Of a stretch of DNA of 63,623 nucleotides, positions 1 through 63,623 are shown piece after piece. Under the pieces are notes generated by a model. It worked only from the letters and a program-made list of their open reading frames with translations. It was not told the DNA's origin and did not search any database. Both the position numbers and the translations under genes were made by a program. Each line of letters starts with the position of its first letter. Within the stretch, counting starts at the first letter, position 1. Origin of the DNA: Marinobacter sp. (GTDB lineage Bacteria; Pseudomonadota; Gammaproteobacteria; Pseudomonadales; Oleiphilaceae); assembly GCA_022014155.1 (NCBI GenBank), contig JAKLLS010000004.1:1-63623 (forward strand), written 5' to 3'.

Positions 1-1455
1 TTTCACGCAGATGTTTTTCATCTCGGTGTAGAACTCCAGGGAGTGCACACCGCCCTCGCGGCCAATGCCGGACTGCTTGCTGCCACCAAACGGTGTCCGC
101 AGATCACGGAGGAACCAGCTGTTGACCCAGATAATGCCCGCTTCAATCTGGCCAGCTACCCGATGGGCACGGGTGATGTTCTCGCTCCAGATCGCCGAGG
201 CCAGCCCGTAAGGAAGACTGTTGGCCAGTTCAATCGCCTCTTCCTCGCTGTCGAACGGACACAGGTGGACACAGGGGCCGAAGATCTCGTCGGTAATCAC
301 CGCGGAATCTTCCGGCAAACCGGTCCAGATCGTGGGCTGAACCCAGGCACCGCCGGCCAGTTCTTCGGGCATTTCCGGAACACCACCACCGGTGACCACG
401 GTGGCACCGTCGTCCACGGCTTTCTGGTAGTAGGAAAGGACTTTCTCGCGGTGTTTGAGACTGACCAGCGGGCCCAGGTTCGCTTCGGCATCATCCGGCG
501 GACCGATCTTCAAACCTTCCGCCGCTTCTTTCAGGCGGCCGACAAACTCGTCGAATATGGAGCGCTCGACATACACCCGCTCGGTCCCCAGGCATACCTG
601 TCCACAGTTGGCGAAGGCCGAGCGCATGGTGCCCTCGATGGCCTTGTCCATGTCGCAGTCAGCAAACACCAGGCCGGCGTTCTTGCCGCCCAGCTCCAGG
701 GAAATGTCCCTGATGCCCCTGGCGGCTGCTTTCATGATCACTTCGCCAGTACCGGTTTCGCCGGTAAAGGTGAAGCCATCCACCAGCGGATGCTCGGTGA
801 GGAATGCACCTGCTGAATTACCACCGAAGCCATGAATGACATTGAACACCCCATCCGGCACGCCGGCGTCTTTCATCACCTCGCCCAGCAGGGCGGTGGT
901 GGTGGGGGTTTCCTCGGAAGGTTTGACGACCACAGTATTGCCACACGCCAGGGCGGGCCCTACTTTCCAGGTCATCAGCAGCAACGGCAGGTTCCAGGGG
1001 CTGATCACGCCAATCACGCCTTTGGGGCGGCGAACAGCGTAGTTCAGCGCACCCGTACCATCCGGTGTCGGCATTTCAAAGGATTCCGTGGGCACGTTCT
1101 TGATCATGTCCGCGAACACCTTGAAGTTGGCCGCGCCCCGGGGTATGTCGATGTGGCTCGCCATGGATTTGGGTTTGCCGGTATCGAGGCATTCCGCTTC
1201 CAGGAACTCATCGAACCGGGCTGTGATGCCGTCCGCCACCTTGTGCAGGATGCGGGTACGTTCTTCCAGCGTCATCTTGCCCCAGGGGCCACGCAGTGCA
1301 GTTTTCGCTGCCCTGACCGCGGCATCCACTTCTTCCCGACCGGCCTCGTGAACCTTGCTGATCACTTTGCCGTTTGCCGGGTTAACGTTGTCGAACAGCT
1401 TGCCGCTGGCGGAACCAACATACTGCCCGTTGATGTAGTGTTTGATGTCTTTCAT
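1..1455 (-). CDS. dmpC: 2-hydroxymuconic semialdehyde dehydrogenase (C-terminus runs off the window start)
   Basis: Manual minus-strand translation from ATG at 1455: MKDIKHYINGQYVGSASGKLFDNVNPANGKVISKV...ISLELGGKNAGLVFADCDMDKAI...; aldehyde dehydrogenase motifs; open at the window edge, so absent from the ORF track; sits after C23O as in dmp operons. Confidence 0.9.
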   Translation of the reverse strand, partial: MKDIKHYINGQYVGSASGKLFDNVNPANGKVISKVHEAGREEVDAAVRAAKTALRGPWGKMTLEERTRILHKVADGITARFDEFLEAECLDTGKPKSMASHIDIPRGAANFKVFADMIKNVPTESFEMPTPDGTGALNYAVRRPKGVIGVISPWNLPLLLMTWKVGPALACGNTVVVKPSEETPTTTALLGEVMKDAGVPDGVFNVIHGFGGNSAGAFLTEHPLVDGFTFTGETGTGEVIMKAAARGIRDISLELGGKNAGLVFADCDMDKAIEGTMRSAFANCGQVCLGTERVYVERSIFDEFVGRLKEAAEGLKIGPPDDAEANLGPLVSLKHREKVLSYYQKAVDDGATVVTGGGVPEMPEELAGGAWVQPTIWTGLPEDSAVITDEIFGPCVHLCPFDSEEEAIELANSLPYGLASAIWSENITRAHRVAGQIEAGIIWVNSWFLRDLRTPFGGSKQSGIGREGGVHSLEFYTEMKNICVK

Positions 1456-1501
1456 TGCTGCCTAATCCTGTTCTGTATGGCCCTGTTGAGCTGTTGAAAC
1501 G

Positions 1502-2425
1502 TCAGGTCAAAACCGTAAGGAACCGTTCGTTCAGTACCCGGTCGTGGTAGAAGATGGCCTTACCCAACTGCTCGGCCTGCCAGGTCACCGGCTTGTGGTC
1601 CGGGTAGGTGTAGTCGCCACCACAGAACACTTCATTGCGGTTACCGGACGGATCGAAGAAGTAGATGGTCTTGCCGTGGGTCAGGCCATGACGGGTCGGG
1701 CCGATATCAATGGAGGTATCGGTCATGGAGATCAGGTCCGCGGCACGCAGGACGTCTTCCCAGGTCTCCAGGAAGAAAGAGGCGTGGTGGAACTTGCCCG
1801 GTTCTTCATGATGAATGAACGCGATGTCGTGCTCTTTCATGGACACCGTCAGGAACTGGGCAATGCGAGTGCCATCTTCGGCCAGAACCTGTTCGGCCAG
1901 ATGGAAGCCCAGCACGTTGACGAAAATGTCGTAAGTCGCTGCCAACTCCGGTCCATACAACAGGCAGTGGTCAAAACGAACCGCCTTCATGCCGTCCAGG
2001 CCACGGGGCCAGGCTTCCGGGTTAACCTCGGTAACACCCCACTTACCGGTGTACAGTTTGTCTGCGAATAACTCGAAGGAATGACCAGATGGCGCCGTGA
2101 AGCGAACCCGGCGGCCACAGTCTTTCAACTCGCCCCCGGGGATCTGCTCGATGTCCACTCCGAAGTCCACCAGATCCTTCTCCAGCTGAACCAGCGTTTC
2201 TTCATCAACGACCTTGAAAGCCATGAAGTCGCAGCCGGGCTCGTCCGCTTCGCGCAGAACCACAGAAAACTTGTCCACTTCGGTCCAGGCCTTCAGATAC
2301 ACCCGGCCCTGATCATCGCGGTCGGTTTCGATCAGACCCAGCAGGTCCACGTAGTGTTTGACGGCTGCATCCATATCGAGTACTCGGATCTGGACGTGGC
2401 CGGGACGCATTACACCTTTTCTCAT
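1502..2425 (-). CDS. dmpB: catechol 2,3-dioxygenase (extradiol)
   Basis: [38 protein letters not shown]...; C-terminal extradiol signature [24 protein letters not shown]; start moved inward from the ORF-track start 2494. Confidence 0.95.
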
Positions 2426-2430
2426 GACAA

Positions 2431-2763
2431 TTACCTCAACGCTGTTGTTTTTGTTTGCCTGTTTGAAAGCCCGGCCGCCGGTTGCGGCAGGCACTCGATG
2501 GTCAGGTCAGTCAGGGGATAGAGTCGGCAAGCCAGCACCTCCCCCTTTTCAATGGCTTCTGACGGAACATGGGCCTTGCTCATCTTTCCGCACTCGAACT
2601 CGCCCTCAACCACCTTGATCTTGCAGTAACCGCAACCGCCACCGCGGCATCCCACGGGAACGCACTTCAGCCCTGTCTGCTCCATTGCCTTGAGGACACT
2701 CTGGTCGTCCTGGCAACTGAAGCGGTCTCCCGTTGTCTGGTTGAAAACCTGGAACGACGCCAT
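2431..2763 (-). CDS. dmpQ: 2Fe-2S ferredoxin associated with catechol 2,3-dioxygenase (XylT/DmpQ type)
   Basis: Plant-type ferredoxin cysteine pattern [16 protein letters not shown]...[14 protein letters not shown]; located between reductase and C23O. Confidence 0.88.
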
Positions 2764-2777
2764 GGTTGTTCTCCCGG

Positions 2778-3839
2778 TTAAATCTTCTTGAACAGGGCTG
2801 AACGCTGGGTTTCTTCCGCACCGTCTGCCGCCGTCAGGAATTTCTCCATGAAGATGTCCCGCTCAAACAACCGGCCCTGCATCAATGCCGTAATGGCGGC
2901 ATCGATCATCGGCGGCGGCCCACACAGATAAGCTTTGTGCTCAGAAAAACGACCACCGAAGTGTTCCCTGGCCGCGTCATGCACATAGCCCCGGAACCCA
3001 GACCAATCACCGTCTTCGTCCGCCTGGCTTAGCGCCGGCACATAGGTGAAGTTGTCATTGTCCCGGGCCAGACCTTCGAACAGCTCATGGTTGTAGAGTT
3101 CGGCCAGGTTACGGGCCCCCTGGAACAGAGTGATCTGACGATCGTCGTCCTGCTCCAGCAGATCGATGATCATGGATTGCGGACTGGAGAGACCGGAGCC
3201 GCCGGCAATGAAAATCAGGTTGCCTGGCTGCGAGCTGCGTACGAAAAACTGGCCGTAGGGACCAGACAGATGCAGCTGCTCACCCACCTTCAGTTGCTGA
3301 TGGATGTAAGTGGTGGCCGCGCCGCCCTCGACCAGACGGACGTGAAGCTCCACTTCATCAGCCTTGCTGGGTGGATTCGCCAGGGAGAAGGCTCTTGGCC
3401 CTTCCACCCCCGGCAGCTCGATATTGATGTACTGGCCGGCCTGAAAGGTCATCGGGCGATCCAGTTTCAGATGAATGCCCTTGATGGTCGGGGACAGCTC
3501 GACGATATCGCTGACGGTCGCGGTATAGTCCTCAACCGGATAGCCCTCGAAGTCTTCATCAACATCAATATCTGCCTCAATGGTGACGTCGCTTTCCACG
3601 GTGGCGCAGCAGGCCAGCACCTTGCCTTCGTCCCGTTCGACATCCATCAGGGCAAAAGGCGAGGCATCGCCGATTTCAACATCGCCCTCGACAACCTGAA
3701 CCTTGCAGGTGGCGCAGGTGCCATGGCCGCAGGCAAAGGGCAGCCAGACCCCCTGGCGGAGAGCTGCCTGGAGGATGGTCTGGCCTTCCTCCACCTCAAT
3801 CTGTTCGCCAATTGGCTCGATCGTTACGGTATGACTCAT
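2778..3839 (-). CDS. dmpP: phenol hydroxylase reductase component (FAD/2Fe-2S)
   Basis: N-terminal ferredoxin FACGHGTCATCKVQVVEGD, then FAD/NAD domain RAFSLANPPS, FIAGGSGLSSPQSMI, YLCGPPPMI. Confidence 0.95.
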   Translation of the reverse strand: MSHTVTIEPIGEQIEVEEGQTILQAALRQGVWLPFACGHGTCATCKVQVVEGDVEIGDASPFALMDVERDEGKVLACCATVESDVTIEADIDVDEDFEGYPVEDYTATVSDIVELSPTIKGIHLKLDRPMTFQAGQYINIELPGVEGPRAFSLANPPSKADEVELHVRLVEGGAATTYIHQQLKVGEQLHLSGPYGQFFVRSSQPGNLIFIAGGSGLSSPQSMIIDLLEQDDDRQITLFQGARNLAELYNHELFEGLARDNDNFTYVPALSQADEDGDWSGFRGYVHDAAREHFGGRFSEHKAYLCGPPPMIDAAITALMQGRLFERDIFMEKFLTAADGAEETQRSALFKKI

Positions 3840-3849
3840 GGCAGTATCC

Positions 3850-4209
3850 TCAGGATGCGGAGCCGGCGATGCCGTCCAGCCCTTTGGTGGTAACAGTCAA
3901 CATGCTCTTGTGGTCGATACCGCAGTCCTTGAGCGTGGCGGAGGCATCGGGCGTGAACGGCTCACCATTCAGCTGCCACTCGGCCGCCAGGAAATCCGCC
4001 TGTGGCGCATCCGGGTGGTCTGCAGTCGCCGGTTTGAGAACCTCATCCACAAAAGCGCCGAAGGTCATGTCTGGCTGCACCAGCATCGCAAAGGGCGAGC
4101 AGTACATCAGGTGGTGCGGCCAGTAGACATACAGCAACTGCATGCCATGAAAGTTTTCAACTTTGTCTCGGGGTTCAAACTTGTAGTCGTATAAGGCATT
4201 TACACTCAT
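3850..4209 (-). CDS. dmpO: phenol hydroxylase P4 subunit
   Basis: MSVNALYDYKFEPRDKVENFHGMQLLYVYWPHHLMYCSPFAMLVQPDMTFGAFVDEVL; order in operon; start inward of the track ORF. Confidence 0.9.
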   Translation of the reverse strand: MSVNALYDYKFEPRDKVENFHGMQLLYVYWPHHLMYCSPFAMLVQPDMTFGAFVDEVLKPATADHPDAPQADFLAAEWQLNGEPFTPDASATLKDCGIDHKSMLTVTTKGLDGIAGSAS

Positions 4210-4273
4210 GATCATCACCTTGTTGTTTTTGGGGCGATGCGCCCGGCGCCAATTGGCCCGCGCGCTTCCGGGA

Positions 4274-5821
4274 TCAGGCAGCGTCCTGTTTGGCGCTGTC
4301 GGCCTTGGTGTCGGATGACTTGCCCTTGATGGACAGCCAGCGCTTGTGATCCGGGGACCCGATGTACTCGAAATTGTCCTCGCCGATGTTGATGTGGTAG
4401 TACTTCGACACCACTGTCTCGACGTCGCCACCTTCACAATTGCCTTGGTAGATTTGATGTACCGGCAGCCAGGCCTGCACGTACTTCTCTGGCTCGTGCT
4501 TGAAGATGTCGCAGCAACCATCGGAGCAGAAGTGATAGCGCTCACCCTCGTGCACGATCTGTCGGTGGCTGAGCGCCGTGGGATCTTCCTTCTCGGTGAA
4601 GATGGTCGGGATCTGGCACACCTGGCACAGTTGCGGCAGGGTGTTGTTGTAGAAACGACGACCCTCAGCGTGTTCCTTCGCCCAGTGCTCGAAACGCGGG
4701 CGGTAGTACTTGTCGAAGGTGTCCGGGTACTTCTCGGACAACCAGTCCATCTCTTCCTTCTCCGGCATCCAGGTGTGGAAGTTGGTGGCTTGGCTGTACT
4801 GGTAGAAGGTGCTCCAGGCCTGATGGCTCACATGGTGCTTGGCATCGTTGGCGATGTCCTGATACTTGGGCGGGCGAATGCCATAACGCTCAAGGTCCTT
4901 GAACAGCGCGCCGCCGTTCTGCTCGTAGTACACCTCCCACGCTTCGGCCCAGGACATGACCTTGTTCGGCAGCATGTAGTCCATCATCATTCCCACCAGA
5001 CTCAGCAGGCGGAAACCGCGCCAGAACCATTTGTCGATCCAGCGCTGGACGATGGGGACGTTGTCCTCGTGCTGCTCAAGGATGAACTTGATCACCTCGA
5101 GGCCCAGGGTCATGTGCCGTGCCTCGTCGGACTGGGCCGAGAAACCGAAAGTGACGGTGGCCATATCGCCGTTGTAGGCGGCGCCGGACATGAACGGCAC
5201 GAACAGCAGGTTGGTCAGCACGTACTCGAAGGAGAACGAGATCGCGGTCAGGAACTCGAACGGCCCTGCGGAGCGGGCGTCGTCGAAGAACGACTTGGGC
5301 ACGGAAAGGAACCACACCCGGTCGTGCATGTGCGCGGCATCATGCAGGCCGTTGAAGTGCTTGTTGTAGTGGCTCATGGCGTGCTGCTGGGTCTGGGAAT
5401 GACGAAGCTCGTCAATGGCCTGCATCTGGCAAGCGACCCTGGCTCCGGCACCGCTGAACTGGCGACCCACTTTGGCGTAGCCCTGGAAAGCCGCGTGCTC
5501 AAGGGGCGAAACGCCACTGAGGAACAGTTTCAACGCATTCACATAACGGGCGTCCGAGATGTTCTGGTGACCGTTGTTCTGCGCAAAGGCATCAAAAATG
5601 GCGTACAGCTTTTTCTCTTTTTCGGCCTGGTACTTCCAGTAGGCGTCCATGGTCAGACGGAACGGGTCCTCCCACTGGGACCAGTCGGTGATCTTGATAC
5701 CTTCAAAATCCTCATCCGGAAAAATGTCTTTCTTTTTCTGGTAGGTTGGTTCCCAGGCCATGTCCCGGGTCAGATATTGGTACTTGTCTTTGAGATTCAG
5801 CTTCTTGTTTTTAACAACCAT
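4274..5821 (-). CDS. dmpN: phenol hydroxylase large (diiron oxygenase) subunit
   Basis: MVVKNKKLNLKDKYQYLTRDMAWEPTYQKKKDIFP...; diiron motifs AIDELRH and QSDEARH; TRASH-like C-rich C-terminus CQVCQIPTIF...HFCSDGCCDIF. Confidence 0.96.
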   Translation of the reverse strand: MVVKNKKLNLKDKYQYLTRDMAWEPTYQKKKDIFPDEDFEGIKITDWSQWEDPFRLTMDAYWKYQAEKEKKLYAIFDAFAQNNGHQNISDARYVNALKLFLSGVSPLEHAAFQGYAKVGRQFSGAGARVACQMQAIDELRHSQTQQHAMSHYNKHFNGLHDAAHMHDRVWFLSVPKSFFDDARSAGPFEFLTAISFSFEYVLTNLLFVPFMSGAAYNGDMATVTFGFSAQSDEARHMTLGLEVIKFILEQHEDNVPIVQRWIDKWFWRGFRLLSLVGMMMDYMLPNKVMSWAEAWEVYYEQNGGALFKDLERYGIRPPKYQDIANDAKHHVSHQAWSTFYQYSQATNFHTWMPEKEEMDWLSEKYPDTFDKYYRPRFEHWAKEHAEGRRFYNNTLPQLCQVCQIPTIFTEKEDPTALSHRQIVHEGERYHFCSDGCCDIFKHEPEKYVQAWLPVHQIYQGNCEGGDVETVVSKYYHINIGEDNFEYIGSPDHKRWLSIKGKSSDTKADSAKQDAA

Positions 5822-5835
5822 GATAGATCTCCCAA

Positions 5836-6105
5836 TTAGGTCCACTGAAGAATGAAGTGGTCGTCGTCTTCGTCGACATTGCCGCCGATACTGATCACGT
5901 CGATAAGCATTTCCTGAACGTCCCAGTCGCGACCGAGCTTCTCTTCCATCGTTTCCCGGTTGATCACCAGGCGCTTTTCTGCCTGTATCCGGATCATTGC
6001 CGGCTGATGCTGGACTTCCGCTTCCGGGTTGTCCTCGGCGATGGCTTCCACCAGGTAGCGGGCGTTGTCGTTGTCCTGAAAGGCAATAAATACGAGCTGA
6101 CTCAT
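5836..6105 (-). CDS. dmpM: phenol hydroxylase coupling/effector protein
   Basis: 89 aa MmoB/DmpM-like: MSQLVFIAFQDNDNARYLVEAIAEDNPEAEVQHQPAMIRIQAEKRLVINRETMEEKLGRDWDVQEM. Confidence 0.93.
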   Translation of the reverse strand: MSQLVFIAFQDNDNARYLVEAIAEDNPEAEVQHQPAMIRIQAEKRLVINRETMEEKLGRDWDVQEMLIDVISIGGNVDEDDDHFILQWT

Positions 6106-7103
6106 GCGGATACTCCCTGGCTCTGCAGTTGGAATTTCTTAAGACGGATGGAGAGTTGTGCCCGGATTTCATCCAGGGCCTCAATGCCGGTGCTGGCCTC
6201 GGCCAGTGGCTTGAGTGCGTTGTAAGCCCGTGGTTCCCACTGGTCGATCCAGGCCTGTAGCTGTTCGCGGTTGGCGTCGCTTTCCGCCGCCACGACTTTG
6301 ATCATGGCATTGGTCCAGCGCAGGGATTCCTTGTACCAGTCCCGCATGAATTCGGTAAGCATGGAGACATCTTCGGCGTCTTGATCGCCCAGCCACTGGT
6401 CCATCTTTTCGTACACCAGCGGGAACAACAGACCATCCATCAGCACGTTCTGGACCAACGTCAGCTCAAACCAGTCGTCCACCACCAGAGTGTCTTCCAC
6501 CAGCTTGCGCATGGGTTGCCACAGCTCGTCATCCATCCAGTAACCCTTGGATTCATCCAGGGCCGCGCCGGTACTGCCGTCCAGCATCAGCGCAATGCGA
6601 GACAGGTACTGGCCGATGCCCAGGCGATCCATAGCGGTATAGATGTGCATTTGCGAGACCGTCGTGGCGTTGACATCCCCCGCAATCTTGCTGTTGTTCA
6701 TGTTGGCGCCCAGCTCCACATGGCGCAGGGGTACCAGCAGCCTCAGGATCTGCTTCTGAGTGGTTTCGGGCAGGCGGGTCAACAGGTTGCGCTTTTCACA
6801 GAACCCGAAACTGGTCTCGGCTGCTTCCTGCATTTTGGCCCGGTTACCGACGTAGGCGCCGTAGTAAAACTGGCGTGGGTCAGTGATCGCGTACCAGTCT
6901 TCCATGCGGATTGCCGTGCGCATGGGATCATTCAGCGTGTGCTTTGAATCCCACAGCGGGCGGTAGTGAAAGTTGGTTTTGGCTTCCAGGTCATAGCTGG
7001 CTTCCTGGTAACGGGACGCCGGCTTGTCGCCGAAACGACGGGCGATGTGCCCGTATGTCTGGCGGATGGGTTCCACCGAATTGGTTTTGATCTCAATGCT
7101 CAT
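6102..7103 (-). CDS. dmpL: phenol hydroxylase beta (P1) subunit
   Basis: MSIEIKTNSVEPIRQTYGHIARRFGDKPASRYQEASYDLEAKTNFHYRPLWD; gene order; ATGA overlap with dmpM. Confidence 0.92.
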   Translation of the reverse strand: MSIEIKTNSVEPIRQTYGHIARRFGDKPASRYQEASYDLEAKTNFHYRPLWDSKHTLNDPMRTAIRMEDWYAITDPRQFYYGAYVGNRAKMQEAAETSFGFCEKRNLLTRLPETTQKQILRLLVPLRHVELGANMNNSKIAGDVNATTVSQMHIYTAMDRLGIGQYLSRIALMLDGSTGAALDESKGYWMDDELWQPMRKLVEDTLVVDDWFELTLVQNVLMDGLLFPLVYEKMDQWLGDQDAEDVSMLTEFMRDWYKESLRWTNAMIKVVAAESDANREQLQAWIDQWEPRAYNALKPLAEASTGIEALDEIRAQLSIRLKKFQLQSQGVSA

Positions 7104-7152
7104 ATCAACTTACCGTTTTGTTGTTTTGAGTGGATGATCGATTTGATGACGT

Positions 7153-7404
7153 TCAGCGGCGACCCTTCTCGCCGAAACGCCACTTGATCATGTCCGCATC
7201 AATCTCGCGGATCATGTCGGAATCCATGTGAACGACATTGTTGTGCCTGCAGAAGATCTCGAACGCTTCGCGGGGAAGGACAAGCTCAACAAACAGTTCG
7301 GGATGGCCGATGGCGAAATCGAACTCTATGAATCTGTCTTCAGGTCCACTTCGGACCCGGATGTAACGGGTCAGCTCATCGAAGCTTTTCGCTTGGTTGG
7401 TCAT
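7153..7404 (-). CDS. dmpK: phenol hydroxylase assembly subunit P0
   Basis: MTNQAKSFDELTRYIRVRSGPEDRFIEFDFAIGHPELFVELVLPREAFEIFCRHNNVVHM; first gene of operon downstream of a sigma54 promoter. Confidence 0.9.
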   Translation of the reverse strand: MTNQAKSFDELTRYIRVRSGPEDRFIEFDFAIGHPELFVELVLPREAFEIFCRHNNVVHMDSDMIREIDADMIKWRFGEKGRR

Positions 7405-7445
7405 TGTTGGCACCGTTGTGTTTGTTATCGGTTGCCATGACCTGA

Positions 7446-7460
7446 GCAACGGCTGTGCCA
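7446..7460 (-). promoter_or_regulatory. sigma54 -24/-12 promoter (Po-type) of the dmp operon
   Basis: Minus strand TGGCAC-AGCCG-TTGC, perfect core consensus, about 42 bp upstream of dmpK ATG. Confidence 0.9.
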
Positions 7461-7591
7461 GACTCTGGCAACAGCTTCTCAGGAAAATCCTATTGCATTG
7501 TTTTTATTGGCTTTTATTCAGCACTAAAATAACTTTCGGCGACAAGTCATCGGCCTGAAGAGGAACAGGATATGCGTGGGTTTTTCACTAT

Positions 7592-7629
7592 TTGATCAAC
7601 TCAACATCGTAAACTGAGCAAATGCTCAG
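7592..7629. promoter_or_regulatory. probable DmpR upstream activating sequences of the dmp promoter
   Basis: TTGATCAACTC (7592) and palindrome CTGAGCA-AA-TGCTCAG (7614-7629), both close to the XylR/DmpR box TTGANCAAATC; a third weaker match TTCATCATTTGATTGA at 7662-7677. Confidence 0.7.
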
Positions 7630-7788
7630 CTCGTCAGACGACCACCGCGTTTGTCTGAAATTTCATCATTTGATTGATTTTCGACAAGGATAGGGTGTTA
7701 GATAAAAGAAGGTGGCGTTCCGCTGCCTTCGCACTGGAAAACCTCTCCCGGATGCGACCCCATACAATTACAAACGGGGCTCCTGAGT

Positions 7789-9495
7789 ATGGCGATTACC
7801 TATAAACCACAACTGCAGTATGTGGATTTTCAGGATCTTACGGAGCAGATCCGATTCCAGAGCACGGAAGGTAAAATCTGGTTTGGCGAGCAGCGCATGC
7901 TGCTTATGCAGGTCAGTGCCATGGCGGCCTTTCGCCGTGAAATGGTAAATACCATGGGCATTGAGCGAGCGAAGGGCTTTTTCCTGCGACTGGGTTACCA
8001 GTCCGGGCTGAAGGACGCTGAACTGGCCCGCAAGCTGCGTCCCCAATGCAGCGAGCTGGATATTTTTCTCGCGGGCCCGCAATTGCACTCACTCAAGGGA
8101 ATGGTCAAGGTTATTCCCATGGAGATCGACATCGATCACGAGACCGGCAGCTTCTACGGCGAACTCGAATGGGTCGACTCCTTCGAAGTGGATATCTGCC
8201 AGACTGAACTGGGCCAGATGGATGAGCCTGCCTGCTGGTCCCTGCTGGGGTACGCCTGTGCCTACACCTCTTCTTTTATGGGCCGTGAAATTATCTTTCG
8301 TGAGGTCAGTTGCCGAGGTTGTGGTGACGACAAATGCATGATCGTGGGTAAACCCGCAGAAGAATGGGAGGATGCCGCCGAGTTTGCCCAATACTTCAAA
8401 GCAGACACCATCATGGAGGAACTGTACGACCTTCAAAGCCAGATCAGTTCGTTGCGCAGTAGCCTGGAAAAACAGCAGGGCCAGTATTACGGCATCGGGC
8501 AATCCACCTCCTACAACAAGGTCTGCAAAATGATCGATAAGGCCGCACAGGGTAAAGTGTCGGTCCTGTTGCTGGGTGAGACCGGCGTGGGCAAGGAAGT
8601 GATTGCCCGCAGCGTGCACCTTCGCAGCGAACGTGCTGAACAGCCGTTTATCGCCGTGAACTGCGCAGCCATCCCTCCCGACCTGATCGAAGCTGAGCTT
8701 TTCGGTGTTGAGAAGGGGGCCTATACCGGTGCAAACCAGTCACGGTCAGGTCGCTTTGAGCGTGCAAACACTGGCACCATATTTCTTGACGAAGTGGTGG
8801 AACTGACACCCCGGGCCCAGGCGACATTATTGCGAGTATTGCAGGAAGGGGAGCTGGAGCGTGTTGGCGACAACCGTACTCGGGCAGTGGATGTCAGGGT
8901 TATTGCAGCCACCAATGAAAGTCTGGAAAAGGCCGTGGAAGATGGCCGCTTCCGCTCCGACCTGTTTTACCGGCTCAATGTGTTTCCAGTGAAAATTCCA
9001 CCGCTGAGGGAACGGTTGGAAGATTTACCGTTGCTGGTCGAACACTTCCTGAAGAAATTCCATTCAGAGTACAGCAAACGCACGCTTGGCCTTTCAGACA
9101 AAGCCCTTGAACTCTGCCTGCATTACCACTGGCCGGGCAACATCCGGGAGCTGGAAAACGTCATTGAGCGTGGTGTGATCCTGACCGACAACAACGAATC
9201 CATCAGCCGTGAATCTCTGTTTGCAGGCCTACCCGAATCCCAGTCCAACCAGCCCCAGGGCGTTGTCGACAGCCACGGCCAGCTTGTTGAGGAGGCTTGT
9301 GGAGAATCCGGAGGCGATTGGGCCACCCAAATACTCGGGAATGGCATCAGCCTGGACGATGTGGAAGAAATATTGATGCGGCGTGCGATGGAAGAGGCAA
9401 ACCAGAATGTTTCAGGGGCGGCCCGAATACTCGGCCTGACCCGACCTGCACTTGCCTACAGGCTCAAGAAATCCGGCATTCTGACGGAGAGCTAA
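7789..9495 (+). CDS. dmpR: phenol-responsive sigma54-dependent activator (V4R/XylR_N - AAA+ - Fis HTH)
   Basis: N-terminal MAITYKPQLQYVDFQDLTEQIRFQSTEGKIWFGEQRMLLMQ; Walker A GETGVGKEV; GAFTGA loop variant GAYTGA; C-terminal Fis-type HTH; divergent to dmpK. Confidence 0.95.
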   Translation: MAITYKPQLQYVDFQDLTEQIRFQSTEGKIWFGEQRMLLMQVSAMAAFRREMVNTMGIERAKGFFLRLGYQSGLKDAELARKLRPQCSELDIFLAGPQLHSLKGMVKVIPMEIDIDHETGSFYGELEWVDSFEVDICQTELGQMDEPACWSLLGYACAYTSSFMGREIIFREVSCRGCGDDKCMIVGKPAEEWEDAAEFAQYFKADTIMEELYDLQSQISSLRSSLEKQQGQYYGIGQSTSYNKVCKMIDKAAQGKVSVLLLGETGVGKEVIARSVHLRSERAEQPFIAVNCAAIPPDLIEAELFGVEKGAYTGANQSRSGRFERANTGTIFLDEVVELTPRAQATLLRVLQEGELERVGDNRTRAVDVRVIAATNESLEKAVEDGRFRSDLFYRLNVFPVKIPPLRERLEDLPLLVEHFLKKFHSEYSKRTLGLSDKALELCLHYHWPGNIRELENVIERGVILTDNNESISRESLFAGLPESQSNQPQGVVDSHGQLVEEACGESGGDWATQILGNGISLDDVEEILMRRAMEEANQNVSGAARILGLTRPALAYRLKKSGILTES

Positions 9496-9565
9496 ACACC
9501 ATTCTGACAAGGACGTCCCACGCCCCTCATCCCCTTTTCACTATATCAGCAAGCGTCTTTTCCAC

Positions 9566-9581
9566 TTGATCATTTGATAAA
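9566..9581. promoter_or_regulatory. candidate DmpR/XylR-type upstream activating site
   Basis: TTGATCATTTGATAAA; reverse complement TTTATCAAATGATCAA shares ATCAAATGAT with the 7662-7677 element; centred about 121 bp upstream of the -12 element at 9692-9695. Confidence 0.55.
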
Positions 9582-9680
9582 AATCAACCTCTCCAACAAC
9601 GCCTGAAGGCATCAACCCGCCACCTGAAAACACCAGCATTTCCCAGATTTTTCATACAGTTAAAAGCACACCACCGGGTG

Positions 9681-9696
9681 TGGCACACGCGTTGCT
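9681..9696 (+). promoter_or_regulatory. sigma54 -24/-12 promoter upstream of the Ycf48-RND-DUF1302-DUF1329 operon
   Basis: TGGCAC-ACGCG-TTGCT, perfect core consensus, 50 bp upstream of ATG 9746. Confidence 0.8.
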
Positions 9697-9745
9697 AAAT
9701 CACTGTCAGTCGCTTTATCCACAAAAACAAAGACGGTGACATACA

Positions 9746-10735
9746 ATGCGAAATGCCCCCCTGCGCACATGGCGCACCACTGGCAAAGCCGTGTCCCTGG
9801 CAGGACTGTCGTCGCTTCTGATGACGGGCTGCGAAGCCCCCCTGAACCTCGAAGCGGTTCGGGAGCAGTCGCAACAGGCTGTCAAACGGACAGACTTCTA
9901 CCAGGCAATGGCCCGCAACGAAAAGGTTATTGTTCTCGCTGGCAATAACGGCGTTGTGCTGGTGAGTTCCAACAACGGAGAGTCCTGGAGCCGGCAGACG
10001 CCGAGCTCAGACAGCTTCCTGGCACTGGACGTCTGCCCCGACAACAGCTTCATAGCACTGACCTTCGACAACAAAATATGGCACGGCGATGCCAGCGCTG
10101 AAGACTGGACAGCGCACCCCCTGCCCAGCCAGGAGCAGATGATGACTGCGGCCTGTGCCCCCGATGGGAGCTGGTGGGCCGCCGGCAGCTTCACCACCAT
10201 CCAGGGCAGCGCCGATCAGGGTGAGAGCTGGACTGAAACCTCCCTCAACGAGGACGCCATCCTCAACAACCTGCAGTTCGTCGATTCCAGCAAGGCCTTC
10301 GCCACGGGTGAATACGGCCTGGTGCTCACCACCGAAGACGGTGGCGACAACTGGGACTATGCCGGCTACCTGCCGGAGGAGTTCTATGCCCATGCCAGCC
10401 ACTTCCGCTCAGCGGAGGAGGGCTGGGTTGGCGGCCTTAACGGTTTTATCTACCACACCACCGACGGTGGCGAAAGCTGGGAGAAATCCCCCACCGGAAT
10501 CAATGCACCAATCTTCGGGTTTGTGTCCGGCGTCTCCGGTCTATACGCCCTGGCGGATAATGCGACCGTGCTGAGGCACGTCGATCAGTCCTGGCAGAAG
10601 GTTTCCACTTCCGACCAACCCCTGTATTTGCGCAGCGGCCTTTTGCTCACTGATCACCGGCTGCTCGCCGCAGGTGGTCGTGGCCTTCTGCTGAACCTTG
10701 AACTTCCCGCGGCCCTCTCGGCCAGCACTGACTGA
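9746..10735 (+). CDS. Ycf48/BNR-like beta-propeller lipoprotein
   Basis: Lipobox SLLMTGC; repeated GESW, TTEDGGDNWDYAG, TTDGGESWEKSPTG motifs. Confidence 0.82.
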   Translation: MRNAPLRTWRTTGKAVSLAGLSSLLMTGCEAPLNLEAVREQSQQAVKRTDFYQAMARNEKVIVLAGNNGVVLVSSNNGESWSRQTPSSDSFLALDVCPDNSFIALTFDNKIWHGDASAEDWTAHPLPSQEQMMTAACAPDGSWWAAGSFTTIQGSADQGESWTETSLNEDAILNNLQFVDSSKAFATGEYGLVLTTEDGGDNWDYAGYLPEEFYAHASHFRSAEEGWVGGLNGFIYHTTDGGESWEKSPTGINAPIFGFVSGVSGLYALADNATVLRHVDQSWQKVSTSDQPLYLRSGLLLTDHRLLAAGGRGLLLNLELPAALSASTD

Positions 10736-10746
10736 GGAACTCCGCC

Positions 10747-13212
10747 ATGCCTGGACTGCATCGCTTTACCCACCTCCTGCACCAGCTGGAGCTCTGGATT
10801 TTTAACAACCCGCGCAAGGTGTTGAGTGTTCTTGCCATTCTCACTCTGGCATTTGCACTACGCATTCCCGGACTGAAAATCTATACCGATTTTGCCGACC
10901 TTCTGCCGCAACAGCACCCCTACATTGAGCTGCACAACAGCATCAAGGACAGCTTTGGCGGTGCGAATGTTCTTACGGTCGGTATTGAGTTCGACGAAGG
11001 CGACATCTTTACCAATGAGAATCTCGCCAAGATAGACCGGATTACCCAGGCAGTGGACAGCCTCCCCGGGGTCAACCACAACCTGGTGTCGAGCGTGACT
11101 CACCGCAATTCCCGCAAGATCTGGCTGACGGAAGTCGGCAGCATCAACTCGGAGCCCTATTACGACTCCACCTCCGGCGAGTACTCACAGGCAGCACTGG
11201 CTGCCATGAAAGCCGATGTAGCGGCCAATCCACGAGTGTATGGGCCCCTGGTGTCTCCGGACATGAAGATGGCCCTGATCAAGGCGCAGTTGATTGAAGG
11301 CAAGCTGGATTACGAGAAAACGTTTGCACAGCTACAGGCACTGCGCAACACAGAGGAAAGTGTCGGCGTTGAAATCTACGCCACAGGGCAGCCAGTCCTC
11401 GTGGGCTGGGCCTACACCTACATGGAACAGATTCTCCAGATCTTTATTTTCACCGTGCTCACAATGTTGGCCTTGCTCGTTTTCCATTTCCGTAAGGCCT
11501 ACGGCGTTCTGATCCCCCTCGGTGGCGTTATGGTCTCCACGATCTGGGGCCTTGGGATCATCAGCCTGCTCGGCTACAACCTGGATCCACTTGGGCTGGT
11601 GATCCCCTTTTTGATTGCAGCCAGGGCCATGAGCCATGGCGTACAGCTTGTTGAACGCTACTACGCGGAAACCTGCGAATTGGGTAGTGGCCCCAAGGCC
11701 GCGAAAGCCACGTTCGACAGCCTGTTCCGTCCCGGCTCGCTGGGCGTTGTGTCCGATGCTATCGGCCTGTCTCTCATTGCCATTGGCTCCATTCCTCTGA
11801 ACACCCATCTGGGCATCTATGCCTCCCTGTGGGCCATCACCGTGGTATTCACCGTACTCATCGGCGTTCCCCTGCTGTTGTCCATTCTGCCGACGCCCAA
11901 GAACCCCGAGATCCGCGAAACCGCCTTGCGCCATATCGGCGCCAGTTGTTCACGCACGGTTACCCGACCCGGCGCGGCGAAAGTCATTCTGGGCACAGCC
12001 GCCGTTGCGATGGTCGCGGGACTTTTGGCGGCATCCAACGTGCAGATTGGTGACTCGGAGCCGGGCTCGCCCATCCTGTATCCCGATCACGATTACAACA
12101 TCTCGTCACGCATTGTGAACGACCGCTTTCCGGGCTCTGAAGAGCTCTACATCGTGGCGGAAACGGATGAAAAAGGAGGCCTGAAGCGTCCGGAAGTACT
12201 GGCCGCACTGTCAGATCTCCAATCCCATATGCTGCGGGACCCGGAAGTAGGTGGCAGCAAGGGCCTGCCTGATCTGGTCAAACAGGTTAATCGCCTGATG
12301 CACAATGACGACCCCCGCTGGTTCCAGATTCCTCACGATGCGGGCTACGTCGGCGGCCTGATGTTTACCTACATGGCATCCAGCCCGATTCCGGGGGCTC
12401 TCGATGAATTCAACGATACCGACGACCGCGTTGCCAACCTGGTGTTCTATTACAAAGACCGCCAGGGCGAAACCATCCGCCGGGCCATTCATATGGCGAA
12501 GGAATGGATCGCAGAGAATGGTGACAGCGTTGAGGGGCTTACCATCCGGCTCGCCGGTGGGACTCTTGGTGTTGCCGCCGCAATGAACGAATCAGCGTTT
12601 GAGACCAATGTAATCGTTCTGCCGCTGGTTTTTCTGCTGATTTTTGCTTTTGTCATGCTGTTCTACACCTCCCTGCACGCCGGTCTGATGATGCTGTTCG
12701 CGATGCTGTTCGCGACCACTCTCACCTACGCCTACATGGGCCTGAATGCGCTCAACATAGACATCAATACCGTGCCGGTGATTGCTGTCGGTATCGGTGT
12801 CGGCATCGATTACTCCATTTACATGATGGATCGGATCCGGGAGGAAATGGCCCGGCTGGGTAACCTCCGCGATGCCGTCCGACGCGCCATATCCACGACC
12901 GGCATGGCGATCAGTTTCACCGCACTCACACTGATGGCCGGCATCATTATGTGGGTCATCTTTTCAGACCTCCGATTCCAGTCGGATGCGGCATTGCTGC
13001 TGTGCGTCATGATCGTGATCAACGGCATCGCAGCCATGCTCCTTGTGCCCTCCTGGGTGCTGGTATTCAAGCCTCGCTTTGTGACGGATGTCTATGCCGA
13101 TGAAGACGGCATCCTGCATTCAGACAACCGTACGCCTACACCATCCCCATCATCTGCGCCTGAACAGCAAGAGGATGATGGATTCGTGCCGGGAGAGCCG
13201 TACCGGGCCTGA
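10747..13212 (+). CDS. RND-superfamily (MMPL/HpnN-like) transporter
   Basis: 821 aa; multi-TM; IDINTVPVIAVGIGVGIDYSIYMMDRIREE second-half RND motif; long periplasmic loops. Confidence 0.88.
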   Translation: MPGLHRFTHLLHQLELWIFNNPRKVLSVLAILTLAFALRIPGLKIYTDFADLLPQQHPYIELHNSIKDSFGGANVLTVGIEFDEGDIFTNENLAKIDRITQAVDSLPGVNHNLVSSVTHRNSRKIWLTEVGSINSEPYYDSTSGEYSQAALAAMKADVAANPRVYGPLVSPDMKMALIKAQLIEGKLDYEKTFAQLQALRNTEESVGVEIYATGQPVLVGWAYTYMEQILQIFIFTVLTMLALLVFHFRKAYGVLIPLGGVMVSTIWGLGIISLLGYNLDPLGLVIPFLIAARAMSHGVQLVERYYAETCELGSGPKAAKATFDSLFRPGSLGVVSDAIGLSLIAIGSIPLNTHLGIYASLWAITVVFTVLIGVPLLLSILPTPKNPEIRETALRHIGASCSRTVTRPGAAKVILGTAAVAMVAGLLAASNVQIGDSEPGSPILYPDHDYNISSRIVNDRFPGSEELYIVAETDEKGGLKRPEVLAALSDLQSHMLRDPEVGGSKGLPDLVKQVNRLMHNDDPRWFQIPHDAGYVGGLMFTYMASSPIPGALDEFNDTDDRVANLVFYYKDRQGETIRRAIHMAKEWIAENGDSVEGLTIRLAGGTLGVAAAMNESAFETNVIVLPLVFLLIFAFVMLFYTSLHAGLMMLFAMLFATTLTYAYMGLNALNIDINTVPVIAVGIGVGIDYSIYMMDRIREEMARLGNLRDAVRRAISTTGMAISFTALTLMAGIIMWVIFSDLRFQSDAALLLCVMIVINGIAAMLLVPSWVLVFKPRFVTDVYADEDGILHSDNRTPTPSPSSAPEQQEDDGFVPGEPYRA

Positions 13213-13255
13213 AAACCCGGTACGGAACTCCATCAAACCTGTAAGAGGACCTGCC

Positions 13256-15157
13256 ATGCAAACAACAATAAAAGGCCTGCGATTCTGGTGCCTTACCCTC
13301 GCGGGTAGTGCCAGCCTGGCGCTGATTCCCATAACCACGACCGTTGCAGCGGAGACCACCCGCGTCAACGGCTTTGCCGAGAACGCGACGTTTGTCAGGG
13401 ACGACATCGGCCTGTCGAAGTTCCGCAACACCCTACAACTTGAAGCCGAGAAAAGAGCCGGAGACGTCGGCATTTTCAGTAACGTTTCCGTTAATGCGAC
13501 CTTGCGTGGCACCTATGACGGTGTCTATGACCTCAACGATGATGAGTACGGTCGCAATGCCGGCGGCCCGATACAACTGGAGAACCGGGTAGCGGGCCCC
13601 AATGCCACCGTTCCCCATGGCGGTGGTCTGAAACTGCCCAATTCTTTTGATGAAGCCAATAACCCCAACGAAGGCATGATTGTGTTGGGCGAAAACCTTC
13701 ACGATACTGATGGCGGCGTTGGTTTTGGCGTTCCGGTCCGACCCTGTGATAAAGACGACAGGGGCTGTATTGACGGCTATCTGGATAAGGACTCCAATGA
13801 AATGCGGTTCCAGGAGTTCAATGACCGCGCCGACTTTATCCGCGAACTCTATGTGGATTTCGATTACAACTTCGACAATGGCGATATCCTGACGACCCGG
13901 CTGGGCAAACAGCAAGTCGTCTGGGGGCGCACCGACCTGTTCCGGGTTCTGGACGTTATCAACCCGGTGGATTTCTCACGCAACAATATCTATGCCGAAC
14001 TGGAGGACGTCCGGATTCCCATGTGGATTCTGCGGACCGACTACCGGATGGGCCCGACCGAGGTTTTCGACGGCCTCGCGTTTGACGATCTCAATTTCCA
14101 GCTGGTGTGGAACTTCGACAAGTTCCGTCCCCATGACATCGGCCAGTGTGGTCAGCCCAACGTCATCCTTGACGCTGGTTGCTTCTTCCGCGGCATGAAC
14201 AGTCTCTGGGAAAACGGCGGGACCGTGTCCAACTTTGCCAATGGCGAAATAGCCACCGACTTCGGTCCGGGACAAATTGGTATCCGCGAAGCCCACATGC
14301 CCAGCTGGAGCCTGGCGAATACCCAGGTCGGTCTGAAGATGGAAGGTGTCTACGGTGATCTCGGCTTCTCACTGAATGCCCTGACCTATCGCTCCCAGCT
14401 GCCGTCACTTCGGGGTGGAATCCCGGCCCAGAATGGCTTCACCGGCGAAACCGGCGTCTGGCCCAGTCTGATTGCCTTCGACATTCACTTTCCGAGGGTC
14501 AACCTGTTCGGCGGTTCCCTGGACTACTATGCCCAGGGCATCGATACCGTCTTCCGGGTTGAGACCGCCTATACCACCGGTGAGGAGTTTGCCAACACCC
14601 TGGAAGAAGACCTTTATTCTGAAAGCGATGTGGTCCGCTACGTAGTCGGCGCCGACAAGAATATCTTCATCCCCTTCCTCAACGAGCGTCAGGCGTTCCT
14701 GTTCTCGGGACAAATCTTCGGTCAACACATTCTGGAACACGAGCGTGAACAGCGTCTGCTGGGCGAGGCTGGCATGCCGGACTGGGAAGAAAACTGGATC
14801 GGTACTCTGCTGGTCAAAGGCTTTTACATGAACGGCCGCCTCAGCCCGCAGATCATTACCGCCCATGACTTCCGCGCAGGCGCCACTGCCATAGCACCGT
14901 CCATTGAATGGCTGGTCACCGACAACTTCCGCGTGACAGCAGGCGCCAACGTCAAAGTTGGCACCGGCGCACGCAAATTTGATGACTGCCGCACCTGCAA
15001 CCCGTGGGACCCATTCACTGCTGCCTACCCCGGACAGCCAGCCGGAGAATCGGCGGGTCTGGGCGGATATGAGCCACTGGGTCGCTTCCAGTCTGGCCCG
15101 ATCGGTATGGCACAAAAAGAAGACGAAATTCAGCTGACCATGCGTTACAGCTTCTGA
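13256..15157 (+). CDS. DUF1302 family outer-membrane protein
   Basis: Signal peptide MQTTIKGLRFWCLTLAGSASLALIPITTTVAAE; TRLGKQQVVWGRTDLFRVLDVINPVDFSRN; C-terminal aromatic F; start inward of the ORF-track start 13088. Confidence 0.85.
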   Translation: MQTTIKGLRFWCLTLAGSASLALIPITTTVAAETTRVNGFAENATFVRDDIGLSKFRNTLQLEAEKRAGDVGIFSNVSVNATLRGTYDGVYDLNDDEYGRNAGGPIQLENRVAGPNATVPHGGGLKLPNSFDEANNPNEGMIVLGENLHDTDGGVGFGVPVRPCDKDDRGCIDGYLDKDSNEMRFQEFNDRADFIRELYVDFDYNFDNGDILTTRLGKQQVVWGRTDLFRVLDVINPVDFSRNNIYAELEDVRIPMWILRTDYRMGPTEVFDGLAFDDLNFQLVWNFDKFRPHDIGQCGQPNVILDAGCFFRGMNSLWENGGTVSNFANGEIATDFGPGQIGIREAHMPSWSLANTQVGLKMEGVYGDLGFSLNALTYRSQLPSLRGGIPAQNGFTGETGVWPSLIAFDIHFPRVNLFGGSLDYYAQGIDTVFRVETAYTTGEEFANTLEEDLYSESDVVRYVVGADKNIFIPFLNERQAFLFSGQIFGQHILEHEREQRLLGEAGMPDWEENWIGTLLVKGFYMNGRLSPQIITAHDFRAGATAIAPSIEWLVTDNFRVTAGANVKVGTGARKFDDCRTCNPWDPFTAAYPGQPAGESAGLGGYEPLGRFQSGPIGMAQKEDEIQLTMRYSF

Positions 15158-15172
15158 TACAGGGGAAATAAC

Positions 15173-16501
15173 ATGACCAAGAGAACAGACAACACAGTCA
15201 CTCGCTTTCTGGCCGCGGGCCTGACGGCGGGCATCCTCTCTTCCGGTGCCTTTGCCGATGAAGGGATCATCAATCAGTCGTTCCATCCCTACGCGCAGGA
15301 CCTTCCATCCCATGAAGGTCTGAATGCAGGAATGACAATTGATCAATCCAATGTGTCCCAATTCAAGGATATTATTGATCCAGCGTTCTATGGCTTTATC
15401 GAGAACGGTTGGACCTCGATCACCGTTGGAGAAACTACCTCGTTTGATCTGCATCCCGCCTATGTGGACGCAACCCGCAACTCTCTCGGCAACGTTTCCC
15501 TGGGTGACCAGGTCGGTGAAATCAACGGCTGGAAAGCCGGCCGACCGTTCCCGCAGGAACCCGAGGCGGATGACCCGCGCGCCGGGGAAAAACTGGCCTG
15601 GAACTACAAGTACGGCTACAACTGGGGCGACAGTGCCGCTATTTACCCGTTCTACTGGAAGTACCGGGATATGGATTCAGGCAAAGTAGAGCGGACCATC
15701 AAGTTCAACTTCCACTTCCTGAACTACAAGGGCCGGGTGATTCAGGAACCAACACCGGAAATCACCCCCAACCCGTCCGACCTGTTCCGTGCCATCTACG
15801 TTCAGGTGCTGGACCCGGCCGACGTGCGTAATACCCAACTGCTGATCCACCGCGCTGCGGATGACCTCAAGCGGGACAACTCCTGGCTCTATCTGGGCTT
15901 CCAGCGCCGCGTACGCCGCCTGGCGACCGGACAGGTCACCGATGCGTTCCTCGGATCGGACCTGATGATCGAGGACTTTGAGGGCTACAACGGCCGCATC
16001 TCTGATATGGACTGGACCTACAAGGGTACCCGTTACATGTTGATGCCGTTCTACAACCACAACGAACTGGCGCTCGACCAGGAAACCCACAGTGACAGTG
16101 ACGGATACCAGGTGGTGGCGTTCAACGGCCAGGGCGGCTGCTTCCCGGATATTACCTGGCAGCTGCGCAAGGTTTATGAGGTTGAATCCGTGCCCGTCGA
16201 CGAAAGTCATCCACTTTCCAAGCGGGTTCACTACATGGATGCACAGACCTTCACCATTCCCCGCACAGTGTCTTACGACCGCAAGGGCAGCCTGTGGAAG
16301 ACCTTCACTATTGGCCAGGCCCATCCTGACCATCACCTGCCCAAGAACAAGGGCACCGGTGTCTCTATCGACGACAGCTTCAGCATGATCGATGTGCAGG
16401 CCAGCCACTGCACCACCGGCCAGTTCAAGGGCCAGGTTGATCCCGAGCTGTCACGCCCCAGTATGTTCAACGTTCAGCATCTCCGCGCAACCGGCAGTTA
16501 A
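15173..16501 (+). CDS. DUF1329 family (outer membrane lipoprotein-sorting-like) protein
   Basis: 442 aa with signal peptide; RRVRRLATGQVTDAFLGSDLMIEDFEGYNGRISDMDWTYKGTR; follows DUF1302 gene. Confidence 0.85.
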   Translation: MTKRTDNTVTRFLAAGLTAGILSSGAFADEGIINQSFHPYAQDLPSHEGLNAGMTIDQSNVSQFKDIIDPAFYGFIENGWTSITVGETTSFDLHPAYVDATRNSLGNVSLGDQVGEINGWKAGRPFPQEPEADDPRAGEKLAWNYKYGYNWGDSAAIYPFYWKYRDMDSGKVERTIKFNFHFLNYKGRVIQEPTPEITPNPSDLFRAIYVQVLDPADVRNTQLLIHRAADDLKRDNSWLYLGFQRRVRRLATGQVTDAFLGSDLMIEDFEGYNGRISDMDWTYKGTRYMLMPFYNHNELALDQETHSDSDGYQVVAFNGQGGCFPDITWQLRKVYEVESVPVDESHPLSKRVHYMDAQTFTIPRTVSYDRKGSLWKTFTIGQAHPDHHLPKNKGTGVSIDDSFSMIDVQASHCTTGQFKGQVDPELSRPSMFNVQHLRATGS

Positions 16502-16518
16502 GGCTGGTGCTACCCCTT

Positions 16519-16544
16519 GGGCCCGCTTTGCGGGCCCTTTTTTT
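16519..16544 (+). terminator. rho-independent terminator after DUF1329 gene
   Basis: GGGCCCGC-TTT-GCGGGCCC followed by TTTTTTT. Confidence 0.92.
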
Positions 16545-16564
16545 CATTTCGGAGGATGACCAAG

Positions 16565-18172
16565 ATGTCCCAATATGAGCATTTGCCCGACCCCCACCAG
16601 GCAGATGACCAGCTTCTTGTGCTGACCGACAGCAAAGGTGAAATCACCTACGCCAGCATGGCATTCTGCCGGTTGAGCGGTTTTTCTGAGGAGGAACTGA
16701 GAACCGGCTCGTTCAGCAGACTCAGACACCCCGGGATGCCCAAGGGGCCATTCAATGATCTCTGGGAAACCGTTGGCCGTGGCGAATCCTGGATGGGCAT
16801 GATCCGCAACCAGAAGGCCGATGGAACTGACTGGTGGCTAGACGCGTTTATCAGTCCCATTACAGACACCGATGGCACCGTACTTGAATACCAGGCGATT
16901 TACCGGCTACCTGATGCCGACACCATTCGGCGTACCGAACAGGTTTACCAGGCCCGCAGCAAAGGCCGACAGCCGTTGCTCCTGAGAATCCCCAGGTTTG
17001 CTCCAGCCACCCTGCAATGGCTGTCTGCCACCCTCTGTCTGGCCCCGTCTCTGACAGCAGGAATGGCTGGCAGGCCAGAACTGTCCGCCACCCTGTTTGT
17101 CCTGGGTAGCGCCGTTTCTTTTGCCGCCCTTTACGTTTTCAATCGTCCCCTGACACGGCTGTTCTATCGTTGTCGCGGCATAGTGAACCACCCGATCAAG
17201 CAACTGGTCTATACCGGCAATGCCGGTGTGGTGGGTCAGATCGAGCTTGCCATGCGGATGATGGAGGTTCGGCTCGAAGTCATGGTGGCCCGGATTCGCG
17301 ACAGTGGCCGCCAGATTGAAGACAATGTGCTTCGGGCCAACGGCTTGTTGCAGGGAAGTACCGATGCATCCGAACAGCAGCAATTGGCTCTGTCTACCGC
17401 GGCCACATCCATTGAGGAATTCACTGCAACCATCCGGGATGTTTCGGAAAATACCCAGCAGGCAGCTGCCCTCAGCACCCGCAACCGGGAATCCGGAGAG
17501 GACAGCGCCCGCTCTGCCGCAGCCGCCCTGGACAGTATTCACACGCTGGCGCATGAACTGGAGGAATCCAGCCGGATTGTGGCCAGGCTTGACCAGAACA
17601 GTCAGTCTATTGGCCGGATTCTGGATGTGATCGTTGCCATTGCGGAACAGACCAATCTGCTCGCCCTCAACGCAGCCATAGAAGCTGCCCGGGCCGGTGA
17701 AAGCGGGCGCGGATTTGCAGTGGTTGCCGACGAGGTCCGCTCCCTTGCCCAGCGAACCCAGGCATCCACAGACGAGATTCAGGAAATGATTACTGCTCTT
17801 CAGGAAGGCTCCCACCAGGTAGTAGAATCCATCGAAAAGGGCAAACAGCAGTCAGCCATCAGTGTTGAGCAGGTATCGGCCAGCGCCGACGCGATCAGGA
17901 ATATCGTGGCAGGCATCACTGAAAGCGACGGTCTCAATCAGCAGATCGCCGCCGCCAGCGAGCAGCAGAGCCAGACTGTATCGCAGCTTAACGAGGAAGT
18001 TCACGGCATCCATCAGCTTGCCATCAAAACAAGTGGGCAGCTTCTGGATACTGTCAAAGCAGGCGAGGCCGTTGGCTACCATTCAGGCCGACAGCAACTG
18101 GTGATAAGACACATCATGCCAGCCTCCGCCAAAGGCGTTCGCAAGGTGCAACAATGGGAAGACAGTCCATGA
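16565..18172 (+). CDS. PAS-domain methyl-accepting chemotaxis protein (Aer-like)
   Basis: [47 protein letters not shown] hairpin [39 protein letters not shown]; start with GGAGG RBS at 16551. Confidence 0.88.
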
Positions 18173-18753
18173 CCGAGCATACACACGCCGAAACCACCTC
18201 GCCCCTGACCGTGGTGGTTTCCCGAAGGGTTAAAAAGGGTCAGGAGGCCGAGTTCGAGAAGCTGAGCAGCCAGATGACCGAAAGGGCATCCGCTTTCCCG
18301 GGTTACCTGGGCGCCGCCATGTTTCGCCCCTCGTCCGCAGACGACCCGGAATACCGCATTGTCTTCAAGTTCCGCGACCGGGACACCCTGACTGCCTGGG
18401 AAGAGTCCGCGGAAAGGGCGGAACTGCTGGAGCAGATTGAAAGCCTGCTGGTTCAGCCCAGCGAGCGGGAAGTCACCTCGGGCATTGTGACCTGGTTTAC
18501 CCTGCCCGGCCAGAACCCGGTAACGCCTCCCCCAAAATGGAAGATGACCATCGTCAGCTGGCTGGCGCTCTATCCGGCGGTCACCTTGGTGTTCGTGCTG
18601 TTCGGAGACTTGCTGGCCAGTGTACCCCTGCTGCTCAGGACACTGATCGTCACCGTTGTGGTCATGCTGTTGATGACCTATGTGCTGATGCCGCGAATGA
18701 CCCGCTGGTTCTCGTTCTGGCTGTTCCCCAAAAACAAGGGGCAAAGCCGCTGA
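18169..18753 (+). CDS. antibiotic biosynthesis monooxygenase (ABM)-domain membrane protein
   Basis: [59 protein letters not shown] plus C-terminal TM helices; ATGA overlap with the MCP stop. Confidence 0.8.
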
Positions 18754-18763
18754 CCAGGCAGTT

Positions 18764-20854
18764 CTAGAGATGGCGCATCAGGGCGCGGATTTGACGGTTG
18801 TCGGGAAACCGCTTCAGCAGTGATTCGGTAATCTCCCTTGCCTTTTCCCTCTCCCCCAACTGGTACAGGGCGACTGCGTAACGATACCCGAACAGCCACT
18901 GGCCGGGTTCAAGCCGTGCGGCCTGTTCCAGGTTCTCCAGGGCGGTGGCATAGTCTTCCAGCTTGAGATTGATCAGCCCCCGGAGATGAATCAGCCTGGC
19001 GTCATCCGCCGATGCCGTCAGTGTTCGGTCAATAACGCGAATGGCTTCGCGATTCCGGCCTCCCGAACGGAGGATCTCTGTCAACTGGATGGCCGCCGGC
19101 ACATAACCACGATCTTTTCCCAGCGCAACGTTCAGTTCCTTCTCAGCCTTGTAGACCATGTCATTTGCCAGAAGGTACCGGGCCTTCAGAACCCGCCCGG
19201 ACGGCAGGTCCGACTGAAGTTCCAGAAAGTGTTCATACTCGTCACGAGTGTTCTTCCAGGCGTCGGAGTCGAGCTTTACGCCCAGCCTTACCAATGTCTC
19301 GAATGCGGCGATGCGTACGGCAAGTTTCGGATCAACAAGCCCCGGCTCCGCCAGCTTGCGAATCGAATCCGGGGCGCCGTGCCGCAACACCCGGTAGCCG
19401 CTTTCGCGGATCACTGCGTGCTCGCTGTGCAGCAACTGTTCCACGACCGGTAACCTGCTTCCAGCCAGTGCCTCGCCCCGTTGTTCCAGCAGCGTTGCAC
19501 GACGAAGTGCTGGCTGACCACTGTCTGTCAGGTAATTCGCCGCCTCTGCCAAACCCCGCTGCTGCACATGGTGCCAGGTATCGGCCTTATAGAGCCCCGG
19601 AGCCCAGTCTTCAACCGTTTCGGCAGACCAGTCACGATCACTGTCAGTGTGGCAACCGAGGCACACATCCGGGCTGCCACTGTCTTTCGCGACATCCGGC
19701 CGGGGCACCATGAAACTGTGCTCGCGGCGATCGTCGATCTTCATGAAGGTGCTTTCCGGCATGTGACAGTTGACGCAGTCAGCCCCTTCACTACCGTCCG
19801 GGTGGTGATGGTGCTCCGGCGTATCGAAATCGCCGGCGTTGTGGCACTGGGCACAGACGGCATTGCCTTCGGCCTTGAGCTTGCCGCTATGGGGATTGTG
19901 GCAGTCGCTGCACACCACGCCGGCCTGGAACATTCTACTCTGCTCGAAAGACCCGAGCACGAACACTTCTTCCCGTACCCGACCATCGGAGTAGTACAGT
20001 GGCTGTTCAAGCCGGCTCAGGCTGAACTGGTCATGAACCTGGCCGCCCTTGTTGTCCGCCAGGCTGGTCCGTAACGAATGGCAGCGCCCACAGGTGGGCA
20101 CTTGGGCATCACTGGAAGCGGGCCCCTGGTGCACTGGTGGGCGCTCCCCTTCGCTGACCAGCCAGGCACCCATAGCTGCCAGATCAACGCCGGCGCCATA
20201 GGAGTTTCCCTGCTTTCTGGCCTCAGCGTGTTCCTGTGCCGTTTCATGGCAGGCACTACAGCTTACGGCAACATGATCCCAGGTGGTGTCATAGGTATCG
20301 CTTTCGGCATCGTAGTTGCGCTCCAGCCCGGTAGAGTGACAATCCGCGCACTGGTTGTTCCAGTTCTGGTAGATGCCGGTCCAGTGCATGGCGTCTCCCG
20401 GGTGACTCTCCCCCGGTTGATCCAGCCGGAACCAACGCTGTCCGCCTTCGGAGGCCTCCCGGGAATCCCAGGCAATATTGAACGCCTGGAGCCTGCCATC
20501 GCCGGTATCAATGAGGTACTGCTGCAGCGGATAGACGCCAAAGGTGTATCGCACTGTCCATTCCTGTGTTTTCCCGGCCTCAGTGGTGCGGATCACGTAA
20601 GTATCGCCATCGCGCATGAACCTGACTTGCACCTGGTCATCGCTGTAGGTGGCACCGGAAAAGTCACCGGATACAGCGTCCGGGCTGGCAGGGGCCATCG
20701 CCGCCGCGTGTTGCGACTTGCTCCATTGTTCAACTTCATCGGCATGACAACCGGCGCAATCTGCCGGCTCCGCCACTACAACAGCGCCCGTCAGTGCCAG
20801 AATAAAGAATACCAACAAGCTCCGGACCGGGTTGATCATATCGTTCAATCTCAT
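18764..20854 (-). CDS. octaheme c-type cytochrome with C-terminal HEAT/TPR repeats
   Basis: Eight CXXCH motifs (CAGCH, CADCH, CSACH, CGRCH, CSDCH, CAQCH, CVNCH, CLGCH); C-terminal TPR-like GLINLKLEDYATALENLEQAARLEPGQWLFGYRYAVALYQLGEREKA. Confidence 0.85.
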   Translation of the reverse strand: MRLNDMINPVRSLLVFFILALTGAVVVAEPADCAGCHADEVEQWSKSQHAAAMAPASPDAVSGDFSGATYSDDQVQVRFMRDGDTYVIRTTEAGKTQEWTVRYTFGVYPLQQYLIDTGDGRLQAFNIAWDSREASEGGQRWFRLDQPGESHPGDAMHWTGIYQNWNNQCADCHSTGLERNYDAESDTYDTTWDHVAVSCSACHETAQEHAEARKQGNSYGAGVDLAAMGAWLVSEGERPPVHQGPASSDAQVPTCGRCHSLRTSLADNKGGQVHDQFSLSRLEQPLYYSDGRVREEVFVLGSFEQSRMFQAGVVCSDCHNPHSGKLKAEGNAVCAQCHNAGDFDTPEHHHHPDGSEGADCVNCHMPESTFMKIDDRREHSFMVPRPDVAKDSGSPDVCLGCHTDSDRDWSAETVEDWAPGLYKADTWHHVQQRGLAEAANYLTDSGQPALRRATLLEQRGEALAGSRLPVVEQLLHSEHAVIRESGYRVLRHGAPDSIRKLAEPGLVDPKLAVRIAAFETLVRLGVKLDSDAWKNTRDEYEHFLELQSDLPSGRVLKARYLLANDMVYKAEKELNVALGKDRGYVPAAIQLTEILRSGGRNREAIRVIDRTLTASADDARLIHLRGLINLKLEDYATALENLEQAARLEPGQWLFGYRYAVALYQLGEREKAREITESLLKRFPDNRQIRALMRHL

Positions 20855-21012
20855 GTCGTGAACGCCAAATTTTTACCAGATGCTTAACCAATCATCGATT
20901 CGGTTACCGCCTGGAATACCTCAGTGGCTTTCATTGCCTTTGCCCTGCAAGGCCTAGCTCCGAACTCCGCAACGGCTGGCCTGTCACTTGCTTGTAATAC
21001 TCAACTAACTGG

Positions 21013-22047
21013 ATGAAAATTCCTGAACAGCGCATACAAAAACAACGATATTGCCCTATGAAGAAAGACAACGTTCCTTTTTTCCACAACATCGGCGTTC
21101 AATCTTCCGATTTCGAGGAAGCCCGTTGCTTTATCAACTCCCGCATTGATGACCGGGAGGTGTCACCGCTTTCCGCCAGCGGAAGTGCCGAGAACCTGTT
21201 GACCTGGCAACCTCTGGGCGGTACCACCCTGTTTGGTGCCCAATGGTCGGAGAAAGTCCATATCCAGTCGGACACACAGTCGACCTTCCATGCGGTGCTG
21301 GTACTATCCGGCAGCATTCGTTGCAACACCCTTAACCAGGATATTACCGCCAACAGCCTGCTTCTGATCGCGCCGGGCAAGCTGGCTGACCTGGTCTGGG
21401 AAAAATCCACCAAAGCAGTAGTCATAAGCCTCTCCAGGCAATCGTTGATTGATCACCTGGGCGTTCCAGGCCTCGAACTCCTGCGTGACACCACGACCCT
21501 TGTGCCAGACAACCATCAGGATGCCCAACTGGTGAAAAATGGCATCGAATGCTTGGCGCAGCAACATCAGATTTGCCGGGGTAACATTGACATTTCGATT
21601 CAAAAACAATGGGAAAACCTTTTACTGGCTCAGCTCTCGAACCAGCTTCACCGGCCCGGGATGGAGAACCCCACCATTCTGCCGGGCCGTATCCGGCTTG
21701 CAACGGATTGGATATTGGCTCATATCAAAGAGCCCATGTCAGTGTGTGATCTGCTTCGTATTACCGGTGCCAGCAGACGTTCGCTGGAATCCGGATTCCG
21801 CACCTACCTGAACACCACCCCGGCAAAGTTCATTCTTTGTCACAAGCTCAAAGGGGTACGGGAAATACTGAGGTCTAACCCGGACATCAGCATCGGTGAT
21901 GCTGCTTTCTCCTACAGCTTCAATCACCTGAGCCACTTTACGCGCCAATACCAGGAAGCTTTTGGCGAGCTGCCGTCGGAAACCTTGCGGCAGTACCGGG
22001 AAGTTACCTGCATTCTGCCCAAAAAGGCCCGGCGTCGGGCGGTATAG
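21013..22047 (+). CDS. AraC-family transcriptional regulator
   Basis: C-terminal double HTH: MSVCDLLRITGASRRSLESGFRTYLNTTPAKFILCHKLKGVREIL...DAAFSYSFNHLSHFTRQYQEAFGELPSETLRQYR; start may be 21058. Confidence 0.88.
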   Translation: MKIPEQRIQKQRYCPMKKDNVPFFHNIGVQSSDFEEARCFINSRIDDREVSPLSASGSAENLLTWQPLGGTTLFGAQWSEKVHIQSDTQSTFHAVLVLSGSIRCNTLNQDITANSLLLIAPGKLADLVWEKSTKAVVISLSRQSLIDHLGVPGLELLRDTTTLVPDNHQDAQLVKNGIECLAQQHQICRGNIDISIQKQWENLLLAQLSNQLHRPGMENPTILPGRIRLATDWILAHIKEPMSVCDLLRITGASRRSLESGFRTYLNTTPAKFILCHKLKGVREILRSNPDISIGDAAFSYSFNHLSHFTRQYQEAFGELPSETLRQYREVTCILPKKARRRAV

Positions 22048-22079
22048 TCCGCCACCGGCCGGGCAAGGCGCTTTCATAT

Positions 22080-23078
22080 TCAGAAGGTCAGATTAAAGCC
22101 CATCGCGTAGTTGCTCGGCAGGACGTCGTACTGACCGGTCTCGGCCCAGACCTTGACCTGTGGCGCAACCCGCTGTTCCACTTTGAGGGTGTAGACACTT
22201 TCATCTGCAGCCTCGTAGTCGTGGTTCTTTTCCTTGTAACCGATAGCCACTCCGGCACCACTGTCTGCCACGTAGTTGGCGGAGACGCCATAGGAGTCAA
22301 AGTCTGCCTTACCATCAGGAGCCAGGGGGTAGGGAGAGTTGCGGTTGTTTTCCCATACCGCACCCAGGGTCAGCCCGCCCAGGCTATAGCTGGCTCCAGC
22401 CGCAGATATCTGGTAATCGTCCGTGGCGAACGGGGGGAGTTGCTCCTGCATCAGCAACGTTGTTCCAATTGCAAAATTCAGGTTGTCGCCCTTGTGAACC
22501 AGGCGAATGGCCCTGCCGTCCACATCCTGGTCGTTGCTGTCATTCAGCGTGATGGCAGCTGCGACCAGTTTCGTTTTCATGAACCAGGGTGTGTGGTAGG
22601 CGAAGGTGCCAGAGGTTCTGTCCGGCTGGGCGAATATGCCATCGGGGTGAAGATCCGCGTGGGGTTCATTGTATTCGTAATGGTTAATAGGCCCATAGAT
22701 GTCTACCCATTGCCCGCTCGTACCACGCGGTGCCACTACGAACATGCCGTACTGTGTCGGCAGCCAGAACTTGGCTTCCTTGACGTGCACATCGGCTTCA
22801 CCATCACGACCGGTTGCGGGATCATCGGAACTGTTGGCGGCGCCCGCCAGATCCACTTCAACGGCATAGTTCAGGTTCAACCCTTCATCGAGGATCACCT
22901 TGCCCCGCAACCCCAACTCGAGCTCAAAAGCCTCGGCCTCGGCATCCGCGCTTTCGATCTTCAGGGCGCCTGCACTCAGGTCACCGTATGCCTCCGGCTT
23001 CTCAAGTTCCACCGCCAGGGCGGGTGTCGCGACTGCTGCGGAAACCGCAGCAGTCAGAATGGTTTTACGCAACGTCAT
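22080..23078 (-). CDS. outer-membrane porin
   Basis: Signal peptide MTLRKTILTAAVSAAVATPALA; beta-strand alternation; terminal F (MGFNLTF). Confidence 0.75.
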   Translation of the reverse strand: MTLRKTILTAAVSAAVATPALAVELEKPEAYGDLSAGALKIESADAEAEAFELELGLRGKVILDEGLNLNYAVEVDLAGAANSSDDPATGRDGEADVHVKEAKFWLPTQYGMFVVAPRGTSGQWVDIYGPINHYEYNEPHADLHPDGIFAQPDRTSGTFAYHTPWFMKTKLVAAAITLNDSNDQDVDGRAIRLVHKGDNLNFAIGTTLLMQEQLPPFATDDYQISAAGASYSLGGLTLGAVWENNRNSPYPLAPDGKADFDSYGVSANYVADSGAGVAIGYKEKNHDYEAADESVYTLKVEQRVAPQVKVWAETGQYDVLPSNYAMGFNLTF

Positions 23079-23112
23079 ACTATTTCTCCTGCCTGTGATT
23101 GTGAGGGCGCGC

Positions 23113-24798
23113 TTATTCAACACACTTGCCGTACAGGCAGGTAGTGAAGCTGTAACCCACTTTCCTCATGTCCGCAGGATCGGCGGGAATCACGCCGTTG
23201 CGACGAATGTATTCATCCCACTCCACAAGCATTTCCTTGAGTTTTTCCGGCTGTTTGGCCGCCAGGTCGGTTGTTTCGGCAGGATCTTCTGCCAGGTTGA
23301 ATAATTGCCACTCACCCGGCCCGTATGGCTCTTCCAGCAAACGGATTTTCCAGTCGCCCTTGCGCACGGCGGCACGGCCCAACAACTCCCAACCAACAAC
23401 GCGGTTTTTCTCGGCTTTACCATTCAGGCCCGGGAGCATGGAAACGCCCTGGATATCGAAGATTTCACGTCCGTTGTAGGTACTTGTGGGCGATTCAATA
23501 CCCGCCAGCTCCAGGAAGGTGGGCATGACATCCATCACGTGGAAGAACTCGTGGTTGATTTCACCACCGGATTCACCCGGCAGGCTGAGAATGGCAGGAA
23601 CCAGCAGGCCGCCCTGGGACGGGTAAGCCTTCCACATGGGGTACGGCGCCGCACTCACCTGCCCCCACTGGGCGCCATACCAGATATAGGAGTCCGGACG
23701 GCCGATATTCTCGTAGCTGTTGTCGTACTCGGAGGCAATCCATTCCTCATTCCTTGGCAGTACTTCCGGGCTGTTGCCGTCGGCACCGTTATCGGATATG
23801 AACAGCACCACGGTGTTGTCCAGTTCACCGGATTTCTCCAGGTGACTCATCACACGACCGATGTTGTGGTCCATGTTGTCCACCATGGCCGCGTACACTT
23901 CCATCTTGCGGGCTTCGATCTTGCGCTGTTCGTCGGTCAGCTCGTCCCAGGTGGGCAGCTCATCGAACGGAACATTGGCTGCAAGCTCATGCCCGACCAG
24001 GCCCATTTCCTTCATCCTGCCCAGCCGCTGCTGGCGAATGGCCTCGTAGCCCTCGTCATACCGGCCTTCGTATTTGTTGATGTAGGATTCTGGAGCCTGT
24101 AGCGGCCAGTGCGGTGCGGTAAAAGCAAGAAAGGTAAAGAACGGCTTGTCTTCAGCTGCGTCGATATATTCGATGACCTTGTCTGCATAGAAGTCAGAAG
24201 AGAAGAAATCCTCGGGTACTTCAACCTGCTTGCCATCTTCAAGATAGATAGCCTTCGGATCGACACCGATAATGGCCCTGCCATCATCAAAATGGCTGGC
24301 ACCGCCCTGCACGAGAACGTAAGAATGGTCGAAGCCACGGGCAGCAGGGCTCAGCTCTTCGGTCCGGCCGAGGTGCCATTTGCCCGCCATGGAGGTGCTG
24401 TAACCGTTGTCACGGAGCACTTCCGGAAGCGTGGCAACAAGATCGTTCAGGTAGCCCTCGTAACCGGGCTTGCCTTTCTGCTCCGCAGTGAGCAATTCCG
24501 CCATGTTGCCGATACCGGCCTGATGGCTGTCAGCACCAGACAGCAGCATGGAGCGGGTTGGTGAACAGGTAGGTGCGGTGTGAAAATTAGTCATGCGGAT
24601 ACCTTCATCCGCCAGCGCATCCAGGCTTGGGGTTTCTATTTCCCCGCCGTAGGTGCCGATGTCCGAGTAGCCCAGATCATCGGCCACAATCAGAAGGAAG
24701 TTGGGTTTGTCGGCATTATCGGCGGAAGCCGTCATAGAGGCTGCCATCAGCCCCAGAGCCAAACCCAACCGACGAAGCAGTGCATTGTTGTTGTACAT
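23113..24798 (-). CDS. arylsulfatase (type I, Cys-type formylglycine)
   Basis: PNFLLIVADDLGYSDIGTYGGEI...TAPTCSPTRSMLLSG (CxPxR formylglycine motif)...GKWHLG; signal peptide. Confidence 0.93.
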   Translation of the reverse strand: MYNNNALLRRLGLALGLMAASMTASADNADKPNFLLIVADDLGYSDIGTYGGEIETPSLDALADEGIRMTNFHTAPTCSPTRSMLLSGADSHQAGIGNMAELLTAEQKGKPGYEGYLNDLVATLPEVLRDNGYSTSMAGKWHLGRTEELSPAARGFDHSYVLVQGGASHFDDGRAIIGVDPKAIYLEDGKQVEVPEDFFSSDFYADKVIEYIDAAEDKPFFTFLAFTAPHWPLQAPESYINKYEGRYDEGYEAIRQQRLGRMKEMGLVGHELAANVPFDELPTWDELTDEQRKIEARKMEVYAAMVDNMDHNIGRVMSHLEKSGELDNTVVLFISDNGADGNSPEVLPRNEEWIASEYDNSYENIGRPDSYIWYGAQWGQVSAAPYPMWKAYPSQGGLLVPAILSLPGESGGEINHEFFHVMDVMPTFLELAGIESPTSTYNGREIFDIQGVSMLPGLNGKAEKNRVVGWELLGRAAVRKGDWKIRLLEEPYGPGEWQLFNLAEDPAETTDLAAKQPEKLKEMLVEWDEYIRRNGVIPADPADMRKVGYSFTTCLYGKCVE

Positions 24799-25068
24799 AC
24801 TGTGCCCTCAGTCAGTTTTTTGTTGTGCCACCGGTGTGTGGTCAACATTATTCTGCTGAGGGATTTGGTGTAGGGGTTATCCCGTATGCGCACTGATTGT
24901 AAGAATTGCGCAACAAAGTGAGGTCTCAGGGGCAAATTAACCAGTCGCGCCTGGACTAAAACCCCTGGGCGAATGTTTTGGTTTCAAGGAGGGCGTCAAT
25001 ACCATTGAGCAGCCGTTCACCCACGCCATGCCCGGGATTTTTCTTTGAATGGCATCTGTACAATCAAG

Positions 25069-25094
25069 AAGGCCGCACGATTCGTGCGGCCTTC
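25069..25094. terminator. 26-bp perfect palindrome, probable terminator downstream of the DcaP-like porin
   Basis: AAGGCCGCACGAATTCGTGCGGCCTT; stem strong but T-tract weak on either strand. Confidence 0.6.
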
Positions 25095-25119
25095 CTTCTA
25101 TAGCGGAACTGCAACAGGA

Positions 25120-26256
25120 TCAGAAGGCGTACTGCGCCATACCCTGCAGACGGAGGGCATTACCACTATCGCCGCTCCAGATTTCCCGCTCGTGGTAAGC
25201 CGCTTCCACGCCGAAGGTAATCTTATTCACCGGCGACCAGATGTAGTTCAGGTGGGTGGAGCGAAACTCTTCGTTGGCGTTTGTGGCGCCAGCCAGTCCA
25301 TCTTCCACCGCATCATCCCAATCCGCCTTGGCGATGGCTGTACCCAGAGTGATGGCTCCCGGACCCACTTTCAATGTAGCCGCCAGAGTGCCGCCAGTAG
25401 CTTCAATAGTTTCGACATCGCCACCGGCAGTCACGTAGGCCGGGGCACCCGGGTTCTGGTTCAGATACCCACCGACACCATCACCGTGAACGACACTGGC
25501 ACGCAGGGTCAGGGCGCTGGTTACCTCTTGGGCAATGCCGAAAGATACCCCCCAACCGAAAGCTGAATCATCTTCAGAGCCATCGTCAACCGCCAACTGT
25601 CGCATCACAGCAGAGGCATGGTAACTGGTGGCACCACGAGTTGCGTAACGAACGGTGAAGTCAGGCAGGCCGTTCTTTGCGTTTGCCGCGTTAACACCAA
25701 CTTCTTCCACAACCTGGCCACCAAGCTTGCCGGATTCCTCCAGCGCTACCGACAGGTTGCCAGTGGTATAACGCAGCTGCGCCTGACGGGTATTGGAAGT
25801 ACCCACCGGCACCCGGAAATCAACCGTTCGGTAAATGCCGGTAAAGCCCGGGAAGTTGGTCCAGGTCTGGCCAGCCAGAATACCCTTCCACTTACCGTAA
25901 GCGTGACGCAGGCGTAGGTTACCTGTGCCAAAAAAATCACCTTCAATGACGGTCTTCAGCTTACTGCCATCGGCCAATTCGGTAACTGTGGACAGGCCAA
26001 GACGAGACTCATAAGCGTCTGCCTGAAAATGCCCTTCTGAGGAACTGTCGCTATCAAGCGCAATATTGCCCGGCGATAACAACGGCCCCAGGTTTGCGTC
26101 TTTGTCATAAATCATGTTGAGCTCAGCATAGCCATAAAGGCTCGCAGTGGTGCCGGCAACATTCAGATCAACTGCGGCAGCACTGACACTCACAGCCATC
26201 AAGGACAAGCCAGCAGTACAGCCAACAAGAGCACGGGATTGAGAGATAGATTTCAT
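25120..26256 (-). CDS. DcaP-like outer-membrane porin
   Basis: Signal peptide; TTASLYGYAELNMIYDKDANLGPLLSPGNIAL...RLRHAYGKWKGILAGQTWTNF; terminal aromatic F. Confidence 0.75.
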   Translation of the reverse strand: MKSISQSRALVGCTAGLSLMAVSVSAAAVDLNVAGTTASLYGYAELNMIYDKDANLGPLLSPGNIALDSDSSSEGHFQADAYESRLGLSTVTELADGSKLKTVIEGDFFGTGNLRLRHAYGKWKGILAGQTWTNFPGFTGIYRTVDFRVPVGTSNTRQAQLRYTTGNLSVALEESGKLGGQVVEEVGVNAANAKNGLPDFTVRYATRGATSYHASAVMRQLAVDDGSEDDSAFGWGVSFGIAQEVTSALTLRASVVHGDGVGGYLNQNPGAPAYVTAGGDVETIEATGGTLAATLKVGPGAITLGTAIAKADWDDAVEDGLAGATNANEEFRSTHLNYIWSPVNKITFGVEAAYHEREIWSGDSGNALRLQGMAQYAF

Positions 26257-26402
26257 AAAGTCACCATCAGTTTTATTTATTGGGAGTATCAAGTTGATTT
26301 GTTTTTATAATTCTATTGGCAAGACGATATCCTGGAGAGTCCCCTCCTGGTTTTGTTGAAATTGGTTTGGGTGGAGAAAGGGCGGCAAAGCCACCCGGGT
26401 GG

Positions 26403-27698
26403 TTAGCCAGACAAAATCATCACGAACTCCGGTGCGAGCACCATGAGTGCAACGATAAACAGGTCCGCCACCAGAAACAGAGTGACGCCCCGGAAGATGT
26501 CGACCAGTGAGGCATATTTCGCGGCAACGCCACGGATCACGAAAATGTTCATACCGACCGGCGGAGTGATCATGCCGATTTCCAGAAGCTTAACCACCAG
26601 AACGCCAAACCAGATCAGCGATACCTGAAAGCTGTCCAGAATTGGCAGGAAGATGGGCAGGGTAATGAGCATGGCACCGAACGGTTCCATGAACAGACCC
26701 AGCACAAGGTAGACCACGACAATCATCAGCATCAGCTGCAGGAAACTCAGGTCCCAGGCAGCCAACAGGTCACCGACGGCACCCGATACACCACTGAGGC
26801 TGAGGAACACGGTAAACATGCTGGCACCGATACCGATGATCAGCAGCGACGATGTGGTGGCCAGCGTCTCCAGCAGCGCTGTTTTGAAGATACTCAGATC
26901 CAGCCGACGCAACATCAGGGAAATGATGATGGCGCCACCCGCGCCAATGGCCCCTGCTTCGGTGGCGGTGAAGACACCAGAGAACATCCCGCCAAAGATA
27001 ATCCCGCCAAGCACAAGTACCGGCCAGATTTCACGGATAGCCTGGGCAACGGTGTAGTCCAGTGCACCGTTCTCATGCCGGGGCACGATATCCGGTCGGA
27101 AAAAACTCACCAGCATAACGACCAGACTGTAGGCCACGGCAGTGACCAGGCCGATCACGATGCCACCCAGGAAGATATTGGTAATCGAGGTCTGGGTGAA
27201 GGTGCCGTAGATAATCATCAGAATACTTGGTGGAATCAGCGCACCGATGGTGCCACCAGCCGCGATCGTGCCGCAGGCAAAGCTGGGCTTGTAGCCGGAA
27301 CGCACCATTTCAGGAATGGCAATTTTGCCCATGGCGGCAGCGCAGGCCACACTGGAACCGGAAACGGCAGCAAAGCCGGAACTGGCGAAAATACTGGAGA
27401 TAGCCAGTCCACCCGGCAGCCAACGGAAAACCACTTTGGCGGCGTTAAACAGCCCCGCGGTCAACCCTGTGTGGTAACTGACGAACCCCATCAGCAGAAA
27501 CATGGGTACCGCGCTAAGCGTCCACTTGGACAGGAAGTCATAAGGTTTGGAGGCCAGCATACTGACCGCCACATCCGCCCCCATCATGGATGCGATACCA
27601 CCAAGCGATACGCCAATTAGGGCAATCGCCACCGGAACCCGCAAAATCAGCAGGGCCAGCAGAATACCAAGACCGATCAGACCTGTTTCGAGAGACAT
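26403..27698 (-). CDS. dctM: TRAP transporter large permease (DctM)
   Basis: 431 aa multi-TM; SGFAAVSGSSVACAAAMGKIAIPEMVRSGY; IPPSILMIIYG. Confidence 0.92.
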   Translation of the reverse strand: MSLETGLIGLGILLALLILRVPVAIALIGVSLGGIASMMGADVAVSMLASKPYDFLSKWTLSAVPMFLLMGFVSYHTGLTAGLFNAAKVVFRWLPGGLAISSIFASSGFAAVSGSSVACAAAMGKIAIPEMVRSGYKPSFACGTIAAGGTIGALIPPSILMIIYGTFTQTSITNIFLGGIVIGLVTAVAYSLVVMLVSFFRPDIVPRHENGALDYTVAQAIREIWPVLVLGGIIFGGMFSGVFTATEAGAIGAGGAIIISLMLRRLDLSIFKTALLETLATTSSLLIIGIGASMFTVFLSLSGVSGAVGDLLAAWDLSFLQLMLMIVVVYLVLGLFMEPFGAMLITLPIFLPILDSFQVSLIWFGVLVVKLLEIGMITPPVGMNIFVIRGVAAKYASLVDIFRGVTLFLVADLFIVALMVLAPEFVMILSG

Positions 27699-27708
27699 AG
27701 CGAATTAC

Positions 27709-28215
27709 CTACGCGGCGTCAGGAGCCGATTGCGGGAACAACAGAAGCGGTATGCGAATCAGGCAGACCAGAGCGGCCAGACCGAAGCCGAAAGGCAAAG
27801 CGAAATAACCCGGCCAGACGATGATCTGGGTGTCCAGCGCGACGATGTAGGCACCCACATCGAACTGCTCCATGGCTTTGTCCCAGGTGCTGATAGCCAG
27901 CACGGTGTACACGCCTATACAGACCACCGCGACCAGCACATCCACGATGCGCAAACCGAGCTTGCCGAACACGCTGGAAAATGCCTCAACAACAATCATC
28001 AAACGCTTACTTTCGACCCACGCCAGCGGTAACAGAACCAGCATAAGCATGTAGTAGCGGGTGACCATTTCCAGGGTGGCCGGCACCGATACTTCGAACA
28101 CCGTGCGGGCAATCACGTCGGCACAGATATGGACCATCATGGCCAGAATGCCGATCATGCCGAAGTACGACAGGAACCCTGTGAGCTTTTCCACTAGCCG
28201 GAATAGAGTGTTCAT
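27709..28215 (-). CDS. dctQ: TRAP transporter small permease (DctQ)
   Basis: 4-TM protein; HICADVIARTVFEVSVPATLEMVTRYYM; adjacent to dctM. Confidence 0.88.
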   Translation of the reverse strand: MNTLFRLVEKLTGFLSYFGMIGILAMMVHICADVIARTVFEVSVPATLEMVTRYYMLMLVLLPLAWVESKRLMIVVEAFSSVFGKLGLRIVDVLVAVVCIGVYTVLAISTWDKAMEQFDVGAYIVALDTQIIVWPGYFALPFGFGLAALVCLIRIPLLLFPQSAPDAA

Positions 28216-28275
28216 AACGCCCTCAGCCTCACTTTGGAATAAAGGCCACCGCGATGATGGCCGCCCGGGAGTGGT

Positions 28276-29415
28276 TTACAGGCCGTATGTTGTCGGGTCG
28301 ACCTTGGAGAGGATCTCGGATTCGTACAGCGCCACAATGGCCTCTTCACTGCCTTCAGACTCTGCAATCAGCCGTTCCCACTTATCAACCAGAGCTTCGA
28401 AACGGGCAATCTTTTCTTCCGCACCCACAATATCGAAACGCTCTTCTGAGCTGGCGGCCGCAGTCACGAGATCCTGCGCCTTGAACTCATCGGTACTGGC
28501 AATCAGTGCATCGGAAGGCTCAACAATTTTCAGGTCATTCTCACGGGCAACAGACTTACCTTCTTCAACCATTTCCACCCAGCGAGCAGTGGTTCTCACG
28601 TTGGCTACGATTGACGCTTTCATCAATGCCTCGCGATCATCCACTGACAGACCTTGCCAGACATTGTTCTTGACTGAATGATTGGCCAGAGAATGGAAGG
28701 TACCCATGTCCAACAGGGTGATGTGCGAGATGACTTCGCCCAGATTGAAGGAAATCACATCAGAGATAGACGTCACCGTGCCGTCAATGACACGCTGGGA
28801 CAACGCCTCGAACGCCTCGCCTGTCGTCATGGTGACCGCTTTGCCACCCATGGCCTCGACCCAGCGCGCATGTTGCGGTGTTGCAGTGCGCAGGCGCAGT
28901 CCATCCAGGTCTTCCGGCTTGGTCACAGGAGCTGTCGTCAGGAGGCTGTAGGGGTTGGCGTGGGAGTTGGTGTAGACCACACCCAGTTTCTTGAATTCGC
29001 TTTGGCAATCATCACAGGTAACAACGTATTCCGTCATCGCGGCCGCGGTCACCTGGGGATTGCGGTGTCCCATCATGGACAAATCACCCACCAGATTGAA
29101 ATTCGGCAGGTCTGCCGGGAAATAAGATGGCAAGAAAAGACCAACTTCCACCATACCGCTAAGAATTGCAGCACGCATATTGCCCAGAGTGGTAATTTCG
29201 GTGCCGAACAGACGACCACTCAGGTTGCCGTTCGAGTACTCCGGCAACAGTTCCTGGAAATCTGTATACAGCGGATCATGGGCAGGATGAAGGGGCGGCA
29301 AACCGGAAGCTAAACGAAGCTCCCTGGCGGAAACACCTGAAACGAGGGTTGCTGCAAGGACGACACCGCACAGTATGTTGGCGGCAGTTTTCATGGAAGG
29401 TAATGTTATTGTCAT
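28276..29415 (-). CDS. dctP: TRAP transporter substrate-binding protein (DctP)
   Basis: Signal peptide MKTAANILCGVVLAATLVSGVSA; DLDGLRLRTATPQHARWVEAMGGKAVTMTTGEAFEALSQRVIDGTV; start could be 29394. Confidence 0.88.
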   Translation of the reverse strand: MTITLPSMKTAANILCGVVLAATLVSGVSARELRLASGLPPLHPAHDPLYTDFQELLPEYSNGNLSGRLFGTEITTLGNMRAAILSGMVEVGLFLPSYFPADLPNFNLVGDLSMMGHRNPQVTAAAMTEYVVTCDDCQSEFKKLGVVYTNSHANPYSLLTTAPVTKPEDLDGLRLRTATPQHARWVEAMGGKAVTMTTGEAFEALSQRVIDGTVTSISDVISFNLGEVISHITLLDMGTFHSLANHSVKNNVWQGLSVDDREALMKASIVANVRTTARWVEMVEEGKSVARENDLKIVEPSDALIASTDEFKAQDLVTAAASSEERFDIVGAEEKIARFEALVDKWERLIAESEGSEEAIVALYESEILSKVDPTTYGL

Positions 29416-29558
29416 AATGGTCACCGAGTATAGAAATTCAGTATTGATTGTCTTGTCAGGCCAGCCTGGCGCTCCCAATTTGACCGTCGTCAAGGCAACG
29501 GAGATTCTTTTTCCGTAACCTGCCAAATACGTGTATATCCCTATCCTTTGCTGTCTGC

Positions 29559-29621
29559 AGTATAAGAACTGACAAAAGTCAGGCTCAATAAAAATCACTT
29601 GCTATGTGCACCTGATGCACA
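29559..29621 (-). promoter_or_regulatory. candidate MhpR-dependent promoter of the TRAP operon
   Basis: Minus strand TGTGCATCAGGTGCACA -16 bp- TTGAGC -18 bp- TATACT; operator close to the recalled E. coli MhpR operator GGTGCACCTGGTGCACA. Confidence 0.75.
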
Positions 29622-29636
29622 GCATTTCCCGTGGAC

Positions 29637-29670
29637 AAAAAAAGGGCCAGTTGGACATGTCCAACTGGCC
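29637..29670 (-). terminator. rho-independent terminator of the mhp operon
   Basis: Minus strand 26-bp palindrome GGCCAGTTGGACATGTCCAACTGGCC followed by a T7 run (after one C). Confidence 0.88.
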
Positions 29671-29699
29671 AAACGAGGGGTCACAACAACGCCTCTTAC

Positions 29700-30728
29700 C
29701 TACTTCTCGCTCTGCTTCAGCAGGTCCAACGCAACATCCACAATCATGTCTTCCTGACCACCCACCATGCGGCGGCGGCCAAGCTCCACCAGAATGTCCA
29801 CGGTTTTCAGGCCGTATTTCTGTGCGGCCACCTCGGAGTGGCGCAGGAAGCTGGAGTAAACACCGGCGTAGCCCAGGGCCAGGGTTTCACGATCCACACG
29901 CACCGGGCGATCCTGCAGCGGTCGTACGATGTCATCAGCGGCATCCATCAGCTTGTACAGGTCCGTGCCGTGCTCCCAGCCCAGCTTGTCAAAGGCCGCA
30001 ATGCACACCTCCAATGGAGCGTTACCGGCGCCAGCGCCCTGGCCCGCCAGGGAAGCATCGACACGGTCACACCCTTCTTCTACCGCGACGATGGAGTTGG
30101 CCACACCCAACGCCAGGTTGTGGTGGGCATGAATACCGGTTTCGGTTCTAGGATCCAGCACATCTTTCACGGCCCGGAAGCGGTCGCGGATATCGTTCAT
30201 GTTCATGGCGCCGCCGGAGTCCACCACGTAGATGCAGGTGGCGCCGTAGCTTTCCATCAGCTTCGCCTGCTCAGCCAGACCTTGTGGAGTCTGCATGTGG
30301 CTCATCATCAGAAAGCCCACAGTGTCCATGCCCAGTTTGCGGGCGTGTTCAATGTGCTGTCTGGAGACGTCCGCTTCGGTGCAGTGGGTCGCCACGCGCA
30401 CGATGCGTGCACCGGCGTTGTAGGCGTTGTCCAGGTCGTGGACGGTGCCAATACCGGGCAGCAGCAAGGTCGCGATCCGGGCGTGCTGGATGACTTCCGC
30501 GACCGCCTCGATCCACTCCAGGTCGGTATGAGCGCCAAAACCGTAGTTGAAACTGGAGCCCTGCAGGCCGTCGCCATGGGCTACTTCAATGCTGTCGACT
30601 TTGGCCTGATCCAGCGCCCGTGCGATGTCCTGCACGTTCTTGATGGAGTACTGATGGCGAACGGCATGACTGCCGTCTCGCAGAGTCACATCGGAGATGG
30701 TGAGTTTTTTGCCAGGATTAAAGGTCAT
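29700..30728 (-). CDS. mhpE: 4-hydroxy-2-oxovalerate aldolase
   Basis: [48 protein letters not shown]. Confidence 0.95.
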
Positions 30729-30740
30729 TTGTCAGTCTCC

Positions 30741-31676
30741 TCAGTTGATCAGTGACTCGGCGATGCGCTCGGCAGTGCCAAGGGCTGCGGAGGTCATGAT
30801 GTCGAGGTTGCCGGCGTAGGCCGGGAGGTAATGGGCGGCGCCTTCCACTTCCAGGAACACGGAGGTTTTCAGTCCGCTGAAATGACCAAGCCCCGGTACG
30901 TTGATGGGCTGATCTTCCGGGATCTCGTCAAACTGCACCTTCTGCTTCAGGCGGTAACCCGGAACGTAACTCTGTACAGCAGCGGCCATCTCCTCTACAG
31001 ACTTTTCAACTTCGGCCTTGTCGGCAGCGTCGGACAGCACGTAGACGGTGTCCCGCATCAACAGCGGCGGCTCAGCCGGGTTGAGAATGATGATGGCCTT
31101 GCCCTTGCGGGCACCACCGACCACCTCGATGGCTTTGGAGGTGGTTTCGGTGAACTCGTCGATGTTGGCACGGGTACCCGGGCCAGCGGACTTGCTGGAA
31201 ATCGAAGCGACGATTTCGGCGTAATGTACCTTCGCGATTCGTGACACCGCCGCCACCATGGGAATGGTGGCCTGGCCACCGCAGGTGACCATGTTCACGT
31301 TGCCTTCCTGCAGGTTCTGCTCCAGGTTGACCACCGGTACACAATACGGGCCAATCGCAGCAGGCGTCAGATCAACGATCTTGATGCTTTCCTTGTGGCC
31401 ACGCAGGAACACTTCGTTGTGCCTGTGAGCGCCAGCGGAGGTGGCGTCAAACACGACATCAATGTCGGCAAACTCCGGCATCTTCACCAAGCCGTCCACA
31501 CCCTCGTGGGTGGTGGCCACGCCCATGCGTCTGGCACGGGCCAAGCCGTCGGATTCCGGGTCGATACCTACCATGGCGCCCATCTCAATGTTCCGGCCAT
31601 TGCGCAGGATCTTGATCATCAGGTCGGTACCAATGTTGCCAGAGCCGATGATCGCGGCTTTGATTTTCTTGCTCAT
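30741..31676 (-). CDS. mhpF: acetaldehyde dehydrogenase (acylating)
   Basis: [50 protein letters not shown]...[19 protein letters not shown]. Confidence 0.95.
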
Positions 31677-31706
31677 AACTCGTTTCCTCAGAATATCCAG
31701 TGGGCT

Positions 31707-32501
31707 TTATTCAACACTGAACGACACGCCCACCTGGCCAATGCCTTCAATCACGGCCTCAAACCGGTCACCGGCTGCTACGGGCGACATAGGCCCCAGG
31801 GCACCGGTCAGAATGATGTCGCCTTTACGCAGCGGCTCGCCCAGGGCAGCCATCTTGCGCGCCAGCCAGACGGCAGCGTTGAGCGGGTTGCCCAGGCACT
31901 CTGAACCGTCGCCGGCAGACACTTCTTCGCCATTACGGGTCATGCTCATGGCGGCCTTACGCAAATCCACGCCATCAATACGGCGCGCCGGACCACCCAA
32001 TACAAAGCAACCACTGGAGGCGTTATCCGCCACGGTATCCACAAAACGGATGTTCCAGTTCTCTACCCGGCTGCCGACAATTTCCAGGGCGGGCATGACC
32101 CAGTCCACCGCAGCTACCAGGTCAGCCAGCCCGGTGTCTTCCCGGGTCAGATCATCAGCTAGCACCAGAGCGATCTCCGCCTCCACTTTCGGCTGCAGCA
32201 CCCGGTCAATCGGGACTTCTTCGTTATCGCCGTAGGCCATATCGGCATACAGGGTGCCGAAGTCCGGCTGATTCACACCCAGCTGAGCCTGAACCTTGGG
32301 ATTGGTCAGGCCGATCTTGCGCCCAACCACGCGTGCCCCGTTGGCGCAGGCGTGAGCCACGTTCAGCCGCTGGATCTGATAGGCTGCTTCGGCGTTGTCT
32401 TCGCCAATGCGCTCACGCAGTGGGGCGATCGGCTCGCCGGTCTGCTCGGCGATTCGAAGAGACTCGGCAATCACCTCCAGAGCTTTGCTATCAATAGTCA
32501 T
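31707..32501 (-). CDS. mhpD: 2-keto-4-pentenoate hydratase
   Basis: [41 protein letters not shown]. Confidence 0.93.
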
Positions 32502-32548
32502 AGTGTTCCCCGGTGGACAAAACCTTCAGTGAATGAAATTCCCGCACC

Positions 32549-33415
32549 TCAGATACCGTGCTTGAGGAAATCCAGAACCATGCGATTGAACTTGTCGGCG
32601 TACTCCCACTGCACCCAGTGGCCGCATCGGTTGAAGATGTGGAGTTCGGCACGCTGAAGTCCGTTGACCAGGCGAATACCGGTGTCCATGGGTACGAAGC
32701 GATCATCGCGGCCCCAGACGATCAGGGTCTCATTGGCGATCTCGCCCAGTCGGTGTCCCACATCCGGGAATTGCTTCGGGTTGGCCTGAGAGCTCTTCAC
32801 GAAGTTCTCCAGGTGATCCCTGCGGGCCAGGATGTTGTCCAGGCGCGTCTGGAACAGTTCTTCGGTCAGATTGCTGGTATCGAACACGAAGATGTCCATC
32901 ATCTCCTTGAGGTTTTCCATGGTCGGATCACGGTACAGCTTGCCGATACGCTTGATGCCCTCTGCCGGCATGGGCGTGAACAGACTGCCACCACCAGTAC
33001 CGCCCCCCATCAGGATCAGCTTGTCCACGTGCTCCGGGTACTCCAGTGCAAACGCCACGGCACTGTGACCGCCCATGGAGTTACCGATGATGTGAATCCT
33101 GTTCAGATCCAGAGCATCCACCAGCCCCTTCAGAACGCGGGCATTGAGATGTGAACGGGAGCTGTCGTTGACGATGGTGTCACTCTTGCTCCAGCCCGGG
33201 CTGTCCATCAGGATCACCCGATAGCCGGCGTCGGTCAGCGGCTGGATATTGCGGTTGAAGTTGGCCCAACCACTGGCACCCGGCCCGGAGCCGTGCAGCA
33301 TCACCACAACTTCTTCACCTGATTCGGTGTCGTTGTAGTGGATGTTCAGGTCGGCATCGCCTTCCCTGATGGATACAAATTTACTGGTGCCTTCTTCGGT
33401 CCATTGCTGAGTCAT
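32549..33415 (-). CDS. mhpC: 2-hydroxy-6-oxonona-2,4-dienedioate hydrolase
   Basis: alpha/beta hydrolase; [49 protein letters not shown] nucleophile elbow. Confidence 0.93.
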
Positions 33416-33460
33416 GTTTACTCACCTCGTATCTGGTATGTGTCGCCGCTTGACCGTGCC

Positions 33461-34402
33461 TTACACCATCGTGGCGCTAAGCGCTCCGAATCCTGCAATC
33501 CACTCAGGAATCGGGCGGTAGTAACGTGCGCTTTCACGGTAAGGACCAATAGCGGCCATGGCGGCGGCTGCCGCTACCCAGGCCTTGACCTCGTGGGTGG
33601 ACTTGCCGGCCTTCTCGGAAACCTCCTGATTGCTCACCGAATCCAGTTCGAACGTTCGATTCGCCCCCAGAAGGTCTAGGAACCACTGATCCCACTCCGG
33701 ATTCAGCGGATGGAGCGTGTTCTGATCTTCAGTAAAACGACGGGCAGCCTCGATGACCCGTTTGGTACGGGCTTCCCGCTCCTTCGCCGGAAGATCCCGA
33801 CCACTGCCCAGCAGGCGGTCTTTCATGTGGTCATTGGCCGTTGCCAACTCCGGCACTGGCGGCTGATGGGACAGACCACCGGAACCAATGATCAGCACCC
33901 GTTTGTGCAATGACGCTGCGTAGCGACCCAGGGCATCACCCAACAGGCGTGCACGCTCGAACGACGGCAATGGCACGGCCACCGAGTTGATAAACACCGG
34001 AATCACCGGGACCCTGTCCAGTCCGCCCAGCAAAAACTCAAGAGGCTGCGCAAATCCGTGGTCCACCTGCATCTTGTGAGACAGGGCCACATCCACACCG
34101 GCATCCATAACAGACTGTATGGCAGCCTCGGCCAGATCACCCGGCACCGACAGTTCACCCTCGGCAGAGCCAAAGTCACCGATGGCATAGGCACGGGTGC
34201 CAATACAGAACGGCGGCATGATGTCGTAGAAGAATCCGTTGTAATGATCCGGAGCAAACAGAATCACCAGTTCAGGATCAAATTCTGCAATCTGTTCCCG
34301 CGCCGTTGCCACCACACCGCTGACTTCGTCGAGTACGGACTGTTCCGGATCAACAAAGCCCACCAGGGGGGTGTGAGACAAGCACTGCAAAAGTGCCGAC
34401 AT
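33461..34402 (-). CDS. mhpB: 3-carboxyethylcatechol 2,3-dioxygenase
   Basis: [31 protein letters not shown]...[24 protein letters not shown] (LigB-type extradiol); start inward of ORF-track 34471. Confidence 0.94.
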
Positions 34403-34403
34403 A

Positions 34404-36083
34404 TCAGGCCACCTCACTATTGGGTGACCGATCGGTGCTTTTCGCATGTTGCGGCAATGCCTTGAGCACACTCAGGTATTCGTCGGTCACATCGCCCAGT
34501 GTCTGGGGAATCGCTACCGCGCCCACGAAACGATCCGGTCGCAATACGGCCACCGAAGCGGGGAACCGGCCAAACCATTCCTTGAGTCGACCCTGAGTGT
34601 CACCGACACGAATCACTTCGTCAGAGACATCACTGGGGCAACGCAGCTGAACGTCGGGCACCACCTGGATAAAGCGGGTTCCCAGGGCCTTCCAGGCATC
34701 CACCTGCTCCCGGGTCAGACCCCAGGTAGGGTCAGCACCCCAGGCAATAACCGCAAAACCATCGCCGATAACATCATCCAACAAGCCTTCCTCGCCGGAC
34801 TCACGGACAACACGGGGCTGGATAAACATCTTGCCCACGGGGGAATCCTTGACACCCTTTTTAACTTCCACCTGGGCGCCGTTCTCATACTTGGGCATCG
34901 GCTTGAAGCGCATCTCAAGGAAATATCGTTTTACCGGGGGGATATACCCCATCATCCAGGACAGCCCGTCACGCAGCGCCCCCTGCCAACGCTTGGGAGG
35001 AGCCAGCACATGACCCGCCATGACCGACAGGTCGATCATCGCCCGGGCATGATCCCTACGCTCGATCTCATACGTGTCGAGCAGCTCGGGGCCGGCCTTG
35101 CCCTGGACCACCAGCGACAGCTTCCACGCCAGGTTGAAAGCATCCCGCATACCACTGTTGTAACCCTGCCCCTGCCAGACCGGCATGATATGGGCCGCAT
35201 CACCTGCCAGCAGAATCCTGTCCTTGCGGAACTGTCCGGCAAGGCGGGCGTTATGGGTGTATACGCGGCTTCTGATCAGTTCAACGTTATCGGGGTTCGG
35301 GATGACCTTGCGCAACAGTTCACGCATGTTCTCCGGTTTACTGAGCTGCTCTTCCGTTTCACCCGGCATCACCATAAATTCAAAGCGACGGGTAGCGTGG
35401 GGCAACGCTGCAGATACATAAGGCCGCTCCGGATCGGCGCACAGATAAACGTTTGGCGTTGCCAGAGGATCGTTTGCGATATCCACCACGATCCACTGGT
35501 TCGGTGCGGTTTTACCGTCAAAGCTGATGCCCAGGGCGCGGCGCACATAACTATTGCCGCCATCACAGGCAATCAGGTAATCGGCCCGAATCGATTCTTT
35601 CTGGCCTTCGGGACCGTCAGCGACAAGCGTTACGCCGTCGGCATCCTGCTCAAACTCCTGGACATCCCGCGAGAACAGGACCTGCACATTCTCAAAACGA
35701 CCCAGGCCGCGATGCAGTACCGCATCCACCTGCGGCTGGATAAACGCATTCCTCCGGGACCAACCGAACTCGTCGGTCATCGGCTGAATATCCGCAAAAC
35801 AGCGCCCCTTCGGCGTCAGGAACCTCATGGCATGGTAAGGTGTGGTGTGAGGCAACACGTCATCAATCAGCCCGATGGACTGAATCGTGCGCAGTGACTC
35901 ATCATCGATACCAATGGCCCGGGGGTAATCGATCAGCTCGTCGAGCTTTTCAATCACCACGACCTCCACCCCGGCCTGGCCAAGATAGTTGGCGATGGTC
36001 AGACCAACGGGACCGGCACCCAGGATGGCCACTTTGCCGGTATAATCGGGAGAAACCTTGCTTGTTTTTTGGGAACTTTTCAT
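34404..36083 (-). CDS. mhpA: 3-(3-hydroxyphenyl)propionate hydroxylase
   Basis: FAD monooxygenase [85 protein letters not shown]. Confidence 0.94.
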
Positions 36084-36195
36084 AAGAACACCTTGCTAAG
36101 CAGAAGCTCGAGAGCTCTGGATTTGGCTACCCAGCCCGAGGTCCGGGTTTGCTCGCTGAGTTAGGCTAAAATTGTCATTTGTCATTGTCGCAAGC

Positions 36196-36258
36196 AGTAT
36201 AAAAATCAGTCTGAACTGCCCTCAACGAAAACCAGAGGCTCAGTGCACATAGTGCACC
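36196..36258 (-). promoter_or_regulatory. candidate MhpR-dependent promoter of mhpA
   Basis: Minus strand GGTGCACTATGTGCACT -16 bp- TTGAGG -18 bp- TATACT; in the mhpA/mhpR intergenic region. Confidence 0.8.
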
Positions 36259-36280
36259 GGCCCATCAGGTCGAAATCCGA

Positions 36281-37078
36281 ATGGAACCGAGATCAACTGC
36301 CAGCTACAAAACTGTCCGCGGGCTGACCCGGGGACTGACCCTACTTAACGCTCTCAACCGTGAGCTGGTGGGCGCCACACCATCACGACTGTCAGAAATG
36401 ACAGGCATACACAGGACAACCGTGCGGCGACTGCTGGAGACGTTGCAAAGCGAGGGCTATGTTCGCCGTAGCCCGTCCGATGACACCTATCGACTGACCA
36501 TGCGGGTGCGGGAACTGAGCGAAGGCTTCAGGGATGAACACTGGATATCCGCCGTGGCGGCTCCGTTACTGGGGAAACTGCTCAATGAAGTGCTGTGGCC
36601 AACGGATCTTGGCACACTGGATGTGGACGCGATGATCATCCGGGAAACCACCCACCGGTTCAGCCGGCTGTCCTTTCACCGCTCCATGGTTGGTCGACGA
36701 CTTCCCATTCTGGAGACAGCCCTGGGGCTGGCTTATATCGCCTTCTGTCCAGAGAAAGAACGAAAAGAACTCATCGCCTTGTTAGCCAGCCGTGATGACC
36801 GGGAAGGAGAGATCGCAAGAGACGCCAGGGCCGTTGAGAACCTGATTCTCAGGACCCAGCGCAAAGGCTTCGGAGAGAACTTCATGAACTGGAGCGAGGA
36901 GGAAAGAATAGCCTCCATTGCCATCCCCATCCGGTCAGGAGAAGAGGTGCTGGCTTGTCTGAATCTTGTTTACATTGCTGAAGCAATGTCCATTGATGAA
37001 GCCGCCAAAAAGTACCTTCCTGCAATGGAGAAGATCAGAGACAAGATTGAACGCAAGTTATCGAGCCCACCGAAATGA
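36281..37078 (+). CDS. mhpR: IclR-family regulator of the mhp genes
   Basis: IclR HTH: KTVRGLTRGLTLLNALNRELVGATPSRLSEMTGIHRTTVRRLLETLQSEGYVRR; divergent to mhpA. Confidence 0.88.
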   Translation: MEPRSTASYKTVRGLTRGLTLLNALNRELVGATPSRLSEMTGIHRTTVRRLLETLQSEGYVRRSPSDDTYRLTMRVRELSEGFRDEHWISAVAAPLLGKLLNEVLWPTDLGTLDVDAMIIRETTHRFSRLSFHRSMVGRRLPILETALGLAYIAFCPEKERKELIALLASRDDREGEIARDARAVENLILRTQRKGFGENFMNWSEEERIASIAIPIRSGEEVLACLNLVYIAEAMSIDEAAKKYLPAMEKIRDKIERKLSSPPK

Positions 37079-37110
37079 GCTCAGCAATAACAATTGTGTA
37101 CTGAGGGGAC

Positions 37111-38418
37111 TCACCCCTCACTCGTCAACCGCGCAACCACCGCCGCCAGATCCGTCATGCCTTTCTCCACCTGCTGAATGCCGCTGGCAACGCCAGATAT
37201 CTCGCCGGAACTGCGGCGGGACAGTTCGGACACCCCAGCCATACTGGAACGCAAAGACTCAATCAAATGGCTGTTCTTGCCCACCACTGCGGATATCTCT
37301 TCCAATGAATGGGCGGTTTTGGCCGCCAGTTGACGCACCTCGTCCGCGACCACCGCGAAGCCCCGGCCCATTTCGCCGGCACGGGCGGCTTCAATGGCTG
37401 CGTTCAACGCCAACAGATTGGTCTGTTCTGCCACGGTGCGGATGGTGCTGACGATGTTGCCAATCTGTTCGGCCTGGGCTTCCAGATCCCGACTCACTCC
37501 GGCGGCGCTGGACACTTCCGCCAGGGTGGACTCCGAGGTTTCCACAGCGACAGCAAGGGCACGGTTTGCCTCAGCAGCGATCTGTGACGTTTCTTCAGAT
37601 GTGGACGCTGCAACTTCAGCAGCCTCCCGGGCGTTGTTCACCCGGGCGGTGATGTCAGCGGCGAATTTGATCACCTTGTAGACCTGTCCGCCGGCATCCA
37701 CTACCGGGCTGTAAGTCGCCTCCAGCCAGATACTTCGCCCGCTTTTGTCCCTGCGTTCAAACTGACCGGAAAAATTCTCTCCCCGAGCCAGGCGGCTCCA
37801 GAAATCGGGGTTGTCGCGATAGAAGTCATCGAAACAGAACATCTTGTGATGCTGATGGAGGATTTCGTCTCTGCTGTAGCCGGTGGTGGTCAGAAAATTG
37901 TCATTGGCTTCCAGTATCTCACCATCTGGCGTGAACTTGATCACCGCCATATAGCGGTTAATCGCTTCCAGCATGGCGCTGTCATCCGCGACTTTATCCT
38001 GTGCCGCAGTGGCGTCACGAGCAATTTTGACGACCTTGCAAACCTGCCCGTCCTCACCTGTTACGGGGAAATAAGTGGCCTCCAGCCACACCCGGCTACC
38101 GTCTTTGGCGTAGCGGGGGAATATTCCCTGCTGCGAGATACCTCGCCCCAGATCATCCCAGAAGCGTTTGTATTCCGCGGATGAGGCATAACTGGAATCG
38201 CACAACAGACGGTGGTGCTTACCAGTCAGATCCTGGCGCTGGTAACCCACAACGGACAACAGGATATCGTTGGCCGACTCGACAATCCCGGAACGACTGA
38301 ATTCGATGTACCCGATCTGAGAGCTGATGGCATCCAGGATCTGCTTCATCCTGGTGTAGTCGTTCCGCGAAACTTCCAGCTGTTCCGTCAATTCTGCAAT
38401 GCGATGGCGACCGAACAT
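37111..38418 (-). CDS. soluble PAS-PAS methyl-accepting chemotaxis protein (BdlA-like)
   Basis: Two PAS/PAC units ([48 protein letters not shown]); no [41 protein letters not shown]. Confidence 0.88.
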
Positions 38419-38568
38419 GTCGTGCCCTCCGTGATTAATGTGAGAAATCCATTGATTCCAATATAACCACTAAGTAGGGGAAACTACGTAGCTTAAAGTA
38501 GGTGTCGCGATACGAATTGTAAACAAAGACGACAGTTCTTCAGTGCAACCAGATGTTCGCCAGTCGCT

Positions 38569-40371
38569 TCAGGCATACAGCGACTCAATCACAACGCTGT
38601 ACTTCTCATAAATATTGCTGCGCCGCACTTTCATTGTCGCGGTCACTTCATCATCGTCGTGGTCCAGCTCCTTGGTCAGCAGGTGGAAGCGCTTGATCTG
38701 CGCTACCTGGGGCAACTGTTCGTTGCCCCTGTTCACCTCTGCCTGAATCAGCTCATTGACCCGTTCATGCTCGGTCAGGCTGCGGAAGGTAGTGTAGGCA
38801 ATCCGCTCCTGTTCAGCCCATTTGGCGACGGTCTCGAAGTCAATCTGGATCAGGGCAGACACAAACTTTCGGGCCTCTCCGATGACAATGCACTCCTTGA
38901 TGTAAGGGCTGGCCTTGATGGTGTTTTCAATTTCCGTGGGAGAGAGGTTTTTGCCGCCGGCGGTGATCATGATGTCTTTCAGGCGATCGACAATCTTCAG
39001 CTGACCATCCCGCCATTCGCCCACATCGCCGGTGTGCAACCAGCCATCCTTCAGGGTGCTGAGGGTGGCATCATCATTCTTGTAGTAGCCCTTGAACATG
39101 CTGCCACCACGCATGATGATCTCATTTTGCTCGCCCAGTTTGACCTCAACCCCGGCAATCGCCTCGCCAACGGTACCCAGGTGAACGTTGTCCACGCGCT
39201 GGGCCGTTGCTACGCCGGTGCTCTCGGTCTGGCCATAGACTTCCACCAGGGGAATGCCGATGGTGCGGAAGAACGTCAGAATACCGGTGGCAATGGGTGC
39301 AGCGCCGGTAAGCGCGATGGTGCAGCGACGAAGCCCGATGAAGTTCTGCAACGCGCGGAACACGGTCCAGTAGCAGACACCAAACACCAGCCGCTCCATC
39401 AGGTTCCAGCTTGCCCGCGGTTTGGTGGCCAGTGGCTCACAGACGGTCATTGCCCGCTTGAACAGACCCTGGCGCCAGCGACCGGTTTCCTGGATCTTGA
39501 TGTAAATGGAGGAATGAAGCTTCTCCCAAATCCTTGGCACCCCGAGGAAAAACGTCGGCGCGATTTCCCGCAGGTCTTCCTGCACGGTCCGCAGGCTTTC
39601 GCCAAAACTGACCGTGCTGCCCACATAGATCGGGGCAATATTGGTGAATGCCTGCTCGGCAATATGGCACAGCGGCAGGTAGGACAAACTGGAATCATGT
39701 TCGCCCACGCCCAGCAGTTCAATCAGTCCCGGCGCGGCGGCGTGGAGGTTATGCCAGCTGACCATCGCGCCCTTGGGGCGACCGGTGGAGCCGGAGGTGT
39801 ACACCATCAACGCGGTGTCTTCCATGCGCTGTCGATCCAGAAGGTCATCGATCAACTGCGGATGCTGTTGCTCGAACTCCCGCCCCTTTGCCTCTATATC
39901 CTCAAACGCGGACGGTGGCTCGGGGTAATGCCGCAACCCTTTCATATCGATCACGATGTTATGCTTCAGTTGCGGTAACTTTGGCCAGGCTTCCAGTACC
40001 TTGTCCGTCTGCTCCTGGTCTTCACACACCACCATTTCGGCGTCGCTGTGCTCCAACACATAGGCCACCTCGTTCCAGGGACTGGTGGGATACACCCCCA
40101 CGCAAATACCCCCGACCATGCCGATGCCCATCTGCGCGATCACCCACTCCACCCGGTTCTCCGCGATGATGGCCACATGGCCACCCTCGGAAAGCCCAAG
40201 GGCGCGAAGTCCCAGCCCGAAATGGCGGGCGCGCTGGTAGTAGTCCTGCCAGGAGAAGGCCTGCCAGATACCAAAGTCCTTCTGGCGCAATGCCGGGCCA
40301 TCCGGCCGCTCACGAGCGTGGGCTCTCAGCATCTGGGTCAGGGTCAGGTCGGGAATTGCGGGTGTCGTCAT
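38569..40371 (-). CDS. long-chain acyl-CoA synthetase / AMP-dependent ligase
   Basis: LMVYTSGSTGRPKGAMVSWHN; GWLHTGDVGEWRDGQLKIVDRLKDIMITAGGKNLSPTEIEN; ATGA overlap with the livF-like stop. Confidence 0.93.
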   Translation of the reverse strand: MTTPAIPDLTLTQMLRAHARERPDGPALRQKDFGIWQAFSWQDYYQRARHFGLGLRALGLSEGGHVAIIAENRVEWVIAQMGIGMVGGICVGVYPTSPWNEVAYVLEHSDAEMVVCEDQEQTDKVLEAWPKLPQLKHNIVIDMKGLRHYPEPPSAFEDIEAKGREFEQQHPQLIDDLLDRQRMEDTALMVYTSGSTGRPKGAMVSWHNLHAAAPGLIELLGVGEHDSSLSYLPLCHIAEQAFTNIAPIYVGSTVSFGESLRTVQEDLREIAPTFFLGVPRIWEKLHSSIYIKIQETGRWRQGLFKRAMTVCEPLATKPRASWNLMERLVFGVCYWTVFRALQNFIGLRRCTIALTGAAPIATGILTFFRTIGIPLVEVYGQTESTGVATAQRVDNVHLGTVGEAIAGVEVKLGEQNEIIMRGGSMFKGYYKNDDATLSTLKDGWLHTGDVGEWRDGQLKIVDRLKDIMITAGGKNLSPTEIENTIKASPYIKECIVIGEARKFVSALIQIDFETVAKWAEQERIAYTTFRSLTEHERVNELIQAEVNRGNEQLPQVAQIKRFHLLTKELDHDDDEVTATMKVRRSNIYEKYSVVIESLYA

Positions 40372-41177
40372 GAAAGCCACCGTTTACGGCGTTTGTAATG
40401 CTTGATGTCGCGGTAACTGCGGGCCTCGCCTCCGGCGCCGCCAACCCCGAGGTAAAATTCCTGCACATCTTCATTGGCAGTGAGTTTGTCGGCCGGGCCG
40501 TCAATCACGATCTTGCCGTTTTCCATGATGTAGCCATAAGAAGCAATCGCCAGGGAGACCGCGGCATTCTGCTCCACCAGCAGGATGGCTGTGCCCTGCT
40601 CACGATTGATACGGGCCACGATGGTGAAGATTTCCTCCACCAGCAACGGCGCCAGCCCCAGGGAAGGCTCATCCAGCATGATCAGGTCCGGCTGGGCGAT
40701 CAGGGCGCGGCCCAGTGCCAGCATTTGCTGCTCCCCGCCAGACAAATACCCGGCCAGTTGCTTGCGGCGTTCCCTCAGGCGCGGGAAGTAGTTGTAGACC
40801 AGTTCATAACTGTCGCTCAGGGACGTTTTTTTGCCGGATAAGGCGTAGGTCGCAGCGATCAGGTTTTCCTCAACCGTCAGGTCCTCGAAAACCCGACGCC
40901 CCTCCATAACATGAAACAGACCATTTCGGACCAGTTTCTCCGGCGCGGTGCCTTTCACATCGGCACCGCGGAAACGCACCTCACCGGCGGTTACCTCGCC
41001 GTCTTCAAGGTCCAGCAAACCGGAGACGCTTTTCAGGGTGGTGGACTTGCCGGCGCCATTGGAGCCCAACAACGCCACAATGGCGCCCTTCGGCACCCTC
41101 AGTGACAGGCCCCGGAGGACCTGCACCGACTTGTTGTAGACCACCTCGATATTATCGATTTCCAGTAAGGCTTCCAT
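40368..41177 (-). CDS. branched-chain-type ABC transporter ATP-binding protein (LivF-like)
   Basis: GSNGAGKSTTLKSVSG; YLSGGEQQMLALGRALIAQPDLIMLDEPSLGLAP; start inward of ORF-track. Confidence 0.92.
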   Translation of the reverse strand: MEALLEIDNIEVVYNKSVQVLRGLSLRVPKGAIVALLGSNGAGKSTTLKSVSGLLDLEDGEVTAGEVRFRGADVKGTAPEKLVRNGLFHVMEGRRVFEDLTVEENLIAATYALSGKKTSLSDSYELVYNYFPRLRERRKQLAGYLSGGEQQMLALGRALIAQPDLIMLDEPSLGLAPLLVEEIFTIVARINREQGTAILLVEQNAAVSLAIASYGYIMENGKIVIDGPADKLTANEDVQEFYLGVGGAGGEARSYRDIKHYKRRKRWLS

Positions 41178-41185
41178 ACAGCCCC

Positions 41186-42406
41186 TCAGTCGAGGTGAAT
41201 CCAGTCCGATACCGGCTCGTAACGGCCCTCGTCGGCGTTCACCCGCCAGATACGACCGACCGGGAATGACATGTCCCGCACCGTCACCGGAATACCGATA
41301 ATACCGCCGGTGTCCCAATCCTCGATGGAGGCCAGCGACGCCGCCATGTTCTCGGCAGTCAGCTCCTTGCCGGCGTCCAGCGTGCGCTTGATGACTTCGG
41401 TCCAGACCATGGCATTGAACCAGCCCTGCATGTAGCCAGTGGGGCGATAGCCCGCTTCCGGATCACTCTTCTCAGCCTGGGCACGGAGCGCATCCAGCAT
41501 AGGGCCGCTCTCTTCGCTGTCGTAGTAGTTGTAGGGCATCACACCCATATAGCCGTCGGCATCCGCTCCCATCTTGTCGATGATCAGCTTGTCGGAGGAC
41601 CAGAAAGTGCCCATGAACTTGGTGTCCAGGCCCATCTGGCGCATCTGCACCATGAACTCATTGATGGGTGACAGCACATAACCGTGGAACACCACATAAT
41701 CGGGGCGAACCCGGCGCAGCTTCAGCACTTCCGCCGATACGTCCACGCTGCCCGGCTTGGTGACGATCTCCTCGACCACTTCAATCCCCAGCTCCGCGGC
41801 GCGGGCTTTGCCATTTTCGATCGGATCCTTGCCGAACTCGGTATCGCTGTAGACAAAGGCCAGTGTCGGCTTGTCGCCCTCTCCGGTCTCGGAAGCAATG
41901 TACTCAAGGATGATGCCGAACATCTGGCTGTAGTTCGGGCCCGGAATGAACTGGAACGGGTACTGCTCGTTGTCGGTCAGCGCGGTTGCGAACGAGGCGC
42001 CGCTCATCAGCGTGTTGCCCTGGCTGTTCAGTTCCGCGGCAATGGCTTTCATGAAACCGGTGCTGTCACCGTAATACACCGCCGGTGAGTCGCTGCCGGA
42101 AATCTTTTTGAACGCGGCCACCGAACGATCCACCTCGTAGGCCGTGTCTTCCATCACGTACTCCACCGGGTGCCCATTGATGCCGCCTTCGCTGTTGATC
42201 CAGCTGGTGTAGTCGGTCAGGCCGGCGTGGATATGCACCCCGGCAAAGGCAAATACACCCGACAGTGGAATCGAACCGCCGAACACGATGGGTTCCTTGT
42301 CCTGCGCCATGGCGGGCGCGGTCATTGTCAGTGCCGCGACCAGACCACCCAGCCCTGCGAGCTGACGGCCTTTTCTGAAGCCTGAACTGAATAGGTTTCT
42401 GAACAT
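41186..42406 (-). CDS. branched-chain-type ABC transporter substrate-binding protein
   Basis: Signal peptide MFRNLFSSGFRKGRQLAGLGGLVAALTMTAPAMA; EPIVFGGSIPLSGVFAFAGVHIHAGLTDYTSWINSEGGINGHPVEYV. Confidence 0.92.
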   Translation of the reverse strand: MFRNLFSSGFRKGRQLAGLGGLVAALTMTAPAMAQDKEPIVFGGSIPLSGVFAFAGVHIHAGLTDYTSWINSEGGINGHPVEYVMEDTAYEVDRSVAAFKKISGSDSPAVYYGDSTGFMKAIAAELNSQGNTLMSGASFATALTDNEQYPFQFIPGPNYSQMFGIILEYIASETGEGDKPTLAFVYSDTEFGKDPIENGKARAAELGIEVVEEIVTKPGSVDVSAEVLKLRRVRPDYVVFHGYVLSPINEFMVQMRQMGLDTKFMGTFWSSDKLIIDKMGADADGYMGVMPYNYYDSEESGPMLDALRAQAEKSDPEAGYRPTGYMQGWFNAMVWTEVIKRTLDAGKELTAENMAASLASIEDWDTGGIIGIPVTVRDMSFPVGRIWRVNADEGRYEPVSDWIHLD

Positions 42407-42465
42407 GAGTCTTCTCCTTGCTGCGTCTTGTTGTTGGTGTTGCAACGGGTCGCGTGACAGCGCGA

Positions 42466-43509
42466 TCAGGTACGGAATGGCCACAGCCGGAAGAACCGCC
42501 GGATGCGATGCCAGATCTCGGCCAGGCCATGAGGCTCAAATATCAGGAAGCCCACGATCAACGCCCCGAAAATGATTTCCAGCATCGGCGACATGAACAC
42601 CGGCGCATTGGGGTAAAACGGCGTCAGCGCGGACGTCAGCAGTTTGAGCGCCTCCGGGATCAGCGTCATGAACGCCGCACCCAGAATGCCGCCCAGCAGG
42701 TTGCCCATACCGCCCACAATCACCGCCGCCAGATAGAAAATGGACATGGACAGGGGAAAGCTTTCCGGCGTCACCACCCGGTAAAAATAGGCAAACAGGC
42801 CGCCAGCCACCCCGGCATAAAAGGAACTCAGCGCGAAAGACATCAACTTATAGTGCAGCAGGTTGATACCCAGGATTTCAGCGGAAATGTCGCGATCGCG
42901 TATGGCGATGAAGGCACGGCCAATACGAGTGCGGAACACATTGCTTGCCGCGAGCACCATCAGCACCGCAAGCGGCACGATGACAAAATACATCCGGAAA
43001 TCGCTCTGAAAGGTAAACCCGAACAGATGGGCGGGCTCCAGACTAAGCCCCCCCATGCCACCGGTGACCGGCTCCCACTCAGCAAAGATAAAGTGCAGGA
43101 ACACGCTTGCCGCCAGGGTCGCGATTGCCAGGTACAGCCCTTTGACCCGAAGGGATGGCAACCCCACCAGAATACCGACCGCCGCCGCCATCAGCCCCGC
43201 CAGCAACAGGGTAATCGGGAACGGCAAGCCGGTATTCAGCGACAGCCAGGCAACCGTGTAACCGCCGACACCCATGAACCCAGCCTGTCCCAGGGAAATC
43301 AGCCCGGTAAAACCGGTGAGAATATTCAGGCCGGTGGTGCTGATCACCGCGATACCAACCAGACACCCCAGGTACAACAGGTAGGAATTCGCGAGAAGCG
43401 GAAACACCAACAGGGCCAGCAGAAACAGAGCAAACCAGAATTTCTGGGTGGCAGTGGTCCAGATCGCCTCGTCGGACTCGTAGGTCTGCTTTGCGTCACC
43501 AATGCGCAT
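42466..43509 (-). CDS. branched-chain-type ABC transporter permease (LivM-like)
   Basis: TGLNILTGFTGLISLGQAGFMGVGGYTVAWL; multi-TM. Confidence 0.92.
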   Translation of the reverse strand: MRIGDAKQTYESDEAIWTTATQKFWFALFLLALLVFPLLANSYLLYLGCLVGIAVISTTGLNILTGFTGLISLGQAGFMGVGGYTVAWLSLNTGLPFPITLLLAGLMAAAVGILVGLPSLRVKGLYLAIATLAASVFLHFIFAEWEPVTGGMGGLSLEPAHLFGFTFQSDFRMYFVIVPLAVLMVLAASNVFRTRIGRAFIAIRDRDISAEILGINLLHYKLMSFALSSFYAGVAGGLFAYFYRVVTPESFPLSMSIFYLAAVIVGGMGNLLGGILGAAFMTLIPEALKLLTSALTPFYPNAPVFMSPMLEIIFGALIVGFLIFEPHGLAEIWHRIRRFFRLWPFRT

Positions 43510-43510
43510 C

Positions 43511-44389
43511 TTATACTCGCTCTATTTCATGAGTACCGAAGAGTCCGTATGGACGAATCACCAGGATGACCGCCAGCACCAGAAACGTGGCCGGCATCCG
43601 GTATTCTCCACCGAGGTAGGCCCCGGCCACGGTTTCCAGCCAGCCGATGAACACCCCTGCAATCAGGGCGCCCAGAATGCTGTCCAGGCCACCGACAATC
43701 ACCACCACCAGCACACTGAGGCCGATGATCCCGAACTGGGGACTCAGGCCGCCAGTCGCCGCCACCAGCACACCGGCGAGGGAGGCGGCCAGGGAGCCGA
43801 ATACCCAGGCCAGGTTAAACACCCGACGCACGTTGATCCCCATGGAATAGGCCGCCGCCTGATCGGACGCCGTCGCCCGCAGTGCGACGCCGCCGCGGGA
43901 GAAGCGGAAATACAGCAGATACAGAATCAGCACCGCAGCGCCAATCAGGAAGCCGTAGGCAATTTTGGGTGCAAGATACAGAGGACCGATGAACACCGGC
44001 TCCCGGGGCAGGAAGCGGGGCAACAACTGGGGATCGGCGCTCCAGAAAAGCTCCACCACCCCCACCAGGATGCTGGCAATACCAATGGTCACCATCACCA
44101 CCGCAATCGGCGACTCCCCGAGCATTGGCCGGATCATCACCTTTTCAATGACACCACCCAGGATGCTACCCCCAAGAACCGCCAGCGGCAGCGCTATCCA
44201 GGGTGACAACTCCATCCCACCCGCGAAGGCCAGGAACAGATAGGCGGCGAACATCATGATCTCGCCGATGGCAAAATTGATCACCCGGGTGGCTTTGTAG
44301 ATGATCACAAACCCCAGAGCGATCAGGGAATAGAGTCCACCCATGGCCAAGCCAGCCAGGCTGATCTCGCCAAAGAACAACCAATCCAT
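43511..44389 (-). CDS. branched-chain-type ABC transporter permease (LivH-like)
   Basis: GLYSLIALGFVIIYKATRVINFAIGEIMMFAAYL. Confidence 0.92.
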   Translation of the reverse strand: MDWLFFGEISLAGLAMGGLYSLIALGFVIIYKATRVINFAIGEIMMFAAYLFLAFAGGMELSPWIALPLAVLGGSILGGVIEKVMIRPMLGESPIAVVMVTIGIASILVGVVELFWSADPQLLPRFLPREPVFIGPLYLAPKIAYGFLIGAAVLILYLLYFRFSRGGVALRATASDQAAAYSMGINVRRVFNLAWVFGSLAASLAGVLVAATGGLSPQFGIIGLSVLVVVIVGGLDSILGALIAGVFIGWLETVAGAYLGGEYRMPATFLVLAVILVIRPYGLFGTHEIERV

Positions 44390-45204
44390 CAGGCGGCCTC
44401 CCCTGCCGGATTGAGTTTTGTGCGCAGGCTGTCAATGTCACTGTTGCCCAGGTACGCCTTGATGACCTCGGGATTTTTCTGGACGTCGGCAGGCAGGCCC
44501 TCGGTAACCACCTGGCCGAAATTGAGCACCGCGATGTGGTCTGAAATGTCCATCACCATGCCCATGTCGTGCTCCACCATCAGCACCGTAATGCCCCACT
44601 CTTCCCGGATATCCAGGATGAAACGGGCCATGTCCTCTTTTTCTTCCCGGTTCATACCGGCCACCGGCTCGTCCAGCATCAGTACTGTCGGCTGCATGGC
44701 CAATGCCCGGGCCAACTCGACCCGCTTCTGCAGCCCGTAGGAAAGGCTCGCTACCGGCTGGCGACGGATATGGTCAATTTCCAGGAAGTCGATAATCCGC
44801 CGTTCCACGTCCTTGCGCACCATCATCTCTTCGCGGCGGGCAGCCCCGAAATAGACGAGGGAGCCAAGCAGGCCGCTCTTCATGTGAACGTGCGCACCAA
44901 GCTTGATGTTATCGAGTACGGTCATACCCCGGAACAGGGCAATATTCTGGAAGGTTCGGGCCAGACCCAGCGAGGCCCGCTGCGGGGGTTTGATACGGCC
45001 CGAGAGCACCTCTCCCTGGTAGCTGATGGTGCCCTGCTGGGGCTTGTAAAAACCTGAAATGCAGTTGAACAACGAGGTCTTGCCAGCACCATTCGGACCG
45101 ATAATGGTGGTGACGGTGTTTTCCGGCACGCGGAAACTGACGTCCTGCAATGCCGTCACGCCACCAAAGGACAAAGACAGGTTTTTGATCTCGAGGATAC
45201 TCAC
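44389..45204 (-). CDS. branched-chain-type ABC transporter ATP-binding protein (LivG-like)
   Basis: IGPNGAGKTSLFNCISGFYKP; VMLDEPVAGMNREEKEDMARFI. Confidence 0.92.
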   Translation of the reverse strand: MSILEIKNLSLSFGGVTALQDVSFRVPENTVTTIIGPNGAGKTSLFNCISGFYKPQQGTISYQGEVLSGRIKPPQRASLGLARTFQNIALFRGMTVLDNIKLGAHVHMKSGLLGSLVYFGAARREEMMVRKDVERRIIDFLEIDHIRRQPVASLSYGLQKRVELARALAMQPTVLMLDEPVAGMNREEKEDMARFILDIREEWGITVLMVEHDMGMVMDISDHIAVLNFGQVVTEGLPADVQKNPEVIKAYLGNSDIDSLRTKLNPAGEAA

Positions 45205-45381
45205 ATCTTGTCACGCTTAATCAGGATTATGGTTGTTGTTATCGTCAGCACTATTTACTGAACCAAGCTAAAAATAGTTCAACCTCACGACAATAGCCAA
45301 GTGACTGTCGACTACCATGGAACGAGTGGAATGGTCAGAAAGATGCAGTCGGTACAAAAAAACGGGCAGGAGGACAGAACA

Positions 45382-46176
45382 ATGACAACAGCGACCGTGT
45401 TATCCGAATTTGACCGCAGTAGCGGCGTCGCAACACTGACTTTTAACCGACCCGATTCGCTCAACGCCATCGACATCACCATGGCAAGGAACTTCCTCGA
45501 GGCAGTCAGGGGCCTGTCCGTTCAACCAGGCCTGCGCTGTGTGGTGCTCCGGGGCGCTGGTCGCGCGTTTGTCGCGGGGGGCGACATTTCCAGTATGGCC
45601 GAAGGCAGGCAGCAGGCCTGGCAAATGGTCAACACCGCCCTGGACTCGCTGAATCCGGCCATCCTTTTGCTACGGAACATCGACGCACCGATCATTGCCT
45701 CGGTTAAAGGAGTGGCAGCGGGTGCAGGTCTCAGCCTTGCGCTGATGGCCGACCTGATCGTTGCCGAGGAAAACGCCCGCTTCCTGATCGCCTACAACGG
45801 CATAGGCGCCGTCCCGGACTGCGGGGGAACCTGGTTCCTGCCTCACAAGATCGGCGCCGGAAGGGCCTCGGAAATGATGATCCTCGGACGTACCCTGAAC
45901 GCCAGGGAAGCTCAGAGCTGGGGCCTGGTGACAAGTGTTGCGGCGGAAGATCAGTTCGATGGAATGTTGGCAACCACGGTTACCAAAGCCGCTGAGGGGC
46001 CTGGCCGTGCATTTGGGGCTTTTCGCCGTCTGGTCGACCAGGCAAGCGGCACTGCATTGGCCGACCATCTGGAAGCCGAGCGACATGCCTTTCTGGAGAT
46101 GACCCAAACGGCCGACTTCAGCGAAGGCGTGTCTGCCTTCCTGGACAAACGCAAACCACGGTTTCAGGGTTGCTGA
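45382..46176 (+). CDS. enoyl-CoA hydratase/isomerase family protein
   Basis: TLTFNRPDSLNAIDITMARNFLEAV...CVVLRGAGRAFVAGGDISSM; RBS AGGAGGA upstream of ATG 45382. Confidence 0.88.
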   Translation: MTTATVLSEFDRSSGVATLTFNRPDSLNAIDITMARNFLEAVRGLSVQPGLRCVVLRGAGRAFVAGGDISSMAEGRQQAWQMVNTALDSLNPAILLLRNIDAPIIASVKGVAAGAGLSLALMADLIVAEENARFLIAYNGIGAVPDCGGTWFLPHKIGAGRASEMMILGRTLNAREAQSWGLVTSVAAEDQFDGMLATTVTKAAEGPGRAFGAFRRLVDQASGTALADHLEAERHAFLEMTQTADFSEGVSAFLDKRKPRFQGC

Positions 46177-46185
46177 AAGCGGCCC

Positions 46186-46890
46186 CTACCGTTCGGCATC
46201 CACCCGGAAAAAGCCCAGATCCTGCAATGGCAGCTCCAGAACCGAATCATCCAGAATGATGGGCACCGCACGTTTTTCAGGCGTGATAATCGCGGAGAAC
46301 CGGTTTTTTACCGGTGACTCGATATCCAGATTCAGGTTCAGGGACGTCAGCAACTCGGTATCCACCGACGGCCGGACCACCTGATTAATCGCCGCCAGCA
46401 CCTCCCCACTGTATTGCAAACGCACCATGGTTTCGACGGGTACGACCATATCCACCGGCAGCTCAAACCGCACGGGCAACACACCTCTGACCGGCAGTTC
46501 CGGCAGCCAGGAATAGATCATTCCAGTGTTGGCAGAGACTTCCAGATCCGTCTCAACGGTTAAGGTGTCGCGGTAGCGGATTTCCATACGCAGCGGCACC
46601 ATGGTGTCTAGCTCCAGCTGCGTACGGTACTGCCCCTTCAAGTGCAGCGGCAGCGCTTCGTGGCGGAAAGGCACGTTCACGTCCACCTGCCCCAGTATGG
46701 TAAGCTCGGCATTTTCTTCGGTGTGGGCATCGACCCTCAGTTCTGCTGGCAACCTCAACAGTGCGAACTGATCGGTCAGGGACACACCGATGATCACCCG
46801 GGTATACAGCATGAACCCACCCAGCAAACCAAGCGCAACGACGAGTACAAACAGCCAGCCATACAGAATCCAGCGTCCAAGAGCACTCAT
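46186..46890 (-). CDS. uncharacterised membrane-anchored protein with repeated [VL]P[hydrophobic] strands
   Basis: N-terminal TM; VPF, LPL, VPL, LPV (x3), VPV, VPI, LPL periodic motif; ATGA overlap with the upstream gene. Confidence 0.6.
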   Translation of the reverse strand: MSALGRWILYGWLFVLVVALGLLGGFMLYTRVIIGVSLTDQFALLRLPAELRVDAHTEENAELTILGQVDVNVPFRHEALPLHLKGQYRTQLELDTMVPLRMEIRYRDTLTVETDLEVSANTGMIYSWLPELPVRGVLPVRFELPVDMVVPVETMVRLQYSGEVLAAINQVVRPSVDTELLTSLNLNLDIESPVKNRFSAIITPEKRAVPIILDDSVLELPLQDLGFFRVDAER

Positions 46891-47651
46891 TGCCTTGGCT
46901 GCTCCGAGGGCGTGTCGTCGTAAGGATTTGGCTCCGATTCGTCTTGCGGCGACCAGGAAAGTCCAATTTCACGAATGGGAAGCTCCAGGTCCATCTCCGC
47001 CAGCAGGGCATCCGCAGGCTCAAGGATGGTGGCGTAGGCATTGATCCGCGACCGAACCGGCACAGACATCGCGGTTTTCAGTGGAATATCCGTGGCAATA
47101 TCCACTTTCAGGGGCACCTGGAGGGATTCCAGCAGTTCAACCTGAGCGGGTGCGGTGAACTTCAGATCCACCATCTGATCAATCTCGATCTCCTCGTCCA
47201 GAGGGATGATGGCCTTGACCGGCAGCTCGCCGCGCAACGGCAATTCAAACCATTTACCGAGCGCTTTGACTTCCACGTTACCGTCAACCGAAATCCGCTG
47301 ATTCAGTTCAATGTTCTGGCGCAATGGCACCACCATCTGTATCGGTACGGCGCTATCAAAAGTGACCGACACGTTCAGGGTGTCGCGAATCGGTAGGATC
47401 AGAGTCTGGTCGATGGGTACCGTCGTGGACAGCACGGTATCCAGCTCGATATCCAGACTGTCCAGAATATCGATCCCCACGGCCATGGGCTCGGGAATGG
47501 ACACTTTCGCCTGCTGGTCACGCAACAACAGCTCCGCCCCCAGATTCTTCCACAACCAATAGGCACCGGTCGCACCCAAAACGATGGCCAGGATCAGTAA
47601 TACCCCAGCAATGGCCAACCATGTCTTACGAACCGTAATCTGTACTGCCAT
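46887..47651 (-). CDS. uncharacterised membrane-anchored protein, apparent paralogue of 46186..46890
   Basis: N-terminal TM; VPI, LPI, VPI, VPL, LPL, LPV, IPL, VPL, IPL, VPV periodic motif. Confidence 0.6.
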   Translation of the reverse strand: MAVQITVRKTWLAIAGVLLILAIVLGATGAYWLWKNLGAELLLRDQQAKVSIPEPMAVGIDILDSLDIELDTVLSTTVPIDQTLILPIRDTLNVSVTFDSAVPIQMVVPLRQNIELNQRISVDGNVEVKALGKWFELPLRGELPVKAIIPLDEEIEIDQMVDLKFTAPAQVELLESLQVPLKVDIATDIPLKTAMSVPVRSRINAYATILEPADALLAEMDLELPIREIGLSWSPQDESEPNPYDDTPSEQPRQ

Positions 47652-47675
47652 AGCGGATTTCCTGAGCCAGCCTCG

Positions 47676-48899
47676 TTATCCGAACATGAAGGTAAGCTGG
47701 AATACCCCCACACACAAACCCAATACCGCACCGACCGCAATCAGTATCCACTCGTCCTGTTCGAACGCCGGTCTCAGCATGCCCTCGAACTCCGAGGGTT
47801 TGAGGCTCTGCAAACGGGTTGACAGTGTATGCTCCAGGTCCAGGGCTTCATCGGCATAATCTTCGATGTGTTTCAGCGTGGCCGGCAGCCGCTGAATCAG
47901 CCGTTTGACCGCACTGGATTTCATGTCGCGGTAGTTCTGGGTGCCCACGGCAAAGGTGACGAAAGGCTTGGCCAGGTTGGTCTGCTCGTCGACCGCACGC
48001 TGTACATGGCGTCCGATCATATCGAATACCTTGTCCGCGTAGGGTCCTTTCAGAATCCCCTCGATGATGTTGGACGGGGTGAGAACGTAAGAGGACACCA
48101 GACGACCGTAATCACTGGCCACTTCATTCTGACGCTTCATGAACAACCCCTGGATATTGAACGGGCCAATGCGCATCAGTTCTTTGGGGTTGAAGATCAT
48201 CTGCAGGGCAATGGCGTTGGTGGCATAGCCCACCAGCAAACCGAAGGCAGGCAACAACCAACCCTGCTGGAAGAACAGCCACACGCCCATCTGGACCAGA
48301 CCGAACAGCAAACCGAAGTACAACCCAGACCGGCCGATAAAGCGAAATTCAGCGGCACCCACTTCCTGGAAGATCTTGTTCAACAGAGCCTTGTCACGGC
48401 TCAGGTTGGTCACCACCATATCCTCAAGATCATACATCTGGGAGATGTTGATCTTGAGCTGGTTCATGATGTCATTGATCAGTTTGGGAGCGTCCCGCTT
48501 GACCCGCTTGTAGATCTGCCGTTTGACCATTTCCGGCAAGGATTCCCAGAGCTTCGGTTCATACTCCAGCATCACCTGGTCGACGATTTCCTCGATCATG
48601 CCGTTCAACGCCGGCTCCAGCGCATTGGCCACCTTGTCGGCGTCCAGGCGGGAGAAGATCTCTTCCTGAGTAATGAGATGGGTAGTGATGGTTTCCACCG
48701 AAATAGCCGCCATTTTCGCCGCACGCCGGGGAATGATGCCCTGCCAGCCCAGGAACGGAGGCTTACCCACAAACTCCAGCGGCTGGAACATCATCTTGAT
48801 GGCTATGACGTTGGTGACATAACCAACAACACCACTAATAACCGGCATCGACAGATACAGCCACAGGTTTGACACGAAGTCATTCACTACCGCTTCCAT
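47676..48899 (-). CDS. DUF445 family membrane protein
   Basis: VVGYVTNVIAIKMMFQPLEFVGKPPFLGWQGIIPRRAAKMA and a second GYATNAIALQMIFNPKEL. Confidence 0.85.
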   Translation of the reverse strand: MEAVVNDFVSNLWLYLSMPVISGVVGYVTNVIAIKMMFQPLEFVGKPPFLGWQGIIPRRAAKMAAISVETITTHLITQEEIFSRLDADKVANALEPALNGMIEEIVDQVMLEYEPKLWESLPEMVKRQIYKRVKRDAPKLINDIMNQLKINISQMYDLEDMVVTNLSRDKALLNKIFQEVGAAEFRFIGRSGLYFGLLFGLVQMGVWLFFQQGWLLPAFGLLVGYATNAIALQMIFNPKELMRIGPFNIQGLFMKRQNEVASDYGRLVSSYVLTPSNIIEGILKGPYADKVFDMIGRHVQRAVDEQTNLAKPFVTFAVGTQNYRDMKSSAVKRLIQRLPATLKHIEDYADEALDLEHTLSTRLQSLKPSEFEGMLRPAFEQDEWILIAVGAVLGLCVGVFQLTFMFG

Positions 48900-48919
48900 A
48901 CTCGCACTTCCAATCGTTT

Positions 48920-49678
48920 TTATTGTTGGTCTGTCGCACCCGCTGACTCGTCGCTCTCACGGCAGTCGAGGGTTTTTGACCAAAGGGTTTTACCGAGATC
49001 CGAAATCGAAAAGGACAGCCGCTGAAAGCGCACTTTCATACCCGCCTGACCTTCTATGTCCGCGGTCAGGGCTCGCACTGCCAGGCCGTTTTCAATGCTT
49101 TCATAGTTCTGCAACAAGGTCTTGAACGAAGGTCCGGCTTCCACCAATCCCAGTTGGATCAGGTGGCTCAGATAGTAAGGCGCCCATTGGCCAAGCATCA
49201 GTCCGGACTCCTGGGCTATCCGGCTCAGGTGCCCCCGTAGCCGATACACCGGCTTTCCCAGCCGACCAATCACGTCCATATGACACATGGCGTGGGGCTG
49301 CTCATCCGAGACCAATGCCAGTACCCGCAGTTCGTCAGGGACCAGCTGCTGCACGATGATCCGGATCAGGTCATCGGTAGCGGACTCTTTGGTCTGGTAA
49401 ATCGAACGGTGATGCAGATCTCTGAGAATGCCTGCGGTATCGGCGGTCACCAGGGTTGGCGTGATATCGTCAGAATGTCCATGGAACAAGCCATTACCAT
49501 CCAGCTTCTGTAGCCGATTTCTGAGCGCCAGAAGTAACTGGCTTTCAACCTCCGACGCAACGGCCGCAGCACGCTGAACGGGCGGTAACTCCCCGAGTGC
49601 GGACCGAAGGCGCAGGAGGGTTCGATTGCCCGGCACGGAAGGCACCGGTAATCCTGACGTTAGCTTTCGCTTGTCCAT
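48920..49678 (-). CDS. uncharacterised protein, possibly DUF4393/Abi-alpha-like
   Basis: LVPDELRVLALVSDEQPHAMCHMDVIGRLGKPVYRLRGHLSRIAQESGL...YLSHLIQLGLVE; family call is tentative. Confidence 0.5.
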   Translation of the reverse strand: MDKRKLTSGLPVPSVPGNRTLLRLRSALGELPPVQRAAAVASEVESQLLLALRNRLQKLDGNGLFHGHSDDITPTLVTADTAGILRDLHHRSIYQTKESATDDLIRIIVQQLVPDELRVLALVSDEQPHAMCHMDVIGRLGKPVYRLRGHLSRIAQESGLMLGQWAPYYLSHLIQLGLVEAGPSFKTLLQNYESIENGLAVRALTADIEGQAGMKVRFQRLSFSISDLGKTLWSKTLDCRESDESAGATDQQ

Positions 49679-49723
49679 TGCGCTCGCCTGACAATCTTAT
49701 TGTTGTGAATGCTGACAATTTTC

Positions 49724-49737
49724 GTGACATATGTCAC
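49724..49737. promoter_or_regulatory. CRP/Vfr-like palindrome in divergent intergenic region
   Basis: TTTCGTGACATATGTCACATTT; GTGA-N6-TCAC perfect 14-bp palindrome. Confidence 0.5.
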
Positions 49738-49795
49738 ATTTTTAAAATAAGGTTGCAAGAGCAAATTAACAAGAACAAACGTAAAAAGGCGCACA

Positions 49796-50002
49796 ATGAC
49801 ACCCTCAGCACAACTTTCCAGCGTTCTGGACACCCTGCCCGATGAGCTCGCGGAAGCCATAAGAAACAATGCCGAGACCTCATTGGCCACACATCGCCAG
49901 GAAACAGCAAGTGAGTTGGAGCAAGCTCGCCGCCGCCTGTCTCTACCATCGCGATTGGTATTCAACATGACCACTGGCAAAGATCATCAGACAAAGGAGT
50001 AG
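49796..50002 (+). CDS. small hypothetical protein (68 aa)
   Basis: ORF with stop/start overlap (TAGTG) to the next gene. Confidence 0.5.
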   Translation: MTPSAQLSSVLDTLPDELAEAIRNNAETSLATHRQETASELEQARRRLSLPSRLVFNMTTGKDHQTKE

Positions 50003-51450
50003 TGGCTGTGAAAACATCTTCTTTGCAGATGGTTGCCGAACTGGAAAAGTTACAGGCGCTCATTGGCAAACTCCCTGCGGCGCAGCGGAATCTGGCCAGT
50101 CATTGCCAGCCTGGCCAGATTCGTGAGGTCAGGGATGCCGTTCTCGATAACCTCCACAGTGACCAGGCATCGACCTTTCGACGCCTGAGCTGCCTGGTCA
50201 GGGCACTGTCCGCAAAACATGCCGCCAGACTTGCAACCGATTGTGGCCCGGTGATCGCCGCTCGCACCCTGCCCTTTGTGGAGCCCTTGAAAGTCGGCAA
50301 AATTGCCCGCCGGTTGTCTGTGGAATTCCTCGCCGACATCACCCTCAAGGCAGACCCACGGGCACTACGAACCCTGATCCGGCACATACCCACGGACCAG
50401 ATTGCGTCAGTGGCCGTCATCCTCATCGAACAGCAACAGTATGTTACTGCCGGGCAACTGGCCGATGCCTTGCCCTCCACCGCCATTCGCCAGGTCCTGA
50501 CGCTGATCGACGATGACGTGGCCTTGCTGCGCACGGTTTTCTACATGGACGAGCCGGAACAGCTCGGAGATATCATCCGCCTGGTCGACAATGAACGGCT
50601 CAATCGCATCATTCTGGCCGGCCTCGGCAACCGCGAGACCTGGCCCATCCTGATGTGGGTGATTGATCAGGTCGGACGGGACATCAAAAGTCGGATCACC
50701 AACCTGATCGTGGAACGTGACCCCGAAACCCTGAACGAACTGATCAACGTAGCGAACAGCCAGGCGCTTTGGGGGCCAATTCTCCGCTCTCTGGATACCA
50801 TCAAGGAACGTCACCAGCGATCGCTGGTGCATTTGCAGGCCCTGCGGGACGAGCAGGTTCTGGAAGGACTGATGAAAGCCGCTTACGACGAGGGACTGAT
50901 GGCCAATACCATCCCTCTCATCGAGACAATGAACGGCGATTTGCAGGCCTTTGTCGCCAAGGTCGGCCTGCGCCAGGGTGCCGATATTCTGGAGGCTTTC
51001 ATTCGCGACGCGGTCCGTCAGAACCATGCGGCGGTCATCCTCACCCTGCTGAGCAGAATGAGCGACGAAGAAGTCAAGGAACTGACCACCCTTGGCGTGT
51101 TCAACGATAACTTCATATTACAAGCCATCGTGTCGGCAGGCATCGCGACCGGACAGATCCGCTCACTGATCCGTTTTGCCCGGCGCCTGCCCGGCAAGGG
51201 CCAGGAATTGATAGCCAGCCTGCTGGCGGCCGATCACGGTGCCCTGCTGGAGCGACTGCTTAATCGCTCTGAACTGCTGGGGGACAGCGACTGGAACGAA
51301 CTGGTCAGCCTTATTGCAAAGATCCGGATACCGGATCAGGCCAGGGAAATTGCCGACGTCATCCGCTACCAGTCACGTCAGACCGCACGTGCACTGAAAG
51401 CCCATGCCGAGAACATGGGTTCGGACCTGTTCAAGACCCTGTTGAAATAA
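50002..51450 (+). CDS. uncharacterised alpha-helical repeat protein
   Basis: 482 aa, all-helical, repeated ALxxLIxxI / AIIxxLL-like units; GTG start at 50002 or 50008. Confidence 0.65.
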   Translation: MAVKTSSLQMVAELEKLQALIGKLPAAQRNLASHCQPGQIREVRDAVLDNLHSDQASTFRRLSCLVRALSAKHAARLATDCGPVIAARTLPFVEPLKVGKIARRLSVEFLADITLKADPRALRTLIRHIPTDQIASVAVILIEQQQYVTAGQLADALPSTAIRQVLTLIDDDVALLRTVFYMDEPEQLGDIIRLVDNERLNRIILAGLGNRETWPILMWVIDQVGRDIKSRITNLIVERDPETLNELINVANSQALWGPILRSLDTIKERHQRSLVHLQALRDEQVLEGLMKAAYDEGLMANTIPLIETMNGDLQAFVAKVGLRQGADILEAFIRDAVRQNHAAVILTLLSRMSDEEVKELTTLGVFNDNFILQAIVSAGIATGQIRSLIRFARRLPGKGQELIASLLAADHGALLERLLNRSELLGDSDWNELVSLIAKIRIPDQAREIADVIRYQSRQTARALKAHAENMGSDLFKTLLK

Positions 51451-51454
51451 CCCT

Positions 51455-52126
51455 TCAAACGTCTTCAAGGATGAGGACAATCAGCTCCTTCGGCCCGTGG
51501 GCACCGTAGGCCAGCACCTGCTCGATATCCGCCGTCTTCGACGGGCCGGACACCAGCAACACATTGGTCGGCAGACCCGCAGACCAGTTCTGGGCCGTCA
51601 TCATGTCGTACCAGTTATCGTGAATCCCGCTGGCCTTGAGCAGGGCAATATGCACCGGCGGCACCAGGCTCATCAGCCTCGGTTCGTTCCGGTCTGGCCA
51701 CAACACCAACGAGCCCGTCGCGGCGATGCCGCCAGTGGTGCCCGTCAGGCTGGCCTGCACATCATTGAAAAGCCCCACTTTCCACTCCTCAATGGGACGG
51801 TCATAGACCCGCAATTCCGGCTTCCTCGTTCCATCCTTCCAGGCGCTCGCTAGCTGCCCGCCATGAGGCGTGGCCGGGGCATACAGCAGATTCGTGATCT
51901 CCCGCTTCGCCAGCAACTCCGCGACCAGCACCGGCCAGTCATTCTGTCGCGTCTGATGCACCTCGGTATGCACCGCTTCCATCAGTTCCCGTAACCGGGC
52001 AACCCGCTCTTCCGGAGGATAGCGCCAGGGGCCTGTCACCAGGGATTCGTCGAACTCGTCCGGGCGCGGCTTGGTGCCAGCCAGACTGGTTCTGAGCTTG
52101 TTGAGGATATTGGTACGAGCGCTCAT
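51455..52126 (-). CDS. lutC: lactate utilization protein C
   Basis: LUD domain; ATGSLVLWPDRNEPRLMSLVPPVHIALLKASGIHDNWYDMM. Confidence 0.85.
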   Translation of the reverse strand: MSARTNILNKLRTSLAGTKPRPDEFDESLVTGPWRYPPEERVARLRELMEAVHTEVHQTRQNDWPVLVAELLAKREITNLLYAPATPHGGQLASAWKDGTRKPELRVYDRPIEEWKVGLFNDVQASLTGTTGGIAATGSLVLWPDRNEPRLMSLVPPVHIALLKASGIHDNWYDMMTAQNWSAGLPTNVLLVSGPSKTADIEQVLAYGAHGPKELIVLILEDV

Positions 52127-53583
52127 AACCTCTCCCGCCGGATGGATGAATTTTTCAGGTGATCCCGGGCAAGGTCATGGAGGGAACGTGCAGCCGGTAC
52201 CGGCGCACTGTGGTTCTCGGTCCACGGGCCCGCTTTTTTGGGCGCAAGCGCCCTGAACCGGGTCGCCCCCCACAGGAATAGCTTATAAAAGGCCGGACGG
52301 GTGTTCAGCATGACCCAGGCGCGCCACATCAATAGCTCCTTGCGGGAGTACTTGCTGCCGGCCCCTTTCACTGATACCGGCTCATGCCCCGGAGCCTGAA
52401 CATTTTCCTGTCGCAGTCGCTGCAGCAACTCCGGAATGGGAATCTTCACCGGGCAGACTTCCCCGCAGGCACCGCACAGGGAAGACGCGCTGGGATGATC
52501 CGGCACCTTGTCGAGTCCCACCATATGGGGTGTGACAATCTTGCCAATCGGGCCCGGATAGACTTCCCCGTAGGTATGACCACCCACCCTGGTGTACACC
52601 GGGCAATGGTTCATACAGGCACCGCAACGAATGCAGTTCAGGGTCTGGCGCATCTGGGCGTCGGCAAACGCGCCGGTGCGGCCGTTATCCAGCAATACCA
52701 GGTGCACTTCTTCCGGGCCGTCCAGTTCATCGGGTTTGCGCGGACCGGAGATCAGGTTCACATAGGTGGTGATGGGCTGCCCCAGGGCCGAGCGGGTCAG
52801 CAGGGACACCAACGGCACTACGTCCCGCAGGTTGGATACCACTTTCTCGATCCCGGTTACGGCGATGTGGACCGGTGGCGAAGTAGTGCTCATGCGGCCG
52901 TTGCCCTCGTTTTCCACCAGCAACAGCGTGCCGGTTTCGGCGATGGCAAAGTTCACACCGGACACCCCCACATCCGCCTCCAGGAATTTACGTCGCAGGA
53001 TGCGCCGCCCGGTCTGGATCAGCTCATCCACATCTTCGGAGACGTGTTCGCCGAGCTTTTCGTTGAACAGCGCCGACACCTGACGGGCGTTCTTGTGAAT
53101 CGCCGGCATGATGATGTGGGACGGTTTCTCATTATCAAGCTGGACGATGTACTCGCCCATATCCGATTCCAGGCATTCAATATCACGGTCGGCGAGATAG
53201 TCGTTCATCTCCATCTCTTCACTGACCATGGATTTGCCCTTCACCACCTGGCGACCGTCGTGGGCTTCAATGAGGCCGTGAACAATCTCGTTGGCTTCCT
53301 CAACCGTCTCCGCCCAATGCACCTTGATACCATTGGCGGTCAGTCTGGTTTCCAGTTGCTCCAGCAGGTCCGGCAGGTTGGAGAGCGAACGCGCGCGAAT
53401 GTGGTTGCCCAACTCCCGCAGTCCTTCCCGCTCGTCTTCGTCACTGAACGCATCCGCCCGTTTGCGCATCAGCGAATCCATGGCAGTGCGGAAGTTGGAA
53501 CGCAACTGTGAGTCGGCCAGCGCTTCCCGGGCGCGGCCCTTGAAGTCACTGGCCAGCTCAGTCACTGGAATGCGCTGGTTCAT
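52123..53583 (-). CDS. lutB: lactate utilization iron-sulfur protein B
   Basis: CIRCGACMNHCPVYTRVGGHTYGEVYPGPIG; SLCGACGEVCPVKIPIPELL. Confidence 0.93.
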   Translation of the reverse strand: MNQRIPVTELASDFKGRAREALADSQLRSNFRTAMDSLMRKRADAFSDEDEREGLRELGNHIRARSLSNLPDLLEQLETRLTANGIKVHWAETVEEANEIVHGLIEAHDGRQVVKGKSMVSEEMEMNDYLADRDIECLESDMGEYIVQLDNEKPSHIIMPAIHKNARQVSALFNEKLGEHVSEDVDELIQTGRRILRRKFLEADVGVSGVNFAIAETGTLLLVENEGNGRMSTTSPPVHIAVTGIEKVVSNLRDVVPLVSLLTRSALGQPITTYVNLISGPRKPDELDGPEEVHLVLLDNGRTGAFADAQMRQTLNCIRCGACMNHCPVYTRVGGHTYGEVYPGPIGKIVTPHMVGLDKVPDHPSASSLCGACGEVCPVKIPIPELLQRLRQENVQAPGHEPVSVKGAGSKYSRKELLMWRAWVMLNTRPAFYKLFLWGATRFRALAPKKAGPWTENHSAPVPAARSLHDLARDHLKNSSIRRERL

Positions 53584-54416
53584 TGCTCACCTCCGGGTTG
53601 CCGTTCACCGCATCGCTCCCACAGGAAACTGGCAAGATGGCGACCACGGAAAGCCTGCTGTTGCTTCTCCAGGGCGCCATTAATATTCATCAGGCAACCG
53701 CAGTCGGCACTGATGGCCTCAGCCGCGCCGGATCCCCGCAGCGCCGTGGTCTTGTCCAGCACCATGGCGCCGGAGATATCCGGCATGCGCACGGAAAAGG
53801 TTCCCCCAAAACCACAGCACTCGCTCTCATGGTCGTGATCGATACGTTCGACGTTATCGAGTTGGGCCAGCAGTTCCCGCGCGTGCAGATGGGTATTCAT
53901 CTCCCGGCGGGCGGTGCAGGAGGTGTGCAGGGCAATCTTGTGTTTCTCACCCCGGTCAACAAGCTGAACCTTGCAAACCTTGAGCAGGAACTCCGTCAGC
54001 TCGAAGGTGCGCTCGGCCAGTTCCTCGGCACGCCTCAGATTGTCGGGTTCCTCCGCGAACAGTTCCTGATAGTGATGACGAAACATGCCGGCACAGGACC
54101 CCGACGGCACCACCACCGGACGGCCGTCATCCAAGAGATCCAGCTGTGCCAGGGCTACAGCCCTGGCCTCTTCCCGATAGCCGGACGTCCAGGCAGGCTG
54201 ACCACAACAACTTTGCTGTTGGGGAAAGTGCACTTGAATGCCCTGCTGTTCCAGCAAGCGGATAGCATCCAGCCCCGCCTCCGGGAAGAACAGGTCCACC
54301 ACGCAGGTACCGAACAGCGATACCTCTGCGGGCTTGTCAGGGTAGCGACGCTCCGGTTCCCGGGCGGGAGCTACCCGGGTAGCGTTCGGGGCTGCGTCAT
54401 AGAACAGCTCACTCAT
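53580..54416 (-). CDS. lutA: lactate utilization protein A (CCG-domain)
   Basis: SLFGTCVVDLFFPEAGLDAIRLLEQQGIQVHFPQQQSCCGQPAWTSGY; ESECCGFGGTFSVRMPDISGAM. Confidence 0.92.
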   Translation of the reverse strand: MSELFYDAAPNATRVAPAREPERRYPDKPAEVSLFGTCVVDLFFPEAGLDAIRLLEQQGIQVHFPQQQSCCGQPAWTSGYREEARAVALAQLDLLDDGRPVVVPSGSCAGMFRHHYQELFAEEPDNLRRAEELAERTFELTEFLLKVCKVQLVDRGEKHKIALHTSCTARREMNTHLHARELLAQLDNVERIDHDHESECCGFGGTFSVRMPDISGAMVLDKTTALRGSGAAEAISADCGCLMNINGALEKQQQAFRGRHLASFLWERCGERQPGGEQ

Positions 54417-54452
54417 TGCTAAACGTCCTCCAGACGGGGTGAAGCCAGAGAT

Positions 54453-54469
54453 AATTGGTAATACCAATT
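54453..54469. promoter_or_regulatory. LldR/FadR-type operator upstream of lutA
   Basis: AATTGGT-AAT-ACCAATT perfect palindrome, 37 bp upstream of lutA ATG. Confidence 0.72.
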
Positions 54470-54593
54470 TACCGATGCAGTCTGATAAGATATGTGAGTT
54501 GTTTACGGGCTGTCAAAGCTAACTGCTAATCCATTGGTCTGATAGCAATGGTAGAACGCCGCCCAAATTCGTCAAATGAAAAGCCAATACAGC

Positions 54594-54608
54594 ATTGGTC
54601 AGACCAAT
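54594..54608. promoter_or_regulatory. LldR/FadR-type operator upstream of gntR gene
   Basis: ATTGGT-CAG-ACCAAT palindrome, 20 bp upstream of the regulator ATG. Confidence 0.72.
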
Positions 54609-54628
54609 AACTAAAACGTGGGAATAGA

Positions 54629-55405
54629 ATGGCTATCGGTCAGATTTCACCAAAGCGCCTTGCAGATACCATTGTCGAGCAGCTGGAAACCATGATTCTG
54701 GAAGGCACGCTGCAACCCGGGGAGCGATTACCAGCCGAGCGGGCACTGGCTGAGCAGTTCGGGGTTTCCCGCCCTTCCCTGCGGGAAGCTGTTCAGCGGC
54801 TCGCCGCCAAGGGGCTTCTGGTCAGTCGTCAGGGGGGTGGGCACTATGTGGCCGAAACACTCGGCTCCAGTTTCAGCGACCCGCTGATCGGGCTGCTGGA
54901 AAACCGCCCGGACGCCCACCGCGACCTGCTGGAGTTCCGCCGCACCCTGGAAGGTGACTGCGCTTATTACGCAGCTCAAAGAGCCACGGAAGTGGACAAG
55001 GCTAAACTCAGGGAAGCCTATGAAGCCCTGCAGGCCTGCTACAGCAATCGCAACAACCAGGATGTCCAGGCAGAGGGCGCCGCCGACGCCCGTTTCCACC
55101 TGGCCATCGCCGAAGCCAGCCACAATGTCATTCTGCTACACACCATTCGCGGGCTGTTCAACATGTTGAAGAACAGTGTCGTCAACAACATCGACGGTAT
55201 GTACTCGAAGACTGTGGAAACCCGCAACGGTCTATTGGAACAACATCAACAGTTATTCGAAGCCATCATAAAGGGACGGGCCGAGGAGGCACGTGAGATA
55301 GCCGGGCGGCATATCGAGTACGTGCAGGGCGTGCTGTCAGAACAGTTTGAAAGTCACCGCAGGCTCGAGCGCTCGCTTCGCAGGGACAAGCTGAGTCGCA
55401 ATTGA
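54629..55405 (+). CDS. GntR/FadR-family transcriptional regulator (LldR-like)
   Basis: LADTIVEQLETMILEGTLQPGERLPAERALAEQFGVSRPSLREAVQRLAAKGLLVSRQGGGHYV plus FCD domain; divergent from lutA. Confidence 0.9.
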   Translation: MAIGQISPKRLADTIVEQLETMILEGTLQPGERLPAERALAEQFGVSRPSLREAVQRLAAKGLLVSRQGGGHYVAETLGSSFSDPLIGLLENRPDAHRDLLEFRRTLEGDCAYYAAQRATEVDKAKLREAYEALQACYSNRNNQDVQAEGAADARFHLAIAEASHNVILLHTIRGLFNMLKNSVVNNIDGMYSKTVETRNGLLEQHQQLFEAIIKGRAEEAREIAGRHIEYVQGVLSEQFESHRRLERSLRRDKLSRN

Positions 55406-55456
55406 GCTGCTACTTTTAACCGCAGACCCATGTTTTCGGCTAGACAGGACACTCCC

Positions 55457-56233
55457 ATGACCGACCAACCCGTGCTCACCTCCGTGGACGATGGCATTCT
55501 GACCATCACCATCAACCGGCCTGAAAAGCGCAATGCCGTAGACAGACCGACGGCAAACGCCCTGCGCCAGGCGTTTATGGAGTTTGAACAAAACCACGCA
55601 TTAAAGGTAGCGGTGCTCTGTGGTAGTGGTGGCAACTTCTGCGCAGGTGCGGACCTGACCGCAGTGGGTGATCCTGAGCGACGCAATGAAATCGATCCCC
55701 ACGGCACCGGTCACGGCCCCATGGGTCCCACCAGAATGTCGTTATCGAAACCGGTGATTGCAGCGGTTTCCGGCTATGCGGTCGCCGGCGGACTGGAACT
55801 GGCCCTGATGTGCGATTTACGGGTCGTGGAAGAGTCCGCGGTGTTCGGCGTTTTCTGTCGGCGTTGGGGCGTACCGCTGATCGATGGCGGCACCGTACGT
55901 TTGCCCCGTATTGTCGGCCACGGGCGTGCCATGGATATGATTCTCACCGGCCGGCCGGTTCAGGCTGATGAAGCACTGGACATGGGCCTTGCCAGCCGCA
56001 AAGTCGCTGATGGCATGGCACTGGAAACCGCCCAACAAATGGCCAGGGACATCGCCGCCTTTCCCCAACAATGCCTGTTGGCGGATCGGGCGTCCGCTAT
56101 TCATCAATGGGATCTGGACATGCATGAGGCTCTGGTGGCGGAAGGCGCAGCTGGCTACCCTGTCGTGTTCGAGGAAGCCGTGGAAGGTGCAAAAAAGTTC
56201 AAGGATGGAGCCGGGCGTCACGGCCAGTTCTGA
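55457..56233 (+). CDS. enoyl-CoA hydratase/isomerase family protein
   Basis: LTITINRPEKRNAVDRPTANALRQAF...VAVLCGSGGNFCAGADLTAVG; AVSGYAVAGGLELALMCDLRV. Confidence 0.88.
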   Translation: MTDQPVLTSVDDGILTITINRPEKRNAVDRPTANALRQAFMEFEQNHALKVAVLCGSGGNFCAGADLTAVGDPERRNEIDPHGTGHGPMGPTRMSLSKPVIAAVSGYAVAGGLELALMCDLRVVEESAVFGVFCRRWGVPLIDGGTVRLPRIVGHGRAMDMILTGRPVQADEALDMGLASRKVADGMALETAQQMARDIAAFPQQCLLADRASAIHQWDLDMHEALVAEGAAGYPVVFEEAVEGAKKFKDGAGRHGQF

Positions 56234-57071
56234 GCAGCCCCGCAACCCAGTCCGACACTTCAGGAAAGACGCCCATATCCAGCACGAATTCCTGACCACG
56301 AGCGGCACACTCCAGGTAGCAATATGGCGGAGCAAGCCGCCAGCGGTCCGGGCGGGAGTGGTAGCTCAACGCCGGCCTGCCGTCGCCGGGGAAGAAACCG
56401 GAGGGCAGCCGCCACTGGGTGGGCAGGCGTCCGTCCGGATCACTCAGCACCAGCGGCGCATCAAGATGGGTAAACACACCGCTGCCCGGGAACGGTTTCT
56501 TATCGTCTGCCAGGGAAAACCGGTCAGAAGACACATACAGCGTATTGCCAGGGTCGGGCTCACCATGAAAATGCGGATGATAACCAGCCCAGGGCAAGGC
56601 GTCTGAAGTCAGGTCATCAATCCGGTGAACATCCTCAATGTGCAGCCAACCCCAGATAGCATGAAACGGCCGCGAGCCCGGCACAAAGCGCCAGCGTCGC
56701 TGCCATAGCTCCGCCCTGCGGAACACACCAAAGAACAGGAACATGTCCCCGGCACTCACCCCCTGATTGCGCAAATGGCCCTGAGCGGACCCCGTCTGCC
56801 CCAGCGCCGGGCGCCAACCATCCACCCGCGGAATAGCGTCAGCGATCAGGTCCGGATCCAGATGGGCGCCGTGGTTGCCACGGATTCTGCCCCGGGTCAG
56901 ATCCCGGACAATCTTTCCCAGTCTGCGCTCGCCATGGGTTACATCATCGTAGCGAATGCGGGACTGGCTATCGGGAATGGGAAGCACACACAGGGAACCG
57001 TCCGGCAGCACCGGGCTCGGGCACCCGCCGGCGGAGGAGTCAAACCCTTTTCGGCTGAGGATCAGGCGCAT
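56199..57071 (-). CDS. Nmad3-like putative nucleotide-modification-associated protein
   Basis: MRLILSRKGFDSSAGGCPSPVLPDGSLCVLPIPDSQSRIRYDDV...HLRNQGVSAGDMFLFFGVFRR; recognised by N-terminal pattern. Confidence 0.65.
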   Translation of the reverse strand: MRLILSRKGFDSSAGGCPSPVLPDGSLCVLPIPDSQSRIRYDDVTHGERRLGKIVRDLTRGRIRGNHGAHLDPDLIADAIPRVDGWRPALGQTGSAQGHLRNQGVSAGDMFLFFGVFRRAELWQRRWRFVPGSRPFHAIWGWLHIEDVHRIDDLTSDALPWAGYHPHFHGEPDPGNTLYVSSDRFSLADDKKPFPGSGVFTHLDAPLVLSDPDGRLPTQWRLPSGFFPGDGRPALSYHSRPDRWRLAPPYCYLECAARGQEFVLDMGVFPEVSDWVAGLLRTGRDARLHP

Positions 57072-57175
57072 GGACTCACTGCAAAAATCATGGACGACAT
57101 ATCGGGGGGCAATGCTATCTTAGATTCCGGGCGATTGCTCGCAACAATTTCACACCGTCAGCCGGATAGCGAACC

Positions 57176-57805
57176 ATGAGACTTGTCTGCATTTCCGACA
57201 CCCACAGCATGCACCGCCAGATCCAGGTGCCCGATGGCGACATCCTGATCCACTCCGGTGATTGTCTCGGTGTGGGCACGCTGGATGAGCTGCAAGACCT
57301 CGACAACTGGTTCGCCGAACAGCCCCACAAACACAAGATTCTGATTGCCGGCAATCACGACTGGTGCTTTCAGGATGAACCACAGGAAGCGCGGGCCCTC
57401 GTCAGACACGCCCACTACCTGCAGGACAGCGGCCTGGAACTGGAAGGGCTGAAATTCTGGGGCAGCCCGTGGACACCGGTATTCTTTGACTGGGCCTTCA
57501 ATCTCGAACGCGGCGCAGCCCTGGCTGCGCGCTGGGCCCGAATTCCCCAAGACACCGACATCCTGATTACCCACGGGCCGCCAGCGGGCATACTCGATGC
57601 TGTGCCAACCGGTACCGGATCGCTGAATGTCGGCTGCGATGATCTCGCCAGCGCGGTTGAAACCCTCAACCCCAGGCTCCATATCTTTGGGCATATCCAT
57701 GAGGGCTACGGCCAACTGGACATTGGCAAGCGCCGGTATATCAACGCTAGTACCTGCACCGGCAGCTTCAAGCCCCTGAATCCACCCATCGTGATCGACC
57801 TTTAG
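57176..57805 (+). CDS. metallophosphoesterase
   Basis: RLVCISDTHSMH...DGDILIHSGD...ILIAGNHDWCF...ITHGPP...FGHIHEGYG. Confidence 0.92.
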   Translation: MRLVCISDTHSMHRQIQVPDGDILIHSGDCLGVGTLDELQDLDNWFAEQPHKHKILIAGNHDWCFQDEPQEARALVRHAHYLQDSGLELEGLKFWGSPWTPVFFDWAFNLERGAALAARWARIPQDTDILITHGPPAGILDAVPTGTGSLNVGCDDLASAVETLNPRLHIFGHIHEGYGQLDIGKRRYINASTCTGSFKPLNPPIVIDL

Positions 57806-57835
57806 CCCAAAGGTTCGATGTTTCCGGAGCAAGAT

Positions 57836-58819
57836 ATGCCACAACGCCCGCCCTTTTCGCTGCTGGAACTGGCTTCCGTTCGCGAAGGCGACTCCGTCGG
57901 CACCACCCTGGCCAACAGCGTGGCCTATGCCCAACATGCCGAAAAGCTGGGTTTCAAGCGATTCTGGCTGGCAGAGCACCACAACATGGAGGGCATCAGC
58001 AGTTCGGCTACGTCCGTGCTGGTTGGCCATATTGCTGGCAAGACCGAATCCATACGGGTCGGCTCTGGTGGCGTGATGCTGCCCAACCACCCGCCGCTGG
58101 TGATTGCCGAGCAGTTTGGCACACTCGCCTGCCTGTATCCGGACCGCATCGACCTGGGGCTTGGGCGCGCACCGGGCACCGATCCGATCACCAGCCGGGC
58201 ACTGAGGCGTGACGGCCTTGGAGCCGAACAGTTTCCGGAGGACGTGGCCCGCCTGCAGACGCTGCTCGGGCCGCTGCAACCCGGCCAACCGGTCAAGGCA
58301 ATCCCGGGGGCCGGTACCAATGTACCGATCTGGCTGCTGGGTTCCAGCCTCTATAGCGCGCAACTCGCAGCCATGCGGGGATTACCCTATGCCTTCGCCG
58401 GACATTTCGCGCCCCGACTTTACCGCGAGGCGCTCAAAGTCTATCGCGACAATTTCCAACCCTCGGAGCAGTTGCAAGCGCCCTACTCGATGCTCGCGGT
58501 GCCCGCCATCGCTGCGGATACGGACGACGAGGCCCAATGGCTGTCCACCACCAGTTACCAACGCATCCTGGCATTGTTTCGTGGTCATCCACTGTGGATG
58601 AAACCACCGGTGGATACCATGGAGGGGCTGTGGAATGCTGGTGAAGAAGCCAGCGTTCGGGATTTCCTGGGATTGCAGGTACTCGGAGGCCCCGAGTCCG
58701 TCAGGGATCAGCTGGACCGACTGCTGAGTACCGTAGAGGTGGACGAGCTGATGTTCACCGTCGATATCTACGACCCGGTAAAACGGCGTCACGCCCTGGA
58801 CATTCTCAACCAGGCCTGA
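57836..58819 (+). CDS. LLM-class flavin-dependent oxidoreductase
   Basis: [61 protein letters not shown]; start may be 57818. Confidence 0.9.
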
Positions 58820-58858
58820 CAACTCCCAGGCAATACATAAAAGGATGGATTCCGGAAA

Positions 58859-59383
58859 ATGACAGCAACGACCACCCATGTATTTCTCTCCCACGGCCTC
58901 GAAAGCGGTCCGGGAAGCACCAAAATCCAGGCCATGAAAGAAGCGGTGGAAGCCTTTCCCGGAGTTGTCGCCGTTGCGGTCGATCACCGCAGCAGCAAAG
59001 ACCCCGCTACCCGCCTGGAACAGATGCGGGATGCGATAGAGAAAGCCGGCGCCGTTCCAGAACGTACCATCCTGGCCGGTTCCAGCATGGGGGGCTGGGT
59101 CTGTGCGCAAACCAGTGCCGGTCAGCGGGTTCTGGGCTGCTTCCTGCTGGCTCCAGCGTTAGCGCTCCCCCGCTACCCACAATCGAACCCGATCATTCAA
59201 GCCGACCACACCCAGATCATTCATGGCTGGGATGATGACGTGGTTCCGGTAATGCCTGTTATTGAACTCGCGGAACACCAGAAACTTCCCATCCTGATGG
59301 TGCCGGACGGACACCGTCTGGAGAATAGCCTGGAACGGGTCGTTTCAGAGTTCCGTCAGTTTCTCGTCAGGGCTGGGTTATAG
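58859..59383 (+). CDS. alpha/beta hydrolase (YqiA/UPF0227-like)
   Basis: HVFLSHGLESGPGSTKIQAMKEA; TILAGSSMGGWVCAQ; IIHGWDDDVVP. Confidence 0.82.
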   Translation: MTATTTHVFLSHGLESGPGSTKIQAMKEAVEAFPGVVAVAVDHRSSKDPATRLEQMRDAIEKAGAVPERTILAGSSMGGWVCAQTSAGQRVLGCFLLAPALALPRYPQSNPIIQADHTQIIHGWDDDVVPVMPVIELAEHQKLPILMVPDGHRLENSLERVVSEFRQFLVRAGL

Positions 59384-59816
59384 CTTTGAATTCCGCAAGC
59401 TCCTCGCCGTTGGCATCCAGAAGCCGAAGGTGGTGGTCCTCCATTTGAACACCGGCGGTATTTTCCAGCGCCCGGAAGAATGCCGGCTCCGGAATATCGA
59501 CATCGTGGCATGCACGGCGCGTACTGGCCATGCGACTGAACACCAGGTTCCGGTTGTTGATGACCTCATACTCCCCACGAAAGGCATTACAGCCGCTAAA
59601 GCCATTTACGACACCATCGTCCCGGAGAATCAGGTGCGCTTCACTGGCCGCACCTGCATCGGGCATTGGTGCCCCTGCAACCTCCTGAAGCTTCCAGTAT
59701 GTATTAGTCAACGGCACGTCACCGCCCCCCATCAAGGGTTGTGACATGCACCCGACCAACCCAAACAGGCAGCTGACAACAACCGGCAACCGCCACACCA
59801 TCCACGATTTGTCCAT
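59367..59816 (-). CDS. META-domain (HslJ-like) lipoprotein
   Basis: Lipobox GLVGC; LTNTYWKLQEVAG...GVVNGFSGCNAFRGEYEV. Confidence 0.85.
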   Translation of the reverse strand: MDKSWMVWRLPVVVSCLFGLVGCMSQPLMGGGDVPLTNTYWKLQEVAGAPMPDAGAASEAHLILRDDGVVNGFSGCNAFRGEYEVINNRNLVFSRMASTRRACHDVDIPEPAFFRALENTAGVQMEDHHLRLLDANGEELAEFKAITQP

Positions 59817-59986
59817 CCAGTTCCCTCCCTCGTAATGGAATCACTGCAATCGTTTTTCATTTCACTTCAATACGATACCGCCCAGCAATCTAAATTGGCC
59901 ATTTTCTTGCGAAAACCACGTTGTTTTGCCAGTCTTTAATAATGCAGCAAGAGTCTGGAGTAAAAAAACTAAATGGAGACAACACG

Positions 59987-61015
59987 ATGAGCAGCTTAAG
60001 CAAGTTCAAAAAACTGGCCGGAATTTCAGCGATTGCGTTCGCGGCCATGACAGCCGCAAACTCAGTCAACGCTGCCAACTGGCGCTATGCCCATGAAGAA
60101 TACGAAGGCGACGTCCAGGACGTATTTGCCTACAAGTTCAAAGAATACATTGAAGAGAATTCTGACCATACCCTTCAGATTTATCGCTTCGGTGAACTGG
60201 GTGAGTCCGACGACATTATGGAACAAACCCAGGCTGGTATCCTCAACTTTGTAAACCAGTCTCCCGGCTTTACCGGTTCCCTGATCCCGGAAGCGCAGAT
60301 TTTCTTCATTCCCTACCTGATGCCCACCGACATGGAAACCGTTGTCGAATTCTTCCGTGAAAGTAAGGCCATCAATGAAGACTTCCCGGAGCTCTACTCC
60401 GAAAAAGGTCTTGAGCTTCTGCAGATGTACCCGGAAGGTGAAATGGTCGTCACCGTCGACGAGCCGGTCACCAGCCCGGAAGGCTTCAATAACAAGAAGA
60501 TCCGGGTGATGACCAACCCGCTTCTGTCTGAAACCTATGATGCGTTCGGCGCGACCCCGACCCCTCTGCCCTGGGGCGAAGTCTACGGTGCCCTGCAGAC
60601 CAACATGATCCAGGGTCAGGAGAACCCGATCTTCTGGATTGAGTCCGGCGGTCTGTATGAAGTGTCCCCGAACCTCGTCTTTACAGCCCACGGCTGGTTC
60701 ACCACTGCCATGATGGCCAACCAGAACTTCTATGAAGGTCTGTCCGACGAAGACAAGAAGCTGGTCCAGGACGCCGCGGATTTTGCCTTCGAGGAGATCC
60801 TCGTTCATATCGACGGCCTGGCCGATGAGTCACTGGCAAAAATTCAAGAGGCCAGCGACGAGGTCACAGTAACCCGCCTGACCGATGAACAAATCGAAGC
60901 CTTCAAGGCCCGTGCGCCCCAGGTAGAGAAAAAGTTCATCGAGATGACTGGTGAGCGTGGCGAAGAACTGCTGAACCAGTTCAAGGAAGATCTGAAAGAA
61001 GTTCAGAACGACTGA
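59987..61015 (+). CDS. teaA: ectoine/hydroxyectoine TRAP transporter substrate-binding protein (TeaA-like)
   Basis: Mature sequence NWRYAHEEYEGDVQDVFAYKFKEYIEENSDHTLQIYRFGELGESDDIMEQTQAGILNFVNQSPGFTGSLIPEAQIFFIPYLMPTDM strongly resembles Halomonas TeaA from memory; followed by TeaB/C/D-like genes. Confidence 0.85.
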   Translation: MSSLSKFKKLAGISAIAFAAMTAANSVNAANWRYAHEEYEGDVQDVFAYKFKEYIEENSDHTLQIYRFGELGESDDIMEQTQAGILNFVNQSPGFTGSLIPEAQIFFIPYLMPTDMETVVEFFRESKAINEDFPELYSEKGLELLQMYPEGEMVVTVDEPVTSPEGFNNKKIRVMTNPLLSETYDAFGATPTPLPWGEVYGALQTNMIQGQENPIFWIESGGLYEVSPNLVFTAHGWFTTAMMANQNFYEGLSDEDKKLVQDAADFAFEEILVHIDGLADESLAKIQEASDEVTVTRLTDEQIEAFKARAPQVEKKFIEMTGERGEELLNQFKEDLKEVQND

Positions 61016-61029
61016 ACCTGAAGGAACCT

Positions 61030-61055
61030 TTCCCGCCGGCGCCGCCCGGCGGGAA
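61030..61055 (+). other. intercistronic stem-loop between teaA and teaB
   Basis: TTCCCGCCGG-CGCCGC-CCGGCGGGAA, 10-bp perfect stem, no T-tract. Confidence 0.7.
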
Positions 61056-61123
61056 GCTGTATTAACCCCGCCCCGCCGGGGACCTCCTACCGGCCGGGAG
61101 CGATCTGTTCTGGAGCAGACCCC

Positions 61124-61717
61124 ATGTCCGAGAACTCCCCGGATCTAGAAGACGATACCGGCACCTACGAGTCCGGCCTGCCCGGGTTTTTGGGAACCAT
61201 CGATGAAATCATTGCCAAGACAGAGGCCGTCATGCTTGCGGTTGGCGTGATGCTGATGGCAGTCAACACGTGCGTCAACGTTATTGCACGATTTGTCTTT
61301 GGTGAAGGCCTGTTTTTCTCCGGCGAGATCAACCGGATCCTTATTATCCTGATCACCTTTGCAGGTATTGGTTACGCGGCCCGCCATGGCCGTCACATCC
61401 GTATGTCTGCGGTTTACGATACAATTCCGCCCAAAGGAAGAAAAGTACTGATGATTTTCATTGCCCTGTTTACATCCCTGGTAATGTTTTTCCTTTGTTA
61501 CTATTCCTACGAGTACGTCGTAACCCTCTACGGCCGCGGGCGAATTCTCCCAGCGCTGGGTTTTGAGATCTGGTGGATTTACGTCTGGGCGCCTATCGGC
61601 TTTGCGATCACTGGTATTCAGTATTTCCTCACGGCCATCAAGAACTTCACCAGTAAGGATATATACCTCTCCACCGGTGTGATCGACGGCTACGCGGACA
61701 GTGAATCGGAAGTCTGA
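61124..61717 (+). CDS. teaB: TRAP small permease (TeaB-like)
   Basis: 4-TM DctQ-like; NVIARFVFGEGLFFSGEINRILIILITFAGIGYAARHGRHIRM. Confidence 0.85.
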   Translation: MSENSPDLEDDTGTYESGLPGFLGTIDEIIAKTEAVMLAVGVMLMAVNTCVNVIARFVFGEGLFFSGEINRILIILITFAGIGYAARHGRHIRMSAVYDTIPPKGRKVLMIFIALFTSLVMFFLCYYSYEYVVTLYGRGRILPALGFEIWWIYVWAPIGFAITGIQYFLTAIKNFTSKDIYLSTGVIDGYADSESEV

Positions 61718-61751
61718 CCCCTGCAGCGGCTTTAACAAAGGATAAAAACTC

Positions 61752-63035
61752 ATGGCAACTATAATGATGGTGATCATGATCGGGCTGCTACTGCTGGGCT
61801 TCCCGATGATGGTTCCGCTGATTACCGGTGCGGTGGTCGGTTTTGTAATGATGTTCGATGGCTTCGGCCAGATGGGCACTTTCATCCAGCAAATGATGGG
61901 AGGCATCCGCCCCGCCTCGCTCATTGCCGTGCCCATGTTCATTCTGGCGGCAGATATCATGACTCGCGGCCAGTCCGCCGATCGTCTGATTCATATGGTG
62001 ATGGCGTTCATCGGACACATAAAAGGCGGGCTGGCAATCAGTACCGCCACTTCGTGCACTCTCTTCGGTGCGGTTTCCGGCTCTACCCAGGCGACGGTTG
62101 TCGCTGTCGGCTCTCCACTGCGCCCCAAACTCCTCAAAGCCGGCTATTCCGACTCGTTTTCACTGGCGCTGATCATCAATTCCAGTGACATCGCTTTTCT
62201 GATCCCCCCCAGTATCGGCTTCATCATTTACGGGGTTATATCCGGAACCTCCATTGCAGAGCTGTTTATTGCCGGCATCGGCCCCGGCATCATGATTCTG
62301 TTCATGTTCTCAATTTATTGCCTGATCTATGCCTACATTAACAAGGTTCCCACCGAGGAGAAGGCCGGCTGGAGAGAGCGGGGGGTCGCCGTCCGCGAAG
62401 CGCTGTGGCCGCTGTTCTTCCCGGTTATCATTGTGGGCGGTATCTACGGCGGCATATTCAGCCCGACCGAGGCTGCAGCCGTCTGTGTGCTTTATGCCTT
62501 CTTGCTTGAATTCGTGGTTTTCCGCTCGCTGAAACTGCCGGACATCTATCGGATCGCCAAATCCACCGGCCTGATTACCGCTGTGGTATTCATACTGGTG
62601 GCTGTAGGCAACGGCTTTTCGTGGATTATCTCCTTTGCACAGATTCCCCAGACCATACTGGAGGCTGTCGGCGTTAACGACGCCGGGCCAGTTGGCGTGC
62701 TGGTTGCGATCTGTATTGCCTTTTTCGTCGCCTGCATGTTTGTCGACCCGATTGTGGTCATCCTGGTGCTGACGCCGATCTTTGCACCGGCAATTGAAGC
62801 CACCGGCCTGGACCCGGTGCTTGTAGGGGTGCTGATTACACTTCAGGTGGCTATTGGCTCCGCAACGCCACCCTTCGGTTGTGACATATTCACCGCCATC
62901 GCCATATTCAAGCGCCCATACTGGGAAGTGATTCGCGGTACGCCACCATTCGTCTTCATGCTGGTCGCAGCAGCGGGGCTGATTATCGCCTTCCCGCAAA
63001 TCGCGCTGTTCCTGCGTGACGTCGCGTTCCGCTGA
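61752..63035 (+). CDS. teaC: TRAP large permease (TeaC-like)
   Basis: DctM family; [49 protein letters not shown]. Confidence 0.9.
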
Positions 63036-63067
63036 AGGCAGTAGAGACCAATTTCAGGGAGAAGAGC

Positions 63068-63508
63068 ATGTTCAAAAGAATCCTGGTGGCTGTTGACGGA
63101 TCCAAGTCGTCTTTCAAGGCCATGGACAAGGCCATTGCGCTTCAGAAGCTCACGGAAGCCGAGATCTATCTGCTCTGCGTTTACAAGCACCACAGCCTGT
63201 TTGAGGCATCATTGTCCATCGGGCGCCCCGACAACATGGATATTCCTGACAAGGTGCTGTCGGAGTACGCCAGGGATGTGGTCAACCACGCCAAGGAGCA
63301 TGCAATAGAACTGGGTGCCGTAAAAGTTCGGGGGTTCGTCAAGGCCGGACGCCCTTCCAGCGTTATCGTAAAGTTTGCCAAGGATAAGGAGGCAGACCTG
63401 ATTGTGGTTGGTTCCCGGGGCACACACAGTGACAAGGACGGCATGCTGCTTGGCAGCGTGTCCCACCGGGTAGCGTCCCGCGCCAAATGCCCGGTGCTGG
63501 TCGTATAA
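63068..63508 (+). CDS. teaD: universal stress protein associated with TRAP transporter (TeaD-like)
   Basis: [23 protein letters not shown]...[37 protein letters not shown] (UspA ATP-binding G-2X-G-9X-G). Confidence 0.9.
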
Positions 63509-63596
63509 AGTTTTTGAGTCTCCACACACAGCTCCGTCATTAAAGCGTCATCTGTTTGCGTTAAAAAGGATCCGACATTTTTTTGGAGCTGTATCA

Positions 63597-63623
63597 ATGT
63601 CGGATCAATCCTCCCTTCTTGTT
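63597..63623 (+). CDS. start of a truncated CDS (MSDQSSLLV...)
   Basis: ATG with upstream GGAG; open to the window end; only 9 codons visible. Confidence 0.4.

Follow-up and report, generated by a model that had tools for sequence, protein, structure and literature searches.

An Ame-type envelope operon beside dmpR in Marinobacter, a predicted second target of DmpR and sigma54

The envelope operon and its genomic setting

The window, that is, the whole stretch of 63,623 nucleotides (63.6 kb) of Marinobacter sp. that was analysed, carries the gene dmpR at 7789–9495 (+). Its product is a XylR/DmpR-type sigma54 activator with the Pfam domains XylR_N, V4R, Sigma54_activat (AAA+), and HTH_8 (Fis HTH), and it scored 721.6 bits against the NCBIfam MobR model, under the cut-off of 999. 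It is the sole XylR_N regulator found in the window's genome, which is 82% complete.

Four genes on the forward strand compose the envelope operon downstream of dmpR. In detail, they encode a YCF48/BNR beta-propeller lipoprotein (AmeC-like; 9746–10735; PSII_BNR, 2.4e-16), an MMPL/HAE3-like RND transporter (AmeD-like; 10747–13212; MMPL, 5.9e-25), a DUF1302 outer-membrane beta-barrel (AmeA-like; 13256–15157; PF06980, 6e-46), and a DUF1329 periplasmic LolA-fold protein (AmeB-like; 15173–16501; PF07044, 1e-76). These domain hits confirm the composition that had been read from the sequence in the original prediction, and all four Ame-type components are thus located in one operon. The start at 13088 given by the ORF finder for the DUF1302 gene is too early, as the orthologues begin at the equivalent of 13256. 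The operon ends at an intrinsic terminator (16519–16544, +), whose strength had also been predicted: the stem-loop at 16519–16537 has eight G-C pairs out of eight and a loop of three, it is followed by T7, and it is the best of the region.

A GCE lipobox is present in the N-termini of the YCF48 orthologues that were inspected. A photosystem-assembly or glycosidase role of this YCF48/BNR protein was ruled out, since its scores are far under the NCBIfam cut-offs. The best NCBIfam model for the RND protein is TIGR00921 (HAE3), with a score of 112.7 that is below the cut-off of 351.9, and its nearest solved relatives by sequence are structures of the lipid exporter MmpL3. Since ARAMSHG occupies the TM4 equivalent but the GxGxDYS of TM10 is conserved, the proton relay of this protein is probably asymmetric. 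The DUF1329 model adopts a LolA fold (mean pLDDT 77) and matches 3bk5, LolA3 of P. gingivalis (9tp6), and the DUF1329 structure 4z48, with E values of about 1e-12. The DUF1302 model is a beta-rich barrel of low confidence (mean pLDDT 63.5), and its fold comparison gave generic porin matches only, with low TM-scores. Neither an HlyD-type adaptor nor a TolC-type outer-membrane factor was found by the domain search of the operon, which rules out a classical HAE1 tripartite efflux pump. Tandem pairs of DUF1329 genes are seen in two pseudomonad loci (L053:14429-17227 and L059:14429-17226).

The gene order dmpP...dmpK <- dmpR -> YCF48-RND-DUF1302-DUF1329 is kept in Marinobacter, Halopseudomonas, Pseudomonas, Stutzerimonas, and Paraglaciecola, with the closest orthologous loci in Marinobacter. 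In Marinobacterium and Neptuniibacter the neighborhood is rearranged, yet the boxes and the promoter described below are mostly retained. One Neptuniibacter genome has the operon twice, with about 20 kb between the copies; the first (L068) has a sigma54 promoter and a phenol hydroxylase, and the second (L087), placed between two distant DmpR-like genes, has no promoter. In Pseudomonas veronii from an aniline site, a conjugative plasmid also carries the operon next to dmp genes, with a perfect -24/-12. Within the window's family, the RND orthologue was found in 30 of 163 genomes, and every one of these 30 also has DmpN, which is present in 42 genomes (Fisher p = 2e-23).

Control sites upstream of the operon and their conservation

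A sigma54 -24/-12 promoter with the sequence TGGCACACGCGTTGCT, a perfect match to TGGCAC-N5-TTGCT, is located at 9681–9696 (+), where it had been predicted, 49 bp (not 50) before the first gene. The window includes one more perfect match, at 7445–7460 (-), where it serves the divergently oriented phenol hydroxylase operon as promoter; 0.11 matches are expected by chance in the 63.6 kb. This expectation, together with conservation in the orthologous loci, rules out a chance origin of the promoter at 9681–9696. An ordinary sigma70 promoter is unsupported: promoter-like sites are fewer than in shuffles, and one weak match (9/12, at 9718–9747) overlaps the leader.

The DmpR/XylR regulon is characterized by paired palindromic boxes of ~16 bp, with centres about 29–42 bp apart and 100–200 bp upstream (PMC6449761), and by a -24/-12, which in the window is the perfect site at 9681–9696. 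Such a pair of boxes is also present in the window. The proximal box, TTGATCATTTGATAAA (9566–9581, +), has one mismatch to TTGATCATTTGATCAA, the AphR motif core given in PMC6449761; this XylR/DmpR-like box of the original prediction is therefore genuine, with its centre ~118 bp upstream of the -12 and not 121 bp. Three further elements had been overlooked. The distal box, TTCACTATATCAGCAA (9537–9552, +), is weak in the window, but it forms a conserved island in an alignment of 16 sequences, where the relatives have TTGATCAAATCAGCAA and similar forms. The centres of the two boxes are 29 bp apart, which is about three helical turns, a spacing known from this group of regulators. An IHF site between boxes and promoter is a further trait of the regulon; in the window an IHF-like site, TTTCATACAGTTA, with two mismatches lies at 9650–9662 (+). 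An A-rich leader motif, ACAAAAACAA, is located at 9721–9730 (+).

A search for the same cluster beside dmpR-type genes with a conserved -24/-12, which had been suggested along with the prediction, was run on 80 collected loci encoding relatives of the transporter, with a few more added from whole-genome searches. The promoter was counted in those 82 loci for which 300 bp or more of upstream sequence was available, allowing at most one mismatch and demanding the invariant GG and GC, and the expected counts were obtained from dinucleotide shuffles. It is found in 64 of the 82 loci (0.5 expected) and is perfect in 46 (0.03 expected), far above chance, although the loci share kinship and the counts of promoters, boxes, and IHF-like sites are therefore non-independent trials. 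Absence of the -24/-12 from orthologous loci, named beforehand as an outcome that would speak against the prediction, is thus contrary to what is observed. The N5 spacers of the conserved promoters differ in 31 distinct forms, and this indicates that selection, rather than just recent ancestry, has kept the promoter.

A DmpR-type box (at most three mismatches) is placed upstream in 62 of the 64 promoter-bearing loci, again far above the 0.65 expected. The boxes are positioned at about -118, -129, -139, -150, and -160, roughly in helical steps, and often form pairs ~30 bp apart. In the alignment of the 16 upstream regions, five islands stand out as conserved, and they correspond to the distal box, the proximal box, the IHF-like site, the -24/-12, and the leader AGTCGCTTTATCCACAAAAACAAAGACGGTGAC. 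The IHF-like site (at most one mismatch) occurs in 55/63 loci against 12.3 expected, in most cases at position -31 relative to the -24, and with the two mismatches of the window copy it provides weaker evidence.

The equivalent of the phenol hydroxylase promoter at 7445–7460 is present in 43 of the 45 loci that have both dmpR and the hydroxylase. The promoter of the envelope operon is similarly associated with these genes, being found in 53/57 loci with the hydroxylase within the stretch read versus 9/19 loci without it (p = 6e-5); in the remaining four of the 57 loci a -24/-12 was not recognisable.

The leader motif of the window fits AANAANAA, which is found in 50 of 63 leaders (7.3 expected), and ACAANAACAA is found in 38 of the 63 (0.2 expected). 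Nearly all loci of Marinobacter and Pseudomonadaceae have the motif, and those of Paraglaciecola and Alteromonas do not. AANAANAA is known as the CA motif of Hfq-Crc targets. A Crc orthologue is encoded in the window's genome (L115); its best PDB match is 4jg3 (Crc) with an E value of 2e-57, versus 4e-11 for exonuclease III of E. coli, and it is flanked by rph and pyrE, relatives of which are seen in the crc loci of Pseudomonas and Marinobacter. A second candidate, L112, was rejected, as it is exonuclease III. The two features looked for in an Hfq-Crc target, the AANAANAA motif close to the start codon and a genome that encodes Crc, are thus both present. Because the leader carries the CA motif and the genome has a Crc orthologue, translational catabolite control of the envelope operon by Hfq-Crc is a reasonable prediction.

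Paralogous clusters and related systems

Further YCF48-RND-DUF1329 clusters are located in the window's genome on contigs C217, C244, C45, and C33 (L119, L120, L121, and L122), with a DUF1302 match at C217 only. The examined stretches upstream of these four paralogous clusters contain no -24/-12. The same holds for the examined upstream stretch of a YCF48-MMPL-DUF1302-DUF1329 set on plasmid 2 of Aromatoleum aromaticum EbN1 (L118:7987-14493), which is placed within a cluster resembling fatty-acid/beta-oxidation genes. The idea that all relatives are controlled by sigma54 is thus not borne out in the upstream stretches examined.

The closest likeness in gene content is AmeABCD of Castellaniella defragrans, which consists of a DUF1302 outer-membrane protein, a LolA-type DUF1329 protein, a COG4447/YCF48 protein, and an HAE3-like RND protein, and is also found among catabolic genes (PMC6394551). 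The order A-B-C-D of ameABCD is circularly permuted in the window to C-D-A-B (YCF48-RND-DUF1302-DUF1329), and because of this difference the window operon is named Ame-type and not AmeABCD. Moreover, AmeABCD neighbors monoterpene genes and the window operon phenol genes, and the latter differs in its sigma54/DmpR-type promoter and in a first gene that encodes a lipoprotein.

The original statement that no description links this system to phenol catabolism was wrong. Suvorova and Gelfand (2019) predicted that in Burkholderia sp. 383 a COG4447-COG1033-PF07044-DUF1302 set is controlled by AphR, a member of the DmpR family, and proposed a role of such operons in toxic-aromatics or solvent stress (PMC6449761). 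In Zoogloea oleivorans, DUF1302-DUF1329 genes share a neighborhood with those for phenol hydroxylase and for a sigma54 regulator (PMC7012976), and in benzene-degrading Desulfobacterota a similar cluster occurs in abundance (PMC13101534). The machine itself and the notion of its control by phenol regulators are consequently already described in related bacteria. The operons of PMC6449761 belong to Betaproteobacteria and include one AphR case, whereas the type described here extends over many genera of Gammaproteobacteria with a conserved promoter, paired boxes, and leader. The present analysis adds to these descriptions by showing how broad and strong the DmpR/sigma54 link is in Gammaproteobacteria, and by the paired boxes, the leader motif, the co-occurrence with the hydroxylase, and the copy on a plasmid; the operon is ordinary in kind, with unusually strong comparative support.

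Predicted regulation and possible function

The envelope operon is very probably controlled by DmpR and sigma54, as a predicted second target of this regulator. This is favored by the conserved promoter, the paired boxes and IHF-like sites, the adjacency to dmpR and dmp genes, the plasmid copy, and the co-occurrence of the RND gene with the hydroxylase, as well as by the four paralogous clusters of the same genome, which show no -24/-12 in the stretches examined. A precedent for one XylR-type regulator serving a catabolic and an efflux cluster is EtpR of A. aromaticum EbN1. This sigma54 regulator is encoded between the two clusters and is required for the expression of both the catabolic genes and the adjacent 6.5-kb efflux cluster (PMC4630880); the comparison refers to regulation and not to efflux gene content, and, unlike the window with its phenol hydroxylase, EtpR serves the anaerobic p-ethylphenol pathway.

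It is highly improbable that the promoter is real but that expression is set by another sigma54 activator or by a further regulator, repressing or activating, of the AphS/AphT type. The gene set is predicted to be under AphS and AphT, besides AphR, elsewhere in Betaproteobacteria (PMC6449761), and dmpR is not nearby in some loci; on the other hand, the boxes of 62/64 loci fit the DmpR/AphR motif and the window's genome, as far as its 82% completeness goes, offers a single XylR_N protein. With the conserved control sites, the operon beside dmpR, and this single regulator, the regulatory part of the original prediction is supported. As to function, that prediction had named import, export, or lipid remodelling, and these possibilities are weighed below.

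Control by DmpR would operate as follows. Phenol-bound DmpR would bind the paired boxes at 9537–9581, IHF would bend the DNA between them and the promoter, and sigma54-RNAP at 9681–9696 would initiate transcription at about 9707. Where Crc is active, Hfq-Crc may repress translation through the A-rich leader as long as better carbon sources are present. The proton-driven MMPL/RND protein of the inner membrane would then pass a hydrophobic molecule, either the aromatic itself or a lipid that it has displaced or damaged, to DUF1329, the carrier with the LolA fold. The assembly would be kept together by the YCF48-type lipoprotein, and the DUF1302 barrel would form its outer-membrane end. The envelope would thereby be protected during growth on phenols. 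A trans-envelope machine is favored by the LolA fold, the barrel model, the lipobox, and the retained Asp-Tyr of TM10. The complete reading, a phenol-inducible Ame-type trans-envelope RND system under DmpR and sigma54 that forms a second arm of the dmp regulon, is considered somewhat better than an even guess. Against it count the low confidence of the DUF1302 model, the four hydroxylase loci in which the -24/-12 is not recognisable, and the nine loci with the promoter but with no hydroxylase in the stretch read.

As to the main role, export or protection is slightly favored, because deletion of ameABCD lowered monoterpene tolerance and increased the influx of Nile Red (PMC6394551), and an outward direction seems more likely than an inward one. 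Two considerations weigh against it. Since phenol dissolves quite well in water, the need for a dedicated efflux conduit is not obvious, and in P. putida the relatives of the barrel and the carrier, PP_0765/PP_0766, are necessary together with PP_2018/PP_2019 for the use of Tween 20, a result with which uptake or lipid handling agrees at least equally well (PMC10866462). In that system, too, DUF1302 and DUF1329 proteins have a periplasmic protein and a transporter of the RND type as partners, but the genes form two separate loci that are not linked to phenol, in place of one operon.

The same DmpR control could serve an inward route, in which barrel, lipoprotein, LolA-fold carrier, and RND protein aid the uptake of phenols or of more hydrophobic inducers, for example, alkylphenols. 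Besides the Tween 20 phenotype, this agrees with the co-occurrence of the RND gene with catabolic genes and with the poorer growth on phenanthrene after deletion of a DUF1329 gene in Delftia, as cited in PMC13101534. Uptake is nevertheless considered unlikely, given that the characterized MMPL/HAE3 proteins are exporters, that the ameABCD phenotype is a reduced tolerance with more dye entering, and that phenol passes membranes unaided.

A membrane lipid could alternatively be the substrate, with the DmpR-controlled system moving or recycling lipids between the inner and outer membrane in order to restore the envelope under phenol stress. The modelled LolA fold of DUF1329, which is that of a lipid or lipoprotein carrier, the relationship of the RND protein to MmpL3, and the many paralogues in a genome with one dmpR are in line with such traffic. 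For the window's orthologue, on the contrary, the link is specific to aromatic-degradation genes, and lipid traffic as the main task appears improbable compared with the preferred export or protection.

A wider and rather doubtful extension would make two arms of the DmpR regulon obligatory in marine Gammaproteobacteria and Pseudomonadaceae, namely the phenol catabolic operon and a dedicated trans-envelope conduit for lipids or hydrophobes that is under the same boxes and a Crc-sensitive leader. Phenol catabolism might then depend on an inducible envelope-repair/transport machine that the classical dmp model overlooked.

DUF1302, DUF1329, and RND partners recur beside terpene, aromatic, and fatty-acid catabolic genes without a settled function. 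The window system combines a predicted inducer, regulator, and promoter with a well-studied catabolic neighbor, and direction, substrate, and benefit are therefore cleanly testable in it. For DmpR, a model regulator mostly studied at one promoter, a second conserved target is suggested, which may matter for phenol clean-up strains and for DmpR-based biosensors.

Two further genes lie beyond the terminator. A methyl-accepting chemotaxis protein with a PAS domain is encoded at 16556–18172 and is kept downstream in many loci of Marinobacter and Pseudomonas (e.g., L018, L025, L026, L045, L050, and L058), which suggests chemotaxis towards the same aromatics; a chemotaxis transducer is also included in the operon of the same set in Azoarcus BH72 (PMC6449761). 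At 18764–20854 (-), beside the phenol locus, a large protein is encoded that combines multiheme CXXCH cytochrome motifs with a TPR region at its C-terminus.
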